Assembly: GCA_956465555.1 (NCBI GenBank)
Contig: OY101115.1
Location: forward strand, 2,542,001 to 2,606,000
Reading direction: 5' to 3'
Origin: Nitzschia sp. pyKryTriq1
Lineage: Eukaryota > Bacillariophyta > Bacillariophyceae > Bacillariales > Bacillariaceae
Length of the DNA: 64,000 nt
This document shows, piece after piece, positions 1-64,000 of this stretch (its first letter is position 1; every line of letters begins with the position of its first letter). A model generated the notes under the pieces. The model ran no database searches, had not been told where the DNA came from, and saw nothing but the letters and a program-made list of their open reading frames with translations. Made by a program: the position numbers and the translations under genes.

Positions 1-1036
1 CATTGGGAATCGTGGCACTCAGAAAGACGAATCGAACGCGATGGGGCAACAAAATGATAGACTCTTCCCATACTACACCACGTTCCGAATCACGCATGTA
101 GTGCACTGAAAGAGACAAAAAGGGAAGACGAACGAAGTGTGAGATAAAGTACGTACAGTACGAATACGTATATTGAAATCTGTTACGAGGACACGCCTCA
201 TGTTACGCACCTTCGTCGTAGATCACCCATGCCACTTCTCGCATGAGTTCCGACCCACGATACAACATGGATCTCAGAATTTCGGTCGTCATGACCAGAC
301 AGGTGGCATTTGGATTGATGGTGATATCGCCCGTCATCAAGCCCACGTCTCCAAACTCTTCCTGCAAATCTCGAAACTTTTGATTCGAAAGTGCCTTGAT
401 GGGAGAAGTATAGACGACACGTTGACCGTTGTTGAGAGATTTGGCAATGGCATACTCCGCCACTGTGGTTTTACCGGCTGAAGTATGTGCTGCCACTAGG
501 ACGGATTCTTCCTTTTCAATGTACTCGATCGCTTGCGCCTGAAAGGGATCCAACGTGTAAGCATACGTCTTGGCAGGCTTTTCGCTTCGTTTCGGCGTCG
601 GCAAGACGTGTCCTTCAGGTAAATTCTTCGGATATGCCGAATACGATCGAACGGACTTGTCATGCGAGGTTCCAGTAGCAATGTTTTGCTTGCTCGACGC
701 CTCTTCTACCTTGTCCTGCTTGTCTCCGCCATTGTTGTTCCTGCTGCTGCTTTCCACTGACTTTTTTGCAGTTTCTCTCAACCTGGAAGTTGTGGTCGCC
801 GACATGGCAGTAGTGTACAGTCGTTTCGCAGCTTCCTTGTCGTCGTCGTCGTCATCTTGAACATCCTTCATGGTTGTATCTTTGGATGACGAGTCTTCTC
901 CTGTAGTAGATTGAGCGGCAGCAGCAGCGGCAGCAGCAGCAGTGGAAGCACCACCATCATTCTGTTCTTTTTCTTGGCCACCCTCATCATCATCGCCGTC
1001 GATGGCGCCGAAGAGATCGTCTAGTTCATCGGCCAT
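1..1036 (-). CDS. MTR4: MTR4-type exosome RNA helicase, N-terminal part (runs off left edge)
   Basis: N-terminal part of a Ski2-like DExH RNA helicase, the nuclear exosome cofactor MTR4 (SKIV2L2). Exon 1 is 211-1036; exon 2 is 1-105 and continues outside the window; the intron 106-210 has a GTGCGT donor and a TTTCAG acceptor. I chose ATG 1036 ([13 protein letters not shown]) over the in-frame upstream ATG at 1084 because the acidic N-terminus is typical. Visible: acidic/polyalanine leader (to about residue 120), the Q-motif region FQAQAI, Walker A AHTSAGKT (about residue 180), [14 protein letters not shown] (motif Ia), [17 protein letters not shown], and a DEVH box split by the intron (YDE | VHYM). 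Exon 2 reaches motif III SATIPN. DEVH plus the [15 protein letters not shown] stretch separates MTR4/SKI2 from DEAD helicases; MTR4 is preferred over SKI2 by the short leader. It is divergent from the Arb2 gene. Confidence 0.9.
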
Positions 1037-1689
1037 TTTCGTAGAACAACAGCGATAGATCGTTGGAAATACAATGCCAGTCAAGTCTCACCTAAGACTG
1101 CAGAGGCTTGTGCGACACTACAGACTTTGTATGGACTTGCCATGGCCGAGGAGACGATAGATCCAAAAGGACGAAGCACAACAGCATCCATCATCCATCG
1201 AGATGAGATATGAGAGGCGCGAATGGCGGAGGGCGACTGATGTAATCGAACCAATCGGCTACGTATCGAACATCACCAACGTGGGACTGGGAAGACTGAC
1301 GGACGGTTGATCGGGTTGATCGGACGCGCGCCGATGCCCGATGTCAATGCGTTGCGAGTGCGAACACGATGCGAAGCCGCGAGATCCAGTTCCTGGAGGC
1401 CGTTGGAGCGCGAGCCCCAAAACTGCAGTCATCGGCTCGTATGCAACTGCAGATGATGCGCCTGCTCCATCACGACTACAATAAGTAACCATACAAAGTA
1501 GATGATAGAGGAACAACTCGCCACATCGCCCTGCATGCATGCTTTTGCGCCACGTCGATTGAACTTTACACATCATCATCATCGTCCGACTTTTTTTTAG
1601 AAGGAAAGACGACGACGCCCATCAAAAAACCGTAGACTATTTTAATCCACGTCGACCGAAGCAAGAAGAAGTGGCATTATTTTCACTAA
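1037..1689. other. Intergenic spacer, putative bidirectional promoter (MTR4 / Arb2-domain gene)
   Basis: 653 bp between two divergent start codons. It carries a minus-strand open frame (1259-1582, 107 codons) with no recognisable domain and biased composition, which I do not accept as a gene. A poly-T run at 1590-1598 and an AT-rich stretch lie just before the ATG at 1690. No other structure seen. Confidence 0.6.
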
Positions 1690-3666
1690 ATGCTTAGAGC
1701 CTTGACACAACAGCAGCACGGTGTGGTCACTACTTCAGAGGACCACAAACGCCAACAAGACTTTGAGAACGGTGGTTTCAGCAGTAGTGAAACAAGAATC
1801 GTTCCATCCCCCGACTGGGACAGCTTTGTCGAAATCGAGGAGAGCCCAGCAGCAGCTTCTAAAACCAAGAAAAAGAAGACTACTTTCTTCCGAATAATGG
1901 GGAATGCTGCGTCCTCCTCGTCCGCAGCCTCCTGTGCCTCGGGCTTTGCGAGCAGCAAAAGCGGAATGTTGACCACCCGAACCTCCCAAGAGGAGTTGGA
2001 GCGGTATGCCATGACGCAAGAGTTTCTGGAACAGGCCAAGTCGCCAGAAGAGGCCAGTCAGGTTTCTCGATTGAGCCACGCCGACTCGATGGAGCAACTG
2101 ATGGGTGACGACGAAGAATCACAGTCTCCGGAAGCCGGCATGAGCAGTACAAGTAGCGACAGCAAGCGCCGAAATTTTCGAGGCTTTCGTAAGAATCGAG
2201 TCTTTGACAAAATCGCCAACGCTTTTAATGCGGCTGGGAATTCTGTAGGAAAGAAGCTTAACGATGTCGAGGACTTTATGTTCCCACACACTCCACAAGT
2301 GGGAAGCTCTGCGATATCAGCACGATCATCCCAGCAACCTCCTACGTTGTCGGTCATCCCAAAAGTGAGGGGTGGTGTACTTTTGCGTGGTTGTATTGAC
2401 GACGAAGAACACCGACAAGTTGTCAAACAATCGATTGCCATCATGCAAGACCTCAAAGGAGAAGAGGGCCTTCGAGCGATGGGGCTCGAGTATCGATCCG
2501 TCTCGGTGGAAAATAACAATGAGAACACCACCACGGATGAGAACAACAAGCTAGCAAAGCCCAGCAGCAACATTACACAGTCGTCGGAAATACCCGGCCT
2601 CATGGACGCAGAGGAAGAAGAAGATGAAACGATGACAACAACCACGGAAACCACAGAAGAACCCGTCCCTTCATCAGCATCCGATGATGGTTCCCTGAAT
2701 TCTACTATGCTGCGTTTGTTTCACGCCGAATCAAACACTATGATTACCATGAAAAACCGAAAGGAGTTTATTGCGGATGGAGACATGTACGACCATGTCG
2801 CAAGATTGTGTCAAGAATATGCTCAAACGGTAATGATTGAAGAAGGTGGCTTGGAATGGGTGACGGTTTGTGAAGCTGGAAATAATGCAGAGCCCATCCG
2901 GGCTCTGGTGAGCACGGCTCTTTCAAAAGATGAGACAAACCTGGACAAAGTGCCGACATTACTCATCGCAACTGGGAAGGGAAAAGTAAGAGCTGGGATT
3001 TTTTCGCGGCAGCACCTAGTAATGTCAGGAATGGAATGCAGTACCGCTCTTCCTATTGTACGGGAAGCAAACAAGCGCAACATGAATGTTGTGATGCTCG
3101 ATCCCAACGTACACGGAGATCGTCTGGGCATGGTCACCTTTGAAAAATCCATGGCTCGACTTTTCCGACGATGGGAATCATCACCAGCGGACGAAGAAGA
3201 AGTATCATCCTCCCCCGATCAACCGCCACTTGCCAACAGAGATCTTTTCGTCCTGTCTCATTCTCAGTCGGGTGCACAATTTGCTCGATATCTGCTCGAA
3301 AAGTCGAACCACTACGTTCCACATATCAGGGCAGTCGCCTTTACCGATTCGACGCACAATATTCAATGGGCTCGCGAAAATAAGGATCTGCATCAACTGC
3401 TGCAGTCCGACAATTGCGTTTACTTCAAATGCTCCAAAGAAGAAGCTCCGAAAGAAGTCCTTTCACCGCTCGAGACGACGGGGGAGGATGTCGAAACGGA
3501 TCATTTCTGGGAACACCGGTTCGGGCGAATAAAAACAAAGTGTGCAGGAACGACTGAACATTCATTGACGAATTGGTTTGCTCGCACGCACATTTGGGAC
3601 CATTTCGACCATTTTTTGCACAACAAGGAGACGGGATCACCGCAAAATCCAATTCAGTCGCAATGA
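1690..3666 (+). CDS. Arb2 / FAM172-domain protein
   Basis: Single-exon 658-residue protein. The first ~350 residues are low-complexity and acidic (Ser/Glu/Asp/Thr-rich, e.g. EEEEDETMTTTTETTEE) and contain a basic patch (KRRNFRGFRKNRVFDK). The C-terminal ~270 residues match the Arb2 fold known from fission yeast Arb2, fungal Hda1 C-termini and metazoan FAM172A. Seen there: LLIATGKGKVRAGIFSRQHL, MNVVMLDPN, LFVLSHSQSGAQFARYLL (about residue 520), AVAFTDSTHNIQW and CAGTTEHSLTNW, which correspond in order to the FAM172 signature blocks. The alpha/beta-hydrolase-like serine region reads HSQSG rather than HSYGG. Known relatives act in Argonaute or heterochromatin/splicing contexts; the role here is inferred only. 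ATG 1710-region alternatives exist, but the first ATG is used because the frame is open from it. Divergent from MTR4. Confidence 0.75.
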   Translation: MLRALTQQQHGVVTTSEDHKRQQDFENGGFSSSETRIVPSPDWDSFVEIEESPAAASKTKKKKTTFFRIMGNAASSSSAASCASGFASSKSGMLTTRTSQEELERYAMTQEFLEQAKSPEEASQVSRLSHADSMEQLMGDDEESQSPEAGMSSTSSDSKRRNFRGFRKNRVFDKIANAFNAAGNSVGKKLNDVEDFMFPHTPQVGSSAISARSSQQPPTLSVIPKVRGGVLLRGCIDDEEHRQVVKQSIAIMQDLKGEEGLRAMGLEYRSVSVENNNENTTTDENNKLAKPSSNITQSSEIPGLMDAEEEEDETMTTTTETTEEPVPSSASDDGSLNSTMLRLFHAESNTMITMKNRKEFIADGDMYDHVARLCQEYAQTVMIEEGGLEWVTVCEAGNNAEPIRALVSTALSKDETNLDKVPTLLIATGKGKVRAGIFSRQHLVMSGMECSTALPIVREANKRNMNVVMLDPNVHGDRLGMVTFEKSMARLFRRWESSPADEEEVSSSPDQPPLANRDLFVLSHSQSGAQFARYLLEKSNHYVPHIRAVAFTDSTHNIQWARENKDLHQLLQSDNCVYFKCSKEEAPKEVLSPLETTGEDVETDHFWEHRFGRIKTKCAGTTEHSLTNWFARTHIWDHFDHFLHNKETGSPQNPIQSQ

Positions 3667-3735
3667 GTACACACGTATCCCTCCAGCCACGCTAGCCTAT
3701 AAATAATAACAACATTGCTAAATTTTGAGCTAGTT

Positions 3736-6322
3736 CTACTTTTTTACAGCTTTCCCCGCTCTTTGAGAATTTATAGCATCTTTCATGTGATGAATTGTAA
3801 TCGAGTATTGGTAGTCGTCGGAGACATTTTCGTGTAACATCTCCTTGGATGCACGCATCTTGGCTTCATTACAAACGCCTACAACTGCCGCACCTGAGAA
3901 ACCTTCGGTCCTTTCAGCGACGAATGAAGCGACGGCAGAAGTCACCCCAGGGGAATCATCCCCATCGAGGTCTCCAAACCCCTTAATTGGGATCCCCGAC
4001 AGCTCTCGTTCCACAATTTTCGCTCGCGCTTCAAGCTCGGGCAATCCGAGTTCAATCACACGCTCCAGTCGCCCAGGGCGTCGAAGAGCGGGGTCGACCC
4101 AGTTGGGGTTGTGTGTGATTCCAATAATTGCTATACACGCCGGGTTGTCTGGGGAGAAACTTTCGCTATCGACTCCGTCGAGCTCTGTCAATAACGTGGA
4201 CAAGACCCGATCCATTGTTCCTTCGGTTGTGTTGTCATTGCCCCTCACAGCAGCGATATTTTCAATACCATCCATCAGCAATATACAAGGTGCCGCAGAC
4301 TTGGCGGTTTGGAAAAGGCGATGGATCGCTTGTTCGGAGCTGCCTACTTGTTTGTGTATCAGCGAAGTACAACTGACATCCAAGAGCTTCACAGATGGGT
4401 TCATGGAGGCAGCTAGTGCCGCACATTGGTATGCCAAGCTAGTTTTCCCACTTCCTGGATCCCCGGTCACTAGCACACCACCCGCAAACGTTTTTCCGCC
4501 AGCAGAATCGTCATGGCACATCAATTCATGCAATGCCCTGGCGTGACAAATGGGGGTGATGATGAGCCGTTTGAGTTCTTCCCAAGCATATTCAATACTA
4601 TGGCCATACAAGGAAAGTTTCACAGACGTGTCTTCCGGTTCTGAGCTGGGAAAGATAAAAATATCGCGTAGATCGCGAAATGTGGACACTTTCATGTCGA
4701 CAAAGTCAGAACTGGCGCCTGTTTTCAGAGAATCAGGGATTGCTTGTTGAAGTTGGGCTTTCAGAGCAGTCAGAAAGCCGAGTGAGCCGGCTTTGTTCCT
4801 GCTGGCATCCAATAGTGCTCCACGACAATGAAAGGTTAGTTCGGCGTGTGCAAGTCCTGACGTGCATTCTACAAGGTTCGAGAGGATGGCGTCGTCAGCG
4901 ACGGTTTTCGCATCTGCATTCGTCAGGCACTTTGACATGTGTGTACGGATGAGCTCCCTTCGTTCAAAGTCCGTTGGGTTTTCCAATACGAATATTTTAT
5001 CGAAGCGGTCGATAACTTTCCCCCAATGATTCCGAGCAGTGCAAATCAACATAATGTTGCTATTCGGTGAACGATGTACGACTTCGAGTAAAGAGAGTAA
5101 GAGCTGGCGAGTTCTTGCTGTCAAGTGTGGCTCACTGGCGCTGCCTTTTGAACTTATAGTTTCTCCACCGGTAGCAGTTGTCGTTGTTTCTTCATAATTA
5201 CTTCCACAGATACTCTCGATATCATCCAGAAGTAGAAGCGTCTTTCCATCTTTCCCCATTGAGCAGGCAACCATCGAAATCAAGAGGTCCTCCACCGATC
5301 CAACTTTTCTGCCCATGGCGTCATATGGAAGGGAGGGTCGAATTACTTTGATGGCTGCGTGAGTCTATCAGGAAGTCATTCAAGTGAACTATTATGATAA
5401 ATGAATTCTTACCTTTCCCCGTAGCTGGAACCCGACTCTCGATTCGATCCAAACAGAAGGTTTTGCCTGAGCCTTGTGGGCCCACCACCAAGAAACATTT
5501 ACTGCTATGGGTGTGGACTCCTCGATCTTCTGCAAACGCTACTGCAACATCCACAATACTACCTTCCTCGAGAAGTGTTCCAAAGGAAGTCGTCCCATCG
5601 AATGTTGTCGAGATTGCCAATGCTTCCGGTTCCATCATGGCCCGCCTTTCAATAGTAGGAGCTACTCCGAGTAGGTCAACCCTTTTCATTGATAGGCTAT
5701 CATCTGCCGAATCATCCCTAGACAACAAAATCTTCACTAAATCTTTTGCGTCCTTCCATGGTGCTTGATTTTGGTTTATGCATCTCAGGCTCAAGCTGGT
5801 TGACCCCGCTCTCAGTGAGGCGACCAAGTCGCTTTGCACTATTTGTTTGTTTGGAACTACATCCTCGTATAGTTGCGACATATATTGAAGCGTTTCTGTT
5901 AAAACTTTCGTGATATCTTCTCTTTGTCGTCGAATGCAATTTGTCAAAGAAAGGGATAGTGCAAGGATTCGGTAAATCTTTTTTCGGCGGCAAATGCCTT
6001 CCAGTTCTCGGCAAAGATCCAACGCCTCGAGGATTTCTTGACGATTCTCACTCGCAAGAAGTTGTTGTGATTGTACTCTCACATCCTGGGCCACTTCTTC
6101 TAGCTCGAGTAGAACACCTTCTTGAGACTCTGCCTTCTTCAGTTTCTCGAGACTAATCGACAACTTTTTTAGCGACGCAGCAAGTCGCTCCCAAGAGTTG
6201 TTTTGGTCTTCCCCTGCGCGCCTGGCCCAGACTCCGCAATGATCGAGGATTTCAACCAGGAGTTCAGCAATTCTCTCACGAGAAGCCACATCTTCACTCT
6301 TGGAGCCCATCGAGGATCTCAA
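3736..6322 (-). CDS. Tandem AAA+ ATPase (CDC48/AFG2/PEX1-like) with degenerate Walker B motifs
   Basis: Two exons, 5413-6322 and 3736-5354, joined across a 58 bp intron (5355-5412, GTAAGA...CGCAG); the spliced product is 842 residues. Residues 1-230 are helical and unassigned. AAA domain 1 has Walker A GPQGSGKT (about 280) and, after the splice, LLLLDDIESICG. AAA domain 2 has Walker A GDPGSGKT (about 598), LLMDGIENIA where hhhhDEID is expected (about 663), RGNDNTTEGTMDRVLSTLLTEL with flanking LDGVD, and RRPGRLER arginine fingers. Domain 2 resembles PEX1/AFG2/CDC48; the weak domain 1 is most like PEX1 D1. Both Walker B motifs lack the catalytic glutamate (DD in D1, DG in D2), so hydrolysis may be weak or absent. 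No peroxin N-domain was recognised, so the exact family is open. The start could also be the Met five codons in. Confidence 0.75.
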
Positions 6323-7574
6323 AGGAACTCCTCATTGACGACTGCAACCCTATTAACTTTGCATTACAACTTTCGCAAGGAATGGATACGCATCACGCAT
6401 GTGCTTGAGATCAAGGTCAACAATCGACAAAGAAAGAAGTCCGAATGGGTCAGCTGAGTCGTCCGCATTCGCTCGATTTTGAGGTGGAGTCGCAAGAGTC
6501 GAATCTTCGTAAATGGGTTATGGGCCAGATCCAATCACCATCCGATACCTGGTGTCGATCGCGGTTCGCAGCTACCTACAATATTACGTTGTACAGTATG
6601 TACACCGTACCATTGTGCCGGTATGGATGGGATACATCTGAGGATAGCGGCAAAAAAAAGAAAACATTGACAATGGCGAAACACAATTTCTCGTAGCATG
6701 AACATGAGCACTTCGTAGCGTTTTCTGACGAAAGCTAATGGTCACAAGCGCTCAAAACATCAAACAGCATACAATCCCTCATGTCCAATGATTTCCTCAT
6801 TGAATGGGTGAAATATCTTGTGGACTTGACAGATGGGAACACCAATAATATTGTTTGCGAGCATGTTGTGTTTCTGCTTGACCGGATGTGATAAAGTTCC
6901 TGACAAGGAAGCGACTAAGAATCTATCCATTCCTGAGCTAATGTACGCTCAATCGCCTCACCTAGGGCTATAAATGATGTAAGCTTGACATATTGCGTTG
7001 GTTTGAAACAGCATATCCAGCGTCCAGAGATCATTGGTCCATTCTCAAGAAATAGCGATATTTCTTTCCAGTGAGATCGGTACCCCAGACACTTTGGAAG
7101 ATTGAGTGGTGCTTGCAGTTTATCTAGCGTTTTGTTCGATAACTGTTTCTTTTGCTTGTCGCTGTCCTTAAGGCTGATTTGCATGACCTTCGGGTCGGAA
7201 CGTACACATGTGCTTCTTCTATTGTATTCATACGAGTCATAACGGCGATACATCATTCCAACTCTCGAAAGCTCACGATGCTATTCTTGCATGTTACCTC
7301 TACTAGTCTACTGTAGAGCTCCCATCTTGTCAAAGAGAAGTATTTTCTAGCTAGTGCTTTTTTTAAGTACAGTTGAAAAGTAAGCTCAGAATTTAGAGGT
7401 GTATAGCTGCAAGAGGAAGGTGCCCAGAGGCAGGCAAGAGAGGGTGAAGGCCAACCCTTTCTGTTTAAGAAGGCAAGATGAAGAACCCCGGTACAATCAG
7501 TCCCGAGGGCGACGACGGAAGCGGTTCCCATCATTATATATATAATAAGCAAAGACCGTAAGCTAGGTATTCTT
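6323..7574. other. Gene-poor spacer
   Basis: 1.25 kb upstream of the AAA+ gene and downstream of the 7575-8261 gene. Minus-strand open frames at 6915-7256 and 7253-7591 have no domain, no splice-supported extension and unusual composition; I leave them out. Contains a short TA microsatellite (about 7541-7552) and a GTACAGTATGTACACCGTAC palindromic patch near 6592. Nothing else supported. Confidence 0.5.
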
Positions 7575-8261
7575 TTAGGCTCCACGCCCAAAGACTCGCC
7601 TCAGTTTGCGTTGGATGGACTCGACTGGTAGTTGCAAAAACTCATAGGGAAGCAACTTCAGAGTTCGATTCCGCTGATCTCGAATGCGCTGGGCTTGACA
7701 TGCCGCTTCACGCATCTCTTCGTCTGTGGCACCATCTAGTTTTCGTAAAACTTGCTTTCTTTGAATCCATCCCATTTGCAGCTCGTCCTTCGTACGCCTT
7801 GGACCCCGGGTGGATTCGTAGTCCTCTATAGGGACGGATTTAGACTTGAAAGGTGCCCAATCGATTGTTATCTGAGAAGGAGAAGTGACTGGTGAGATTA
7901 CTTCACTGTAATTGTAGACAGGATCCAGAGGACTACACGTAAAACAACTTACCGGTGGGCCCATTTCGCAACTTGGGTGATCTCCCAGAATGATGCCGTA
8001 TTTACGCACTTCTAGCTCACCAAACGTGACACGGTGATTCTTGTCAACACACTTTTCTCGAAACTCTTCACCTCCCACCTCCGATGGTACAGTCTTCAAA
8101 GGTACCGGTAGATCTAATCTTCTATGAGTACGGCTAAATAAATCAGAGTCGTCGCTGGAGTAGGCACTGGAATCGCTCACAGGAGCCGCATCCGGTACGC
8201 CACTCGTAATGATGTCTTCCGATTGTTTCAAAATACCTCCGGGCATCATGTTGCAAGTCAA
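7575..8261 (-). CDS. Small diatom-family protein with GELEVRKYGIILGDHPSC / GPPITIDW motif
   Basis: Two exons, 7953-8261 and 7575-7871; the phase-0 intron 7872-7952 (81 bp, GTAAGT...TCTCAG) gives a 201-residue protein. Spliced, it reads VTFGELEVRKYGIILGDH, PSCEMGPPITIDWAPF. I recognise this pattern (V-x-F-x-x-hydrophobic-x-h-R ... LGDHPSC ... GPP-h-x-h-x-W) as a very abundant, functionally uncharacterised protein family of raphid diatom genomes. The C-terminal half is charged and helical (TDEEMREAACQAQRIRDQRNRTLKLL), ending in a basic tail. No signal peptide and no membrane segment. The intron is a multiple of three with no stop, so an unspliced transcript would still encode a longer protein; the family motif argues that splicing is normal. 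Start may be the Met-Met-Pro four codons downstream. Confidence 0.75.
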   Translation of the reverse strand: MTCNMMPGGILKQSEDIITSGVPDAAPVSDSSAYSSDDSDLFSRTHRRLDLPVPLKTVPSEVGGEEFREKCVDKNHRVTFGELEVRKYGIILGDHPSCEMGPPVSCFTCSPLDPVYNYSEVISPVTSPSQITIDWAPFKSKSVPIEDYESTRGPRRTKDELQMGWIQRKQVLRKLDGATDEEMREAACQAQRIRDQRNRTLKLLPYEFLQLPVESIQRKLRRVFGRGA

Positions 8262-8937
8262 AATGTACAGCGTGAAACCTAATTAATCCTCTACCTGGTA
8301 ATGATCTTATTATTGAATTGATGATATGGTACCTGGTACTGGTAGCTGTCGACACAAAAGGTGTCTCTTGTGAGGTGCTGTCTCAAGGAGGTGTCTACGT
8401 TGACGTAGTATGAAGAAGCGTGGGATGGAGATTCATGCTCTTCGGGATCGACCTTCCTTGCTTGGTGGCGAAGGTGAACTTTCGAAGACGCTAACCTCGC
8501 TGCTACCTCAGTAGATTTAGTACTGCGGTCTACGAAAGCGGAGTGGCCTTTTCCCTGTGTCCGAGCTTTTCCAAGCGACAAAGATTCAGTCCAGATTCAG
8601 CGCAGACACGACGAAGATGGATGCGCAATGTGCATGCAAACAACAACATCATAGAGTCTACCGGTACAACAACATGCGAACCAGATGCGAACAACAACAT
8701 CGCAGCGTGGCGGGCGGTTGAATAAATACAGAAAACAATATGTAGGTACTTGTACACGTACCTGTACAATTATCAGTAAAGGCAGGTCGACGAGAGGGCG
8801 AACTCTTTCACGTACCGGTATTACGAAGCTATTACGAACCAGGCAGGTACCGGTAGACTACCGACGAGTGTACTGGTACCATACCATAATAATTGTACCA
8901 CCACAGTACGCAGTACAGACAGTACCTGTACTGTACT
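8262..8937. other. Spacer rich in GTACCGGTAC-type palindromes
   Basis: 676 bp without a supportable gene. From about 8650 it contains many copies of TACCGGTA, GGTACC, GTACTGTAC and related palindromic words, in AAC-rich sequence (8641-8705). It ends with ACCTGTACTGTACT (8924-8937), which recurs on the far side of the adjoining repeat element. Confidence 0.6.
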
Positions 8938-9046
8938 GGAGACATATTCAATGAGAACCACGTATATGAAAACCACGATAAAAACCACGCGATAACGCTA
9001 GTAGTAAAAAAGCAAAAGACTCAACTGGCGGGAATTGAACCCCAAC

Positions 9047-9346
9047 CTCCTAAGTAATAACAAACACATCCCGTTTCCGGAAACTTTTTGTATATAAACA
9101 TAAACTTTTCCTCCGATCGCCACTGTTCGTTTTGTCTGTGATCGGCTTTGGCACTCCTCTTTGCTTGGCAGGCGCCCTTTGCACATGGCTTCTCTGGTAC
9201 TCGGCTCACGTAGTCATCCCCGTATGTAGACTTTAACACAATTCCCAACATAGGGTAAATTTTGCAGAATTTACCCTACGTTGGGAAAATTGTGTTAAAG
9301 TCTACAGCGCTCCTGGATTTTCACAACCAACAACAACAACAACAAA
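9047..9346. repeat. Tandem unit, copy 1 (300 bp)
   Basis: Begins CTCCTAAGTAATAACAAACA and ends in an (AAC)n tract. It is repeated immediately downstream. It contains an 80 bp foldback (9226-9305). Both copies keep the same ~60-codon minus-strand open frame (ILGIVLKSTYGDDYVSR-like), of unknown meaning. Confidence 0.85.
9226..9305. repeat. 80 bp foldback (inverted repeat), copy 1
   Basis: Left arm begins GTAGACTTTAACACAATT; the right arm is its near-perfect reverse complement ending GTGTTAAAGTCTAC. The arms are about 37 bases, with one mismatch and a 2-base bulge, around a TTGCAG-like centre. It would form a strong hairpin as RNA or single-stranded DNA. Confidence 0.85.
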
Positions 9347-9676
9347 CTCCTAAGTAATAACAAACACATACCCCACCTCCGACCCCCGGCCTCCCTCCCC
9401 CGTTTCCGGAAACTTTTTGTATATAAACATAAACTTTTCCTCCGATCGCCACTGTTCGTTTTGTCTGTGATCGGCTTTGGCACTCCTCTTTGCTTGGCAG
9501 GCGCCCTTTGCACATGGCTTCTCTGGTACTCGGCTCACGTAGTCATCTCCGTATGTAGACTTTAACACAATTCCCAACATAGGGTAAATTTTGCAGAATT
9601 TACCCTACGTTGGGAAAATTGTGTTAAAGTCTACAGCGCTCCTGGATTTTCACAACCAACAACAACAACAACAAAC
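9347..9676. repeat. Tandem unit, copy 2 (330 bp)
   Basis: Nearly identical to the preceding 300 bp unit, but with an extra ~30 bp C-rich insert near 9369-9401 between CAAACACA and CCGTTTCCGGAAAC. The foldback is at 9555-9634. Only scattered substitutions separate the copies, so the duplication is recent. Confidence 0.85.
9555..9634. repeat. 80 bp foldback (inverted repeat), copy 2
   Basis: Same foldback as at 9226-9305, in the second tandem unit, 329 bp downstream and identical by eye. Confidence 0.85.
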
Positions 9677-9689
9677 TACAATCAACCAG

Positions 9690-9707
9690 GCTGTGGCTGT
9701 GGCTGTG

Positions 9708-9757
<50 letters not shown>

Positions 9758-9841
9758 GTCCATTGTGAGGCAACGAAAAATGAAAATGTTGCTGTTGCTG
9801 TTGCTGTTGCTGTTGCGTCCATTGTGAGGCAACGAAAAATG
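9690..9841. repeat. Duplicated (TTGCTG)n microsatellite block
   Basis: A GCTGTGGCTGTG... tract grading into (TTGCTG)n runs 9691-9757. It is followed by GTCCATTGTGAGGCAACGAA plus AAATG. A shorter (TTGCTG)n tract and the same 25 bp tail then repeat at 9788-9841. It lies inside the mobile element. The encoded Leu/Ala-Val or Asn-Ser runs in various frames are not proteins. Confidence 0.85.
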
Positions 9842-9996
9842 GGGCATCTGACCGGCGAAGATGGCGCACTTGGTTATGTTATATACAAACATGTATAGGA
9901 ATGTACGAGAGCAAGCGCGCATTTGTTTGAATTTGAATCGATTGAATCATGGTTTTCATCGTGGTTTTCACATAGGTGGTTCTCATTGAATACACC

Positions 9997-10960
9997 ACCT
10001 GTACTGTACTTTACCGTACTGTACAAATAAACAACTTGGGGGATGTGTAACGCCTCGTACAAGTAGCTCGTAGAGCACCTCGCAGGATCGCGTTCTGTTG
10101 GTGGAGTGTCCAGGAGCAAGACGGCCGTGCGATAGCTTGTGATGACTCCTAAAGCACAGAGAAAACTCGCAAAATGCAAAAACGAACACCCCCCACACTG
10201 TGCCCAGGCGATGGTAACATGTGCTGGAGAAACTACATCTGAGGCGCAGAATCTCCAGGATGGCGGATCTGTTCTCCAGGGTCTCATCGTGTGTGGTCAT
10301 CCTCCGATCACTCCAACAACTGATCTACTGTCAGTTGAAGGCATGTTGACATTCAATTGAGTGATAATGGCTTGTCCGCGGATGTCGGAATGTGCTTGTG
10401 AACATGCGCGCACAATTTTTTTTTTTGGTGCCGAGGTTTTGTTTGTCATTGTTGTGAAGGATGGGCCGCTAGTACTACCGTGACCTCATATGCCAGTAAG
10501 TTTTGAAAGGTGGAGAATACGAAAATGCAGCTATTTCTTTGTCAAAGTGATTTCTTTTTTGTTATTCGAAGCCTTCAAAAGCACCGTAAATTTACGGTAT
10601 ACCGTAACTTTACGGTGGGTTGGCGGATAGACACTAGTGTCGACGTGAGCTGATCTTTCTTCGCCCGCATCGTCTACGCAGGCGGCTACCGAGGCGGCAC
10701 TACTAGGTACAGTAATCCGTAGGATTAGCCCTGAAGACGTGCAGACGTGAAAAATGGGGTGTGGAACGACGTGCAGACGTGCTATTTCAAACCCTCTCCT
10801 CCAACCACCGAAATCTTCTTGGACGCATTTTCCCGCTACCTCTTCTCGCGCTCCATTACATCGTTTCCATCCTCCATCCTCATCTTCCACAGAATTTGCC
10901 ACCGTCCCCGCCCCTTTCATTCATTTGACTGGTGCTACACCGTCTCTCCACCCAGGAACC
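9997..10960. other. Spacer upstream of BOP1
   Basis: 964 bp. Open frames at 10139-10360 (+) and 10531-10920 (-) have no domain and are not accepted. Contains a poly-T run (10418-10427), a tandem pair of ACCGTAA palindromes (10583-10616) and pyrimidine-rich sequence before the BOP1 start, where the promoter should lie. Confidence 0.5.
10583..10616. promoter_or_regulatory. Tandem ACCGTAA...TTACGGT palindromes
   Basis: ACCGTAAATTTACGGT (10583-10598) is a perfect 16 bp palindrome. Two bases later comes ACCGTAACTTTACGGT (10601-10616), palindromic except at the centre. Two evenly spaced dyads about 350 bp upstream of the BOP1 start look like dimeric factor sites; no factor is assigned. Confidence 0.4.
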
Positions 10961-13494
10961 ATGAAGAAGGAAAGGAAACGATCAAAAGAGACCATGAAGG
11001 AGCCCGAGGATGCTCCTGAATTGTCACCGGTGGAATCTGGCTCGGATGAAGATAGCGCCAGTGTTTATGATTCCGATGTTCCTGAGTACGCGGACAATGG
11101 TGACTCTGATGACGAGAGCGATGTCAACGAGGAAGGTGCCTCTGACGACGACGAAGAAGAAGAGGATTTTGAGGATCAAGGATCATCAGACGAGGACGAG
11201 GATATCCTTGAACAACAGGGACGCGAAGACGATGATTCCGACGACGGTATCGAAAAGCTCGATAACATTGAAAAGGTTTACGAGAAGGCCCCACGGAACT
11301 GGAATGCCACCGCCAAACGAAGTGCAACGGGCAGCCAAAAAGATCCTTCTTTATGGATGCACACGGATGACCTTTCCTCCGATGACGAAGACGAAGAGGG
11401 CGCTGGCAACCGCATTGGAAGAGTCCCACTCCACTGGTATGATGAGTATGACCACATTGGTTACGATGCACACGGAAAGAAAGTCATCAAATCGGCCAGC
11501 GCTGAAGGGGGAGATCGCATCGATCAGGCCATTGCTGGAGCTGACAACAAGGCGAAAGGAAAGTTTGTCATCCACGATGTTCTCAATGACAAGAACGTGG
11601 AGTTGTCTGCTCGCCAGTTGGAACTCATCCGGCGCATTCAGAGTGGTGCCTACGCTCATCCCGAGTTTGACGGTAATGCAGAGTACATTGACTATTTCAG
11701 TGGGGTGGACCCGGAAATCTCTGGTCTTAATTCCAACCTCTATGAACCGAAGGCCAAGTTTCAGCCAAGCAAGTGGGAGAAGATGCAAGTGGATAGCATG
11801 CTTAAGAAACTTGAAAAGGGACAAATCAACATGGACTACTTAACTGGAAAGATTCGTGATATGAACGATGCTCACAAGAAGAACAAAGATCCGAATCAGC
11901 CCTACTTGCTTTGGAATGGAGACGAAGAAGACGAGCTCAACATGAAAAAGGGTCCACAGCACATTGCTGCGCCCAAGCTCCCACCTCCAGGACACGCGGA
12001 AAGCTACATACCTCCCGACGAGTACATTCCAACAGAAGAGGAGATCAAGAAGTGGGAAGAGATGGACCCGAAGGAGCGCCCACACGGACTACTGATCCCG
12101 AAGAAATTCCCCAACCTCAGATCTGTTGGTGCATACGAACACTCTGTTCGCGAGATGTTCGAACGTTGCCTCGATCTATACCTTTGCCCTCGTGTGATGA
12201 AGCGACGCTTGAATATTGATCCCGAGAGCTTGGTACCACAACTCCCCAAGGCTAGCGATTTGCGACCCTTTCCCACGGCAAAGTGCATCGAGTATCAAAC
12301 TCCGTTCGAAGGTGATGAGCCTCCGATCATTCGTTGCATCACGCCCAGCCCCAACGGACAATTCATGGCGAGCGGCGCATCTGATGGCTATGTGAGACTA
12401 TGGGAGGTAGAGACCGGACGTCTTCTTCGAAGCTGGAATCTGTCCAAGGCTGTCATGACAGCTGAAAACGATGGCGACGGCGAAACCATCAAGCCTGTTG
12501 TGGGTTTACAATGGAACCCAAACAAGTCGCATCACTGCCTGGTAGCTGTTGTCGGAAAATGTGCTGTGATCATTGCAACAGGAACTGAAGGTGTTCACGA
12601 TGCCGAATTAACGGATGCACTACTCATGGCCTCAAGAAAAGGTGGCAACGTAACAAATGCCAAAGCTGCCAAGGCCGTGACGTGGGAGCCAGCAGCCGAG
12701 GGAGACCAACCTCTGACTTCACATGGAAAGAAAAGTGGTCCAGTATGTGTTCTTCGCACCAAGAGTGAAATGGCCAATGCCAGGTGGCATGCCAAGGGGG
12801 ACTACTTCGTGACTGTCAGTCCCAAGGCTGGGGCAGCTGCCGTTTTGATTCATCAGCTGAGCAAAGGGAATTCTCAGCAGCCCTTCAGCAAAGCTAAAGG
12901 AGAGGCACAGGTGGCGTGTTTTCACCCCAACAAGCCATTCTTGTTCGTTGCCAGCCCACAGCATGTACGCGTGTACCATCTTGTCAAGCAAGCAATGGTG
13001 AAACGTAAGTTGTCGATCTCTTTGTTCCTAAGCTATTGCAGACGTGTAGTGTCTGGTTCTCACTTTTCTCCTATGTTGATTTCCTCACAGGCTTGCTATC
13101 CGGCTGTCGTTGGATTTCGTCAATTGACGTCCACCCGTCCGGGGACCATGTGATTGTTGGAAGCTTGGATCGTCGCATGGTCTGGTTTGATTTGGATCTG
13201 TCGAACACGCCCTATAAAACCCTCAAGTACCACGAGAGGGCTGTACGCTCCGTACAATATCACGGTCGGTACCCTCTCATGGCCAGTGCATCCGACGACG
13301 GAGCCGTCCACGTGTTCCACAGTATGGTCTACTCGGATCTGATGCGAAATCCTCTGGTCGTTCCTGTCAAAATCTTGCGTGGGCATACCGTCAAGAACAA
13401 GCTTGGTGTTCTCAACCTTTCTTTCCATCCTTCTCAACCATGGCTGTTTACTGGAGGTGCGGATGGTCGAATTTTCCTCTACCAGGACATTTGA
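10961..13494 (+). CDS. BOP1: Ribosome biogenesis protein BOP1/Erb1
   Basis: Two exons, 10961-13004 and 13091-13494, with an 86 bp intron (GTAAGT...CACAG, AAA-C|GC); 815 residues. BOP1/Erb1 is the PeBoW (Pes1-Bop1-Wdr12) subunit needed for 27S pre-rRNA processing and 60S assembly in the nucleolus. The N-terminus is strongly acidic (DDDEEEEDFEDQGSSDEDED). It is followed by the BOP1NT domain: PLHWYDEYDHIGYD, LTGKIRDMND, APKLPPPGHAESYIPPDEYI, KKWEEMDPKERP, LRSVGAYEHSVREMFERCLD, LYLCPRVMKRRLNIDPESL. The C-terminal half is a WD40 propeller ending GGADGRIFLYQDI. I start at ATG 10961 (GGAACCATGAAG, lysine-rich start); an in-frame ATG at 10754 would add 69 unlike residues and is probably 5' UTR. Confidence 0.93.
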
Positions 13495-14081
13495 GAAATA
13501 TTAGCATTTTCGCCAACCATACCGGTAGACGGATTCCACGAAAATAATAAAATGATAATAAAAAAACACTTTCACAGAGACGACGATCAATGTCTCTAGC
13601 AACATGTAGCGAGAGAGAGAGAGAGGCCAGGATCAGAGGCTCCTTCAATTGTTCGTACTCCTTCTGGTAATGAAATCGATTGTGTATTTGATTTCCCGCC
13701 TTCTGGTTCATCGTCGTGAAATCTAAAACACGGTACATAGCTTTTTTGCCGCCGACAACTGTATCGACCGAAACACGCAAGTTGAAAGTGTCAGAAGCTG
13801 GAGCTTGCGAGCGCTCATTGGGGTTCGCATCCCAACGAAAATTGCTGTAGATTCTACGCAATTTCAGTACAAAATAGTACACGCACGCACGGTCTCGGTG
13901 AAGGACCTCTTCGATCTTTCTTCTTGATCGGTCGGTCAATGTGATGAGAAGACCTGTCAAGTTGTCGTCACGGCAAGACTACTCCTTCATCAAGAAAGAG
14001 ACACAATACAGCAAACACAACACAACACAACACAACACAACAGTCTATATCGTATATCAGCACCCAACACTTACTATCAGC
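13495..14081. other. Spacer with microsatellites
   Basis: 587 bp between BOP1 and the peroxiredoxin-like gene. It holds a (GA)n run at 13611-13624 and an (AACAC)n run at 14017-14042, just before the next start. A minus-strand open frame (13448-13960) overlaps the BOP1 3' end; it has no recognisable domain and I reject it. Confidence 0.5.
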
Positions 14082-14801
14082 ATGGCAGATGAAACCCCCC
14101 TCTACGTTAGCGACCCCGAGAAATGGCTCCACTCTTTGACAAGCGGTACTAATTTTGTCGGCGTGGTCATATTCACCGGCCACTGGAACAAATATGATGA
14201 GCATTACCTACACAAACTAGGAAAATACAACAAGGACAAAATGAAGGGAGAAGGTCTGAAATTGATCGCATGGACCAGCGAAGGACCAGAAGGAGCCAAA
14301 CAGGCCGACGAGAAATGGGGTTTGACTAAGAATTACGGATTTGCAGATGTCATCGGTGACGACACAAACGCTCTCGCCAAGTACCTGGTCGATGACTGCA
14401 TTTTGGAGCACCTAGTCACCCAGACTCCGGAGGAAGCGAACGCAAAAGACCTCATTACTGAAGGAACGTACCCCAATGGAATTGTTCAGCCAGGTATGAT
14501 CTGGTATGCGCACCATGGAAGTCTCGTTCTCCAGTGGGAAAGCAAGGTTAAAAGTCAAGGCTTTTTCACAGCCACCCGGCCAAACCCCCCAGGTACGTTA
14601 GAATGCGGCTCACTCAAACATAATTTTTGCGTTAGCCATCTCATTTCATCTTTGCTCACTTTTTGTGGTCCAACAGACATTTGGGAACAGGTGCTCAAGC
14701 GAAAGCATGCCCTCGACAAAGGTGAAGCAATCATGCCTGTCCACGGCGACGTCGTTCGGCAGTGCACATCCGAATTCGATGTCAATTGCATTATCATGTA
14801 G
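14082..14801 (+). CDS. Peroxiredoxin-like protein lacking the peroxidatic cysteine, with C-terminal CaaX box
   Basis: Exons 14082-14592 and 14677-14801; intron 14593-14676 (84 bp, GTACGT...AACAG); 211 residues. The fold pattern is that of AhpC/TSA-like (Prx-like2) thioredoxin-fold proteins: GVVIFTGHWNKYDEHYLHKL where relatives have GHWC-x-x-C, then LKLIAWTSEGPEGAKQADEK, GLTKNYGFADVIGD, and YPNGIVQPGMIWYAHHGSLV with LQW. The expected cysteines are replaced by Asn and Asp (GHWNKYD), so thiol peroxidase chemistry is not expected. The protein ends VNCIIM, a good CaaX farnesylation signal, with another Cys eleven residues before the end (RQCTSEFDVNCIIM). I infer a membrane-tethered, non-catalytic protein. 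ATG 14082 follows (AACAC)n; the more upstream ATG at 13941 would add sequence with no homology. Confidence 0.7.
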   Translation: MADETPLYVSDPEKWLHSLTSGTNFVGVVIFTGHWNKYDEHYLHKLGKYNKDKMKGEGLKLIAWTSEGPEGAKQADEKWGLTKNYGFADVIGDDTNALAKYLVDDCILEHLVTQTPEEANAKDLITEGTYPNGIVQPGMIWYAHHGSLVLQWESKVKSQGFFTATRPNPPGTLECGSLKHNFCVSHLISSLLTFCGPTDIWEQVLKRKHALDKGEAIMPVHGDVVRQCTSEFDVNCIIM

Positions 14802-15057
14802 AACTCGAAAATGTGATAGAAAATTGGAGCAAGGGCGAGGGTGGTTTGGGAAGGCGATTCTGGAATGAAAGAATGAATCAATCAGCTTCTCGGCACTTGC
14901 AGCGAGCTCAACGTGTTCAGTTTGTGTCGAGTGGAAATTAATAATTAGGATTTGCCTCAGAGAGAGAGAGAGAGAGAGCCAGATAGAACATGGGTTGCGT
15001 CCAAGTCTATGAAAAGAGTTTTGCTGTGTCATAATCATGTGTTTTAAAAAAGAGATT

Positions 15058-16777
15058 CTAATTTACTCGGAAACTTTCGGGACCCACATCGTGCAAGAAG
15101 AATCGTTTGGCGATGAGTTGGAGAACTCGCTTTCGCTTGGCGCTGGTTGCTGCATCAGCTCCCAGTTCGTAGAGGGTACAAAGATTAAAGGCTGTTCGTT
15201 CGGTCAAAAAGCAACCTGCATCATCTCGTATCGACCCTTCCAAACCGTCCACAGCATCTTTCATGCGGCATGTGTAGAGACAACAGAGGGCCATATTGTT
15301 GAGACATTCGGTGTAGACAATGGTGGGTGTCTCAGTTCCTGCTACTACGGGACCTATCCAATCCTCCGCATCATACTTTTGTGTAGGAAGACCATCTGAT
15401 CTCAGTAGATCCACTGCTGTTGAAAAGGACTGCATGGCTCGATCGTAGTTGCTTTTTGAAAAATCAAACAGACCCTGATTCATTTCCATTTGCACCGGTA
15501 GTATTTTCATCAGTCTATGCTTGGCCAGCTCTGGTGGTATCCGAGAAGCAATGGAATTCCATGCCTCTGCAGCAGCTTCAAAAGCACTTGCCACCTGTGG
15601 CAAGGCTCCGACCTGCAACAAGGTTCGCCCTTGTCGCGACAGAATTTCGCATCGATGAGCCTCCACCAGACACTCCTCCAGCTGCTCGACATTTTCGGCA
15701 CCCGCATATTTGAATTGTACATATTGTTTGGTTGCAGCGGGTATTCGCTCCAAGATTCGGTCGTACGACCCCAAGGCTAGTCTCCATCTCGATTGTCTCA
15801 GGAACATGTTTGCCAATGCATTGTCGAGACCTGTCAACCAAACGGCATCCTCTTTTGGTATACGCTCCCTCAGCTCAAACAAGACATCACTAGCACGATC
15901 CGAATCATCCGTAAACTGTTGTATCTGACCCGCTAGAATATCTGCAGTCCCAATCAGAAAATGAGAAAAAATGGTCAGTATTGACTGATTGTTCTCTGTT
16001 GCCTTTTCTACGTCACCGGTTCCTTCCAGGAATCATCATAATCATCATCATTTTTTACGTACGCAAACTCCAAGGCAACCATTCGGGAGACTCTGCCGTG
16101 GCATCGTTCTGTTTCAAAAAGTTCCATCGCTCGACTTCGATTGCCAAATCGCTGTACCGTCTCAGTTTAAGCCACGCATTGCATTGCAAGGTCATAATCT
16201 CGACCGTTTCGTTCCGAATTTCGAGAGGCACTTGCGAGACATCCACTTGTGGTGCATTCAGAGGTAACATGACCAGGGAAGCGTAGACATCGGCGTGCTG
16301 TCCCTTGGAGGAATTGAGCATTCCTGTCGAAATCTTGAGCACGTCTCCCCAGGCCCTACGTTCCACTAGCGTCCTCAGCCGATCAATTCCGTCCTCCCGC
16401 GGCAAAGACGTCGGCCGTAGCAGTGGAGCGAGTCCTAGATGATCTGTGCGGTAGGAGGATTGTGATAAAAAGGAATCTGCCATGGCGTCGAGGGTCTTGG
16501 AGGGCGACACGGCGGCCGAGACAATGTTCGAGGAACCTGTAGAGGTGGTCCTAGTCGGAGTAGTACTCTGAGCAGGACTCATTCCAACCATCGCCGGTTG
16601 GGGTTGTCTTCCTGGCGTCCCAACAGAAGGCGGCGCCGTTGCTGGAGCGGGGGCCAACGGATGATCATTGCCGGCTGGCACGGCGACACCACGAGAAATT
16701 GAATTGGCACCAGGGATGGTTACCAAAGGTTGGCCCACTCCAGGTGCTTTTTTCTGACTCTCATCTCCAGTCGACAT
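15058..16777 (-). CDS. TRAPPC12: TRAPP complex subunit 12 (TPR protein)
   Basis: Exons 16063-16777 and 15058-15941; intron 15942-16062 (121 bp, GTACGT...CTGCAG, giving SL-H-ILAGQIQQF); 532 residues. The first ~110 residues are Pro/Ala/Ser/Thr-rich and disordered. The rest matches TRAPPC12/TTC15: AWGDVLKISTGML, LRRYSDLAIEVERWNFL, LPWSLHILAGQ, then TPR-like helices (ALGSYDRILERIPAA, EEAHRCEILSRQGRTLLQVG-like, QMEMNQGLFDFSKSNYDRAM, TIVYTECLNNMALCCLYTCR with MKDAVDGLE, NLCTLYELG). Known role: TRAPPIII tethering in ER-Golgi/autophagy traffic, with kinetochore moonlighting in animals. Convergent with the peroxiredoxin-like gene across 256 bp holding an (AG)n run at 14961-14978. Confidence 0.88.
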
Positions 16778-17286
16778 TCTACACCTCGGTATTTAAGGCA
16801 CAAAACAAGGAACTACCGGTAGGGTGCCGATGAATACGAATAGGAGATAGGGTACAGGATACACTTTATATGGAGGACAGCAAAGCATTCAGCATTATAC
16901 GAAAACAGTAGATGCTCGCTCAACCTCGCACCATGGTCATGGTCGAAGGCCAGCTCGCGTCTCGAGTTTGGTGCCGAGAAACTTTGCAAGTACTTTCTGA
17001 TTATCGACTCATACGACTCAATTGGTGAGAACGAGGAATCATGCATAAATAGCTTGTAGCTTTTTTCACATCCGTGCGAATATGTATTGCTCCAACCGTA
17101 TGTACATTGCTCCAACCTTGGACACCAACCGCATGTACATTAGACGCTAAGCTGTCTTCTTCTTTCTATTCTTCAACAAGTCAGAATCATGCGCTCAAAT
17201 TCTTGTAGTAGATTATAAACAATGGCGTATAGCAAATATTCTTTGTTTAGTACACCTAATACTAGGTCCTCTCCATAATAGAATGC
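16778..17286. other. Spacer, no gene seen
   Basis: 509 bp between TRAPPC12 (start side) and the 3' end of the cyclophilin-SYF2 gene. Contains one TACCGGTA word (about 16815) and a short imperfect direct repeat of TTGCTCCAACC with GTATGTACA near 17088-17120. Minus-strand open frame 16813-17115 has no domain. Confidence 0.5.
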
Positions 17287-18687
17287 CTACAACGCTGTAC
17301 CACGTTCCAAATTCTGTCGAATCTCCGCCGTGTGCTTGTCGAAATTCCGTGAAATCTTCTGGTTGAATCGCTTGTTGCGCTGGTTGATATAGCTGACATC
17401 CTCTTGTTCGAATTCCACTCGCTCCCGTTTACTCTTTTGCTTTTCGATTCGTCGTTTCATTTCACCGGCCAAGTTTCGAGCACCTTCTCGTGCTCGCGCC
17501 TCGTCCGACGTACTCAATATAGGATTGAAAGTTGACAAGGAGTCCTCGGATGCCTGTATTGTTCCAGCGGCACGAGGAAGACTTTTCAAGTTGCGTTCGT
17601 AGTTGCGATGTTGTCCCTCTGGATTGTAATAATCATTCATTTCAAATTGATTTGCTTTGGCCCTTTCTTCCTTTCGATACGATTTTTTCTGTGTAAAAGA
17701 CCAATTCAAAGTCAGCAAACGAGAGACTCAGTCAACACCCAATAGATTCAATGTGTTTCCACCAATACTTACCAAACTGGAATCTGCTTGCTCTACCAAA
17801 TGCTTTCCGTCTAAACCATGCGCCTTGGCGACTTCAAGTGCCTTGGAATTCCGCGCCTTCCATTCGGCTTCTTTCAGCTTTTTGTCTTGCATCATTTGAC
17901 GTTTCCGCGCCTTAGCGGCGCCTTCTACACTACCTAGTCGTTCTCCCTCTCGCAATACTTCCTGCTTGTTCAACTGCCGGGCTTGGTTCATTTTCATCTT
18001 GAGCTTGCGCATGCGTAGTTTCAAAGCTTCGGCCTTGGTCTTGGGAGGCTCTTCGTCCTCCTCTTCCTCTGGCAGTTCGACTTCATTATCGTCTTCCGCA
18101 GGATCAGGATCCTCCTGAGCTGCCTCTTCGGCTTCCAAATCAATCTCATCATCGTCTGCTGCTGCTCGTGCCGGAGCCTTTTCCTCAATCACGCCGCACT
18201 CGACAATCGAGACCGGCTGGATAGGTTTATCATTTACCCCCGTGGAAACAGCCTCCAGTGCTTTCAGAACGGCCCGACTGGAAGAAGTGCTGAGATCCAC
18301 GTGGCCAAAGACCACATGTTTTCCATCTAGATGCGGCGTTGGACGAAATGTTATAAAAAATTGACTCCCGTTAGTGTCCTTTCCGCTGTTCGCCATCGAC
18401 AGCATACCGCTTTGCGTATGTTTGTGCACAAAGTTCTCGTCAGGAAATTGCGGCCCATAGATCGAAGTACTACCCGTCCCATCCCCGTTGAGAAAGTCAC
18501 CCCCCTGTGCCATGAAACCGCGAATAATACGGTGAAACTTGGACCGCAAATAACCGCCGTGAGAGCCTCCTCGTAGAAAATGGCAAAAGTTGGCGACTGT
18601 CTTGGGGACTGTTTCGTCGTACAAGACAAGGTCCAGGCGCCCTAGAGGCTGCGAACCAACGTGAATTGTCATGTACGCTTTTACCAT
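17287..18687 (-). CDS. Cyclophilin (PPIase) fused to splicing factor SYF2
   Basis: Exons 17773-18687 and 17287-17688; phase-0 intron 17689-17772 (84 bp, GTAAGT...ACACAG); 438 residues. Residues ~3-175 are a cyclophilin: FHRIIRGFMAQGGDF, NGDGTGSTSIYG, LSMANSGKDTNGSQFFIT, DGKHVVFGHV. The active-site Arg, Phe, Gln and His are present, but the usual Trp before LDGKH is His (TPHLDGKH). Residues ~180-225 are acidic. From ~225 the protein is SYF2: LKLRMRKLKMKMNQARQLNK, DKKLKEAEWKARNSK, then across the splice KKSYRKEERAKANQFEMNDY, YNPEGQHRNYERNLKSLPRA, DVSYINQRNKRFNQKISRNF and EIRQNLERGTAL, which is SYF2's highly conserved end. SYF2 is an NTC-associated spliceosome component, so this places a prolyl isomerase in the spliceosome on one chain. 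Start: CACCATGG at 18687; an in-frame ATG lies at 18702. Confidence 0.92.
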
Positions 18688-19085
18688 GGTGAGAGAGTTC
18701 AATTTGGAAGAAGGTAACGGAACTCTACTCTAGAGAGCTCTACTCGGAGTACTTGTAAAGGGGGTAAGAGAGACTTTTTGTGAGTTTGGTTGTGGAAAGC
18801 AAGAGGCAAGAGTGGTTGCAAGGTTGTGTCTCTACAGGTTATATTTGTGGCGTGATGGTCCCCCTCTGCGCGGTCGCATCCCGGGTCGTGGGTTGTCGAG
18901 GCGGGTAACGGACTTACGGAGAAACAAAATGAAGTCGAAGAAGTCAACGAAAGAGGATGTCCAACCCTCTCTCCAGTCTTCTCTCTCTAGTAGAGCTCTA
19001 CTCTACTCTCTACTAGCTATAGAGTAGAGAGGTCTGACTATACCATTTCTAATTTCTTGTTGCTTATGTAGTAAGTATGTTTAGC
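18688..19085. other. Spacer rich in CTCTACTAGAG-type repeats
   Basis: 398 bp between the cyclophilin-SYF2 start and the 3' end of the galectin-RRM gene. Two clusters of ACTCTACTC/CTAGAGAG words occur (18718-18757 and 18966-19030), forming short mutual inverted repeats. The promoter of the cyclophilin-SYF2 gene must lie here. Confidence 0.6.
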
Positions 19086-20831
19086 CTACCATGAAGTAGA
19101 TTCCTTACTCTTTCCTTGTTTCGCCGCTTCTTCCGCAGCCCGTTTTTCCGTGAGAGCCTCATGGCGGCTCCATCTAGCACGATTCATCTTGTACTTGCTC
19201 GCCATTTCGGAGAGCGCCACATCGGCCATTCGTTCATTCTCCATTTCCACAAATGCAAAGGTGGTGTTGGTTGGGATGATACAAGTGACACCACGTGCGC
19301 CACCGTATTTCCGAAAGGCCCGTTCCAACTCGGCCCGTCGAATGTCGACTTCGGCTTCGGTCTGGATCTTTGGCAAACCGCTGACAAAGAGTTTTCGCTG
19401 GAGTAGAAAGAGAATACAGTAGGGCGAGGTCAGAAGAATCAATGATTATTTTCAGAAATCGATCAAACATTTCGTCAAAGTGTGCTCGTACCGGATGGAT
19501 CGCGTTGAAGCTGTTGACTCCAGGAATCCCAGCCAGATCTCCCTTGGCCATGATGGCCTTATTTCCCCACCACGTTTTGTAGACACTCCAGTTCTCGGGA
19601 CTGCCATAGTCATCGCAGCTGGGAAATTGCAAAAATAGTGAACATGGTTTCGAAGGCAATTCCTTTCGGTGCTCTAGTCGCGCACAATGTTTGTCTTCAA
19701 TGAAAATATCAAAACCATCTCCAGTAATCTGAATCTGCAGGGTGATGGATGTCTGACCAAAAATAAGAGGGATCTGAGATAGAGGAAGATTGATGGCTTG
19801 TCCCCAAATCCCGGTTTGTTTGTCATTGATCACAAGTTGCCCACCCCTTTCGAATTGACGAGGGTTGAAATGGAACAATATGCTGTCAAAATCATCATTA
19901 TCTGGTCCAGCGATATTGATACTTCAGACGAAAGAAAGTGCAGGGCGGGTGTTAGAATGAGATTCTACGAAAATCTATCGATGACAAGATCACCCTGTAT
20001 CTGAAGAAAAACAAACCTGAAACGTCTTGAGTCCCCCGGCGCATTGAATTTAATCGCTACTGTGTTGTTCCCCTTGCCATTCGATGCGTCGCTGATGCTA
20101 AAGTTCTCCAATTCCACAAGAAACGCTCCATCGTTTGGGTTCATTGCGGTTTCGGGGGGTGTCCATCGAGACTCTTCGGGAGTAATAGGAAACAAAACCT
20201 TGCCCTTGATAGCTGACAGATTCAAAGACTTGGAGAAATCGTGAGGCGGTGTCTGTGTCTTCATCAAGCTGGTGAGCAGAGCACCTCCCTCGTCGGGTCG
20301 TTCCTGTAGTCTCTTGCGTTTGAGCATCGGTCCCACATCGACGTCCTCGTTGGTGGCTAGCAACTTGTCGCGCATATTCGCCTCCTTTGTCTCTTGCTCC
20401 ACCATAGCTTGCTGTTTCGTCTCGATCTCATCCCGAAGTTTTTCCAATTTGGCAACTCGTCTTTGCTCCAATGTTTGTTGTTCGTTTTCCTCATCCTCGT
20501 CGTCCTCGGAACCAACGTCGCTGTCGTCTTCCATCGGGCTCTCGTCGCCGTCGTCCTCTGCTCCACCATCCTCTGTTTTGGGCTTGTTCTTTCGTCGGAC
20601 GTTTCGTTTCCGGGCAAGCGTTTGCTTAAACTCGACTTCCTTAGCCTCAAGTTTCTCTCGCGCTTTCAGTTCTTTCAAACGAGAAGCATGCCGTTCAAAG
20701 TTTTTGATAGTATCATACATCTGAAGCAGTACGTTCTCTTCCTCTGTTGGTTCAAAGTCATCGGGAAGCGGAACCAGGTTATATTTTTGCTGATTTTGCG
20801 TTGACGGATTTTTCCATGGCGACGACGACAT
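19086..20831 (-). CDS. Galectin-domain protein fused to an RRM
   Basis: Three exons: 20017-20831, 19492-19921 and 19086-19397. The introns are 19922-20016 (95 bp) and 19398-19491 (94 bp), both GT-AG; 518 residues. Residues 1-~240 are charged and coiled-coil prone (KNFERHASRLKELKAREKLE; acidic DEDEENEQQTLEQRR). Residues ~245-410 read as a galectin carbohydrate-recognition domain: spliced RRFSINIAGPDNDDFDSILF then HFNPR, LVINDKQTGIWGQAINLP, FDIFIEDKHCARLEHR. The conserved His, Asn and Arg of HFNPR, the V-x-N and the W-G are kept. Residues ~418-490 are an RRM with RNP2-like LFVSGLP and RNP1-like TTFAFVEM, then a basic tail (KMNRARWSRHEALTEKR). No signal peptide: it is cytosolic or nuclear. Same strand as, and upstream of, cyclophilin-SYF2. 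Confidence 0.85.
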
Positions 20832-21224
20832 TCTTTCGAGCCGGATCTTCTAATCGTACTAAAAACGAGGAGTTTCGTTTGAGATTTCGACCGATAACGG
20901 ATTTCAAGCAACTGGAGAAAGTGCTTTTAGATGTCAGAGACCTGCACAGTATGATGGGTGCTGGTACCTGAAGGTATGGGCAGCTACCCCGGCGCCAATA
21001 GTTTTGCTTGGTTCGATACTCGTACGTAGAGGGGTTACTTGGTTCCCGTTCTGGGTTCGATCAATAGGATTGAGTGCTTCGTTTGATCAATAGGACTTGA
21101 ATGTTGGGTTCGAGGGAGGGGGGATGCTAATAGGGGATATCCCAACTCCAGCCCCCAAAAGGCATTAACACCCAATTGCTCTGTGCCATAACACCCCATG
21201 TGGTTCAATCTCTATAGTTAAATG
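20832..21224. other. Spacer with a short direct repeat
   Basis: 393 bp. TTCGATCAATAGGATTGA (about 21057) is echoed by TTTGATCAATAGGACTTGA (about 21083), within a stretch of repeated GGTTCGA words (21010-21115). No gene seen; it is AT/GC-mixed and looks like decayed repeat sequence. It contains the promoter side of the galectin-RRM gene. Confidence 0.45.
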
Positions 21225-21662
21225 CTAATTGTCCAGATCATTGTTAGTGGCAAGTGCCTGTGCTGAAGCCCTACTAGCCATGATTGGTTCAAGTTCCTCG
21301 TAGTATGGACACATGCCTCTGACAGTGTCCCAAAATCCTTTCGGGTCACTGTCTTTAACGCCTTGTCCAGTGTTGGATACCCACTCATGTGCCTTCTTGA
21401 AGGCATCTTCAATACTTGAAATTTTGTTGATAATTGTCTTCGGGTTTCGTTCGATGGAAATCCCCGCACTCTTGATTTTGTCTGAGATCTGTTGTGCCCA
21501 GACTGTTTGTTTCGTCTTTCCAAGGTGATTTCCACGGTACTTATTGTAGTTCCCTTCGGTCGTCAGCCAATCCAGAAGAATTGATTCCGAATTCGTGGAA
21601 TCATTCGGACCAGCGGGACCATCTATGAGTATCGCCATCTCTGGCCTCGTTCGAGCGTCCAT
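21225..21662 (-). CDS. Myb/SANT-like (trihelix-type) small protein, probably repeat-associated
   Basis: Single exon, 145 residues from ATG 21662 (a TAG lies in frame upstream, with only a TTG codon between). The core LLDWLTTEGNYNKYRGNHLG, KTKQTVWAQQISDKIKSAGI, NKISSIEDAFKKAHEWVSNT and the C-terminal YYEELEPIMASRASA match a Myb/SANT-like domain class that I know from multicopy, transposon-associated families in oomycetes, fungi and diatoms (L-L-x-W/F-L-T-x-x-x-N-Y-x-K/R-Y-R-G-x-x-x-G-K-T-K). It may bind DNA. The flanking DNA is gene-poor and repeat-like, which fits a transposon origin, but no element ends were found. It could also be a domesticated single gene. Confidence 0.65.
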   Translation of the reverse strand: MDARTRPEMAILIDGPAGPNDSTNSESILLDWLTTEGNYNKYRGNHLGKTKQTVWAQQISDKIKSAGISIERNPKTIINKISSIEDAFKKAHEWVSNTGQGVKDSDPKGFWDTVRGMCPYYEELEPIMASRASAQALATNNDLDN

Positions 21663-22475
21663 ATTTGGTGACGAACTTGGCAATCTTTGCTACCGACATG
21701 GGAACATGGGAGAATACTTGTTGGAAGGAAGCGTCAGTGGATCGGAGTACACCTAGAGATGGATGGGTAGTTTCAGAGGCAGATTGGCCAATTTGGAAGA
21801 GAGGTTTCGGATGAGGCATCGGCCAAAGATGCCGATGACCTACCATTGGTGGTCGTTGGGATCGTGATCCTGGCTTGTGAGGGACAGGTGGAAGATGAGG
21901 TCAGCGAAATAAGCAATTCGCTTAGGCCGTGGCTTGTGCCAGACGTATGGTAGAGCAGCAAATTCAGGTAGTAATACGAGCTTGGATTCGGCTGCTCGGG
22001 CTGCTGCCTTCTACGCCTTGCTCTCAATGACCGAATGGAAGGACTTGTCAACCAGTTACAAAAGAGATCTCCTTCTTCTTCTTCTTCTTCCAGGCGTGCG
22101 ATGGACAGACGCCTTTGCAATTCGAAAGGAAGTCGAAGTAATCAATGAGGAAAATCAAAATCAAAGTTGTCGCGCCAGCCAGCTAAAAACAGCTGACGTG
22201 CCTGTTGTGATCCAATGAAAACGTTCTAGTTCCCACACCACGCACGCCACTTTTCGCCTCATTTCGCTGTCTCATCATTCCACGTTTTTCTTCCCATCAT
22301 CGAAAATCGGACATCCGGCACTTTCCTGTTTGATTTTAGAAGGTGCTGATTGCTGATTGCTTATTGCTGATGATGAGCACAAAATCAATCGCTCCTTTCT
22401 TTTCTCAACATCACATCCAAACTACATACCTGCTTCACCTTCATTGAAGTGTTTGTTTCTTCACTTGCAACCACG
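21663..22475. other. Spacer between divergent genes
   Basis: 813 bp. Open frames 21601-21846 (-), 21773-22120 (-) and 21934-22218 (+) have no domains. A (CTT)n run lies at 22072-22090. The 3' part is AT-rich with repeated TGCTGATTGC/TTATTGCTGATGA words (22342-22375) just upstream of the plastid-protein gene. Confidence 0.5.
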
Positions 22476-23263
22476 ATGATGACACGAAACATGTGCAGAT
22501 TTCCACCGATTGCGCTTGCCGCATTGTTTCTCTTTCTTTCCACTCCCAACGTATGTTCATTCCAGGGTCATCATCACATGCCAAGAATGGATCTGTCGAC
22601 ACGACAGGCCCCTATCATCACTTCCAACGAGAGATTAAGATATACAAGATCAATTCTCTTTCAAAGTCAGGGTGTCGAAGAGGATTTCAGGTTTACTATG
22701 AATGTGATGGATGAAAATCAAGCTGCCACCACTAGGAGACGGCGGTGGCTGTCGCGACAAGCTTGGAGTCAAGCCGTGCGGGTCGACAAGGAACAAATCG
22801 CCGAGCTGGGTATTTCATTCATGCTGACCTACAACTTGGTGAGCAATATCAACGGCTCTATTTTTCTATCGCTCGCCTGGTACATTACTTCACTCAGAGT
22901 AAGTACTATTTGTTTTCTGTTGCGGAAAGAAGCGTGTTGGTGGTTGTAACTAACGCTTTTCATCTGTTTCAGACGGGACTATCGCCATTGGCAGCGGGGC
23001 AATGGAAGGGGTTATTAGGCACGTATGCTGGACTTTATGTTTTCATAACACTATTTCGACCACTGAGACTGGCATTGGCTGTGGGGTTAACGAACAAGGT
23101 GGCACAGCTTCTCGATCAAACTCAGGAAAGGTTCGGATGTTCGAAGCCAGTTTCGGCTATGATGGTGTTATCAGCTATGCTGTCCTTTTGGGTCATATTT
23201 GCTACCTGTGGAATCACCTTGGCGAGTACATTGGCAGGAGTTCCCATTTGGAAAGGAATATAA
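22476..23263 (+). CDS. Plastid-targeted multi-pass membrane protein (DUF1279/FAM210-like topology)
   Basis: Exons 22476-22898 and 22973-23263; phase-0 intron 22899-22972 (74 bp, GTAAGT...TTTCAG); 237 residues. The N-terminus is a signal peptide (CRFPPIALAALFLFLSTPNV) ending CSFQ, an ASAFAP-type cleavage site with Phe at +1, then a basic, Ser/Arg-rich transit-like stretch: the bipartite diatom plastid presequence. The mature part has about three to four hydrophobic segments: GISFMLTYNLVSNINGSIFL, LLGTYAGLYVFITLFRPLRL and MMVLSAMLSFWVIFATCGIT. The RPLRLALAVGLT block after a membrane segment is like DUF1279 proteins, but the match is modest, so no function is given. ATG 22476 is preferred to 22449, since it gives a shorter, cleaner signal peptide. 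Convergent with the EF-hand gene. Confidence 0.7.
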
Positions 23264-23678
23264 CGAATTCCGCGACTTGCATCAGAATTGAAAGGTGATC
23301 GCACTCCTCGGTTTGCATGACAGCTGAAAGGTTCGGCCTGACCTCCGATCAAAGTAATCTGGCTTGTTCCCAGAGACGCAATTATTCTACAGTATTCAAG
23401 TCTATCTAGCCCAGAGCTAGAGAAATGCAGTACTGCAGAAAAAATATAGAAGAGAAGCTCTGTTAGACTACAGTACTGCTCCTATTCCTTCGTACTGTAT
23501 TTCAGATAGTAGAGCTATCTGGTATTTTGAATTTTGACTCACTCGACGGTGCGAGTACATACATACCGGATACCGGGTACTAAATACGTGAAGAAGAAAC
23601 AAGACTCGGAATGCGTACTGTATCCGGAATAGTGTTCAATTTTGGTGTTCTTTTACTAGTGGACGAGGAGTTTAGCTC
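23264..23678. other. Convergent 3' spacer
   Basis: 415 bp between two convergent genes. Contains GCAGTACTGCAG, AGTACTG and CTAGAGCTATC-type palindromic words (23425-23525) and ATACCGG words (23565-23575). No gene seen. Confidence 0.5.
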
Positions 23679-25328
23679 TCACGACATTAGAATTAGATAG
23701 TCAGCAATACTGACCACGGCGAGAAAAGCGAGGGAATCTCTTATCAATTCAGAGCGTTCCCTTCCTTTCCCTTGATACACCCAAAGGTCCTCGCGGAAAC
23801 TCTTCAGAATTTCTTTTCCTATGCGATCTAGGTGTGTGAAGTGCTCCTGTTGCACCTCTCTGAATTCCGGGAGAGAAATCTTCGGAGACAGTTCGACGTA
23901 ACGTTTCCTGCCTGTCCATCCCTCATCAACAAGAACGGAATCCAACTTGTTATTCTGGTGCTCTTTTTCGGCCCATGCATAGATACACCGTAAGCGGTGA
24001 TTGATTTCAACCTCATCTTGAAAGTGGTTCTTCGTAGCGTTCTCAAACAGTTTTAGCAACTGCTTTTTGATTTTCTTTTCCTTCCGGCGATGTCCCCAGC
24101 CCTTGGGTGGCTCTGTAGTGGGAGCACTTCCTAGTTCGGGAAGCGGGGTTCTGACTGACGATACTTCTAAAGCTTCTCCAAATAAGGCTTTCAAGGCCGC
24201 TTGCACTGGAGAAAGGCACAGAAAGGCCACCTCGTGCATTTCGCTTTCATCAAGAAGTCCATCTTCATCCCGGTCCAGCAACGCCCAAGCAGCATCAACT
24301 CTATCCGAACATGTTCCAGAGGCATGGGTGAAAATGTACTTGTATAACTTTGCCAATGAGACTGCCTGGGGAGGGACAGCCTCACCCTTGACCGCCGCTC
24401 GATCAACGTCCGCGTCTGAGACGGTGGTCAAAATCTTCCAGGATGCCTTGGCATGCACTGTGGCTGCCTTTGCTAGCAGGAGACGAAATCGGAGCGTTGC
24501 TGCCTCAAAGTGTTTAACCTGTAACTTCAATTCAGATTCATTGAGTTTGGCAATTTCGTCGGCATTTGCCTCTGCCGGATCGAAAAAGTCGCGGACTTCC
24601 CGGAGCGATTCTGGCGGCACATTGGCTATCAAACTCGAAATCTTTTCCGATACCACATCCATATGAGCTGCGAATTGTACTTCATCGTAGAAAAGCTCCG
24701 GTTGACGACCTTGTTCTCGTACCAGCCATTCCGATAAGTCTTGCAGCTGCTTGGCAGATTCGATTTCCTCCACAGCAAGTCCATCAGTTGTTTGCGCCAT
24801 CAATTTCAGTCCATCCGCCAGGTAAAGATCTAATCGCTGTTCTGGAGTTGCTGCGTCATCCAAAGTTTCCTGACCTTCCTTGAGAGCCACCATGAGTTCA
24901 CCTAGTTTGTCACGCTTGGCCGACGTTGGTGCCCACACGCCCCCTGTGGTAGAAACGTCTTTGGCTGTCGGGATCCTCTTGATCAGCGTTCCGTCCTCGT
25001 TCAATTTATTCTTATTCTCCGGTGTGGTGTTAGGAACACTCGGAGCCATCGGACTGTAACCAAGCAATCGATCTGAAAAGTTCCGCTTCGATACCCTACT
25101 AATATGGCAATAGTTGGTACCGGTAGCCCCTGGTCTTGATATTGGCTGCTGGTCCGTGCGACCTTGAATGGCTGCAAAAAATGAGTCATTAATATTCGTC
25201 AATCTCGGCTGCTGCCACCCGCGGTGGCGGGCGAGACTTGACGAAGCCAGATTTTTTAACATGGTCCGAGCACAATAATTGGAAGATGTATTGCTTGTAT
25301 CAACAAGTGCTGATAAGATGAAAGGCAA
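23679..25328 (-). CDS. EF-hand protein with organelle presequence and C-terminal membrane anchor
   Basis: Single exon, 549 residues. The N-terminus (MLKNLASSSLARHRGW from an in-frame Met at residue 23) is basic, Ser-rich and nearly free of acid residues, as in a mitochondrial presequence. The middle is mostly helical and charged (residues 120-330). One clear EF-hand loop is seen near residue 346, DRDEDGLLDESE, with Ca-coordinating D-x-D-x-D-G and Glu at position 12; a second loop is not clear. A basic segment GWGHRRKEKKIKKQLLKLFE follows, and the protein ends in a hydrophobic segment (DSLAFLAVVSIADYLILMS), which suggests a tail anchor. I do not recognise an orthologue with an assigned function; a Ca2+-responsive organelle membrane protein is inference. 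Convergent with the plastid protein, divergent from MCM9. Confidence 0.75.
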   Translation of the reverse strand: MPFILSALVDTSNTSSNYCARTMLKNLASSSLARHRGWQQPRLTNINDSFFAAIQGRTDQQPISRPGATGTNYCHISRVSKRNFSDRLLGYSPMAPSVPNTTPENKNKLNEDGTLIKRIPTAKDVSTTGGVWAPTSAKRDKLGELMVALKEGQETLDDAATPEQRLDLYLADGLKLMAQTTDGLAVEEIESAKQLQDLSEWLVREQGRQPELFYDEVQFAAHMDVVSEKISSLIANVPPESLREVRDFFDPAEANADEIAKLNESELKLQVKHFEAATLRFRLLLAKAATVHAKASWKILTTVSDADVDRAAVKGEAVPPQAVSLAKLYKYIFTHASGTCSDRVDAAWALLDRDEDGLLDESEMHEVAFLCLSPVQAALKALFGEALEVSSVRTPLPELGSAPTTEPPKGWGHRRKEKKIKKQLLKLFENATKNHFQDEVEINHRLRCIYAWAEKEHQNNKLDSVLVDEGWTGRKRYVELSPKISLPEFREVQQEHFTHLDRIGKEILKSFREDLWVYQGKGRERSELIRDSLAFLAVVSIADYLILMS

Positions 25329-26234
25329 CAGCTATGAAGGTCCAACAATTCGAACTTCCAGCTCTTGACTTGACTGGGGTGCTTTGGGTTTGGGGCTGTC
25401 AACTGTCAACTTGATGTTTCAACACGAAACAGACGAAAATTGTCAACGAAAAAAAAGAAATATGATACGTCACGAAAGGTGCGGTCGGTGGCAGGAAATA
25501 ATGGGCCGTACTACAGACAGTCGTGTCCCACTAGTCATACGGTATGTCTGGTAATTCATTCGTTTTACTTCTGCAGTACCAGTACTGGTACTGCGGTGGA
25601 AGTCACAGGGAAATGAGGTAAAAGCGGCTCAGACTACTCAACTATTGTCAGGGTATACCGTACCGGTACCGGTTGTTTGATAAGTAACGTACCCTCCCCA
25701 ATTTGCGGAGCTATCTCCTCCGTCAATTTTGATTTTCTGAAACTCTTATTCAATTAGGCACATGCCGACATCTTCTTTGGAGTTGTTGACGGGGCGATTG
25801 TTCATCCTTCTGAACAAGTATCGCACAACAGTAATAAACTCCTCCACAACAAAATGATTTTCACCATCAACCGAAAAGTGCACCTTTGTTAATTACAGCA
25901 ATCAATTCATTTCGTCACGAGGATTCTGGCAATAAATGACATCGATAGTCTCGGACCACGAGAACAAACAGAAACTAAATCTGTCCGTCAGTATTTAGCA
26001 GGCGGGGCCGGTACAATCAGTCATCCTGGCTCATGCACTTTTTTGGCGCGAACAGAGCTGCTGGGGTATTGCTACGCGGTACCGGTACCAGTGCAGCACA
26101 ACCAGCACCAAGGCAACGAGCAGTCGCGATGGCGATAATCGATGATGATTGATTGATCATTGATCATTGATTCCTTCTTCTTCTTGCAATTGATCCTGCC
26201 TGTACAAGTGCAGTAAAGCAGCCTTCATATCACC
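25329..26234. other. Spacer / MCM9 promoter region
   Basis: 906 bp between divergent EF-hand and MCM9 genes. Includes runs of GTACCAGTACTGGTACTG (25577-25594) and GTACCGTACCGGTACCGGTT-like palindromes (25655-25676, 26078-26092). It also holds an E2F-type site at 26041 (separate entry). No gene seen. Confidence 0.55.
26041..26052. promoter_or_regulatory. E2F-type site upstream of MCM9
   Basis: TTTTGGCGCGAA matches the E2F/DP consensus TTTSGCGCSAAA at all but the last base. It lies about 180 bp upstream of the MCM9 ATG, where E2F sites of replication genes usually sit. S-phase control is inferred from the site and the gene identity. Confidence 0.55.
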
Positions 26235-28938
26235 ATGGACGACGAGTCCTCTCAATACGACCCCCCGTCCCCATCCACACCACAAGAAGAGGCGTGGACA
26301 GCGGAACGATTGATCCGCGCTTCCTACAAAGACCTGGGATCGCCAGCACAAGTGGAAGATCGCTTCTTTCGTCATTTGTTGAAATCTTGCCGGTCCGATC
26401 TGGAATTGTTGCTGTCTGCGAACAGCGGCACCACACGCGATTACTCCCTGGAATTGGACATGTTTGACCTGTGTTGGTCCGATGCGGTGCTGGGGCAGTT
26501 GCTGTTGAAATACCCTTCGACTTTGCTGCCACTGCTAGAGAACGCGATTGTGCAAGCACAGAAATACTTGCTGCAGCAAGAAGAAGAAGGAGCAACGCAG
26601 CAGCAGCAACAAGGCGGAGGGCGATGCTGGACCGTGAAGGGAGACAAAGGAAATGCCAAAGGAATCCCGGCCACCCGAGTTCATGCCAGACTCTTCCATT
26701 TACCACCCACGTGTTGCCGCACATCTGTAGCGTCCATGAATGCGACGGACGTTGGGAAGATCGTGCAGTTGTCGGGTACCGTGGTGCGAACATCGCCAGT
26801 GCAAATGTATGAAAGTGCCAGGACGTACAAGTGCAACGGCAAGAAAGGGTGTTCTCGAACATTTTTACAAAAGGCGGACCTAGAACAGAGATCCAATGCT
26901 CTCGTCACACCGGACCGATGTCCGCTCCTCTTGGAAGGAGGGAAACGATGCCAAGGAACCAATTTACAACTAGAAAAAAACGGCTCGGTCCACACGGATT
27001 ATCAAGAGGTCAAGATTCAAGAAGCTGCTTCCAGGATTGGTATAGGTAGTATGCCACGATCTCTATTGATCAAGCTCCAACACGATTTGGTGGATCGATG
27101 TCAGCCCGGTGATGAAGTGGTTGTCGTTGGATCTTTGCTAGCCCAGTGGCAACAGCCTTCCGTCCAACCAGGTATAGAATGTAATGTGGGGATGGCGATT
27201 GAGGCGCATTCCATTCAAGTGGTACAAGAAAATGGGTCTTCGGCATGGAAGCAGTCGGGAGGTGAAGCCAACCATTCCATCGAGATGGAGAACTACAAAA
27301 TGGAATTCGATGCCTATTGGAGTGATCCTCGCCGGCGACTGGAATATCCTGTTGCTGCCCGCGACTTCATCTGCCGAGCGGTTTGCCCCAAGCTGTATGG
27401 ATTACAGATCATCAAACTAGCCTTGCTGATCACTCTGATCGGCGGCGTCTCATCAACTGCCTACGAGGAAAATAATGACGATGGAAATGACAACAGAGGA
27501 GAATCACAGGGAAATTCCAACTTGTTGCAGACACCATCTTCCGTCAGATTGAGTGCTCCGGAGCCGTTTCGCATGGTCCAAAACGATACCTCTCCCAGAG
27601 ATCACGCAGCCGAAGTCTACATGGACGCAGCTACTCCTGTTCAACGGAAACGAAAGACGGGAGACAATCTTGTACAAACGCGACGACGGGACATGTCGCA
27701 CATTTTGCTTATTGGGGACCCAGGGACGGGAAAGTCTCAAATTTTGCGCTTTGCGGCCGCCCTTTGCCCGCGCTCGGTGTTGACCACTGGGGTAGGGACG
27801 ACCTCTGCTGGTTTGACGTGTGCTGCCGTTCGTGAAGGAAACGATAAAGAATTTGCGCTCGAGGCGGGCGCCTTGGTGTTAGCGGACAAAGGAATCTGCT
27901 GTATCGATGAGTTTGGATGTATTCGAAAGGAAGACCGTACCACAATTCACGAAGCCATGGAGCAGCAGACACTTTCGGTGGCCAAAGCTGGGATCGTGTG
28001 CAAGCTCAATTGTCGAGCAACCGTCATTGCTGTGATGAACCCACGCGACTGCATTTACGATGACCAAGCTTCGCTTTCCGTCAACACGGGGCTAGAAACA
28101 CCACTGCTATCACGGTTTGACCTTATATTCAAGCTTGTGGATTCGTCTGATCCTGAGCGCGACAGTAATGTGACAACCTATCTCTTGAAGAGAGCCATCC
28201 AGGTAAGAACCCAAGGTTGAATTGCGCATACCTTTTGTCGCACTAGTTATTAGTCTCATTCATTTCGGTTTTCACATACAGGGTGCTGGTTTTGATTGCG
28301 CAAGTGGCACCGAGCGAGTAAACGAAGAAACACCATGGTCCATGGAGAAGTTGAGGGCCTACATCTCTATTGTAAAGGATCGATTTCTGCCAGCCATCAG
28401 TGACCCCGCCGCATTGCTCCTGGAGCATCACTATGAGAAAGTGCGATCTTCCCAAAGCTTTGTCATCCCAGTGACCGTTCGGTTTTTGGAATCGTTGATT
28501 CGGCTCACGCAAGCTCATGCCCGTCTCATGTACCGAAATGTGGCTACCCTGGAAGATGCGGTAGCAGTTCTGCGAGTTATGGAATGCTCGGCCTATGCGT
28601 GTGGTTTCGATGGAAACGTCGCACACATTGAAGACTTTATGTATCGTGATCCTATGAGCATGGATACTTGTGAGCTACCTCCCGATGAAGATTTTGTGGT
28701 TTTCGAGTATCGCATCCTCAAACGATATGGGATGCTAGGCTACATGCCGGACGACAAGCGCCAACTTGCTAGTGATCTATTGGAAGGCGCTGACAATGGA
28801 CCAACGGATCCCTCACCCAGTGCAGGAGGGGGGAATTGGCACGGGGTCGAAGATGCACGAGACGTTCAACACGACCACTATGGTCGTTCTTACTTTTCCC
28901 CGGCGCCCACCAGTGCAAGTAAGCGAAGAAGAGTTTAA
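26235..28938 (+). CDS. MCM9: MCM9-type replicative/repair helicase
   Basis: Exons 26235-28202 and 28282-28938; phase-0 intron 28203-28281 (79 bp, GTAAGA...ATACAG); 874 residues. MCM9 pairs with MCM8 in homologous-recombination repair and replication-fork protection. Visible: an N-terminal OB/zinc region with CNGKKGC and [11 protein letters not shown] Cys pairs; Walker A GDPGTGKS (about 494); [32 protein letters not shown] (Walker B, about 557); [20 protein letters not shown]; sensor-1 MNPRD; arginine finger LLSRFDLIF; and in exon 2 [33 protein letters not shown] and [12 protein letters not shown]. The wording is closest to MCM9 among MCM paralogues. It lacks the long disordered C-terminal extension of animal MCM9. 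A polyglutamine patch (QQQQQ) lies near residue 122. Convergent with the LRR gene, 89 bp apart. Confidence 0.9.
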
Positions 28939-29027
28939 ACAAGAACTATCGGGAGCAGCTATTTATTTTAGACATTATGCGCCTTTCATTAGATTCGGTC
29001 TCTATATCTTGGGGATCTATATACTTG

Positions 29028-30011
29028 TTATCGGAATATTGTTACAGCGCTCTCCTGAAGAAACAAATACAAAGCGGACGGTTTCAAAGCCACCCTAGCC
29101 AGCACATAAGTCCATAATTCTGCAGGAATCTCAAATGGGTCTCGCTTCAAATCCACAAAAGCCGCCCGAAACTTGCTAATGTCGAGATGTCGGACGAGCT
29201 GCCGATGCCCCCGTTTAATGGGGCCGCCTCGTGTTTGCTCAAGTTTGAGCTCCAAAAGACTCATATTATACCTCAATCCACGCTGCACAAGTGTTTTGAG
29301 TGTCAGTTCTCTTGTGATCTCAGAGCCCAAGTATTGCCTATTGTAAGAAAGATCGAGTTCCTTCAGATGATTATTTCTCTTGATCATGTTTGCCACGCTG
29401 CTAACACTATCGCTCCTGAGGTCGCAATCCAGAAGTCTCAAAGTCTCGAGCGTTGTATTCCTGGCAATCGAATCAACGAGAACTTCAAGTCCTCCTGTTC
29501 CAATTGGATAAGCTTCAATTTCAAGGATTCTCAAAGTCGGAATGCCACTACCAGGCCTCCTGCACAAACTATCTTCGTCATCCTGCCAGTATCGTCCGAC
29601 TCCAAACAAGCAATCTCGAATGGTCGCGGCGATCACTTCGCTTCCTTCTCCTATGCGTCGACTTGTGGGTGGAGTGTAACTTTTCAAACTCAGAGACCGT
29701 ATCCTGGGTTGTCGACGACAACAATCGATCGCACCCTGCAGTTCCTGAACCGTCTTCAAGCAGACAAACTGGAGTTCTTCAATTGTATCATTTTCCTCCA
29801 GTCCTTGCTGTAGCATGGCAAGCCCGTTCATGGAGATCCCACCTCGTATCACCAATGATTTTGTCACCGTTTGTTCATTCTTGAGCTCCTTGGCGATGTG
29901 AGATATGACCATATCACGAGAACTGCGGCCGATTTCGACGCGTTGATCGCAACGAAGCTGCTGGAGGAGCCCGCCAAGGGCCGCTTCTGCCTGATCTTCC
30001 AATCCTTCCAT
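29028..30011 (-). CDS. LRR (RNI-type) protein
   Basis: Single exon, 327 residues. It has leucine-rich-repeat units of the ribonuclease-inhibitor type: LRILEIEAYPIGTGGLEVLV with DSIARN, LETLRLLDCDLRSDSVSSVA with NMIKRN, LKELDLSYN, LLELKLEQ. The C-terminus IPAELWTYVLARVALKPSAL then YLFLQE is a block I know from many diatom LRR proteins of unknown role. No signal peptide or membrane segment. Probably a member of a large diatom LRR family; no partner can be named. The two convergent stops with MCM9 are only 89 bp apart, so 3' UTRs probably overlap. Confidence 0.75.
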   Translation of the reverse strand: MEGLEDQAEAALGGLLQQLRCDQRVEIGRSSRDMVISHIAKELKNEQTVTKSLVIRGGISMNGLAMLQQGLEENDTIEELQFVCLKTVQELQGAIDCCRRQPRIRSLSLKSYTPPTSRRIGEGSEVIAATIRDCLFGVGRYWQDDEDSLCRRPGSGIPTLRILEIEAYPIGTGGLEVLVDSIARNTTLETLRLLDCDLRSDSVSSVANMIKRNNHLKELDLSYNRQYLGSEITRELTLKTLVQRGLRYNMSLLELKLEQTRGGPIKRGHRQLVRHLDISKFRAAFVDLKRDPFEIPAELWTYVLARVALKPSALYLFLQESAVTIFR

Positions 30012-31512
30012 TCGCTCTCCTTACAATCAGAACGTCAGTTGCAAAAGTAAATTGTGACCAACATTTGATATTGTGCTGGTGCTTGCAATTAGGTCGGTCA
30101 AGTAGTCTCTACAGCACGATTAAAAGCTAAGTTTGAAGGGCAGGTCTGAGAAGATGTTGCTGTTGCCCCTCGCGTTTTTCTCCAGCTTTTCTGCTTCATC
30201 ATGATGTTGTGATAACATTCGTTCTTCGTTTCGCGCTTGCGAGAGATGCGTGATTTGTGATTATTTTGGGGGATGTGGCTTGATATTTAGGCTTGATTAA
30301 GCTAGGATCCTTCAAGCTTCAAGCCTGGAAACTGTGTGATCCAGCCAGTTTGTTGGGTTGGGGTTGCACTTGCTGCAAATACTGTGAGAAAGAATTGCTG
30401 GGTAAAGTTCCTCACTAACAGAAATATTTGCCCCACTTGCCGAGATGGGTGCCCAAATTGTGGAGCACTACTTTTTGGTCTCAAATGAAAAACTTTCTAT
30501 ACCCCAAGCCTCGATCACATCGAGGCTTCCAAAGTGCGGAGTTTCATTGATCGCCGATGGGCACGGTCACACCAGGTCACACCAGGAGCGCCTCCGTCGG
30601 AGTGGGGTGGATTTGACTCAACAACCTTCGGCGGCTGGAGAGGTAATGCAGCAGCTGGGAGGAAAAGGTGGGTCCCGACGTGTCGCCATAGGCCAAACCC
30701 ATACCGCCGTTGGGACCCCTCCTCCTCTTCACTCGTATGCCTCTCTTGCAGATGGAAATAAACTACAACTCTGAAGTACTTTCAGAAGACCTACAAGCTC
30801 TACGGGGAGATGAAGGGAGGTGCCAACATGCAACGGTTCCTCAAATCGATCAAGTCTGTCCTTAGTCTACTACTACTTTGATGGTAGTGTAAGAGTTTGT
30901 TCCACGGGAACTAATTTCTTTACTATCATAGTCTACTACTACTTTGGCATCTCTTCTACCGCCTGAGGTTACCAAGGAGATGTCCAGTGATGAGGAGCAG
31001 CCCATGAAGTCGTGGGAGATGAGGAAGTAAACAGATCGGATGTGTGTGTCGTATCTGCGCGGGCCCTCAAGAAGTCGAAAAATGAGTGTTTTTGGGTGCA
31101 TTTGGGTGGGGGGAAAGGGCATTTGGGAGCTCAAAAATGATGGAGTAATTGGGTCACGTTCGAATCACGGACGTGGTCATTTTTATTTTTGGGTGTCTTG
31201 CGATGACGTAGGCAGAGTAGATTCCGTTAAGTAAATTAGAAGTTGGATGACCGTAAATTAGAAGTTAGATATATTAGGGGTGCCCTCCCCCAAAGCTAGC
31301 GTGCTTTTTGTCGCCCGCACTCCCGTGCGGGGGGGCGTGGTACCAAGCTGCGACCAATGCGCCGACAATGCTCGATGCTGCTATCGGCCAATAATTTGTA
31401 TTTCCCATTTTCATTCCACCCATCATCATTGATCATTGTCGTTATTCTCGCAGCACCGCCGGCACGGAGGACAAGCGGATCCTGTTGTACTACCTTGAAA
31501 GCATAGAGGAAA
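30012..31512. other. Repeat-rich gene-poor spacer upstream of APC1
   Basis: 1.5 kb. Contains a doubled GGTCACACCAG word (30569-30590); TAGTCTACTACTACTTTG twice (30866 and 30929 regions); GTAAATTAGAAGTTRGAT twice (31231-31270); and a perfect hairpin CCCGCAC-TCCC-GTGCGGG (31314-31331) within a GC-rich patch. Open frames at 30445-30774 (+) and 30862-31134 (-) show no domain. Looks like decayed mobile DNA; no element ends could be fixed. Confidence 0.5.
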
Positions 31513-34500
31513 ATGGTGTCGCCTCAAGATGCGGCCCCTCTTTTCATCACGCCGCTGGTGAAGTGTCCCAGCAAGGAACCAGAAGTGGGGCGCTATGAAA
31601 TCCTGCAGCGGCTGGTGACTGAGTCGCCCGTCCACAAGGACTCTGAGATTGAGACGGCAATAGAAATTTTTATCGGTCCCAATGGCGTTCCCTTGTGGAA
31701 ACGGGCAGTGGTTCGTAGCGGTCCCATCTGCCCGCAACCCATCATTCATGCCTCCTTTCAGATTCCTGGTTTGGAAGGGGGCGTCGACGACTCGTCGTCG
31801 ACGCCTTCGGGCAATGCTCTTTGCTGGACGGCATTTCCAGAACAGCCCGACCATCCTTTATTGTGTGTCTTGGCCAACCCCACATTGCTCTGCATCTGGG
31901 ATGTCTATCCCGACGCCAAGCATGCTAGTTCCGTGGGAGAGGGGCACTCCATCCCGCTGCCGTTTGAAGCCAGCAGCATTCACGCGTTGACGGGAGGTCA
32001 GTCAGGCTTGCTGATACAACGTATAGAGACGGTGGATGATCACTTGGATGCGCAGAGCAAAATTTGGACGACTTGTACTGCTACCGACAACAACAACACA
32101 TCATCATCGGCGTTGGATGCCGAGGACGACGATGGCTTTGTGCTCAAGCCTCCCCCGAAACCGCTGCGAACTTCCATAGATACCTTGAATATCTCGTCTA
32201 CAATCTCGCCAGTAGCAGCGGCAGCAATCCCAAGCCTCTTTTCTCTTTCGCATCCATTGGATGATGTACTGCCCATTTCGAATTTGACGCATTCGAATAA
32301 TCATCACGACAATGTCGAACCAGGAATGGTCTCGGATGTGTTTGAAAAGGTGCTTTTTGTTGGCAACTTGACGGGCGTCGATCCAAATGACGACTATTTG
32401 GATCGTAAGGAATTTCAATATCCTATCTGTGTGACCTATCATACCCTTAAGAAACGGTACGTATGTATCGTATGATTCAGTCAGTCGTTTGTCCTTTTTT
32501 GTCCTTTGATGCGAAGAATAAGAGACAGCGGATGATTGATTCTTCGGAGATGGAATATTTCTCACCCTGTTATTTTCATCGCTCGTTGGATCTGTAGGCA
32601 CGCCATTTGGGAGATCCAAGATGCTCCTGCACCTCCTCCCCAAGCGCCATTGTGGCAGGTCAGTAGTCATTGGAGATCGGACAATGGATGGAATAGTCAT
32701 TTAGGCGTCTTTGACCAGCAGGACTTGGAAGACATGGAATTACTCGGTGAGACGAATGGTGCTGGCGGTGTGGACACTACGTCAAATAATAATTATTATT
32801 ATGATGCCGCCACGAGGAATGATGCACTAGCCGATGCTTTAGGGATTCGGAAAACACCTCGAAAAGCCGTGGATGATGCTACCAACCGGGGGCGTAGCAT
32901 GGGGGCCCGCTCCGCGAGTCGAGGTCAATCGCGCTCTTCGAAACCAAACAATAGCGGTGGAGCGAATAATAATAATGGAAACAACAACAACAACATGTCG
33001 TTGCTGTCGCCATTGGCAAGACAGACCAACACCACGCATGATTCTGCACATACGACAATGATGGATATGGACGCGTCAGTGGACTCTCAAGGACGGCCTC
33101 CGCTTTTGACTATGGGACCCTTTGCGAGCTTGTATCCAAAAATTTCAATGAGGTGTTTGTACGAAGATTCAAAAATGACCTTGGAATCTAGTCGAGTCTT
33201 TATTGCTTCTAATTTGGAAGGTTCGGGCAGGATGACAGTGTGCATAATATGTCCCCAACGAGAAGGATCCCGCAATCCAAATACGCTTCGACTGTTTTCA
33301 TTTGAAGACCGAGATGAGTCGAACGAAATGAGCGACATCTCCGCGAACATTGATGGTCTGGCCAAGAACTATACCATTGCACCGGAAGTCAGTATTTCTT
33401 GTATCTCCGCGGTACCACTCGAGTCCTCGCCAGTCGCACCATGCTTTCATCCCCACCCAAAATATCGAAGTGAAAGTTGGAAGGAGTCGGCTGTGGATAT
33501 CTTGGTACTTCGGGAGGAACAAGAAGGTCAGAAGCTAGCGCTTTTTCGAGGCAGCCTGCCAATAATCGATTGCACCATCGAAGAGATGAATGGCTTGTTT
33601 CATCCTAGTAATGACGAGGGGCAAATTTGTGATATTGAAAACAGTGTTGGAAGCTCTTTCGATTTGGTCATGAAGAACGCCAATTCCAGTGGAGAGTTCA
33701 ACATTCGGGCGACGGCTTCCTTGAAAATGACGTCCAATGCTATTGGTGAAACAATTCTGGCGGCATTGGAAACGACGGTGTTTTCCATGGTTGATCTTTC
33801 AGGTCCCGAACGGGCGGAGCTTGCGGTGAAGATTCGGTCGGATTGTATAAGACTAGAGCGCGCGCTTTCGTCGAGTACAATGGATGGTGTTGGAGTAGAA
33901 GCGATTGGGGCTGTCATTACCGCCTTGTTCCAACTAGAGTCACTAGACACGAATATCAATGAGGGAGGAACGAGTGATGGTGAGGGAGGAACGAGTGATG
34001 GATCCTTGGACGAAACCTCGAAGGACCAAGGGTCGGCTTGGGAACAGCTTCTGCAAACCAAATTTCACAAGTCCTACGAGCTAGAGTGTCCCGACTTTTT
34101 GTTCAATGCTCCTGTCAAAGCGCTCGAGAAGTCAACGCATACAAATTCGCCTGGCTTGAGCCATCTTTCTCGAGTGTTCTCAACTGCGGTGGATGTCCTG
34201 AAGACTAGCAATCATAAAATTTCGGAAATGTTCTTCCTTGCCTTGCATCAATTGTACGAGGATTTCAAGCTGAATGAGGCGTCAAGAGATGATGGGCTGC
34301 TAGCTGTTGGAACAATTTTGGCCAATCTTTGCTGTACGAGGACAAATGATGACAGCAGGAATGTCTTCTTGCAACACTACAAGAGAGATCTCGGTGATTC
34401 TTGGTACCAAAGCCTAGACCCCAATTTAAACACTCGTTCAAGTCTTTTGGGAGCGGACTTTGACCTTGGGCGACCCTTCTGCTTATTTTCCTGGGTCGAC

Positions 34501-37500
34501 GCCATGATTTCAGGGGAAAGCGACCGAGTGGACCTGGACATTTCGTCCATCAACTCGGCTTGTTTAAGGCTGAGATCGCTTGTGCGAGTGTACAAGGCAC
34601 TCTACGGGGGAACAGTGTCCTCAAGTACGACGGTCAATTCCGCTGATCGGCTCGCTCGAGACTTTGGTGTAGTTCGGGTTTTGATAGAGGAAGGTTTTAA
34701 AGACAAGGCCGCACTATGTGTCAATCTTACACCTGGGTTGGCTTTGCCAATTCTGGAGGTTTTGCATCGATGTCGCGCTTGCCACCAAAGACAAGGACTG
34801 AAAAATGAAGACCCCCTCGTGTGGACGTTGATTGGGCGAGACGATCTTCGGAATAACGCGGAGCTGGAAAAGGCCATGTCGTCAAAATCGAAGAATCATC
34901 CTTGGACGTCGAAATCTTTCGATCGTGGAGATGACACAGCTTCAAATATGGAAGATAAGGATTTGGATGGCCTTTGCCCTGTGGAGCATACTTCATCAAT
35001 GTTGTTTCCAGACGACAACCGCATACGCGAAGTTGGGCGTTTGCTTCGTTCTTCTCGCCCCGTGTATCTCAATGTTCCCCGCGCGATTGAAGTTTCCGAC
35101 CACGACTATGAACGTCTGAAGCAAGAGAAGCTGCTGCTGCTGAGCCGAAGGGTTCTTGCGCTGCCGCTCGGTCGTGGGATGATGACCATCGGAAATTTGC
35201 AGCCAGTGCCTGCAGAGCCACTCCCTCTTCCCGAACTTTGCCTGGTCGGACGTGTTCCACCGACCAATGCTATGCTCGCTCTTGACACCACAGACTGTCC
35301 TACTGACTTGAAGGTTTGGCCCGACTTCAATAACGGCGTGGCTGCTGGACTACGTCTCCCACTCGAAGATGATGCAGGAGAACTAGTGTCAAAGATCACT
35401 CGAACGTGGATCGTCTATAATCGACCTGGGAATCAACCGCAACAAAACCAGAACCCTCCAGGTCCGAATGCAAATTCTCAACCAAACCTTGGTCATGCTC
35501 ATGGTGGTCTACTTATGGCCCTCGGCCTTCGGGGTCATCTGACTACTCTAGAGATGACGGATATTTTTGACTACCTTACGCAAGGAACAGTGACAACTAC
35601 AGTGGGCGTTCTTCTTGGAATGGCTGCCAAGTAAGTGGTTGTTCTTTTGAAGGACTTTTTACTCTATTTTTTCTCATCAATTTTTCTACTTCCAGTATGA
35701 GAGGCACCTGCGATATTTCTGTTTCCAAGATGCTTTGTCTTCACATCCCATCATTGATTCCCCAGCATTTTAGTGCCATCGATGTTGCTAGCGCGGTGCA
35801 GGCTGCAGCCGTATCTGGGGCTGGTCTTCTCTACCAAGGATCGTCTCACAGAATGATGACAGAGTTTTTGTTGAATGAAATCGGGAAACGTCCCTCCAAT
35901 GATATCAACGTAGTGGACCGAGAGGCGTACACACTGTCGTGTGGTATTGCCTTGGGCATGGTCAACCTGTGCCGAGGGGAGGCCGAAGGCCGTGGCAATC
36001 GTAATTCTGGTCTAGCGGATCTACGCATCGAAGAGAGGCTATACCGGTACATTGTGGGTGGATTGGACGACGCCGAGATGCGACGAAAGAGAGACGAGGG
36101 AGACAGGCTGAGTCTTCCGACGACGTCAGCATCAAGTGGTAGCGATAAATGCTCTTGCGTGTACGAGGGAGATTCGATCAACACCGATGTAACGGCCCCT
36201 GGGTCAACGTTGGCCCTTGGTCTGATCTATTTGATGAGTGGCAACAAGACCATTGCATCTGCAATTTCGCTTCCAGATACTCACTTTCTTCTTGAGTACG
36301 TTCGACCTGATTTCCTCATGCTTCGAGTAATCGCAAGATCCTTGATCCTATGGGACGACGTACAGCCATCGAGTGCCTGGATAGAATCCCAGTTGCCTTC
36401 TGCTGTGCAGGATGCTTACGGACAAATGCGGGAGCATGCTGAAAATCGTGCTCAGCAGAAAACGAAATCTTCTCCCAGCTCCTACAAAGAATATGATCGT
36501 CAAGCAGTTCGTTTGATCTACGCCCATGTAATCGCCGGGGCGTGCTTTTCTATCGGTTTGCGTTTTGCTGGGACAGGAAACCGAGAGGCCGCATCCGCAA
36601 TTTTCGAAAGAGTAATGGAATTCAGAGATCTTCGAGATGGCGTGGATCCTGTGGCATGCGCATTGCGCCCCCCTTCCCCAGTTTTGGAGATGTGTCTGGG
36701 ATGCGCGGCGCTTTCATTGTCGATGGTTCTCGCTGGAACGGGTGATCTTGAAACTCTGAGATTGCTGAAGGTTTTGCGCTGGAGATGTGATGAAGAAATC
36801 AATTACGGTAGCCACATGGCATTCGGCTCTGCCATCGGACTTCTTTTCCTGGGAGGCGGCACTAGCACCATTGGAAGGGAGCCCGAGGATATTGCTGCGC
36901 TTCTTCTTGCATTCTACCCGAGGTTTCCGTCGTCGACGTCGGATAACCAGTACCATCTTCAAGCTCTGCGAAATCTCTACGCGTTGGCAGTGAAACGTAG
37001 GGACATCAAAGCAATCGACGTTGATACATTGGAAAGTGTGTTTGTGCCAATACAGGTAAGCAAGTATTGATCATCGTACCAACGAGGACTTCAACTTTAT
37101 TTTGTAGCTAACATCAATTGGTATATCCCTCCAGGTTCGCTACAAAGATGATGTGGTCCCGCCACTGAATTTGACCGCACCATGCCTGTTATCAAATTCG
37201 AATGGGAAAGCCAGCGAAATTCGCGTTTTGTCTGATAGATATTACCCTGTGGTGTTGAGCGTGCAAGATCATTCTGGTGGGCAAATTTTCTTTGTGAAGC
37301 GCCGAAGTGCTCACTTGAGCTACAAACAGGACCCAGAATCAAAGCGCTCTTTAGTTGTTCAAACAGCTGGACTACACAGTGGTAGCCAGATGGATCTGGT
37401 TGCTTCCTTTACCGACGACAAGAGCATTCTAGCTTTTGCGAAGCATTTCTGCAGAATTGATGAGGCCGGATCTAGTAGCTCTGCATCAAGTGACCCCTTC

Positions 37501-37854
37501 ACGGTCGAAGGATTTTGTCGGCGTGTTCTCTTTGAAACTTTAATGGGTGACACTCAAGAGGCACTACCACTGTACCTTGTACTACGCAACGCGACCGACT
37601 CCGTTGGTTCTGGATCCCGTCTCGGTGTGTTCATTTCCTGGGACTTCCGGCTGATTAGGTCGTATTACACCTTCCGTCCTCTCCTAGTGGAAGAAAGCTC
37701 CCCCGGTATTCTCAACCGTGAGCTCGTGGCGTACTTGAACGAATTGCTGGAACTTGCTTTTCATGTGAAGCCACGCTACAACTATCCACCCATTGCTGAG
37801 GCTACTCAACCAGGCTTGCAGTCGGTTGACAGCGACACGATGGATTTAAGTTGA
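31513..37854 (+). CDS. APC1: Anaphase-promoting complex subunit 1
   Basis: Four exons: 31513-32456, 32598-35630, 35696-37055 and 37135-37854. The introns are 141, 65 and 79 bp, all GT-AG; 2018 residues, close to animal APC1. APC1 is the scaffold of the APC/C ubiquitin ligase that triggers anaphase and mitotic exit. Visible: N-terminal WD40-like region (ALCWTAFPEQPDHPLLCVLA, PICVTYHTLKKRHAIWEIQ across splice 1); a long disordered Asn/Ser-rich loop (residues ~370-480); LYEDFKLNEASRDDGLLAVG; and the proteasome/cyclosome (PC) repeats TVGVLLGMAANMRGTCDISV with SKMLCLHIPSLIP across splice 2, GLLYQGSSHRMMTEFLLNEI, SCGIALGMVNLCRG, LALGLIYLMSGN and FGSAIGLLFLGGG. The C-terminus has VRYKDDVVPPLNLTAPCLLS. 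A 21 bp tandem duplication (33961-34002) encodes EGGTSDG twice in a loop. Confidence 0.92.
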
Positions 37855-39097
37855 TACGCATGAATTTTATGCCTATGATACCGGTAAGCTCTGCCTCCAG
37901 TACATAGACAGTGCTGGCTCTACGATGCTCTACTATTTAGCTACAATGAATCATCATCTCTACACTACAAATAGGCCTACAATCGCGAGAGGAAGATTAT
38001 TGTTTTCACTGTGTTGTATCTCTGCAATTTGATTTACCCCCGAGTAGTATTGATTCGTCAGCACAATATTGTGAATGGTTCTTTCCAGACCCACGACTCG
38101 GGGGTACACGTACAGTACCAGTAAAGCCATCGTACATGCGGAAGAACGCCAACATGAAACATCACCGCAACCACCGAACACCGAACCAACGCGAGCATCA
38201 AAAGCATCTTCCTCGTGTTGCACACAATCACACTTGGCAACAGATGAGCAGCCATGGCATCAATTGCAATATCTCCTGACTAGGTTCGAGCAGAGAGCAA
38301 GACATGTCCTTGCTCTCGCAACTCTCATCTATCATTATGCCTTTTTGCAGTCTGCGAACATGAGCTTCGAGAACTGAATATGTCTACCTCTATATTCGTA
38401 AACTGGGAAAACTGCGCCGTAATTTCATGCATGCTGGAAAAATAGTTTGGCACTCGTACGAGAATTGTACTGTGCGGCAGGCACGTTGTATGATACTCGT
38501 ACGGGATATGATGTTTTCCACCTTTCCACTTTGTGTGAAGCCTGTGAGTATCTCCTGAACTATCTTGTACCAGTAGGAACCAGCGGGTCATTGATGAATG
38601 ACACAGCCAGAATATCTCAAAGGTAAGCCAGCCCTTGTGACGACTACGCGACTGACAAACTACGGTAGTTGCCTACCGTGAGTCAAAGCACCATTACTAG
38701 GCCTTCGCTCTTTTTATCATGGGCAGAAAGTTTTCCAAGCGGTGCCAAAGCGATCCAACTCCATGCTGCACAGTGGCGCAGACAATGCACCGCTAGCAAG
38801 GAGGATGGTTCCTGCTCTAAGGGAGAGCTTGATTGGTATCAATCCAATAAAACTCTGGGAGGTACAGGAACGACATGCTATCGTGAATTTTGAACTCAAT
38901 TGGTGGCTTTTTGCAAATTTTAGGTGACTACTCGTAGACTAGATGCAGGCAATTTGACCGTCCATGCCATCAACTGTGCAAATACTCCGAGAAAAAGCTG
39001 TTGCTGATATACAGAATTGAAATTTCACCTGAGCTTTTCCTGTCACGAACGTTAAAAGGTTTCGAAAGTTCGCATCTTGTCCTTCTTTTGAAGATTT
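37855..39097. other. Convergent spacer, no gene supported
   Basis: 1.24 kb between the 3' ends of APC1 and the LPA3-like gene. Has TACCGGTA (37880) and a pair of ACTCGTACG words (about 38452 and 38493). Open frames at 38075-38377 and 38669-38893/38742-38927 have no recognisable domain; 38742-38927 (RRMVPALRESLIGINPIKLW) looks protein-like but is too short to call. Confidence 0.45.
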
Positions 39098-40192
39098 TTA
39101 CAGCCAAGAGAGCGGTTTTTCCGGGGAAGGGTTAACTTCCTCTTCCAACTGTTGAACCATCTGCCTCCATGGAACTTTACCGACGCCCCGCCGAATCACT
39201 TTGCCGTTACTCGCGACGACAAGTGCAATACCTTCTTTCTTTGCTTGGTCGCCGCTTTGTTTAACAGCGTCATTCATTTCAGCGTTGATGTATTCAGTCC
39301 AGTCGTCACTGGCTGGCCTGGCAATATAGGGTTGGTTCTCATACATTCGCTTTTCTCCGAATCCCCCGCTAGGTTTAGATTGCATTTCAATCCAGTCTGC
39401 ACTCGTATCATACGGAACAACAAGGATATTGGACATGGCAAAATCCATCTTCAGCAAGTTTGCTCCGATAAGAGCATCCGTGCACGCTTTTCGAGGTCCA
39501 GCCACGACAATCATATGTTGCTTTGCGCCTGCTTGTAGTTCTCCAACAGTTGCCGATCGAGTGGCTCCATCCGCGCCCACGGTTATCTCCAAAGGTAGTG
39601 AACGAAGAAGTGATTCACGTTCTTTCATGGCCTTGGTAACTTCCTTCATTTCTTTCTTTCGCTCGATTTTTTCGTCCACTTTGCCTTGCAATTCATTTTG
39701 TTTGTCGATATCAAATTTTGCAAGGAGTCCAAAGGCAAGCACTGCTCCAAAATCAATTCCCACATTCAAAAGCTGCATAGGTTCCATTAGAAAATAAATT
39801 GTCAAATAATATTGAAGGAAGGAAATTCATCGTCTTTGAGCACTCACCTCTGTGTTGAGATTGAAATCAGGGCTGTTGCTACCGGCAATGGCTCCCGAAA
39901 TATTGATCAAACCACCAATGAAGGCCCCCGACCCAAGCGACCCATAGAGGAATAATCGTAGCGTTCTCCACGGTGCAATGGACTCGGTGACAAGTTTGCT
40001 TCTTAGACCAGTGTCAAGGCCACCCTTCTTCTTTGGCTCGCTCCACAATGCCATAGACGAGATTCTGGATGATGATTCCGCGCCGACGCTCCTTGTTGAG
40101 GCACTGGTTTCTGGTAGGCTTGTGGGAGTGAATGCTGCCGCCGCACATACAAAGAGAGCATAGGCCAATAAATTTCTTGGAGCAATCATCAT
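39098..40192 (-). CDS. LPA3-like plastid protein (DUF3493), photosystem II assembly
   Basis: Exons 39848-40192 and 39098-39772; phase-0 intron 39773-39847 (75 bp, GTGAGT...ATGCAG); 339 residues. Starts MMIAPRNLLAYALFVCAAAA with FTP, a signal peptide plus ASAFAP-like motif, then a Ser/Arg-rich transit region: plastid import through four membranes. The DUF3493-type core is IAPWRTLRLFLYGSLGSGAF with IGGLI, then after the splice LLNVGIDFGAVLAFGLLAKF DIDKQ, as in Arabidopsis LPA3. LPA3 assists insertion/assembly of the PSII core protein CP43 in plants. The second half holds KQHMIVVAGPRKACTDALIG and EGIALVVASNGKVIRRGVGK, also kept in plant homologues. Divergent from the ABC transporter. ATG 40300 would add 36 residues before the signal peptide and is unlikely. 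Confidence 0.72.
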
Positions 40193-40541
40193 GGAGCAAT
40201 TTTTTGCTTGAACTTTGTTGACAGTTATGTAATGAGAGGATTGCTTCGGAAGACTTCTCTCTCTTTTGAACCCTTGGCGTGTCCGAGTCAGCAAAAGCAA
40301 TCAAGGATGAAAGAGTGTGGGTGATGTGTTGTCTGTCGTCATCGATCCGTTTGCTTGAAGATGCGTCTTCGCGTGCGAGATTTGAGATGGCCCGCCAAAG
40401 GTCGTGTCGAACGTAATCGAACATGAAGAAGATCGACGATTAGTCCGACCAACTTTCCCACCGGCTTGCTTCTTCGTTTGGAGTTTTGACGAAAGAGTTC
40501 GTTTGGTTTTGTGCCTTTTGTGCCACGATCCACGATGAACA
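40193..40541. other. Divergent promoter region (LPA3-like / ABC transporter)
   Basis: 349 bp between the start codons of two divergent genes. No clear motif beyond a shared, likely bidirectional promoter. Nothing else seen. Confidence 0.5.
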
Positions 40542-43500
40542 ATGATGCATAAAGAAGAAATCTCTCGAACTAGCTCAGATTGTACCTCAGATTCTCCTTT
40601 TACACCGAGGGAAAGCAGAACTATAGACTACAGCATGCCTGCCCCTACTACTTCCGAGAACGATGCTGGAAATCAGGCGGAAGAGGCAAAACCAACGAAG
40701 CGGTGGCCATTCTCCACTTTCGTTGTCTTGCTGGGAATTGATGCGCTAGGGTCAGGTTTGCTCCTTGCTTGCATCTTACCAGGGTAAGGCGTGCTGTAGT
40801 TCTTCTCGTTTATCTTTGTGCTTCAGGCGTGCATTGTCACTCATATCCATGCCTCTCCAGAATTGCATCAGAACAAGTCACAGGAAAAGACTACAAGTTT
40901 GCCAATTCTCTCTTCGATATTCTCCTACTAGCAGCCATACGGATCTTGCTGGGTATGCTCGGGACTCTCATTTCTTACTGCAAAGGCGAAATCAGACCTG
41001 AGTACTACTTCAACGTTTACCACGAGAATGGAACCAAGAAATCTCGCGACGAGTTGGAGGAGGAGGCTTTGGAACAAAGCTTTTGGGGATGGCTGAAGCG
41101 CTATATTAGCCGTCCTGCCTTTTTGTGTGAATTCGTTTGTTTTGTGACTATGATCCTATGTATCGCGAAGTGCTTGGTGAGACTGGACGTTCAACTGAAT
41201 CGATACCCCGACGCTGAATCGCTGCACCCTGCAATTTGGGTCGCTTTGTGTTTCTCGTCCTCCTTGGCAATTTTGGAAATGTGCTTTGTGGATAGTGTAT
41301 GTGTACTTCTTGGGGAATGGGGTCACGCACAAAGAGACCAAGGAAACAATTCAATTTTGAGGCAGATTTCGTCCACTTTGAGCTTGCCTTTGCTGGCTAA
41401 CGACCATTTGACGACAGATGATGAAGAAATCGCTACGACGGAAAATAATGGCAATGACGAGAACCAGGAAGCGGATGAAAATGCTCCTGGAATTAGTGAT
41501 ATTTCTGGTGATGCCAATTACAATGCGTCTTGGCGTGACCTGGTGATGATTTGTGCACCTGATGTGCCGCTGATTCTCGTTGCCTTCGTTTTTCTGCTGC
41601 TGGCAGCAGGGGCACAGATCGCCATCCCGAGGTTTACTGGCAATATCCTTGACCAGCTCTCCGCAACCTTTGATGGCGACGACGACGACGCAGCCCACAA
41701 ATCAATGAAAGATGTCCCTGGTTTCATGTCAAATGTCCGTAAACTGATTGCTGCATCCATTCTCGGAGGAGTCTTCTCTGGTATTCGGGGCTCCATTTTT
41801 ACACTTGTTGGAGGCCGTGCGAACGTTCGTCTACGGATGCATCTAATGGATTCCCTTTTGGTTCAGGGTGAGCAACGCGATTATCTTCCACGAAGTTCCG
41901 TCGTTTTGTCTTGACAGTTCTAACAATTCTTGTTTTTTGTTCAGAAATCGGCTTCTTTGATACGACGAAAACAGGAGATATTACCAGTCGACGTAAGTAG
42001 AACGGACCACCTGTGAATTTTAGTTCTCTCCCGATGCTTCCATACTCACTCAACGATTGATTCCAATCTATTCTTCACAGTATCAAGTGATACAACTCTT
42101 GTCGGTGATCAAGTCACTCTCAATGTGAATGTTTTCTTACGGTCGCTCGTACAGGCTATTGGAGTCTTGATTTTCATGTTCATCGTATCGTGGCAGCTGT
42201 CGATTCTAGCCTTTATATCCGTGCCCGCGATCACCCTGCTGTCCAAATGGTATGGTCAGTTTATACGAAAGCTCACGAAGGTCATGCAGACAAAGGTAGG
42301 TTGGTTATCCAAAAGTAGTAGCTTGGGATGCTAGGAGTCGTTGGCCAAATGAAGGCTAACACCTTTTGCCCTGTGTGTCTTTCATGTCGCAGCTTGCCAG
42401 CGGGAACAGTGTCTCCGAAGCAGCGATCAGTTCCATGCCAACTGTCCGAGCATTTGATGCAGCTCTGACTGAATTCAAAGAATTTGAAGAGTCTATGCAG
42501 AAGTATCTGTTGCTAAATATGAAAGCTGCTGTTGCCTACTCCGGGTATGCGACTTGCTCGACGTCGCTGCCACAGCTTGTCACAGCTCTTGTAGTATTTT
42601 ACGGTGGGTTGATGGTCCGCAATGGGGATTTGACCAGTGGCGAGCTCGTGAGCTTTTTACTGTATCTCTCGTCGCTATCGGATGCTTTCTCCAGTATTGG
42701 CTATATCTTTTCATCTTTGACTCAAGCGGTGGGTGCCGCTGACAAAGTATTTGAATTGATGAACCGAAAACCTAGATTGCGACAGCCAACGGCAGCCAAC
42801 ACGGCGGCTGTTTCGACAGCTCGTGCAGGACATCATGTGTTGAATGTTGACGCGCGACAGACAGCGTTAGCAAGGACAGCAGGTTTGGAACCCGACACCT
42901 GTCGCGGGGAAATCCGTCTTGAGAACGTGGAGTTGTACTACCCCGCTCGTCCTCAACGTCGTATTTTGAATGGCATGTCGCTGACCGTACCTCCTGGCAA
43001 AATTGCTGCGCTCGTTGGACAGTCCGGTGGGGGAAAGAGTAGCGTGATCTCGCTGGTTCAGCATTTATATGAACAGTCCAGTGGAAAGGTGATGATTGAT
43101 GGAGTAGAAGTTCACGAGCTTAGCCCAAGATGGCTCAGCCAGCACATTTCGATTGTCTCGCAAGAGCCAATACTGTTCGGACGATCCATCAAACGAAATA
43201 TCATGTACGGGCTTGAGGGAACCGACTTGGAGCCCACTGATGAAGAAATTGAACGGGTGGCAAAGCTTGCCAACGCAGATAGCTTCATTGAGAAAATGCC
43301 ACGAAAATACGAGACCGAAGTAGGAGAGCGAGGCGTGACTCTTTCGGGGGGACAGAAACAACGCATTGCCATTGCACGTGCCTTGGTCCGAAAGCCGAAA
43401 ATCCTTCTTCTCGACGAAGCTACCTCAGCCCTCGATGCTGAGTCCGAGGCTATGGTCCAACAAGCCATTGATCACATGCTTGCCGCTGGAAGCAACATGA

Positions 43501-43694
43501 CAGTCGTGGTAGTTGCCCATAGACTGAGTACGATCCGAAATGCTGATATCATATTCGTTGTTCAAGATGGGCAGGTTGTAGAGCAAGGCAACCATGCGGA
43601 GCTGATTCAAAAGCCAGACGGCCCTTATTCTTCTTTGATTCGTCGTCAGATGGACGTGCAGAAGAAGCTTGTGGACGGCAAAGAAGACGAATAG
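40542..43694 (+). CDS. ABCB/TAP-type ABC half transporter
   Basis: Five exons: 40542-40783, 40861-41867, 41945-41992, 42081-42295 and 42393-43694. Exon 3 is only 48 bp; all junctions are GT-AG; 937 residues. An N-terminal hydrophobic region (TFVVLLGIDALGSGLLLACI, LCEFVCFVTMILCIAKCLV, WVALCFSSSLAILEMCFV) precedes the core like TMD0 of TAP/TAPL. The ABC transmembrane domain follows: LILVAFVFLLLAAGAQIAIP, MDSLLVQEIGFFDTTKTGDI with TSRLSSDTT, SWQLSILAFISVPAITLL, LASGNSVSEAAISSMPTVRA. The nucleotide-binding domain is canonical: GQSGGGKSS (about 712), SQEP, LSGGQKQR (about 820), ILLLDEATSALD, AHRLSTI. It works as a dimer, probably exporting peptides or conjugates across an internal membrane; substrate and location are inference. 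Starts at either of two adjacent ATGs. Confidence 0.9.
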
Positions 43695-44478
43695 TTCTGT
43701 CTCTCTCATGACTCTACTAACTAGGACGAGTAGAGCTTGAGTAGAGCCGCCAAACGCCAGAGCACTTAGACTTCGAAGTACTCGAGCTACTACTACACTA
43801 GTGTAAATATTCACCAAAGCAAAAGCAAAGAACAGAGGCTGGTCTCTAGTAGAGAGTCGTTGATAGGTAAGAGGAAGTACTCTACTCTACTACTATATCG
43901 TAAAAAGCAGCGAAAAAGTGCACTGTCTACTCTACTACCGTACTGCTAGAGCTCTAGTAGTACTCGGTATAGAGAGAGGAGATCATTACTTGTCTATCAC
44001 GTACCAGGTACGGCACGAGTGCTGTACCGGTACTGTACCACGAGCAGAGGAGCCAAGTCCGTAAAACTTCACTTGCTTCCTACAGTACTGTACCGGTGGT
44101 GCGGTATCCGGTGCTTCGCCTTCCCAAAAAGATCTGAAAAAGTCCTTCGTTTAACGGCTAGAAGAATAGATTGGGCCAAAATACATACTCAATACTCTAC
44201 TGTACATCATGATCGGCTGCGACATTCGCTAGTCTGCGTGTAGAAATTGTACTGGATTCTACGTGTCGTGTTCTTTCTGGTCGGAGTTGTTGGTTCTCGC
44301 AGTTTCTCACGCCGGCAAGAGACCTCGTACCATGTTCGCGGTTTCGCTTTCAGCGATATTTGATGCTTTCTCGCGGCGGGGCAAAACAGAACCAATCGCC
44401 ATTTCTCCGTTCCGCTCACAACAAAAGAAGTCTCCTCTTCTTACACCACAAACGATCACCTTTTTGTATTGAAAGACC
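43695..44478. other. Spacer dense in CTCTACTAGAG and GTACCGGTAC words
   Basis: 784 bp. 43712-43990 is built largely of CTCTACT/AGTAGAG/CTAGAG words in both orientations; 44005-44110 carries GGTACCGGTAC/GTACTGTACC-type words. 44280-44478 looks like the 5' UTR of the CRAL-TRIO gene. No gene seen. Confidence 0.6.
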
Positions 44479-45510
44479 ATGGGCAGCCTCCTTCATGCCT
44501 GGAGCTATGCTGCGCAGAGTGTCGACTGGCACTCTTGCACGGTCCAATCGCATGCACTGGCCTTGTTTTTGATCTATTTTGTGTACCATTATCCCTGGGG
44601 CTGGCAAAATCGTGACAAACTTCTCAAACCGGCACGAAGGCACTTTTCGAAATCATCCTCTCTGAGAAGAACCAGAGGTTCGGTGTCAACACCCGGTTAC
44701 TCTCAGTCTTCCCCGGAAGATGCTACATCAGCAGATGATGCTCTTGCTAAAGCATGCCCAGCGGCGACCGCGGCGGAGCGAAAGAGATTTCTGGCTGCGC
44801 GTCAAGGGAATCTGAGCGGAGCAACCAAAAGTCTCCAGAACTATCTGCAGTGGCACCTGAAGTACGTCGATGTGGCGATAGAACACAACATCGTTCGAGC
44901 CTCGACGGATGATAAGGACTTGGATGTATGGAGGGAGGCTTGTCAGGTGGCCAGGAAAGCAGCGGGGGAAGTCTGCGAGGAACCCTTACCGAGGGTCATT
45001 CGGACACATCTCCGAACAAATAATGGGGAAGACAAGCCGCTGGTCGACAAGGATGGGCACCGGATCATCCAAATCATGCCTGCTCAGATGGATATCACTC
45101 TAGCATCGTCATCAACCTACGCTGTGGCCGTGGCCCTTTATTTGAATTTGCAACTGGACCGGGAAGGAGAGGAGCGAATAGTGGTGTGCATGGATGTGCG
45201 GGCGGGGCAAGGCTGGCCGAATACGCATGTAGTTCGACTTGTACCTTTCATGCAGCAAACGACAACTTTGCTTCTTTCGCTCTTTCCCGAACGCCTGCAC
45301 AGGTGTCTGCTGTATCCCGTGCCCCCGTCCTTCTTGTGGGTGTGGAAGACGATATCAAAAGTGGTGGACCCTCTAACGAGAGAAAAGATTTGTCTAATGA
45401 GTGGGCCAAACAAAATTGTATCTCCGCCACCCTTTGAGCAAATGTATGAGCATATGAGTGAGGATGCGGCTCATCAATTGGAAGACTCACGGTTGGCAGA
45501 TTTTCGATAG
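44479..45510 (+). CDS. CRAL-TRIO (Sec14-like) lipid-binding protein
   Basis: Single exon, 343 residues. N-terminal hydrophobic segment HALALFLIYFVYHYPWGW (a membrane anchor or signal anchor). Then a Ser/Thr-rich linker and a CRAL-TRIO-N-like helix set (RKRFLAARQGNLSGATKSLQ NYLQWH: the R-K/R-F-L-x-A-R pattern). The CRAL-TRIO lobe follows: DKDGHRIIQIMPAQMD, VAVALYLNLQLDR, IVVCMDVRAGQGWPNTHVVR, LLLSLFPERLHRCLLYPVPP, SFLWVWKTISKVVDPLTREK and ICLMSG. This is the classic Sec14 order of floor strands and lipid-exchange gate helix. Family role: phosphoinositide or other hydrophobic ligand transfer between membranes; the ligand is unknown here. Convergent with the BMT5-like gene (236 bp apart). Confidence 0.85.
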   Translation: MGSLLHAWSYAAQSVDWHSCTVQSHALALFLIYFVYHYPWGWQNRDKLLKPARRHFSKSSSLRRTRGSVSTPGYSQSSPEDATSADDALAKACPAATAAERKRFLAARQGNLSGATKSLQNYLQWHLKYVDVAIEHNIVRASTDDKDLDVWREACQVARKAAGEVCEEPLPRVIRTHLRTNNGEDKPLVDKDGHRIIQIMPAQMDITLASSSTYAVAVALYLNLQLDREGEERIVVCMDVRAGQGWPNTHVVRLVPFMQQTTTLLLSLFPERLHRCLLYPVPPSFLWVWKTISKVVDPLTREKICLMSGPNKIVSPPPFEQMYEHMSEDAAHQLEDSRLADFR

Positions 45511-45746
45511 ATACATATTGTATGACACGCGACGGTCACAAATGGAAAGAACTGGAGGGAGTCTCTTTTTGCTTCTGCAAAGAGTTGCTGTTTTTGCATT
45601 GTATTCTTATCGAACCAAACCTACGTATGTTAAAAATCAACAAGGTTCACCAACATGTGACAGGGAAGTCACGGGGAATCTGTAACCTAGCTAGCTAAAC
45701 TATGTATTTTACTCCTATGTAACATGAACAAAAAATATTAAGACTG

Positions 45747-46955
45747 CTAGTCGTATCCCTTTATCAGTTTGGGCAGAAGATGGTATGGATACGGACGGCT
45801 GACTAGACGCCCCCCTTTCGCAATGTCAAGTCCCCATCGCTTTGATATCTCCTTTTCGATCTTATCACGGATCTCGTCGGCTGCTGTCCTTGTCAGAGGG
45901 TTGGATTCTCCAGTATAGTTCAAAAGAAAAACAGCCAATTGGACGTGGTTACAGTTTGCCTTGTACGGGGACAGCAGATGACGAGCAGGTATTTCAAAAC
46001 GAATACCATCTGGAATGAATTCCTGCCCCAGTTGGAAAACGGCATCGCCGTGGACAATATCGTCGTACGCCATTGGACTTGCTTCCATTTTGTCGGGATG
46101 CAACATCACCCGTAGTTCATGTCTACAACTTATTTGGATGTCCTCGGGGACTGCGTCGCCATTGGGAAATCGAAAATAGTACTTTTGTGGTTGGTCGCCA
46201 ATGAAAAAGGGACGATCCACACCTCGATAGGAGCTAAGTCCGTAGCTTGGCTCGAAAGGCTCGAGATGAGTCAACAACAATCCATGTTCGGCAGCGTATG
46301 TAGCAGGCATCCATCCTTGCCTCCATTCTTCCAATGAGTCTGCTGGCATCCCTCCTTGCCCATGACACAAAGCGATTCGAATTTCACCGGATGACTTTAG
46401 GACGGAGCTCGCACTCTTCAAAAACCCATTTACAAGTTCACGATTTCTCTTCGCGTTGGTTTTCCCCTTCCAATGAGGAAAGTTGAACTCAATTACATCA
46501 AACATTGTATCTGGAAACGACAATGGAAGATTTGTTCCATCGACCCCAAATTTGACTTGATTGGAAGGATAAGATGTGACAGTCTCAGCATTTTCTTTGG
46601 ATCGCTCATATATTCGATTGTGAACTTCCTCGTCTTCCAAGACGGTGGCGAATAGACAGGTGGTGGAGCTCCCGGCAAGTTCTGCTGCCACCACAGAGCT
46701 GTAGGATAGATCCCCATCTCCAACGACCAACCAATTGGTGGACGACTCATCACCTTCATTACCAATAGACGCAGTCCCATATCTAGCCTCCGACATGAGG
46801 TACAAGGGCCATGAACTGGCAGACTGCCGACTTGTGCCGAGGAAGGAGAAAGACTTGCGCGGTACCAAAGATAGGGTGCAGATGTGCTGCGTTCCCGATA
46901 ATTTATGGCTACTATATGAACAGAGACTCGCTAAAGTACTGATCACCCGGGCCAT
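45747..46955 (-). CDS. BMT5/FDXACB1-like Rossmann methyltransferase (DUF2431), organelle presequence
   Basis: Single exon, 402 residues from ATG 46955 (MARVISTLASL); an in-frame ATG at 46979 adds eight residues. The first ~65 residues are Ser/Arg-rich with almost no acidic residues, as in an organelle presequence. The methyltransferase domain begins NWLVVGDGDLSYSSVVAAEL (the V-G-D/E-G-D/N-h-S-F/Y-S signature of the rRNA uridine-N3 methyltransferase Bmt5 family). It continues FATVLEDEEV, VKFGVDGTNL, FDVIEFNFPHWKGKTNAKRN with RELVNGFLKSA, SGEIRIALCHGQGG and EHGLLLTHLEPFEPSYGLSS; the N-F-P-H-x-G-K signature is present. A C-terminal extension (~120 residues) carries PDGIRFEIPARHLLSPYKAN, unassigned. 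Bmt5 itself is nucleolar; the presequence suggests an organelle paralogue (inference). Confidence 0.78.
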   Translation of the reverse strand: MARVISTLASLCSYSSHKLSGTQHICTLSLVPRKSFSFLGTSRQSASSWPLYLMSEARYGTASIGNEGDESSTNWLVVGDGDLSYSSVVAAELAGSSTTCLFATVLEDEEVHNRIYERSKENAETVTSYPSNQVKFGVDGTNLPLSFPDTMFDVIEFNFPHWKGKTNAKRNRELVNGFLKSASSVLKSSGEIRIALCHGQGGMPADSLEEWRQGWMPATYAAEHGLLLTHLEPFEPSYGLSSYRGVDRPFFIGDQPQKYYFRFPNGDAVPEDIQISCRHELRVMLHPDKMEASPMAYDDIVHGDAVFQLGQEFIPDGIRFEIPARHLLSPYKANCNHVQLAVFLLNYTGESNPLTRTAADEIRDKIEKEISKRWGLDIAKGGRLVSRPYPYHLLPKLIKGYD

Positions 46956-47388
46956 TTTCGAACTACTGGTATATGCCAAAGATTTCCATTCTCACAACCG
47001 ACGATTGGAATGATCGACACAAATTCGTTTGGTGGTCGAGAGCGACGAGAGGCATCGGCATCAACAAGACGAACTACTGTAATACGCATCAAAAAAATTC
47101 TCTCGCTTTTCGTTTTCGCCCCCACCCGTAAAGAAATTTTTCGCGCCACTTTTTGGAGACCCATAACCTATTGCCACGTACGATCGATGCGATTGAAGAA
47201 GTCAACTGGAAACGCAGGCAACCACACCGAGACAGAGTGAAAACAACTCACAACTAATAATATCCAACCTCATCACGCACTTGGAATACCTACCAGCAGA
47301 AGCATCATTGTATTTCTTGTCCCTTCGTAAGAACATATACCTGATTCAGAGATTGCCAGTCTTGGTCAAAAGATTTGATAAGGACAGG
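46956..47388. other. Divergent promoter region with an E2F-like core
   Basis: 433 bp between the BMT5-like gene and the plastid orphan. TTTTTCGCGCC at 47137-47147 fits the E2F half-site TTTSGCGC. No gene seen. Confidence 0.45.
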
Positions 47389-48667
47389 ATGAAGATGACA
47401 GTTTTGCTTGCTTCTTTCTCGATGTGCCGCACATCTTTGGCTTTTGTGGCAAAGTTCAACACACGACAAAGCTCAATGCGCCTCTTCTCGGTGTCGTCGG
47501 TAGATATCAATTCGGGAGTATCGAGAGTCAATACACTACAGTCCTTGCTATCGAAACATGGTGCTCCAGGTAGTACCGGATGTGCAGAAAAGGGCGATCT
47601 ACAACCTGTGTTTTTGGAATCCAGCGAAAGCCCAGACACTCCAGAGTTGGTCTCCACCCTCATGGGAATGGATGAATTTATGAACTTGCACCCTCATCTG
47701 TATCCCTTGGCGAAATCAAAGAAGACGGGAAATTTCGTTTGTGCACTGCGAAGGGCGTTTGCCGATGACACCAGTGAGTGGTACGAGAATTCATCATCGG
47801 CACCTTGGCCCATCGTTGAGGCAGCTGTTGGTGCTCCCGGGATGAAACTTTTGTCCTTGAATAGCGAGAACTTGATGCGGCGCATTGTATGCGAATGCGA
47901 TTTTTCCGGAGAAGGCAAGGAACTCATTGATATCTACAATGATGGTCTCGGCAAGGGTGTGGAGCCTTATGAACCAGGGTCCGTGGAGAAGCTGGGGTAA
48001 GTCCTCGATTGAAATGTTGAAACGCTCTGGTCCATCGTGTTGTCAGATTTATCTTATGTCCTGTACTATCGTTCTCGGTGAATCCTTTTTGAATGAAAGA
48101 TATGGGGTGGATAAGTATGTCCTTCTCCGAGTTGGCCCATTTGCCGATATTTACGAATCTTTGGCAAAGGGTCATGCGGCCAAAAATGATGAGTCTTCTG
48201 CTTTGATTTCCGCGGAGGCAGCAAACAACAAGATATCTGGTTTTGCGTCCGGCTTTCTATTTTACGCAAGATTGCTAGCATCATTTCCAAACCGTGAAGA
48301 AGAAACTCGAGATGCTGCTAGAATGTGCCTTCGTTTACCACTACCTTCCATTGGTTTGTCGGTTGATGATTTCAGAGACGTCGCTATCTTTGGAAAGCTC
48401 GCAGAAAAAACTGATTCGGACGAAGAGATCATGGCCAAGCTGCAAATAATGTATGAAAAAATCCGAGAACACGAGCAGGATGAAGACCCTAGATCCGCGG
48501 CGTCCAAAACACCCGAACAAGCCGCACTTGATGAAGCCAACTATTTGCTCGATCGAGTGGCACTGTCGGGTGGTAAATGGAGCGAAGTTCGACCGAAACT
48601 TGCAGAGATTTACAAATCTGTTGGACGTGATGACATGGCAAACTTTGTCAACCCGAAGAGTTTATAA
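47389..48667 (+). CDS. Plastid-targeted protein of unknown function
   Basis: Exons 47389-47996 and 48100-48667; intron 47997-48099 (103 bp, GTAAGT...AAAG, a weak pyrimidine tract); 391 residues. The start MKMTVLLASFSMCRTSLAFV is a signal peptide ending SLA-F, an ASAFAP-type site, then Arg/Ser/Thr-rich transit sequence: plastid targeting is likely. The mature protein is mostly alpha-helical without membrane segments: LMGMDEFMNLHPHLYPLAKS, FVCALRRAFADDTSEWYENS, YGVDKYVLLRVGPFADIYES, ISGFASGFLFYARLLASFPN, and a C-terminal DEANYLLDRVALSGGKWSEV RPKLAEIY. I do not recognise the family; it may be stramenopile-specific. Divergent from the BMT5-like gene; convergent with the MFS gene. Confidence 0.7.
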
Positions 48668-48770
48668 TTGCATATCTTTTGCAGATCCTTGGCTACGAGA
48701 GCAACCCGGAATGTAGAAAGTACGTAAAGAGCTAAAAAGTACTAGAGACACTTCGGCTAGCTTTTGGAAC

Positions 48771-48872
48771 TTTATAATATGACCATCTCGTCGCCTCTTT
48801 CTATTTGTTCTTCCTCTTTTGTTTATAATATGACCATCTCCTCGCCTCTTTCTATTTGTTCTTCCTCTTTTG
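48771..48872. repeat. 51 bp tandem duplication at the 3' end of the MFS gene
   Basis: TTTATAATATGACCATCTCG... (48771-48821) is repeated at 48822-48872 with one substitution (CTCG/CTCC). On the minus strand the copy at 48822-48872 holds the last codons and stop (EEMVIL-stop) of the transporter; the other copy is a post-stop duplicate. Confidence 0.9.
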
Positions 48873-50373
48873 TCTTGAAGCTTCTCGAATTCGATCTATC
48901 TTTGGGAAGAAAACAGGCAAATGACGCCGCGATCAGCTGAAGAAATGCGGCGAAGAGGAACATTGCACCCGGGCCTAGGAAAGTGTCCGACGCGATGTGG
49001 TCAACATATCTCATGGCAAGAGGGCCAATTCCCGATGCCAAGGCAAGAATGGAATATAGTGCTCCTTGTATTCTCCCTTGTTCAGATTCGTCAACATTAT
49101 TGGCTTTAATTGCCGAAAAGGTTGGAAACGCCATTCCTGTGAAGGAAGCCAGGATGATGCCTGCATAGAGCGCTTCTTTGCCATTAGCGAGACCATACAA
49201 AGTGTTGGCAAACACAGCGGCCACAAAGCAATCGAGTACAATGAGTCGTTCACCAATGAAATCATTCAGAGGTTTCAGAATAACTCCTTGTGCCAGTACA
49301 GTGCCAAACCCATACAACAGGAGCATGACTGCCGTGTCCTTCACTGTAAAAGACAATTTTGAGTCCACGTAGTATAGAATGAGGACTTTGTCACCCGAGG
49401 TAACCATTCCATTGAAAAAGGCGAGCATAGAAAGCAGCCGAAAGAATCCATCTCGGTTGATGATGGATAGTTCACGAAAAGGTCGAAATACATTCCAAAT
49501 TATTAGATCAAACTTTGTCATGTTCGAATTCTCCAGCTCATGTTGCCTTCTTGCCTCCTCGGCCAAGGCAGGCTGCAAAGTTTCGGGAACAAAAAGGACA
49601 GCTACTGCTATTGCTGTCAAACCCAGGAAGCACGAAAAATAGACGGCATTCATGTATCCCAGAAAAACTGCAAAGGTAGGCCCGATGCAAACGCCAAACC
49701 AATAGGCTGCCATAAGGAGACCAACGGCGGGGGCTCGGAGCTGAGGAGGCATGACATCAGCCAGAGCCGCCAGAGCTAAGGCCGTCCAATTCACAAGTCC
49801 GTGCAATGATCGGACATAGTAAAAAATCCAAGGATTCGACTTGGGGCGCAGACAGACATAGAGAAATGCAAAGTTGCCAAGAATCGCTAAAACCGTGCCA
49901 AGAATGAACAAAACCCTTCGTCCGTGCCTGTCACTGATCGATCCAAACAACGGCCCAGATACCACAATGAGCATATTGCCAACCAGTTCGCTGAAGGCAT
50001 GAGCGTCTTGTGCATCGGACGATCCTAGAAGACACTCTTTTGGTTTGTCCGCGTAGTTTTCAAAAGTATTGCAATCGTCTCCGTCGTAGCCATAGTTCAG
50101 GACCGCAAATCTCTGCGTGCTCACTTTTGGTAGTATCGCAACAAAGGCCCCATATCCCAGCATTGTCAGGAATGCAACTGCCACAATCTGTGGTGGGCCA
50201 CTGGTCGCGCAAAACTGCCGGACGAATCCATGTTGTTGCTGAGAACAATCTGCGAGTGGAAACGTTGTTGTCGATGCGCCCGTTTCATTTTCTCGTTCCA
50301 ACGAAGCGTAACCTTGACGTCCCGAAACCAATGAATCACTCTGCTGCATCCTACCCGATATTCTAGATTGCAT
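48823..50373 (-). CDS. Major facilitator superfamily transporter (MFSD14/TetA-like)
   Basis: Single exon, 516 residues, about 12 hydrophobic segments. Residues 1-55 are a hydrophilic cytosolic tail. TM1 is IVAVAFLTMLGYGAFVAILP; the MFS A-motif after TM2 is GPLFGSISDRHGRRVLFILG; later segments include NWTALALAALADVMPPQLRA PAVGLLMAAYWFGVCIGPTF, the central loop ETLQPALAEEARRQHELENS, FFNGMVTSGDKVLILYYVD, and LYSILALASGIGPLAMRYVD. The loop between TM1 and TM2 is long and has two Cys (DCNTFE...KECLL), which could form an extracytoplasmic disulfide. It resembles the drug:H+ antiporter/MFSD14 (hippocampus abundant transcript) group; the substrate cannot be told from sequence. Start may be the Met eight codons in. 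Its stop lies inside a tandem duplication (48771-48872). Confidence 0.82.
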   Translation of the reverse strand: MQSRISGRMQQSDSLVSGRQGYASLERENETGASTTTFPLADCSQQQHGFVRQFCATSGPPQIVAVAFLTMLGYGAFVAILPKVSTQRFAVLNYGYDGDDCNTFENYADKPKECLLGSSDAQDAHAFSELVGNMLIVVSGPLFGSISDRHGRRVLFILGTVLAILGNFAFLYVCLRPKSNPWIFYYVRSLHGLVNWTALALAALADVMPPQLRAPAVGLLMAAYWFGVCIGPTFAVFLGYMNAVYFSCFLGLTAIAVAVLFVPETLQPALAEEARRQHELENSNMTKFDLIIWNVFRPFRELSIINRDGFFRLLSMLAFFNGMVTSGDKVLILYYVDSKLSFTVKDTAVMLLLYGFGTVLAQGVILKPLNDFIGERLIVLDCFVAAVFANTLYGLANGKEALYAGIILASFTGMAFPTFSAIKANNVDESEQGRIQGALYSILALASGIGPLAMRYVDHIASDTFLGPGAMFLFAAFLQLIAASFACFLPKDRSNSRSFKTKEEEQIERGEEMVIL

Positions 50374-50997
50374 GCGATGGCCTCTTTATAGCAGCATGGA
50401 GACCTTGCACATTGCAGAAACAATCACCATAGAAGTTGACTGTTGGGTGTCTCTGAAGTAGACTAGTCTATGTTTTGTGACATCTTCTATCTTCTGATGT
50501 CGTTATCTGCTATCTGCTATCGGTATGTCGCTTTTCACTTCTGCATCCCGCGCTTGCCCATTTTGGCGGGAACGAAGCGCGGGGTGCGGTGATGTGAAAA
50601 AAGCGGACGACTTTCAGACGAAGGAAATAGCCGTTATTTTCGCGTTGTGCGCCCTTTGGAGTAATCTGCCTATTTTAACGCGAAAAAAAGAGAAACAATT
50701 ATCTTGATCTTAGACCAAATTATAGTTGTTCACCAGCTTTAGCGCGCGTCTCACTACCCTCTATTTTTGGTGCTGCTCGCTTGATTGTTTCCGTTCGTTC
50801 AATGTTCTCGAAGAAGATGATGTCGAAGGATCTTCTCCATCTGTGCCGTCGGCGTCGCGTCGGCGATGATAATGATGAGCGACGCGACGATGAATATTGA
50901 TGGGCGTTCGTTGTTTATACTTTGCAAAGTAGATTAGAGCAATCTTCAAGCTCCTACTACTAGAGTATTGTCTGCAACCCACCCTGTACAGATTAGA
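50374..50997. other. Divergent spacer with E2F-like sites
   Basis: 624 bp between the MFS and lipoyl-domain genes. TTTTGGCGGGAA (50561-50572) is a good E2F-type site; ATTTTCGCG (about 50636) and AACGCGAAAA (about 50679) are weaker. A (GCGTCG)-rich patch is at 50845-50890. No gene seen. Confidence 0.5.
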
Positions 50998-51883
50998 ATG
51001 GCATCACGTTTCGCACCACAAATCGTCCGGGCGGCCAGTCGGCAATCTTCTTTGATAAGAATTTCTGCTTCCCGAAGTTTTGTATCAGCAACCTCGCCGA
51101 TGCTGGAAAAAAAGACAGTCAAGGTACCAACGATGGGAGACTCTATCACTGAGGTATGTCCATCATATTGGAGGGTGTGAGAATGGCTTTCTTCTTGTTC
51201 TCATTTTGAAATATTTCGTGTGTTCTCGCGAAAGGGTACGATCGTCGAATGGACGGCCCAGATTGGACAAAAGGTCAAAGACGGGGATGTTGTCGCCCTC
51301 GTCGAAACTGATAAGGTTACCGTGGATATCAAGGCCAACATGGATGGAGTGATTACGCAACAGTTTGGATCAGTGTAAGTGGAAATTTCGATGGTTTTGT
51401 TGTTCTTGAATGAATGGCCAGTCATTATTTGTGGGCCCACTGTTTTGTGTGTCAACCATAATTCAATCTTTATCTACTGCTCGTAGTGACGACACTGTGG
51501 AAGTGGGATCAGATCTTTATGAGCTGGATACCGAGGCCGAGGCGACAGTAGAAGCTGGTGAATCGGCTCCACTAGCGGCTGCTAGCAAACCAAAGGAATC
51601 GGCGCCAGCGCCACCCACACCGGCGGCCGCTGCCAAAGCTGCCTCTTCATCACCGCCAAAGCAAACGCAACAACAACAACAACATAGAGTTCCGTCCATC
51701 CATTTCCTAGGAAAAGAAGGATGGACACGCAAACTTGCCGGTGTTCCAGAACTTCCACCAGTGCCAACAAACTTTGGAAGACCTGCCTTCACTGAAGAAG
51801 AAATGGAAGCGTTGATGACGGGTGGGGCGAACCTGGTTCCTAATGTGAAGCAACATTCCAATGGTGCTGTCTTTGGATATTAA
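50998..51883 (+). CDS. E2o-type lipoyl domain joined to a KGD4/Ymr31-like tail (2-oxoglutarate dehydrogenase adaptor candidate)
   Basis: Exons 50998-51153, 51235-51374 and 51487-51883; introns of 81 and 112 bp (GTATGT...AAAG; GTAAGT...CGTAG); 230 residues. Residues 1-35 are a mitochondrial presequence (MASRFAPQIVRAASRQSSLI, RISASRSFVSA). Residues ~38-115 are a biotinyl/lipoyl domain of the dihydrolipoamide succinyltransferase type: GDSITEGTIVEWTAQIGQKV, DGDVVALVETDKVTVDIKAN, with the lipoyl Lys in ETDKV. Then an Ala/Pro/Ser/Gln linker. No peripheral-subunit-binding domain and no catalytic acyltransferase domain follow. The last ~60 residues (PSIHFLGKEGW; LPPVPTNFGRPAFTEEEMEA with LMTGGA) resemble both ends of KGD4/Ymr31/MRPS36, the small subunit that links E3 to the OGDH core. 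Function as an OGDH complex adaptor is inference. The ATG at 50968 adds ten residues. Confidence 0.7.
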
Positions 51884-52475
51884 AGGATTGAAACAATTTC
51901 CAAGAAGCTTTCTCAGACGGCTGCCTTGTAGCGTGAATATCACAATTCGAACATTTGGGTCTTCGTTTCCGGCGGGGGAACAACGGAGACTACAAGCTCT
52001 TTTCGTAGCGACGGTCTTTTTGAAGTACTGTAGAACTGTGATCATCGGTAGTACCTACATATGTACCTCAAAGCTTCTCTTCGAGAGAGGGAGGAATGTA
52101 TATAAATGGTATCTCTCTCGTCTAGTCTACTCTAGAGATACTTGAGAGACTTAATCGGTCTGTAAGTTGGTCGAGTAGCTTTGGACCACATCGATCAACA
52201 CAGACCTGCTGGACGACTCGATCGATCGTCGAAGCCACATCAACACGTCTGTCTGTTTGTCGTTCTACAGGAAATGACGTCATACTGTACGGTACCGTAC
52301 ACGTACACTGATACACAACGAAGAAGATTTCGTCCCACGCCCTCATCCATCAATCTTCTCCAGCTTCGTTTTCGTTTTCACCATCGACCATTATTTCATC
52401 CCTGAGACCCTCCATTGCAAAAGCAAGCGATAGTCTTATTATTGCATATCCGATTTACCTACAGACAGTAGCACC
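51884..52475. other. Spacer before RPE
   Basis: 592 bp. It contains a CTCTCGTCTAGTCTACTCTAGAGA cluster (52106-52150) and GTACGGTACCGTACACGTAC (52286-52306), two of the dispersed palindromic word families. No gene seen. Confidence 0.5.
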
Positions 52476-53367
52476 ATGACGTATCATTGTTGTCCTGCGA
52501 AAATTGGTCCGTCGGTGTTAGATTGCGACATGGCCAATCTGGCAGCGGAAGGCAAGCGCGCCTTGGCTGCGGGAGCAAGATACCTTCATCTCGACGTGAT
52601 GGATGGTCATTTTGTGCCAAACATTTCTTTTGGACCATATGTTATCGAGTGCCTCAGGAGACATATTCCGGATGTTTTCTTTGATTGCCACATGATGACG
52701 GCCGAACCGGAGAACTGGGTCGAAAAAGTGGCCAAAGCTCAAGGAAGCAGTCCAGGGCTTTTGTGCTACACCTTTCATTACGAGGCGACGGAACCACGAG
52801 GCAAAACTCAAGAAGTCATCGATCTTATCAAGGAAAACAACATGAAGGTCGGATTGACCGTCAGCCCGGACACTCCTGTCGATGCTCTGCTGAAGTATGC
52901 AGATCAAATCGGTACGTGATTCTTTCTTTGGAGTGGATATAGCCGGTGGTCGGTCGGTAGCAAAATCCGCGAACTTCTCATCCCGTCGCCTGTATTTCGC
53001 TCTCGACCGTGCGTCTTCGTCGCCCCCCATACATCAAATTTTAGATTTGGCGTTGATTATGACTGTATATCCAGGGAAAGGAGGCCAATCTTTCATTGAA
53101 GCGATGATGGAAAAAGTAAAAACTCTTCGAGCAGCCTATCCAAATCTTGATATTGAAGTTGACGGTGGAGTCAAACCAAACACTGTCGACATGGCAGCAA
53201 AAGCTGGAGCCAATTTGATTGTTTCGGGTTCCGGCGTGTACAAAGCTGACGATATGGCTTTCAACATTTCGACAATGCAGCGAAGCATCGAACAATATGG
53301 ATGTGGGAAGAAGGACAAAGAGCTAAGTCCACTTGTATCCGATGGCGAAAGTACAAAATCGACATAA
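52476..53367 (+). CDS. RPE: Ribulose-phosphate 3-epimerase, cytosolic type
   Basis: Exons 52476-52911 and 53045-53367; intron 52912-53044 (133 bp, GTACGT...TTTTAG); 252 residues. Interconverts D-ribulose 5-phosphate and D-xylulose 5-phosphate in the pentose phosphate pathway, with a divalent metal. The TIM-barrel signatures are all present: IGPSVLDCDMANL, YLHLDVMDGHFVPNISFGP (metal His and catalytic Asp), FDCHMMTAEPENWV, YTFHYEA, VGLTVSPDTPVDAL, ALIMTVYPGKGGQSFIEAMM, IEVDGGVKPNTV (second catalytic Asp), GANLIVSGSGVYK. No presequence, so it is the cytosolic form rather than the plastid Calvin-cycle isoform (inference). Confidence 0.95.
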
Positions 53368-54255
53368 AAGACGTGTCGCCATCATCTTGTTATTCCTTAG
53401 TTGTCGGTGTATATACTTGCTTATGGGAGCTTTTTAGATACAATGCCAATGTTTTAGTCTTTGTTCGTCCATATAACATCCCTTACGAATGCAGCGGATT
53501 ATGGGCAGCTTACTACTAGAGAGTGGCTATTATGTATTCTACTGTAATTACTCTCTACTAGAGTTAGAAAAGTATAATAACAAACTACTAAGACTATTAT
53601 TCGTAGTCCTCCCTACTAGTATTAGTACCGAAGTACTCTCGTAGATAATCGAAGGAATCATTTACTCTAATGAGTCCACTCGGAGTATGCGCGTCATCGT
53701 TTACTTGACATGCCTCGCCGGCGTTATCGGAACCCTTTTGTTCGCCATCGGATCGTGACTTTCAATAGTGCAGGTAGATGGTATCGTATACCGCCGTACT
53801 ATTTTGGATAGTACGGTACTTGTATCGAACTATTCGACAAGTGTGACATTATCCCTTTAAGTACATCCATGTCCGTTGGGTTCGGTGAGGGCGAACTCCG
53901 GCCAGGACAGCACCACAACGAGCAGGAATTTCCTTGAAGAAAGCGTTCTGTTGAATTCTGTTCGATTTTTTCCCGTTTCCCGCCTTTTTTCCTTACCGGT
54001 ACAGAGTACTTGTACCGGCACATAGAGCTTCCACCATTCTCAACCTTTGAATCATCGTCATCCTCATCCTCATCATCATCGCATCATCACATTATTTCAG
54101 TTGTCGTCGTCGACGAAGGCATTCTCATTCCATCGTCACCTTCGAACAGACCCCTTCTCGACTGCGGAGCGTGTTTTATCGAGGTTTCTATCCTATCGCT
54201 CCACTATTGGTAACGGAATATATTTGCTTACAAGGGCTTAGGGCTCGGTGAGATT
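53368..54255. other. Spacer with dispersed palindromic words
   Basis: 888 bp. 53510-53670 is made of CTACTAGAG/CTCTACTAGAG/ACTCTCGTAG words; 53785-53840 and 53995-54020 hold GTACGGTAC/TACCGGTAC words. TTTCCCGCC (53976-53984) is an E2F-like half-site; a (TCATCC)n-like tract lies at 54053-54085. No gene seen. Confidence 0.5.
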
Positions 54256-55875
54256 ATGAATCTATCCAATGGGACCAATGGCATCCAGCACCCTCGGCAT
54301 CCGTCCCTGGACAACTTGCGTCGGGGACAGCTCAATGGCAGTCGATCACATCCTCAGCTCCCAGCTGAGAACATTGAAAGAGGAAGTAGAGTTCGCTTTG
54401 AAGCCGATGCTGAACCTGAGAGTTTTTTTGATATTGCTTTGGATATCGGCCTTGGTATTGCAGCCTTCGTTTGTTCCATGGGCTTGATTACCGTTTTGGT
54501 GTTGCTCTATTTGATTGTTCGTCCATTCTCGGTTGGGATGGCTCGAAGGCTCTCTGCTCAGCTCGGAGCAGCTGTATTTCTCGACGCAATAGCTCTTCTC
54601 TTGCCGAACACACGAATATATCTGACGGGAGACTCGGATATTCCAAGCCCTGTGGGCACTTCTCTTCTTGCATCGAATCACTTGATGGACGGAGATTGGT
54701 ACGCTATGCTTATGCTTGGACGATGTGTTGGACTACGTGGTAGCGTCAAAGTTTTTCTGCGGAACGAAATTTTGCACCTAGATCAAAGCAATGCCAATAA
54801 TTCTCCTCGGGCCTCAAGGCGCAACTCTCCACCGTCAATCAAAAGACCCACCCTTCCGGGGAATGTTGTGGCGGGTATTCTCGATTCGATCCCTGCTGCT
54901 TCACGAAACACGACCAGCCCTGCAACGCTAAGGCACCCAACATCTCCAGATTTGTCAATGGCGGCGGCTTTGCTCCACACGTTGCTCGATTTCCCACTCA
55001 TGAATGGAGAGGACTATATTTCGAACAGAGAAAACATGTTCCAGCTTTTGCGGTCATTCACGGGTCGTGGTGGCTCTGCTGCACCTGTCCACTTGTTATT
55101 ATTCCCTGAAGGATGGTCGGTTTACAACGGCGAAGACCGAAAATCGGTGTTGGCGAGGAGCAACGCGTTCGCACGAAGGGAAGGTCGGCCACAGTTGAAG
55201 CATCTTCTTCTGCCACGCACGACCGGCTTCAATGCCAGCCTTGACAGTCTTCGAGAATCGAGTCCGGTTGTCTATGATGTCACAATGGCATATAGCGGGT
55301 ATGATGGATCTCTCCCTCCAAAATTTGACCTATCGCTCCTCTCCCTCTGGAGTCTACTGCGGCGGAAATACCCTGAGGAAGTTCACATTCGCATCAAACG
55401 ATACAGTATGGAAGAGGTGTTACAAGATGCTTCATGGCTGGACAAGAAATGGGCTGAGAAGGATCGGCTGCTTCACCACTTTTCACGACACAATTGCTTC
55501 CCCGCTGACAGTAGAGGTTTTGCTCGACACCGAGTATTTGAAACAAAATACTACTCCGTCGAAACTTCAATCGTCGCCCTTCTTCGCCTGACATTACTAC
55601 CATGTGCTGTGCCGGTCCTTCTTTTCTTATCGATCCCGATACTTTGGACTGTCTTTTGGGCATGGCTGATGTACAAGGCCTTCAAACATATCTTTCCCGA
55701 TCCGGCTGCACCCCAATCCAGCAGCAGTACGACTCCCACGGCAAACGGGGAAACTGGGCAAACCCCGATCATCCATTCCGGAAACCCCGGCACTCCTTTT
55801 ATCCCCACTACACCATTCGCGTCCCCACTCTTTTCAAATTGGCGGGACATGCTTGGAGGCGACCAGAAATCATAG
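54256..55875 (+). CDS. Lysophospholipid acyltransferase (LPLAT, LCLAT1/AGPAT-like)
   Basis: Single exon, 539 residues. Transfers an acyl group to a lysophospholipid (lysophosphatidate or lysocardiolipin-type) in the ER. Membrane segments: IALDIGLGIAAFVCSMGLIT VLVLLYLIV (about 62-90) and near the C-terminus LLRLTLLPCAVPVLLFLSIP ILWTVFWAWLMY. The catalytic H-x4-D box is NHLMDGDW (about 142); motif III is LLLFPEGWSVY (about 283; FPEGT in most relatives, here Trp); LPRTTGFNASLDSLR is motif IV. A Ser/Pro-rich insert of ~75 residues separates motifs I/II and III, longer than in animal LCLAT1. The C-terminus is Pro/Ser/Thr-rich. Convergent with ArsH, 107 bp apart. Confidence 0.85.
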   Translation: MNLSNGTNGIQHPRHPSLDNLRRGQLNGSRSHPQLPAENIERGSRVRFEADAEPESFFDIALDIGLGIAAFVCSMGLITVLVLLYLIVRPFSVGMARRLSAQLGAAVFLDAIALLLPNTRIYLTGDSDIPSPVGTSLLASNHLMDGDWYAMLMLGRCVGLRGSVKVFLRNEILHLDQSNANNSPRASRRNSPPSIKRPTLPGNVVAGILDSIPAASRNTTSPATLRHPTSPDLSMAAALLHTLLDFPLMNGEDYISNRENMFQLLRSFTGRGGSAAPVHLLLFPEGWSVYNGEDRKSVLARSNAFARREGRPQLKHLLLPRTTGFNASLDSLRESSPVVYDVTMAYSGYDGSLPPKFDLSLLSLWSLLRRKYPEEVHIRIKRYSMEEVLQDASWLDKKWAEKDRLLHHFSRHNCFPADSRGFARHRVFETKYYSVETSIVALLRLTLLPCAVPVLLFLSIPILWTVFWAWLMYKAFKHIFPDPAAPQSSSSTTPTANGETGQTPIIHSGNPGTPFIPTTPFASPLFSNWRDMLGGDQKS

Positions 55876-55982
55876 TATCAACTTACAAGTCTACTTGGCC
55901 TTTTAGGCAATTCATTTGAACGAGCGCTATTCATTAGGGGAGACTAGCTTCGATCGATCGGTCACTATTAATTTTCTTCTTC

Positions 55983-57095
55983 TTATCCCTTTCTAGATTC
56001 CTCCACGGTCTTGTTCAGCTCTTTGCTCTTTTCCTTCTCGGCTTGAGTCAATAGCCGACCTTTTTCCATCTCTTCCTTTCGTTCACTGTACCGATTTACC
56101 AAGTCATCCTTGACAGGGACCATCACCGCGGTAAATTTGGCAAATTCCTCTGCCACATCCACCACGCGTTCTCGATAGCTACTTGGTTTCATTCTCCCAT
56201 CGTCTCCAAATTCTTTCCAAGCCATGGCAACCGAACTTTGATTGGTACAGCAAGGCATTCGCATCCACCGAGCTAGCTGTCGCAACACGTTCACAGCGTT
56301 AAAGGATTGACTTCCGCCATTGACTTGAGAAACGCAACAAGTTTTGCCTTGGGTGGGACGGACCGAGCCTGTATTCAAAGGAATCCAATCAATTTGATTC
56401 TTGAAAACTCCAGTGATGGTACCGTGCATTTCGGGGGACACCCACATGTGTCCGTCACTCCAGTGGGTCAATGCTCGCAGCTCCTGTACTTTCGCCTCAT
56501 TTTCAAGATCAGGATCTCTCACTGGCAATCCTTTGGGATTGTACACGCGGACATCGCAGCCCAAGAGGTCCAACAGCCGTGCGAATTCATACGCCGACTT
56601 GCGACTGAACGAGGTCGGACGCAAGGATCCATACAACACTAATATTCTGGGAGCTCTGCCAATAGGCATCGTGTGGTAGTCAAACTTGGTAATCATATCC
56701 ATGACCTCATCCTTGATCCAACATGGTGGTGGTGGATCTTGGCCGTCGTCCCCGCTTTTCTCCCAAACAGCTCGGTGAGCGTGCCAACCACCCAATTGAC
56801 TTATGGGATCGGACTCGAACGAATATCCAGGATGCTCCAGACTATCGAAAAGCTCCTTGTTGGATCCATTCCAAAGTTCCATACTCCCTCCATTCAAGCC
56901 ATTCGATAATTCATCACTCGCTCGCTTGGTCATAGTACTGGTACTGTCGGTCGTAGAAATAGAAAAGAATCGTAGCGATGGTACTGCTGCTGTTGCCGTG
57001 GTTGGGGTGGTAAGCAGCGATGACGCAATTGTAAGGATGCTATACGCCTTTCTATTCAATGAGAAAGATGCACTAATCGCCAGAACTCGAAACAT
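55983..57095 (-). CDS. arsH: ArsH-type NADPH:FMN oxidoreductase with organelle presequence
   Basis: Single exon, 370 residues. The ArsH family binds FMN and, in bacteria, oxidises trivalent organoarsenicals or reduces quinones. The flavodoxin-like core is clear: RILVLYGSLRPTSFSRKSAY (phosphate/FMN loop GSLR-x-x-S-x-S), LGCDVRVYNPKGLPVRDPD, LTHWSDGHMWVSPEMHGTIT GVFKNQIDWIPL, TQGKTCCVSQVNGGSQSFNA, RWMRMPCCTNQSSVAMAWKE. The first ~55 residues (hydroxylated, few acids, RFFSIS) look like a mitochondrial or plastid presequence; an internal Met at residue 55 could give a cytosolic form. The C-terminal tail is Lys/Glu-rich and helical. ArsH is mainly bacterial, so ancient lateral transfer is likely (inference). 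Divergent from the TPX2-motif gene. Confidence 0.88.
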   Translation of the reverse strand: MFRVLAISASFSLNRKAYSILTIASSLLTTPTTATAAVPSLRFFSISTTDSTSTMTKRASDELSNGLNGGSMELWNGSNKELFDSLEHPGYSFESDPISQLGGWHAHRAVWEKSGDDGQDPPPPCWIKDEVMDMITKFDYHTMPIGRAPRILVLYGSLRPTSFSRKSAYEFARLLDLLGCDVRVYNPKGLPVRDPDLENEAKVQELRALTHWSDGHMWVSPEMHGTITGVFKNQIDWIPLNTGSVRPTQGKTCCVSQVNGGSQSFNAVNVLRQLARWMRMPCCTNQSSVAMAWKEFGDDGRMKPSSYRERVVDVAEEFAKFTAVMVPVKDDLVNRYSERKEEMEKGRLLTQAEKEKSKELNKTVEESRKG

Positions 57096-57662
57096 GCGAG
57101 AGTGAAGAAGAAAGATGATGATGATTCTTCAATAATGAATATTGTGTGGTGTCACCATTCAGAAAGGGATATGTTGAGTGTGTGATGTGTGTTGCCTCAT
57201 CATTGGCGGTGGGTTGTTTGCTCGGTTTGCGTTTTTGGGTTCATATTATCATTGGCACTTTACGTACGAAGTACGGACGCGTATGTATGCATGATATCCG
57301 TGTTGAGTTCGTACCGGTACCTAGGTACCTACACCCTTTGCTGCATGCCCAATCATCATTCAATTTTTTACAGAACTGTAGATGTATAAAACATTTAAAA
57401 TGGAGGCGGGTCCCTCAACATCCCAAAAAGCCCTAAAGAGAACGGACGATGATGGCATCATAACTCTTCCGGTACCAGTACAGTTAGTACTTGTACAAGC
57501 ACATCCAACATATCCTTGACGATAACCATCTCGTCAATAGATACAAAGCACTTGGAAACGACGACTCTTGCATCATACGTATTGTATTGCACGGAGTCTG
57601 AGTGAGTGAGTGAGTGAGTCGTCATCGGTCCGCCCTATTTCGCCTGCTCTCGCTTCTTCAAA
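57096..57662. other. Divergent spacer (ArsH / TPX2-motif gene)
   Basis: 567 bp. GTACCGGTACCTAGGTACCT (57312-57331) and CCGGTACCAGTACAGTTAGT (57470-57489) belong to the dispersed palindromic family. A (GAGT)n run at 57599-57617 sits just upstream of the next start. No gene seen. Confidence 0.5.
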
Positions 57663-59306
57663 ATGCCGACAACTCGAAATAGTGCCAAAAAAGAGAAGCA
57701 GGTCTCTTCCGAGATGATGACTCCAGAGGCGACTGCTGCTGTAGCTGCAGAGACGACTCCCAGTCCTCGTTATCGAACCAGGTCGCACATTCGCTCTCAT
57801 TCTGACTCGGGCACCGCGTGTTCCCCCGAGGGGGGTTTGAAGTTCCCTTTCTTTGATGATCACAATAATAATACCAGCCTCTCTCAAAACTATGACATGT
57901 TCATGTCACCAGGCAACCCGAAATCAACTCAGCAGCTTGCCACCGGTATGGATTCATCGGGGTGGGAGACAGATCTCAGTCCGATTGCTCGAAACCGAGG
58001 CAGCGATGCGAGTCAAGAAGTTCTTGATGTTCCTGTCATAAAGGATTGCAACTCCCCGGCACCGAAATCTTCTCCTGATGCCAACACTCACTCTGACGAG
58101 GGAGTCTCTGATGGTGGCGTGCGGGTGGTGGAAGCCAACCAGCTACTCTCTCCCAAATGTCCGAGCGAAGATGAAGAGGCTGACATCCGAGATCTCAGTA
58201 GTGCGCGAAAGCAAGTGGGCCAATCCTCGCATGAATTCATTGAGAGAATACGGAATGCCGCCCATCGAAGAAAAGTCGCCATGACCAAGTCGCGCGACTC
58301 ATTGGCTGCGAAGGAAGAGGAGCAGCTTCGATCCATCGCAGAAAGAATCAACCAGGCGGCTTCGGACAGTTCTTCTACTTCCCAAGAGCAAGCTGCTAGA
58401 AGGGCCGAACCTTCAAGCAAACATCGAGATTCTGTGAACGATGACAGTGTAAAGAAGAGGTTCAAAGCCCGGCCATTACCCCCTACAACTGGTGCCCTCG
58501 GATCCGGTGGATTGGATGGCGTCCCAAAGGTCGAGAAGCGGCCGACCACAACGCCATTTTCACCGTTGCTGGGTCAAAGGCGGCCACAGAAAACCAAAAT
58601 CAAGGCATTGGAAGAACCCAAGCAATCATTCAAGCCCGTCAAATCAATTCCTACTTCTCAACCTGTTATTCTAAGACCCACTCCACCCATCATTGAGAAG
58701 AAAGAAAATGAGCTCGTGCGACCTTTTAAAGCCAGAGCTGTTCCTACGGCCGTTCGTTCCGAAGGCGGCAGTGGACAGTATGGTGTGCCCAAAGTAGAGA
58801 AGCGCCCACTGACAGTTGCCATGTCACCCCAGCTCGGACCACGCCGTCGCTCAAGGTCCGCAGATGCCAGGCAACTTTCGGATGTACTAGTACCGAAGGT
58901 GTTGTTGAATGCGACGCAACCAGCGCGCGCACCAAGGATCCCGGATAGCTCCCGAATGACCCGAGCACGCACGAGATCCATGGAAACTATGTCTACGTCT
59001 TCAGTTGTAAGCAAGCCCCTTCCAAAGTTGAGCGAGAGCCCCGTACTGCTTGGCCTAAAACTGCTCACCACGCCCAGAAACGAGAATCCAATCGAAAACG
59101 ACGAGAATCTTACCCCAACATCCAACAGTAGTGCGAAGATCAGACCTTTCGAGCCATACAGTACGAGACGAGCAAAGAAGAGAGCCGAATTTGATACTCG
59201 ACGGAAAACAATGTTTGAGCTCAGAACGGAACGAGAAATCAAAGAAAGGGAAAAGGATATACGAAAGATGCAACGAGAGCTACATGTACTTCGTCAAGAG
59301 CTCTAG
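57663..59306 (+). CDS. TPX2-motif microtubule-associated protein
   Basis: Single exon, 547 residues, basic and mostly disordered. A repeated block occurs twice: FKARPLPPTTGALGSGGLDG then VPKVEKRPTTTPFSPLLGQR (from residue 267) and FKARAVPTAVRSEGGSGQYG then VPKVEKRPLTVAMSPQLGPR (from residue 355), period about 88 residues. FKAR-x-x-P ... GVPKVEKRP-x-T-x-x-x-SP-x-LG-x-RR is the TPX2-type motif that I associate with diatom TPX2-like proteins; TPX2 nucleates spindle microtubules and activates Aurora A. The C-terminus is a coiled coil (RKTMFELRTEREIKEREKDI RKMQRELHVLRQEL) after FEPYSTRRAKKRAEFD. Other SP/TP sites suggest mitotic kinase control. Orthology to TPX2 proper is uncertain. Confidence 0.7.
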   Translation: MPTTRNSAKKEKQVSSEMMTPEATAAVAAETTPSPRYRTRSHIRSHSDSGTACSPEGGLKFPFFDDHNNNTSLSQNYDMFMSPGNPKSTQQLATGMDSSGWETDLSPIARNRGSDASQEVLDVPVIKDCNSPAPKSSPDANTHSDEGVSDGGVRVVEANQLLSPKCPSEDEEADIRDLSSARKQVGQSSHEFIERIRNAAHRRKVAMTKSRDSLAAKEEEQLRSIAERINQAASDSSSTSQEQAARRAEPSSKHRDSVNDDSVKKRFKARPLPPTTGALGSGGLDGVPKVEKRPTTTPFSPLLGQRRPQKTKIKALEEPKQSFKPVKSIPTSQPVILRPTPPIIEKKENELVRPFKARAVPTAVRSEGGSGQYGVPKVEKRPLTVAMSPQLGPRRRSRSADARQLSDVLVPKVLLNATQPARAPRIPDSSRMTRARTRSMETMSTSSVVSKPLPKLSESPVLLGLKLLTTPRNENPIENDENLTPTSNSSAKIRPFEPYSTRRAKKRAEFDTRRKTMFELRTEREIKEREKDIRKMQRELHVLRQEL

Positions 59307-60040
59307 ACTTCTTATTCTGTACCCGAGTACAACATATCCATAAATATTATTAGGGGATCGCATCATCATCATCACCACAAGGTTACTTTCAAAATTACCT
59401 GTGGTCTACGAGTAGATAGACTAGCGACCTTTTGCCAACGACAGAACCCAAACGCGACGAGGTACCGGTACATACCGGTACAGTAGATAGTGAATAATAG
59501 AGGACGAGAAAATTGTTTTTTGGCGCGTCGCGTCTTTCCGTCTACCCCTCAAGACCTCGTGTCGTCCACGGGATGGCCGGCGACTGCGTGAAGCTACTTA
59601 GAAACCCTACAGCCCGTCCATCCAATACGAGCTCCCAATGGGTCAACCACCAAGCCCAGACAAGCGGGTGTTGTGCGGCCATGGATGCCTGCGCTTCCTC
59701 GTAATACTGGTACAGTAAAAGTACCGGTACCGGTACTATGAATACTCTCCCTCCGCAGTCTGCAGTCTTGCTTGTACAGTATGGTTTGCTTTACTTTACT
59801 TTTACGAAACAAGCCATTCAAGTATTCGTGCACTCTCCTGGATTGCAATACAGTCTAGCAACAACAACTGGCGCTGCGATACATATCGAACGACTCTCGA
59901 AGGGAAGAGGCAAGCTGTGAGATTTCCCAGAAAGACCAAAGAGAAGTCCCGCGTCTTTCAATCACCACTCGTCGATCCATCCCTTTCGATTCCGTGGACG
60001 ACATTTGGACACCCAAATCTGCTGAATTCATTCATTGATC
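59307..60040. other. Spacer / BRWD promoter region
   Basis: 734 bp. GGTACCGGTACATACCGGTA (59461-59480) and AGTACCGGTACCGGTACT (59718-59736) are dispersed palindromic words. TTTTGGCGCG (59518-59527) is an E2F-like half-site. No gene seen. Confidence 0.5.
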
Positions 60041-63000
60041 ATGGCGTCGTCGCAACCAATAGGGACCAAGAACCCCGCCAACCTTAGTGGTGGTACTGTC
60101 GAAGGCCTTCCATTCCTAGTGACACACTGGTTGGCAAACTTTGAGGGTGGCGAAACCAACAACCTTGACGACAGCAACAACAATGAGGAACGAAGGCGAG
60201 CGGTGGAAAGGATTCGCAATGCTAGTGCCGAGATCGCGGCTGCCTTTTCCTCTTTGGGTGCTTATGGAATCACAAGACCCGTAAGTCTGGTTGCTTGCTA
60301 TTTTATGTACATTCGTATTGGTTGGATACCACATGTATCTCTGACAGTTTCTCATTTCTCTCTATGTGTGTGTGTGCGTGCGTGCGTGCTTTCTTGTAGC
60401 CTTCGTTTTCGGCTTCCTTGACTCAAGAGATCGTGCCGCAAAATGCAACCTACTCGGATGTACGTCGTCGTTGGAACGGCGTATCTCCCTCACACCTGGA
60501 GCAGATGGCTCACGCTGTAGCATCGACCAATAGTGTGGTGGAGTCGACAGGGACGACACATACGAATCTTTTGGAGGCTGTCACCGAGATTGGGGGGAAC
60601 GGTGTTAGTGGTGGTGGTCGAACGGCCCAGGATGCCATTGCTGTCGACGGTGGTGGCATCCAAACAGAAAATCAGGAAGGACAAGCTGCCACAAATAGTA
60701 GTAGCAACGCTCTTTCCATTCTGCAGCCTCCTTCGCTCATATCCTCAAGCCAAGCTCCGCCAGACAGAAGCAACGTTGATTTTTCAAACATTGAGGCCGA
60801 GCGACCTCCCACTCCTCCCTCATCAATGCTTCAAGCGCGATCTGGGTACGTCGAGGTGGGACAACAAACTGCCGAAACAATGAGAAAATTGCTCGAGCTA
60901 CGAGAGAAGGTACAGTCTGCGCGGAAGGAGATGAAAGGATTGAATACCTCGATCGCCCATCAAGCAGCCACCGTCGTTGCGTTGGAGGAGGAGTACCGCC
61001 TGATATCCTCGGATGGGTCGGATATGACTCGTATGTTGCAGGTCACCGACGAAGTCAAGGCGGGAAAGCAGGAATGTGAGCGTGTCACAGCACAGCTTCA
61101 ACGCAAGCTAGTGGATCTTTCCTCTACGCTACAAACTGATGAAAGGGAACTAGCGCGACTCGAAAAAGACATCAGAACGTTGGACTCGAGACGCAAAGGG
61201 ATTGTGCGGAGCTCTCGGGATCCATATTGGTCGTGGCCTGGACAATTACCACCAGGCAGTCGGATAGGTGCCAACCCAATACTACAAACAATCGTCGGGC
61301 GGCAAAAAGGCTTATCGAGGCCTCGCAACCACGCGGTGTTTGCCCGATCATCGATCATTCATGGTCCAAGCGAGTCGCATTTTGTGGCGACGCGAAAAGC
61401 TTTGCTCGCCAGTCGTCTTTCCCATGCTGCTACTATCAATACACATATCAGCTACCCCGTTTACTGTTTGCGATTTGACAGGACTGGAAGATATTTCATT
61501 TCCGGTGCTGACGACTATCTTGTCAAAGTATTTCACTTAGGGTCGGGACAATCCTGTCGTGCCAAGAATGAAAATGACGGCAGCCGGGCATTGCGATGTA
61601 ATTATGGGGCTAACTTGAGAGGAGCTGTTCTCGTCTGCTCATTACGTGGTCATGCCGGCGTAATCAATGACATCGACGTATCCTCCGACAACTCATTCCT
61701 AGCTACGGCATCAGTTGACGGGGACGTGCGCGTGTGGGGACTGAAAGATGGATGTCCTGTCGCTATATTGAGAGGGCACAAAGGAGGGGCCAACATGGTG
61801 TCATGGTCGAAGCTTACTCCTTACAGGCTCATCTCGACTGGTTCTGATGGTTTTGCCCGCATGTGGGACATTCGAGAGGCGTGCCTCAAACGCTACGGCG
61901 CTAACGTGGGGAAACGACCAGAATACCGGTTGAAACTGACTGATGCCGAGAAAAGGGGACTAGCTCATAGCAGGGACAAGGAAACTTCATCAAATAATGA
62001 TCAAAATGGGACTCCCTTACCGGTACCGGCTTTGCCAGTTCGAGATGCTGTCCCAACCGGTCCAGCCGTAGCTTCAGCTCCTGGAGACGTAACAAATAAT
62101 GGCGGTGAGCTATCTCAAAATCACAATGATGGTTCAGCAAATGTTCTTGTGGTTCCTCCGTTGCCGGTTGCGGTTCCTCCTCTTCCCGGTGATGTTGTAC
62201 CGAACAATGGTCGAAATGCTCATGGACAGAACGAAATCGCCCCTCCGGGTCAATTTGTCGCCAACGATGAAATGGATGAGGGGGTCAAGCTGCTATCTAA
62301 GTTCAAGCACGGCGCCACTGGACCCAATGTGGTAGGCCCTGGAACCCGATCCAGACGAGCAGCCGTGAATGTGATTTGTATCGCTCGCTGTCCCCTGGGA
62401 ATGTACTTTGCCACTGGATCTGACGATGGAATATGTCGGGTATTTGAAGACGACGAAGATCCCGGAGTCGCCATTGTCGATGGACGAGCCGACAAGCACT
62501 ATCCTGGTTTGAACGAGCATCGTTCATCGCGAACGACTCGCGCAACCCGTGCTTCGGATGAGCCTGTCCTTAAATTGATGGGTCATATCAGTGCTATCAC
62601 CGATTTGGCGTATTCAAATGCGGGTGACAAGATTTTGAGTGCTAGTCAAAAAGACGGCGTTGTTCGAATATGGTCGCTGGGCAAGCCGACTTTCGAACGA
62701 AGTGGCGAAAATGGTATTACGCAGATCGTGGTGAAGCTCACTGACCCAAGATCGGGTGCACTGCCTCAGCCATCTCGGCGAGCCCAAGGTGGCGCAACCC
62801 GTAACGATGGCGCCAAGGTGTCCTGTGATGTCGCAGTGTGGACACATGACGATTCAAAAATCATCACTTCACAGAGTGTGCTTGTGAAACAGAGTGGGAG
62901 TGACATCCAGCCAGGTTCTCAGTATTTGTTTCTTTGGGATAGTCGCACTGGACAGTGTCTCATCGGGATTTCAGGAGCCCACACGATGCAGTGCCCTGTG

Positions 63001-64000
63001 GTTGTTCCCCATCCCACCGATTCATCCCTCGTCTTCAGTGCCGGGGCTGACGGAATGGCCAAAATGTGGGATTGGGAATCCGGACGATGCATATTTACTC
63101 ACTCCAACAAAGTTGAATATGGGCCTGTCGAACCCTCCGAGAAAAATAAACTCGCAGGTTATCTCGACGGCTCGTTCAATCCGGATGGCACAATGATCGT
63201 TCTCACGGATGATAGTGGCCGATTGACAATACTTGATTCAAGTTCAGTCGGAGCAAGCTCGGGAGAAGAAAATGCGAACGGGTGGATGCGTGAACAGTAC
63301 TTTGCGAACGACTATTATGAATTGTCCTACGATGTTAGTGGATATTGCGTCGAACGAGGTTCAGAACGCCCCCCTCATTTGGCGCCAAGAGGTGTTCGCT
63401 GCAACCATACTGGCTCCCCTTGGTCGGACGAAATCAAGGAAGCCTTTTCAAAAGTGGCTGGCCCCTCTCCACTCCCAGAAGAAATTGCTCGGTGGCGACG
63501 TGCTGAGATCAGACGTAAAGCGGCAAGCGCCCTGGAGAGCAACGACTTCTCTTCAGAGAAGCATACTCTGAAAGTTAGACGAGGCATCCGGGAATTCGAC
63601 CCACGGTCCACTATTGTGATCAAAGGCCCAGGTCACGATGCCGGGAAGTATGCTTCCAAACAACAGATCGATTCAACCGGGCCCATTCACATCGGGAGAA
63701 GTGGCACGCCTGCAACAAACAATTTGGCAAGAAACATGTCGGCCAATTATAGCTATTTAGATTACGATGACATGATGAGGCTACAAGGCAACCAAGATGA
63801 CGACGAACCCGATTCCGACGACGAAGAATTCAGTCCCACTGCACAGATTAGAGGAGGTAGGGACAACTCTGATGATGATTCGGACAACGACATGGATCTC
63901 GACGAAGACGATGCTGAGTCGTCCTTCTTATCTGGTAGAAACCGGCGCAACAGGGTTGAACAGGGAGGACGACGCGAGCGTGCACGGCGACGATCTAGGA
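60041..64000 (+). CDS. BRWD/PHIP-like WD40 protein (runs off right edge)
   Basis: Exon 1 60041-60280 and exon 2 60400-64000 (open to the edge, no in-frame stop); phase-0 intron 60281-60399 holds a (GT)n tract and ends CTTGTAG. 1280 residues visible. The N-terminus LPFLVTHWLANF and PSHLEQMA fits the BRWD/PHIP start. A coiled coil (about 240-345) follows. The WD40 propeller starts near 430: YPVYCLRFDRTGRYFISGAD DYLVKVFHLGSG, LRGHAGVINDIDVSSDNSFL ATASVDGDVRVWGL, ISTGSDGFARMWDIREA, LKLMGHISAITDLAY, ASQKDGVVRIWSL, FSAGADGMAKMWDWESGRC. After it comes the BRWD-specific block MREQYFANDYYELSYDVSGY, APHL-like PPHLAPRG. The window ends in an acidic Asp/Glu/Ser region; the bromodomains expected in this family would lie beyond. 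Known relatives are chromatin readers and CUL4 substrate receptors; role here inferred. Confidence 0.85.

Follow-up and report, generated by a model that had tools for sequence, protein, structure and literature searches.

How E3 is held in the eukaryotic 2-oxoglutarate dehydrogenase complex (OGDHc) has, as far as the sources at hand tell, been solved only lately, in yeast, mammals and a fungus. For heart mitochondria, the relevant passages of PMC9974300 use crosslinks and modelling to place the C-terminal end of MRPS36 on E2o and its N-terminal end on E3, where it covers much of the site used by the E3-binding domain PSBD, and they propose MRPS36 as a substitute for the PSBD that eukaryotic E2o lacks. 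In Chaetomium, KGD4 has been named E3BPo for its E3-tethering role (PMC10203282), in an article that also discusses unloaded lipoyl domains (LDs) as anchors and holds one sentence on which KGD4 end meets which partner that can be read as the opposite of the assignment in PMC9974300. A passage in a review (PMC8146983) adds that co-transfection of MRPS36 gave no rise in OGDHc activity in HEK-293 lysates. We found no fusion of an LD with KGD4 in the portion of the literature available as open-access full text, and a full-text search returned no open-access paper that brings KGD4 together with a diatom; unpublished or merely annotated LD–KGD4 fusions may exist.

Here we describe a diatom gene that joins an E2o-type LD to a KGD4-like tail. 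It lies at positions 50998-51883 on the plus strand of the window, by which we mean the whole 64,000-nucleotide stretch of DNA that was analysed (C1:2542001-2606000 of a 40.65 Mb, 20-contig genome). Our splice model, built on the sequence, has three plus-strand exons that form one open frame of 230 residues (24.3 kDa), separated by introns of 81 and 112 bases that both follow the GT-AG rule. Exon 1 (50998..51153) encodes a presequence-like N-terminus and the start of the LD, exon 2 (51235..51374) the bulk of the LD, as located by sequence and Pfam, and exon 3 (51487..51883) the end of the LD, a linker rich in Pro, Ala, Ser and Gln, the KGD4-like tail and the stop codon. The domain order is a presequence-like start, a single complete LD with ETDKV, a low-complexity linker of about 55 residues and a tail of about 65. 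With 5 Arg, 9 Ser and zero Lys, Asp or Glu in residues 1-35, the N-terminus has a composition like that of a mitochondrial presequence. An alternative donor at 51362 also leaves the frame open (226 residues), a model that is less likely because it costs LD residues. As the LD end, the linker and the tail all lie in exon 3, the join between LD and tail is independent of splicing. Some 590 bases separate the stop codon from the next sizeable plus-strand open reading frame, which starts at 52476 and, judged by eye, resembles a ribulose-phosphate 3-epimerase; on the other side, a minus-strand frame (48823-50373) has, again by eye, the look of a major-facilitator transporter.

The first-pass annotation had claimed one complete LD with the ETDKV site, and this is what we see: the Pfam Biotin_lipoyl profile covers residues 39-111 with its positions 1-72 of 73 (E = 8.8e-17), and the lysine of ETDKV, K79 (codon 51313..51315, plus strand), is the residue at which lipoylation would be expected from the sequence. 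The LD profile, searched against the genome, also marks exon 2 (C1:2593223-2593360, E = 2.9e-9). As to type, the top NCBIfam model is sucB (E = 8.5e-22), which aligns its positions 2-121 of 404 with residues 40-162, so that the catalytic part of the model is not covered. When compared with seven LDs of the same genome, a set that includes only one of three LDs on C6 and leaves out several of the 17 LD places, the domain is nearest to the LD of the genome's own E2o (55.3% identity over 76 residues, score 213); the other six score at most 122, the value of the runner-up, an E2 on C14 (37.0% over 73 residues). Judged by these comparisons, the LD is of the E2o type and would be derived from, or sister to, that of E2o.

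Neither an E3-binding nor an acyltransferase domain accompanies it, as had been noted at first reading. Profile searches place PSBD (PF02817) at five sites in the genome and the E2 catalytic domain (PF00198) at five, none of either in the window, and PSBD is also absent from the Pfam scan of the protein. A catalytic E2 domain further downstream, named beforehand as a finding on which the first reading would fall, is rejected for lack of any PF00198 match in the window and in view of the roughly 590 bases between the stop codon and the next sizeable plus-strand frame. A separate full-length E2o, which had been proposed as something to look for, is present on C1 (L017) with its LD intact and its catalytic domain matched; PSBD was not detected in it, and none of the five PF02817 places in the genome (a pair on C6 plus single ones on C14, on C1 at 1601 kb and on C7) falls in E2o. 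With its own E2o lacking a detected PSBD, the genome would be expected to encode another E3 recruiter, the role that passages of PMC9974300 and PMC10203282 propose for MRPS36/KGD4. Other components are also represented: an E1o-type C-terminal domain has two matches on C12, for which a DHTKD1-type enzyme is also possible, and there are nine E3-type matches, the best of them on C2 in two pieces of 392 and 151 bits, scored apart and not as one protein, and each below the 408.8-bit cut-off.

The genome holds further genes of the lipoyl and E2 kind. One of them, on the minus strand of C12 (L014, G000:C12:966000-969000), is another stand-alone lipoyl protein, of 219 residues in a two-exon model (2201-2125 and 1635-1053). 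It has a presequence-like start, an E2p-like LD (IETDKAS), a Pro/Ala linker of some length and, as its tail, GWGDFAKLNSPLLKTLSKQQNDYITKYGTTGQVPL, which matches no Pfam family; it may be a similar adaptor for the pyruvate dehydrogenase complex. Active E2s carry the motif DHRxxDG near the end of the catalytic domain, and an E2-like frame on C7 (L019, G000:C7:1282500-1285500, ORF 953-2062, plus strand), with an LD, a partial PSBD and a catalytic domain, reads ADRRVVDEA at that position, which makes it possibly a PDHX-like inactive E2. An LD-like frame on C1 (L015, G000:C1:4474500-4476500, ORF 517-1155, plus strand) has TTQDF in place of ETDKV and has apparently lost the lipoylation lysine; an LD-like match at G000:C3:3338026-3338247 has the same score and ORF length. 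An E2 gene on C6 (L021, G000:C6:916500-920500, ORF 521-3034, plus strand) comprises an 837-residue frame with three LD and two PSBD matches. The silicon transporter family is found in the same genome with eight matches, the best at E = 6.9e-266, in keeping with a diatom.

Among the 24736 Pfam families scanned, the sole one to match the tail is Kgd4-YMR31 (PF10937), over positions 93-116 of 116, that is, the last 24 positions of the profile. The score is 20.5 bits (E = 0.0016) with the last 50 residues as the query, 18.9 bits (E = 0.005) with the last 70 and 15.2 bits (E = 0.068) with the whole protein, each under the curated cut-off of 22 bits. The profile search with the last 70 residues, put forward earlier as a check, thus finds the family, at a score below its threshold; a tail devoid of detectable similarity to KGD4/MRPS36, which had been named as fatal to the first reading, is not what was observed. 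As yardsticks, a C-terminal piece of human MRPS36, 33 residues long, reaches 20.3 bits on PF10937, the full-length human protein 25.8 and the full-length yeast protein 104.9; by the two human values, the model performs weakly on remote members of the family. Eight controls made from the 50-residue tail (seven shuffles and one reversal) give no PF10937 match, although one shuffle matches an unrelated Pfam family at E = 0.066, and the reversed 70-residue tail has no PF10937 match either.

Pairwise scores locate the similarity at the C-terminal end. The C-terminal motif LPPVPTNFGRPAFTEEEMEALMTGGAN (51752..51832, plus strand; putatively E2o-binding), which coincides with the PF10937 match, has a score that not one of 5000 shuffles equals, be the reference yeast or human, and that of the whole tail is reached by 6 (yeast) and 5 (human) of 5000. 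The candidate N-terminal motif VPSIHFLGKEGW (51689..51724, plus strand; putatively E3-binding) is not significant alone, with 302 of 5000 shuffles as good as PSIHFLG against PMIKFVG of yeast and 2202 of 5000 as good against PLIRF of human; nor does MAFFT, given the yeast and human sequences, set it opposite its counterparts. From the F of P.I.F to the [VL]P of the C-terminal motif, the spacer measures 18 residues, whereas the human one has 54 and the yeast one 80 (pairwise alignments). Searched with the tail, NCBIfam gave one chance match only (E = 0.13) and solved structures gave two (E = 1.2 each); exon 3 folded without an alignment has a mean pLDDT of 54.6 and a pTM of 0.15, with two short helices, one of them over EEEMEALM. 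On this evidence, the C-terminal end of the tail is very probably homologous to KGD4, and the N-terminal end is, from its position only, likely to be the KGD4 N-terminal end. The earlier claim that the tail resembles both ends of KGD4 hence holds for the C-terminal end and falls short of significance for the N-terminal one taken by itself.

A different account of the tail is that its KGD4 likeness arose by chance or convergence, in which case the protein would be a stand-alone E2o-type lipoyl carrier or depot, for instance a substrate of lipoate relay, that tethers no E3. The score under the cut-off, the non-significant N-terminal motif and the short spacer all agree with this, as does the existence of another stand-alone LD protein with a Pfam-unmatched tail in the genome (L014). 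We nevertheless regard it as unlikely, given that no shuffle equals the C-terminal motif against either of two references and that the single match in all of Pfam is to an OGDHc family, which fits the type of the LD.

A separate KGD4 is likely to be missing from this genome. A search of the genome with the PF10937 profile returns nothing at E <= 1, the fusion gene included, and the same profile has no match in 14 control genomes, so that its silence everywhere is no proof of absence. Human MRPS36 finds two places in the genome, the better at E = 1.19. A degenerate pattern for the C-terminal motif matches the genomic DNA 22 times, against 13 times for the reversed pattern, and in the 22 contexts, which we read, only this gene is KGD4-like, in a test that a split or divergent motif would escape; nor was a second copy of the tail found in the genome. 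Searches for relatives covered, among eukaryotes, the window's own genome only. The tail pattern matches 51 stretches of viral contigs, none confirmed, and 242 of genome contigs, one confirmed, from Marinibactrum (L025, aligned over residues 14-34 of the 50-residue query), which by eye is an unrelated bacterial protein and was dropped.

Overall, the interpretation of the first-pass annotation is supported: the gene probably encodes a subunit of the diatom mitochondrial OGDHc that joins an E2o-type LD to a KGD4/MRPS36-type tether, for which the sequence suggests the role of a lipoylated adaptor. In favour of this reading, we count that the only Pfam match of the tail is to the E3-tethering family of OGDHc, with a score equal to that of the human MRPS36 fragment, that the LD is nearest to the genome's own E2o, that no PSBD was detected in this E2o, that no separate KGD4 was found and that an E1o-type domain and E3 candidates are present. 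Against it, we count the sub-cut-off score, the empty genome search with PF10937, the chance-level matches in NCBIfam and among solved structures, the non-significant N-terminal motif with its mismatch in the MAFFT alignment, the 18-residue spacer, the discordant end assignments in the published passages on KGD4 and the reported lack of an activity gain with MRPS36 in HEK-293.

If the map given in PMC9974300, with the C-terminal end on E2o and the N-terminal end on E3, is carried over, the C-terminal end of the diatom protein would be the core anchor. Its C-terminal motif would attach to the core of E2o, PSIHFLG would bind E3 in the usual place of PSBD, and the LD, lipoylated, would swing on its linker beside the recruited E3, serving the lipoyl arm to E3 and perhaps also to E1o and E2o. 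The short spacer would keep E3 nearer to the core than in human or yeast. The order of LD, linker, E3-binding motif and core anchor would repeat the one found in classical E2 and E3BP, the KGD4 ends standing in for PSBD and the inner domain, which would make the protein an OGDHc counterpart of PDHX built from unrelated parts.

The tether might also be genuine and recruit E3 while the LD is no working carrier of acyl groups or electrons but a passive spacer or anchor, or has a regulatory or redox-sensing part. E2o has an intact LD of its own, so turnover needs no extra arm, and the discussion of unloaded LDs as anchors in PMC10203282 points the same way; however, the LD is whole, with ETDKV retained, whereas another LD-like protein of this genome has apparently lost the lysine (L015), and we judge a passive LD distinctly unlikely. 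That the gene is a truncated E2o duplicate, a pseudogene or mis-modelled gene that ends in an open frame by chance, would suit an LD derived from or sister to that of E2o and is highly improbable in view of the three-exon open frame with GT-AG introns, the complete LD, a non-E2o tail with a family match of its own and the failure to find a remnant of the catalytic domain in the window.

The natural fusion of an E2o-type LD with a tail like KGD4 is an independent sign, of the gene-fusion kind, that KGD4 belongs with OGDHc. Should the protein be the lipoylated adaptor that we favour, lipoyl arms would outnumber E2o subunits in each complex, E3 would be both recruited and served by an arm on the tether itself, and the 18 residues between the two ends would make a compact tether suited to structural work. 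We also put forward, tentatively and with less than even confidence, that in diatoms, and perhaps in stramenopiles widely, OGDHc includes an E3-binding protein that bears an arm; the E3BP design of the pyruvate dehydrogenase complex would have arisen a second time, from unrelated parts.

With KGD4/Ymr31/MRPS36 (PF10937), the diatom protein has in common the C-terminal end, of the form [VL]P..[FY]...EEME...GGA, and a candidate P.I.F motif N-terminal of it, and its genome, too, has an E2o in which no PSBD is seen. Whereas the human and yeast members are not known to have an LD, the diatom protein places an LD and a linker first and has a much shorter spacer. It is similar to E2o (DLST/sucB) in the type of its LD, the ETDKV site and the Pro/Ala-rich linker, but differs in having no catalytic domain, and a full-length E2o (L017) exists separately. 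KGD4 joined to another protein, as here, is reported for the Chaetomium thermophilum record G0S3G5 in a passage of PMC10203282, where the partner is a putative holocytochrome c synthase; that record has since been divided into two, whereas the LD end and the tail of the diatom gene share one exon. In E3BP/PDHX as described for mammals and fungi (PMC10156792), an LD, a linker, an E3-binding and a core-binding element stand in one chain, as they would in the diatom protein, and acyltransferase activity is missing, a non-catalytic architecture to which we liken that of the diatom protein. Whereas PDHX relies on a PSBD together with a core-binding domain that is E2-like or reduced, the diatom protein matches neither PSBD nor the catalytic domain, and its LD is of the E2o type.
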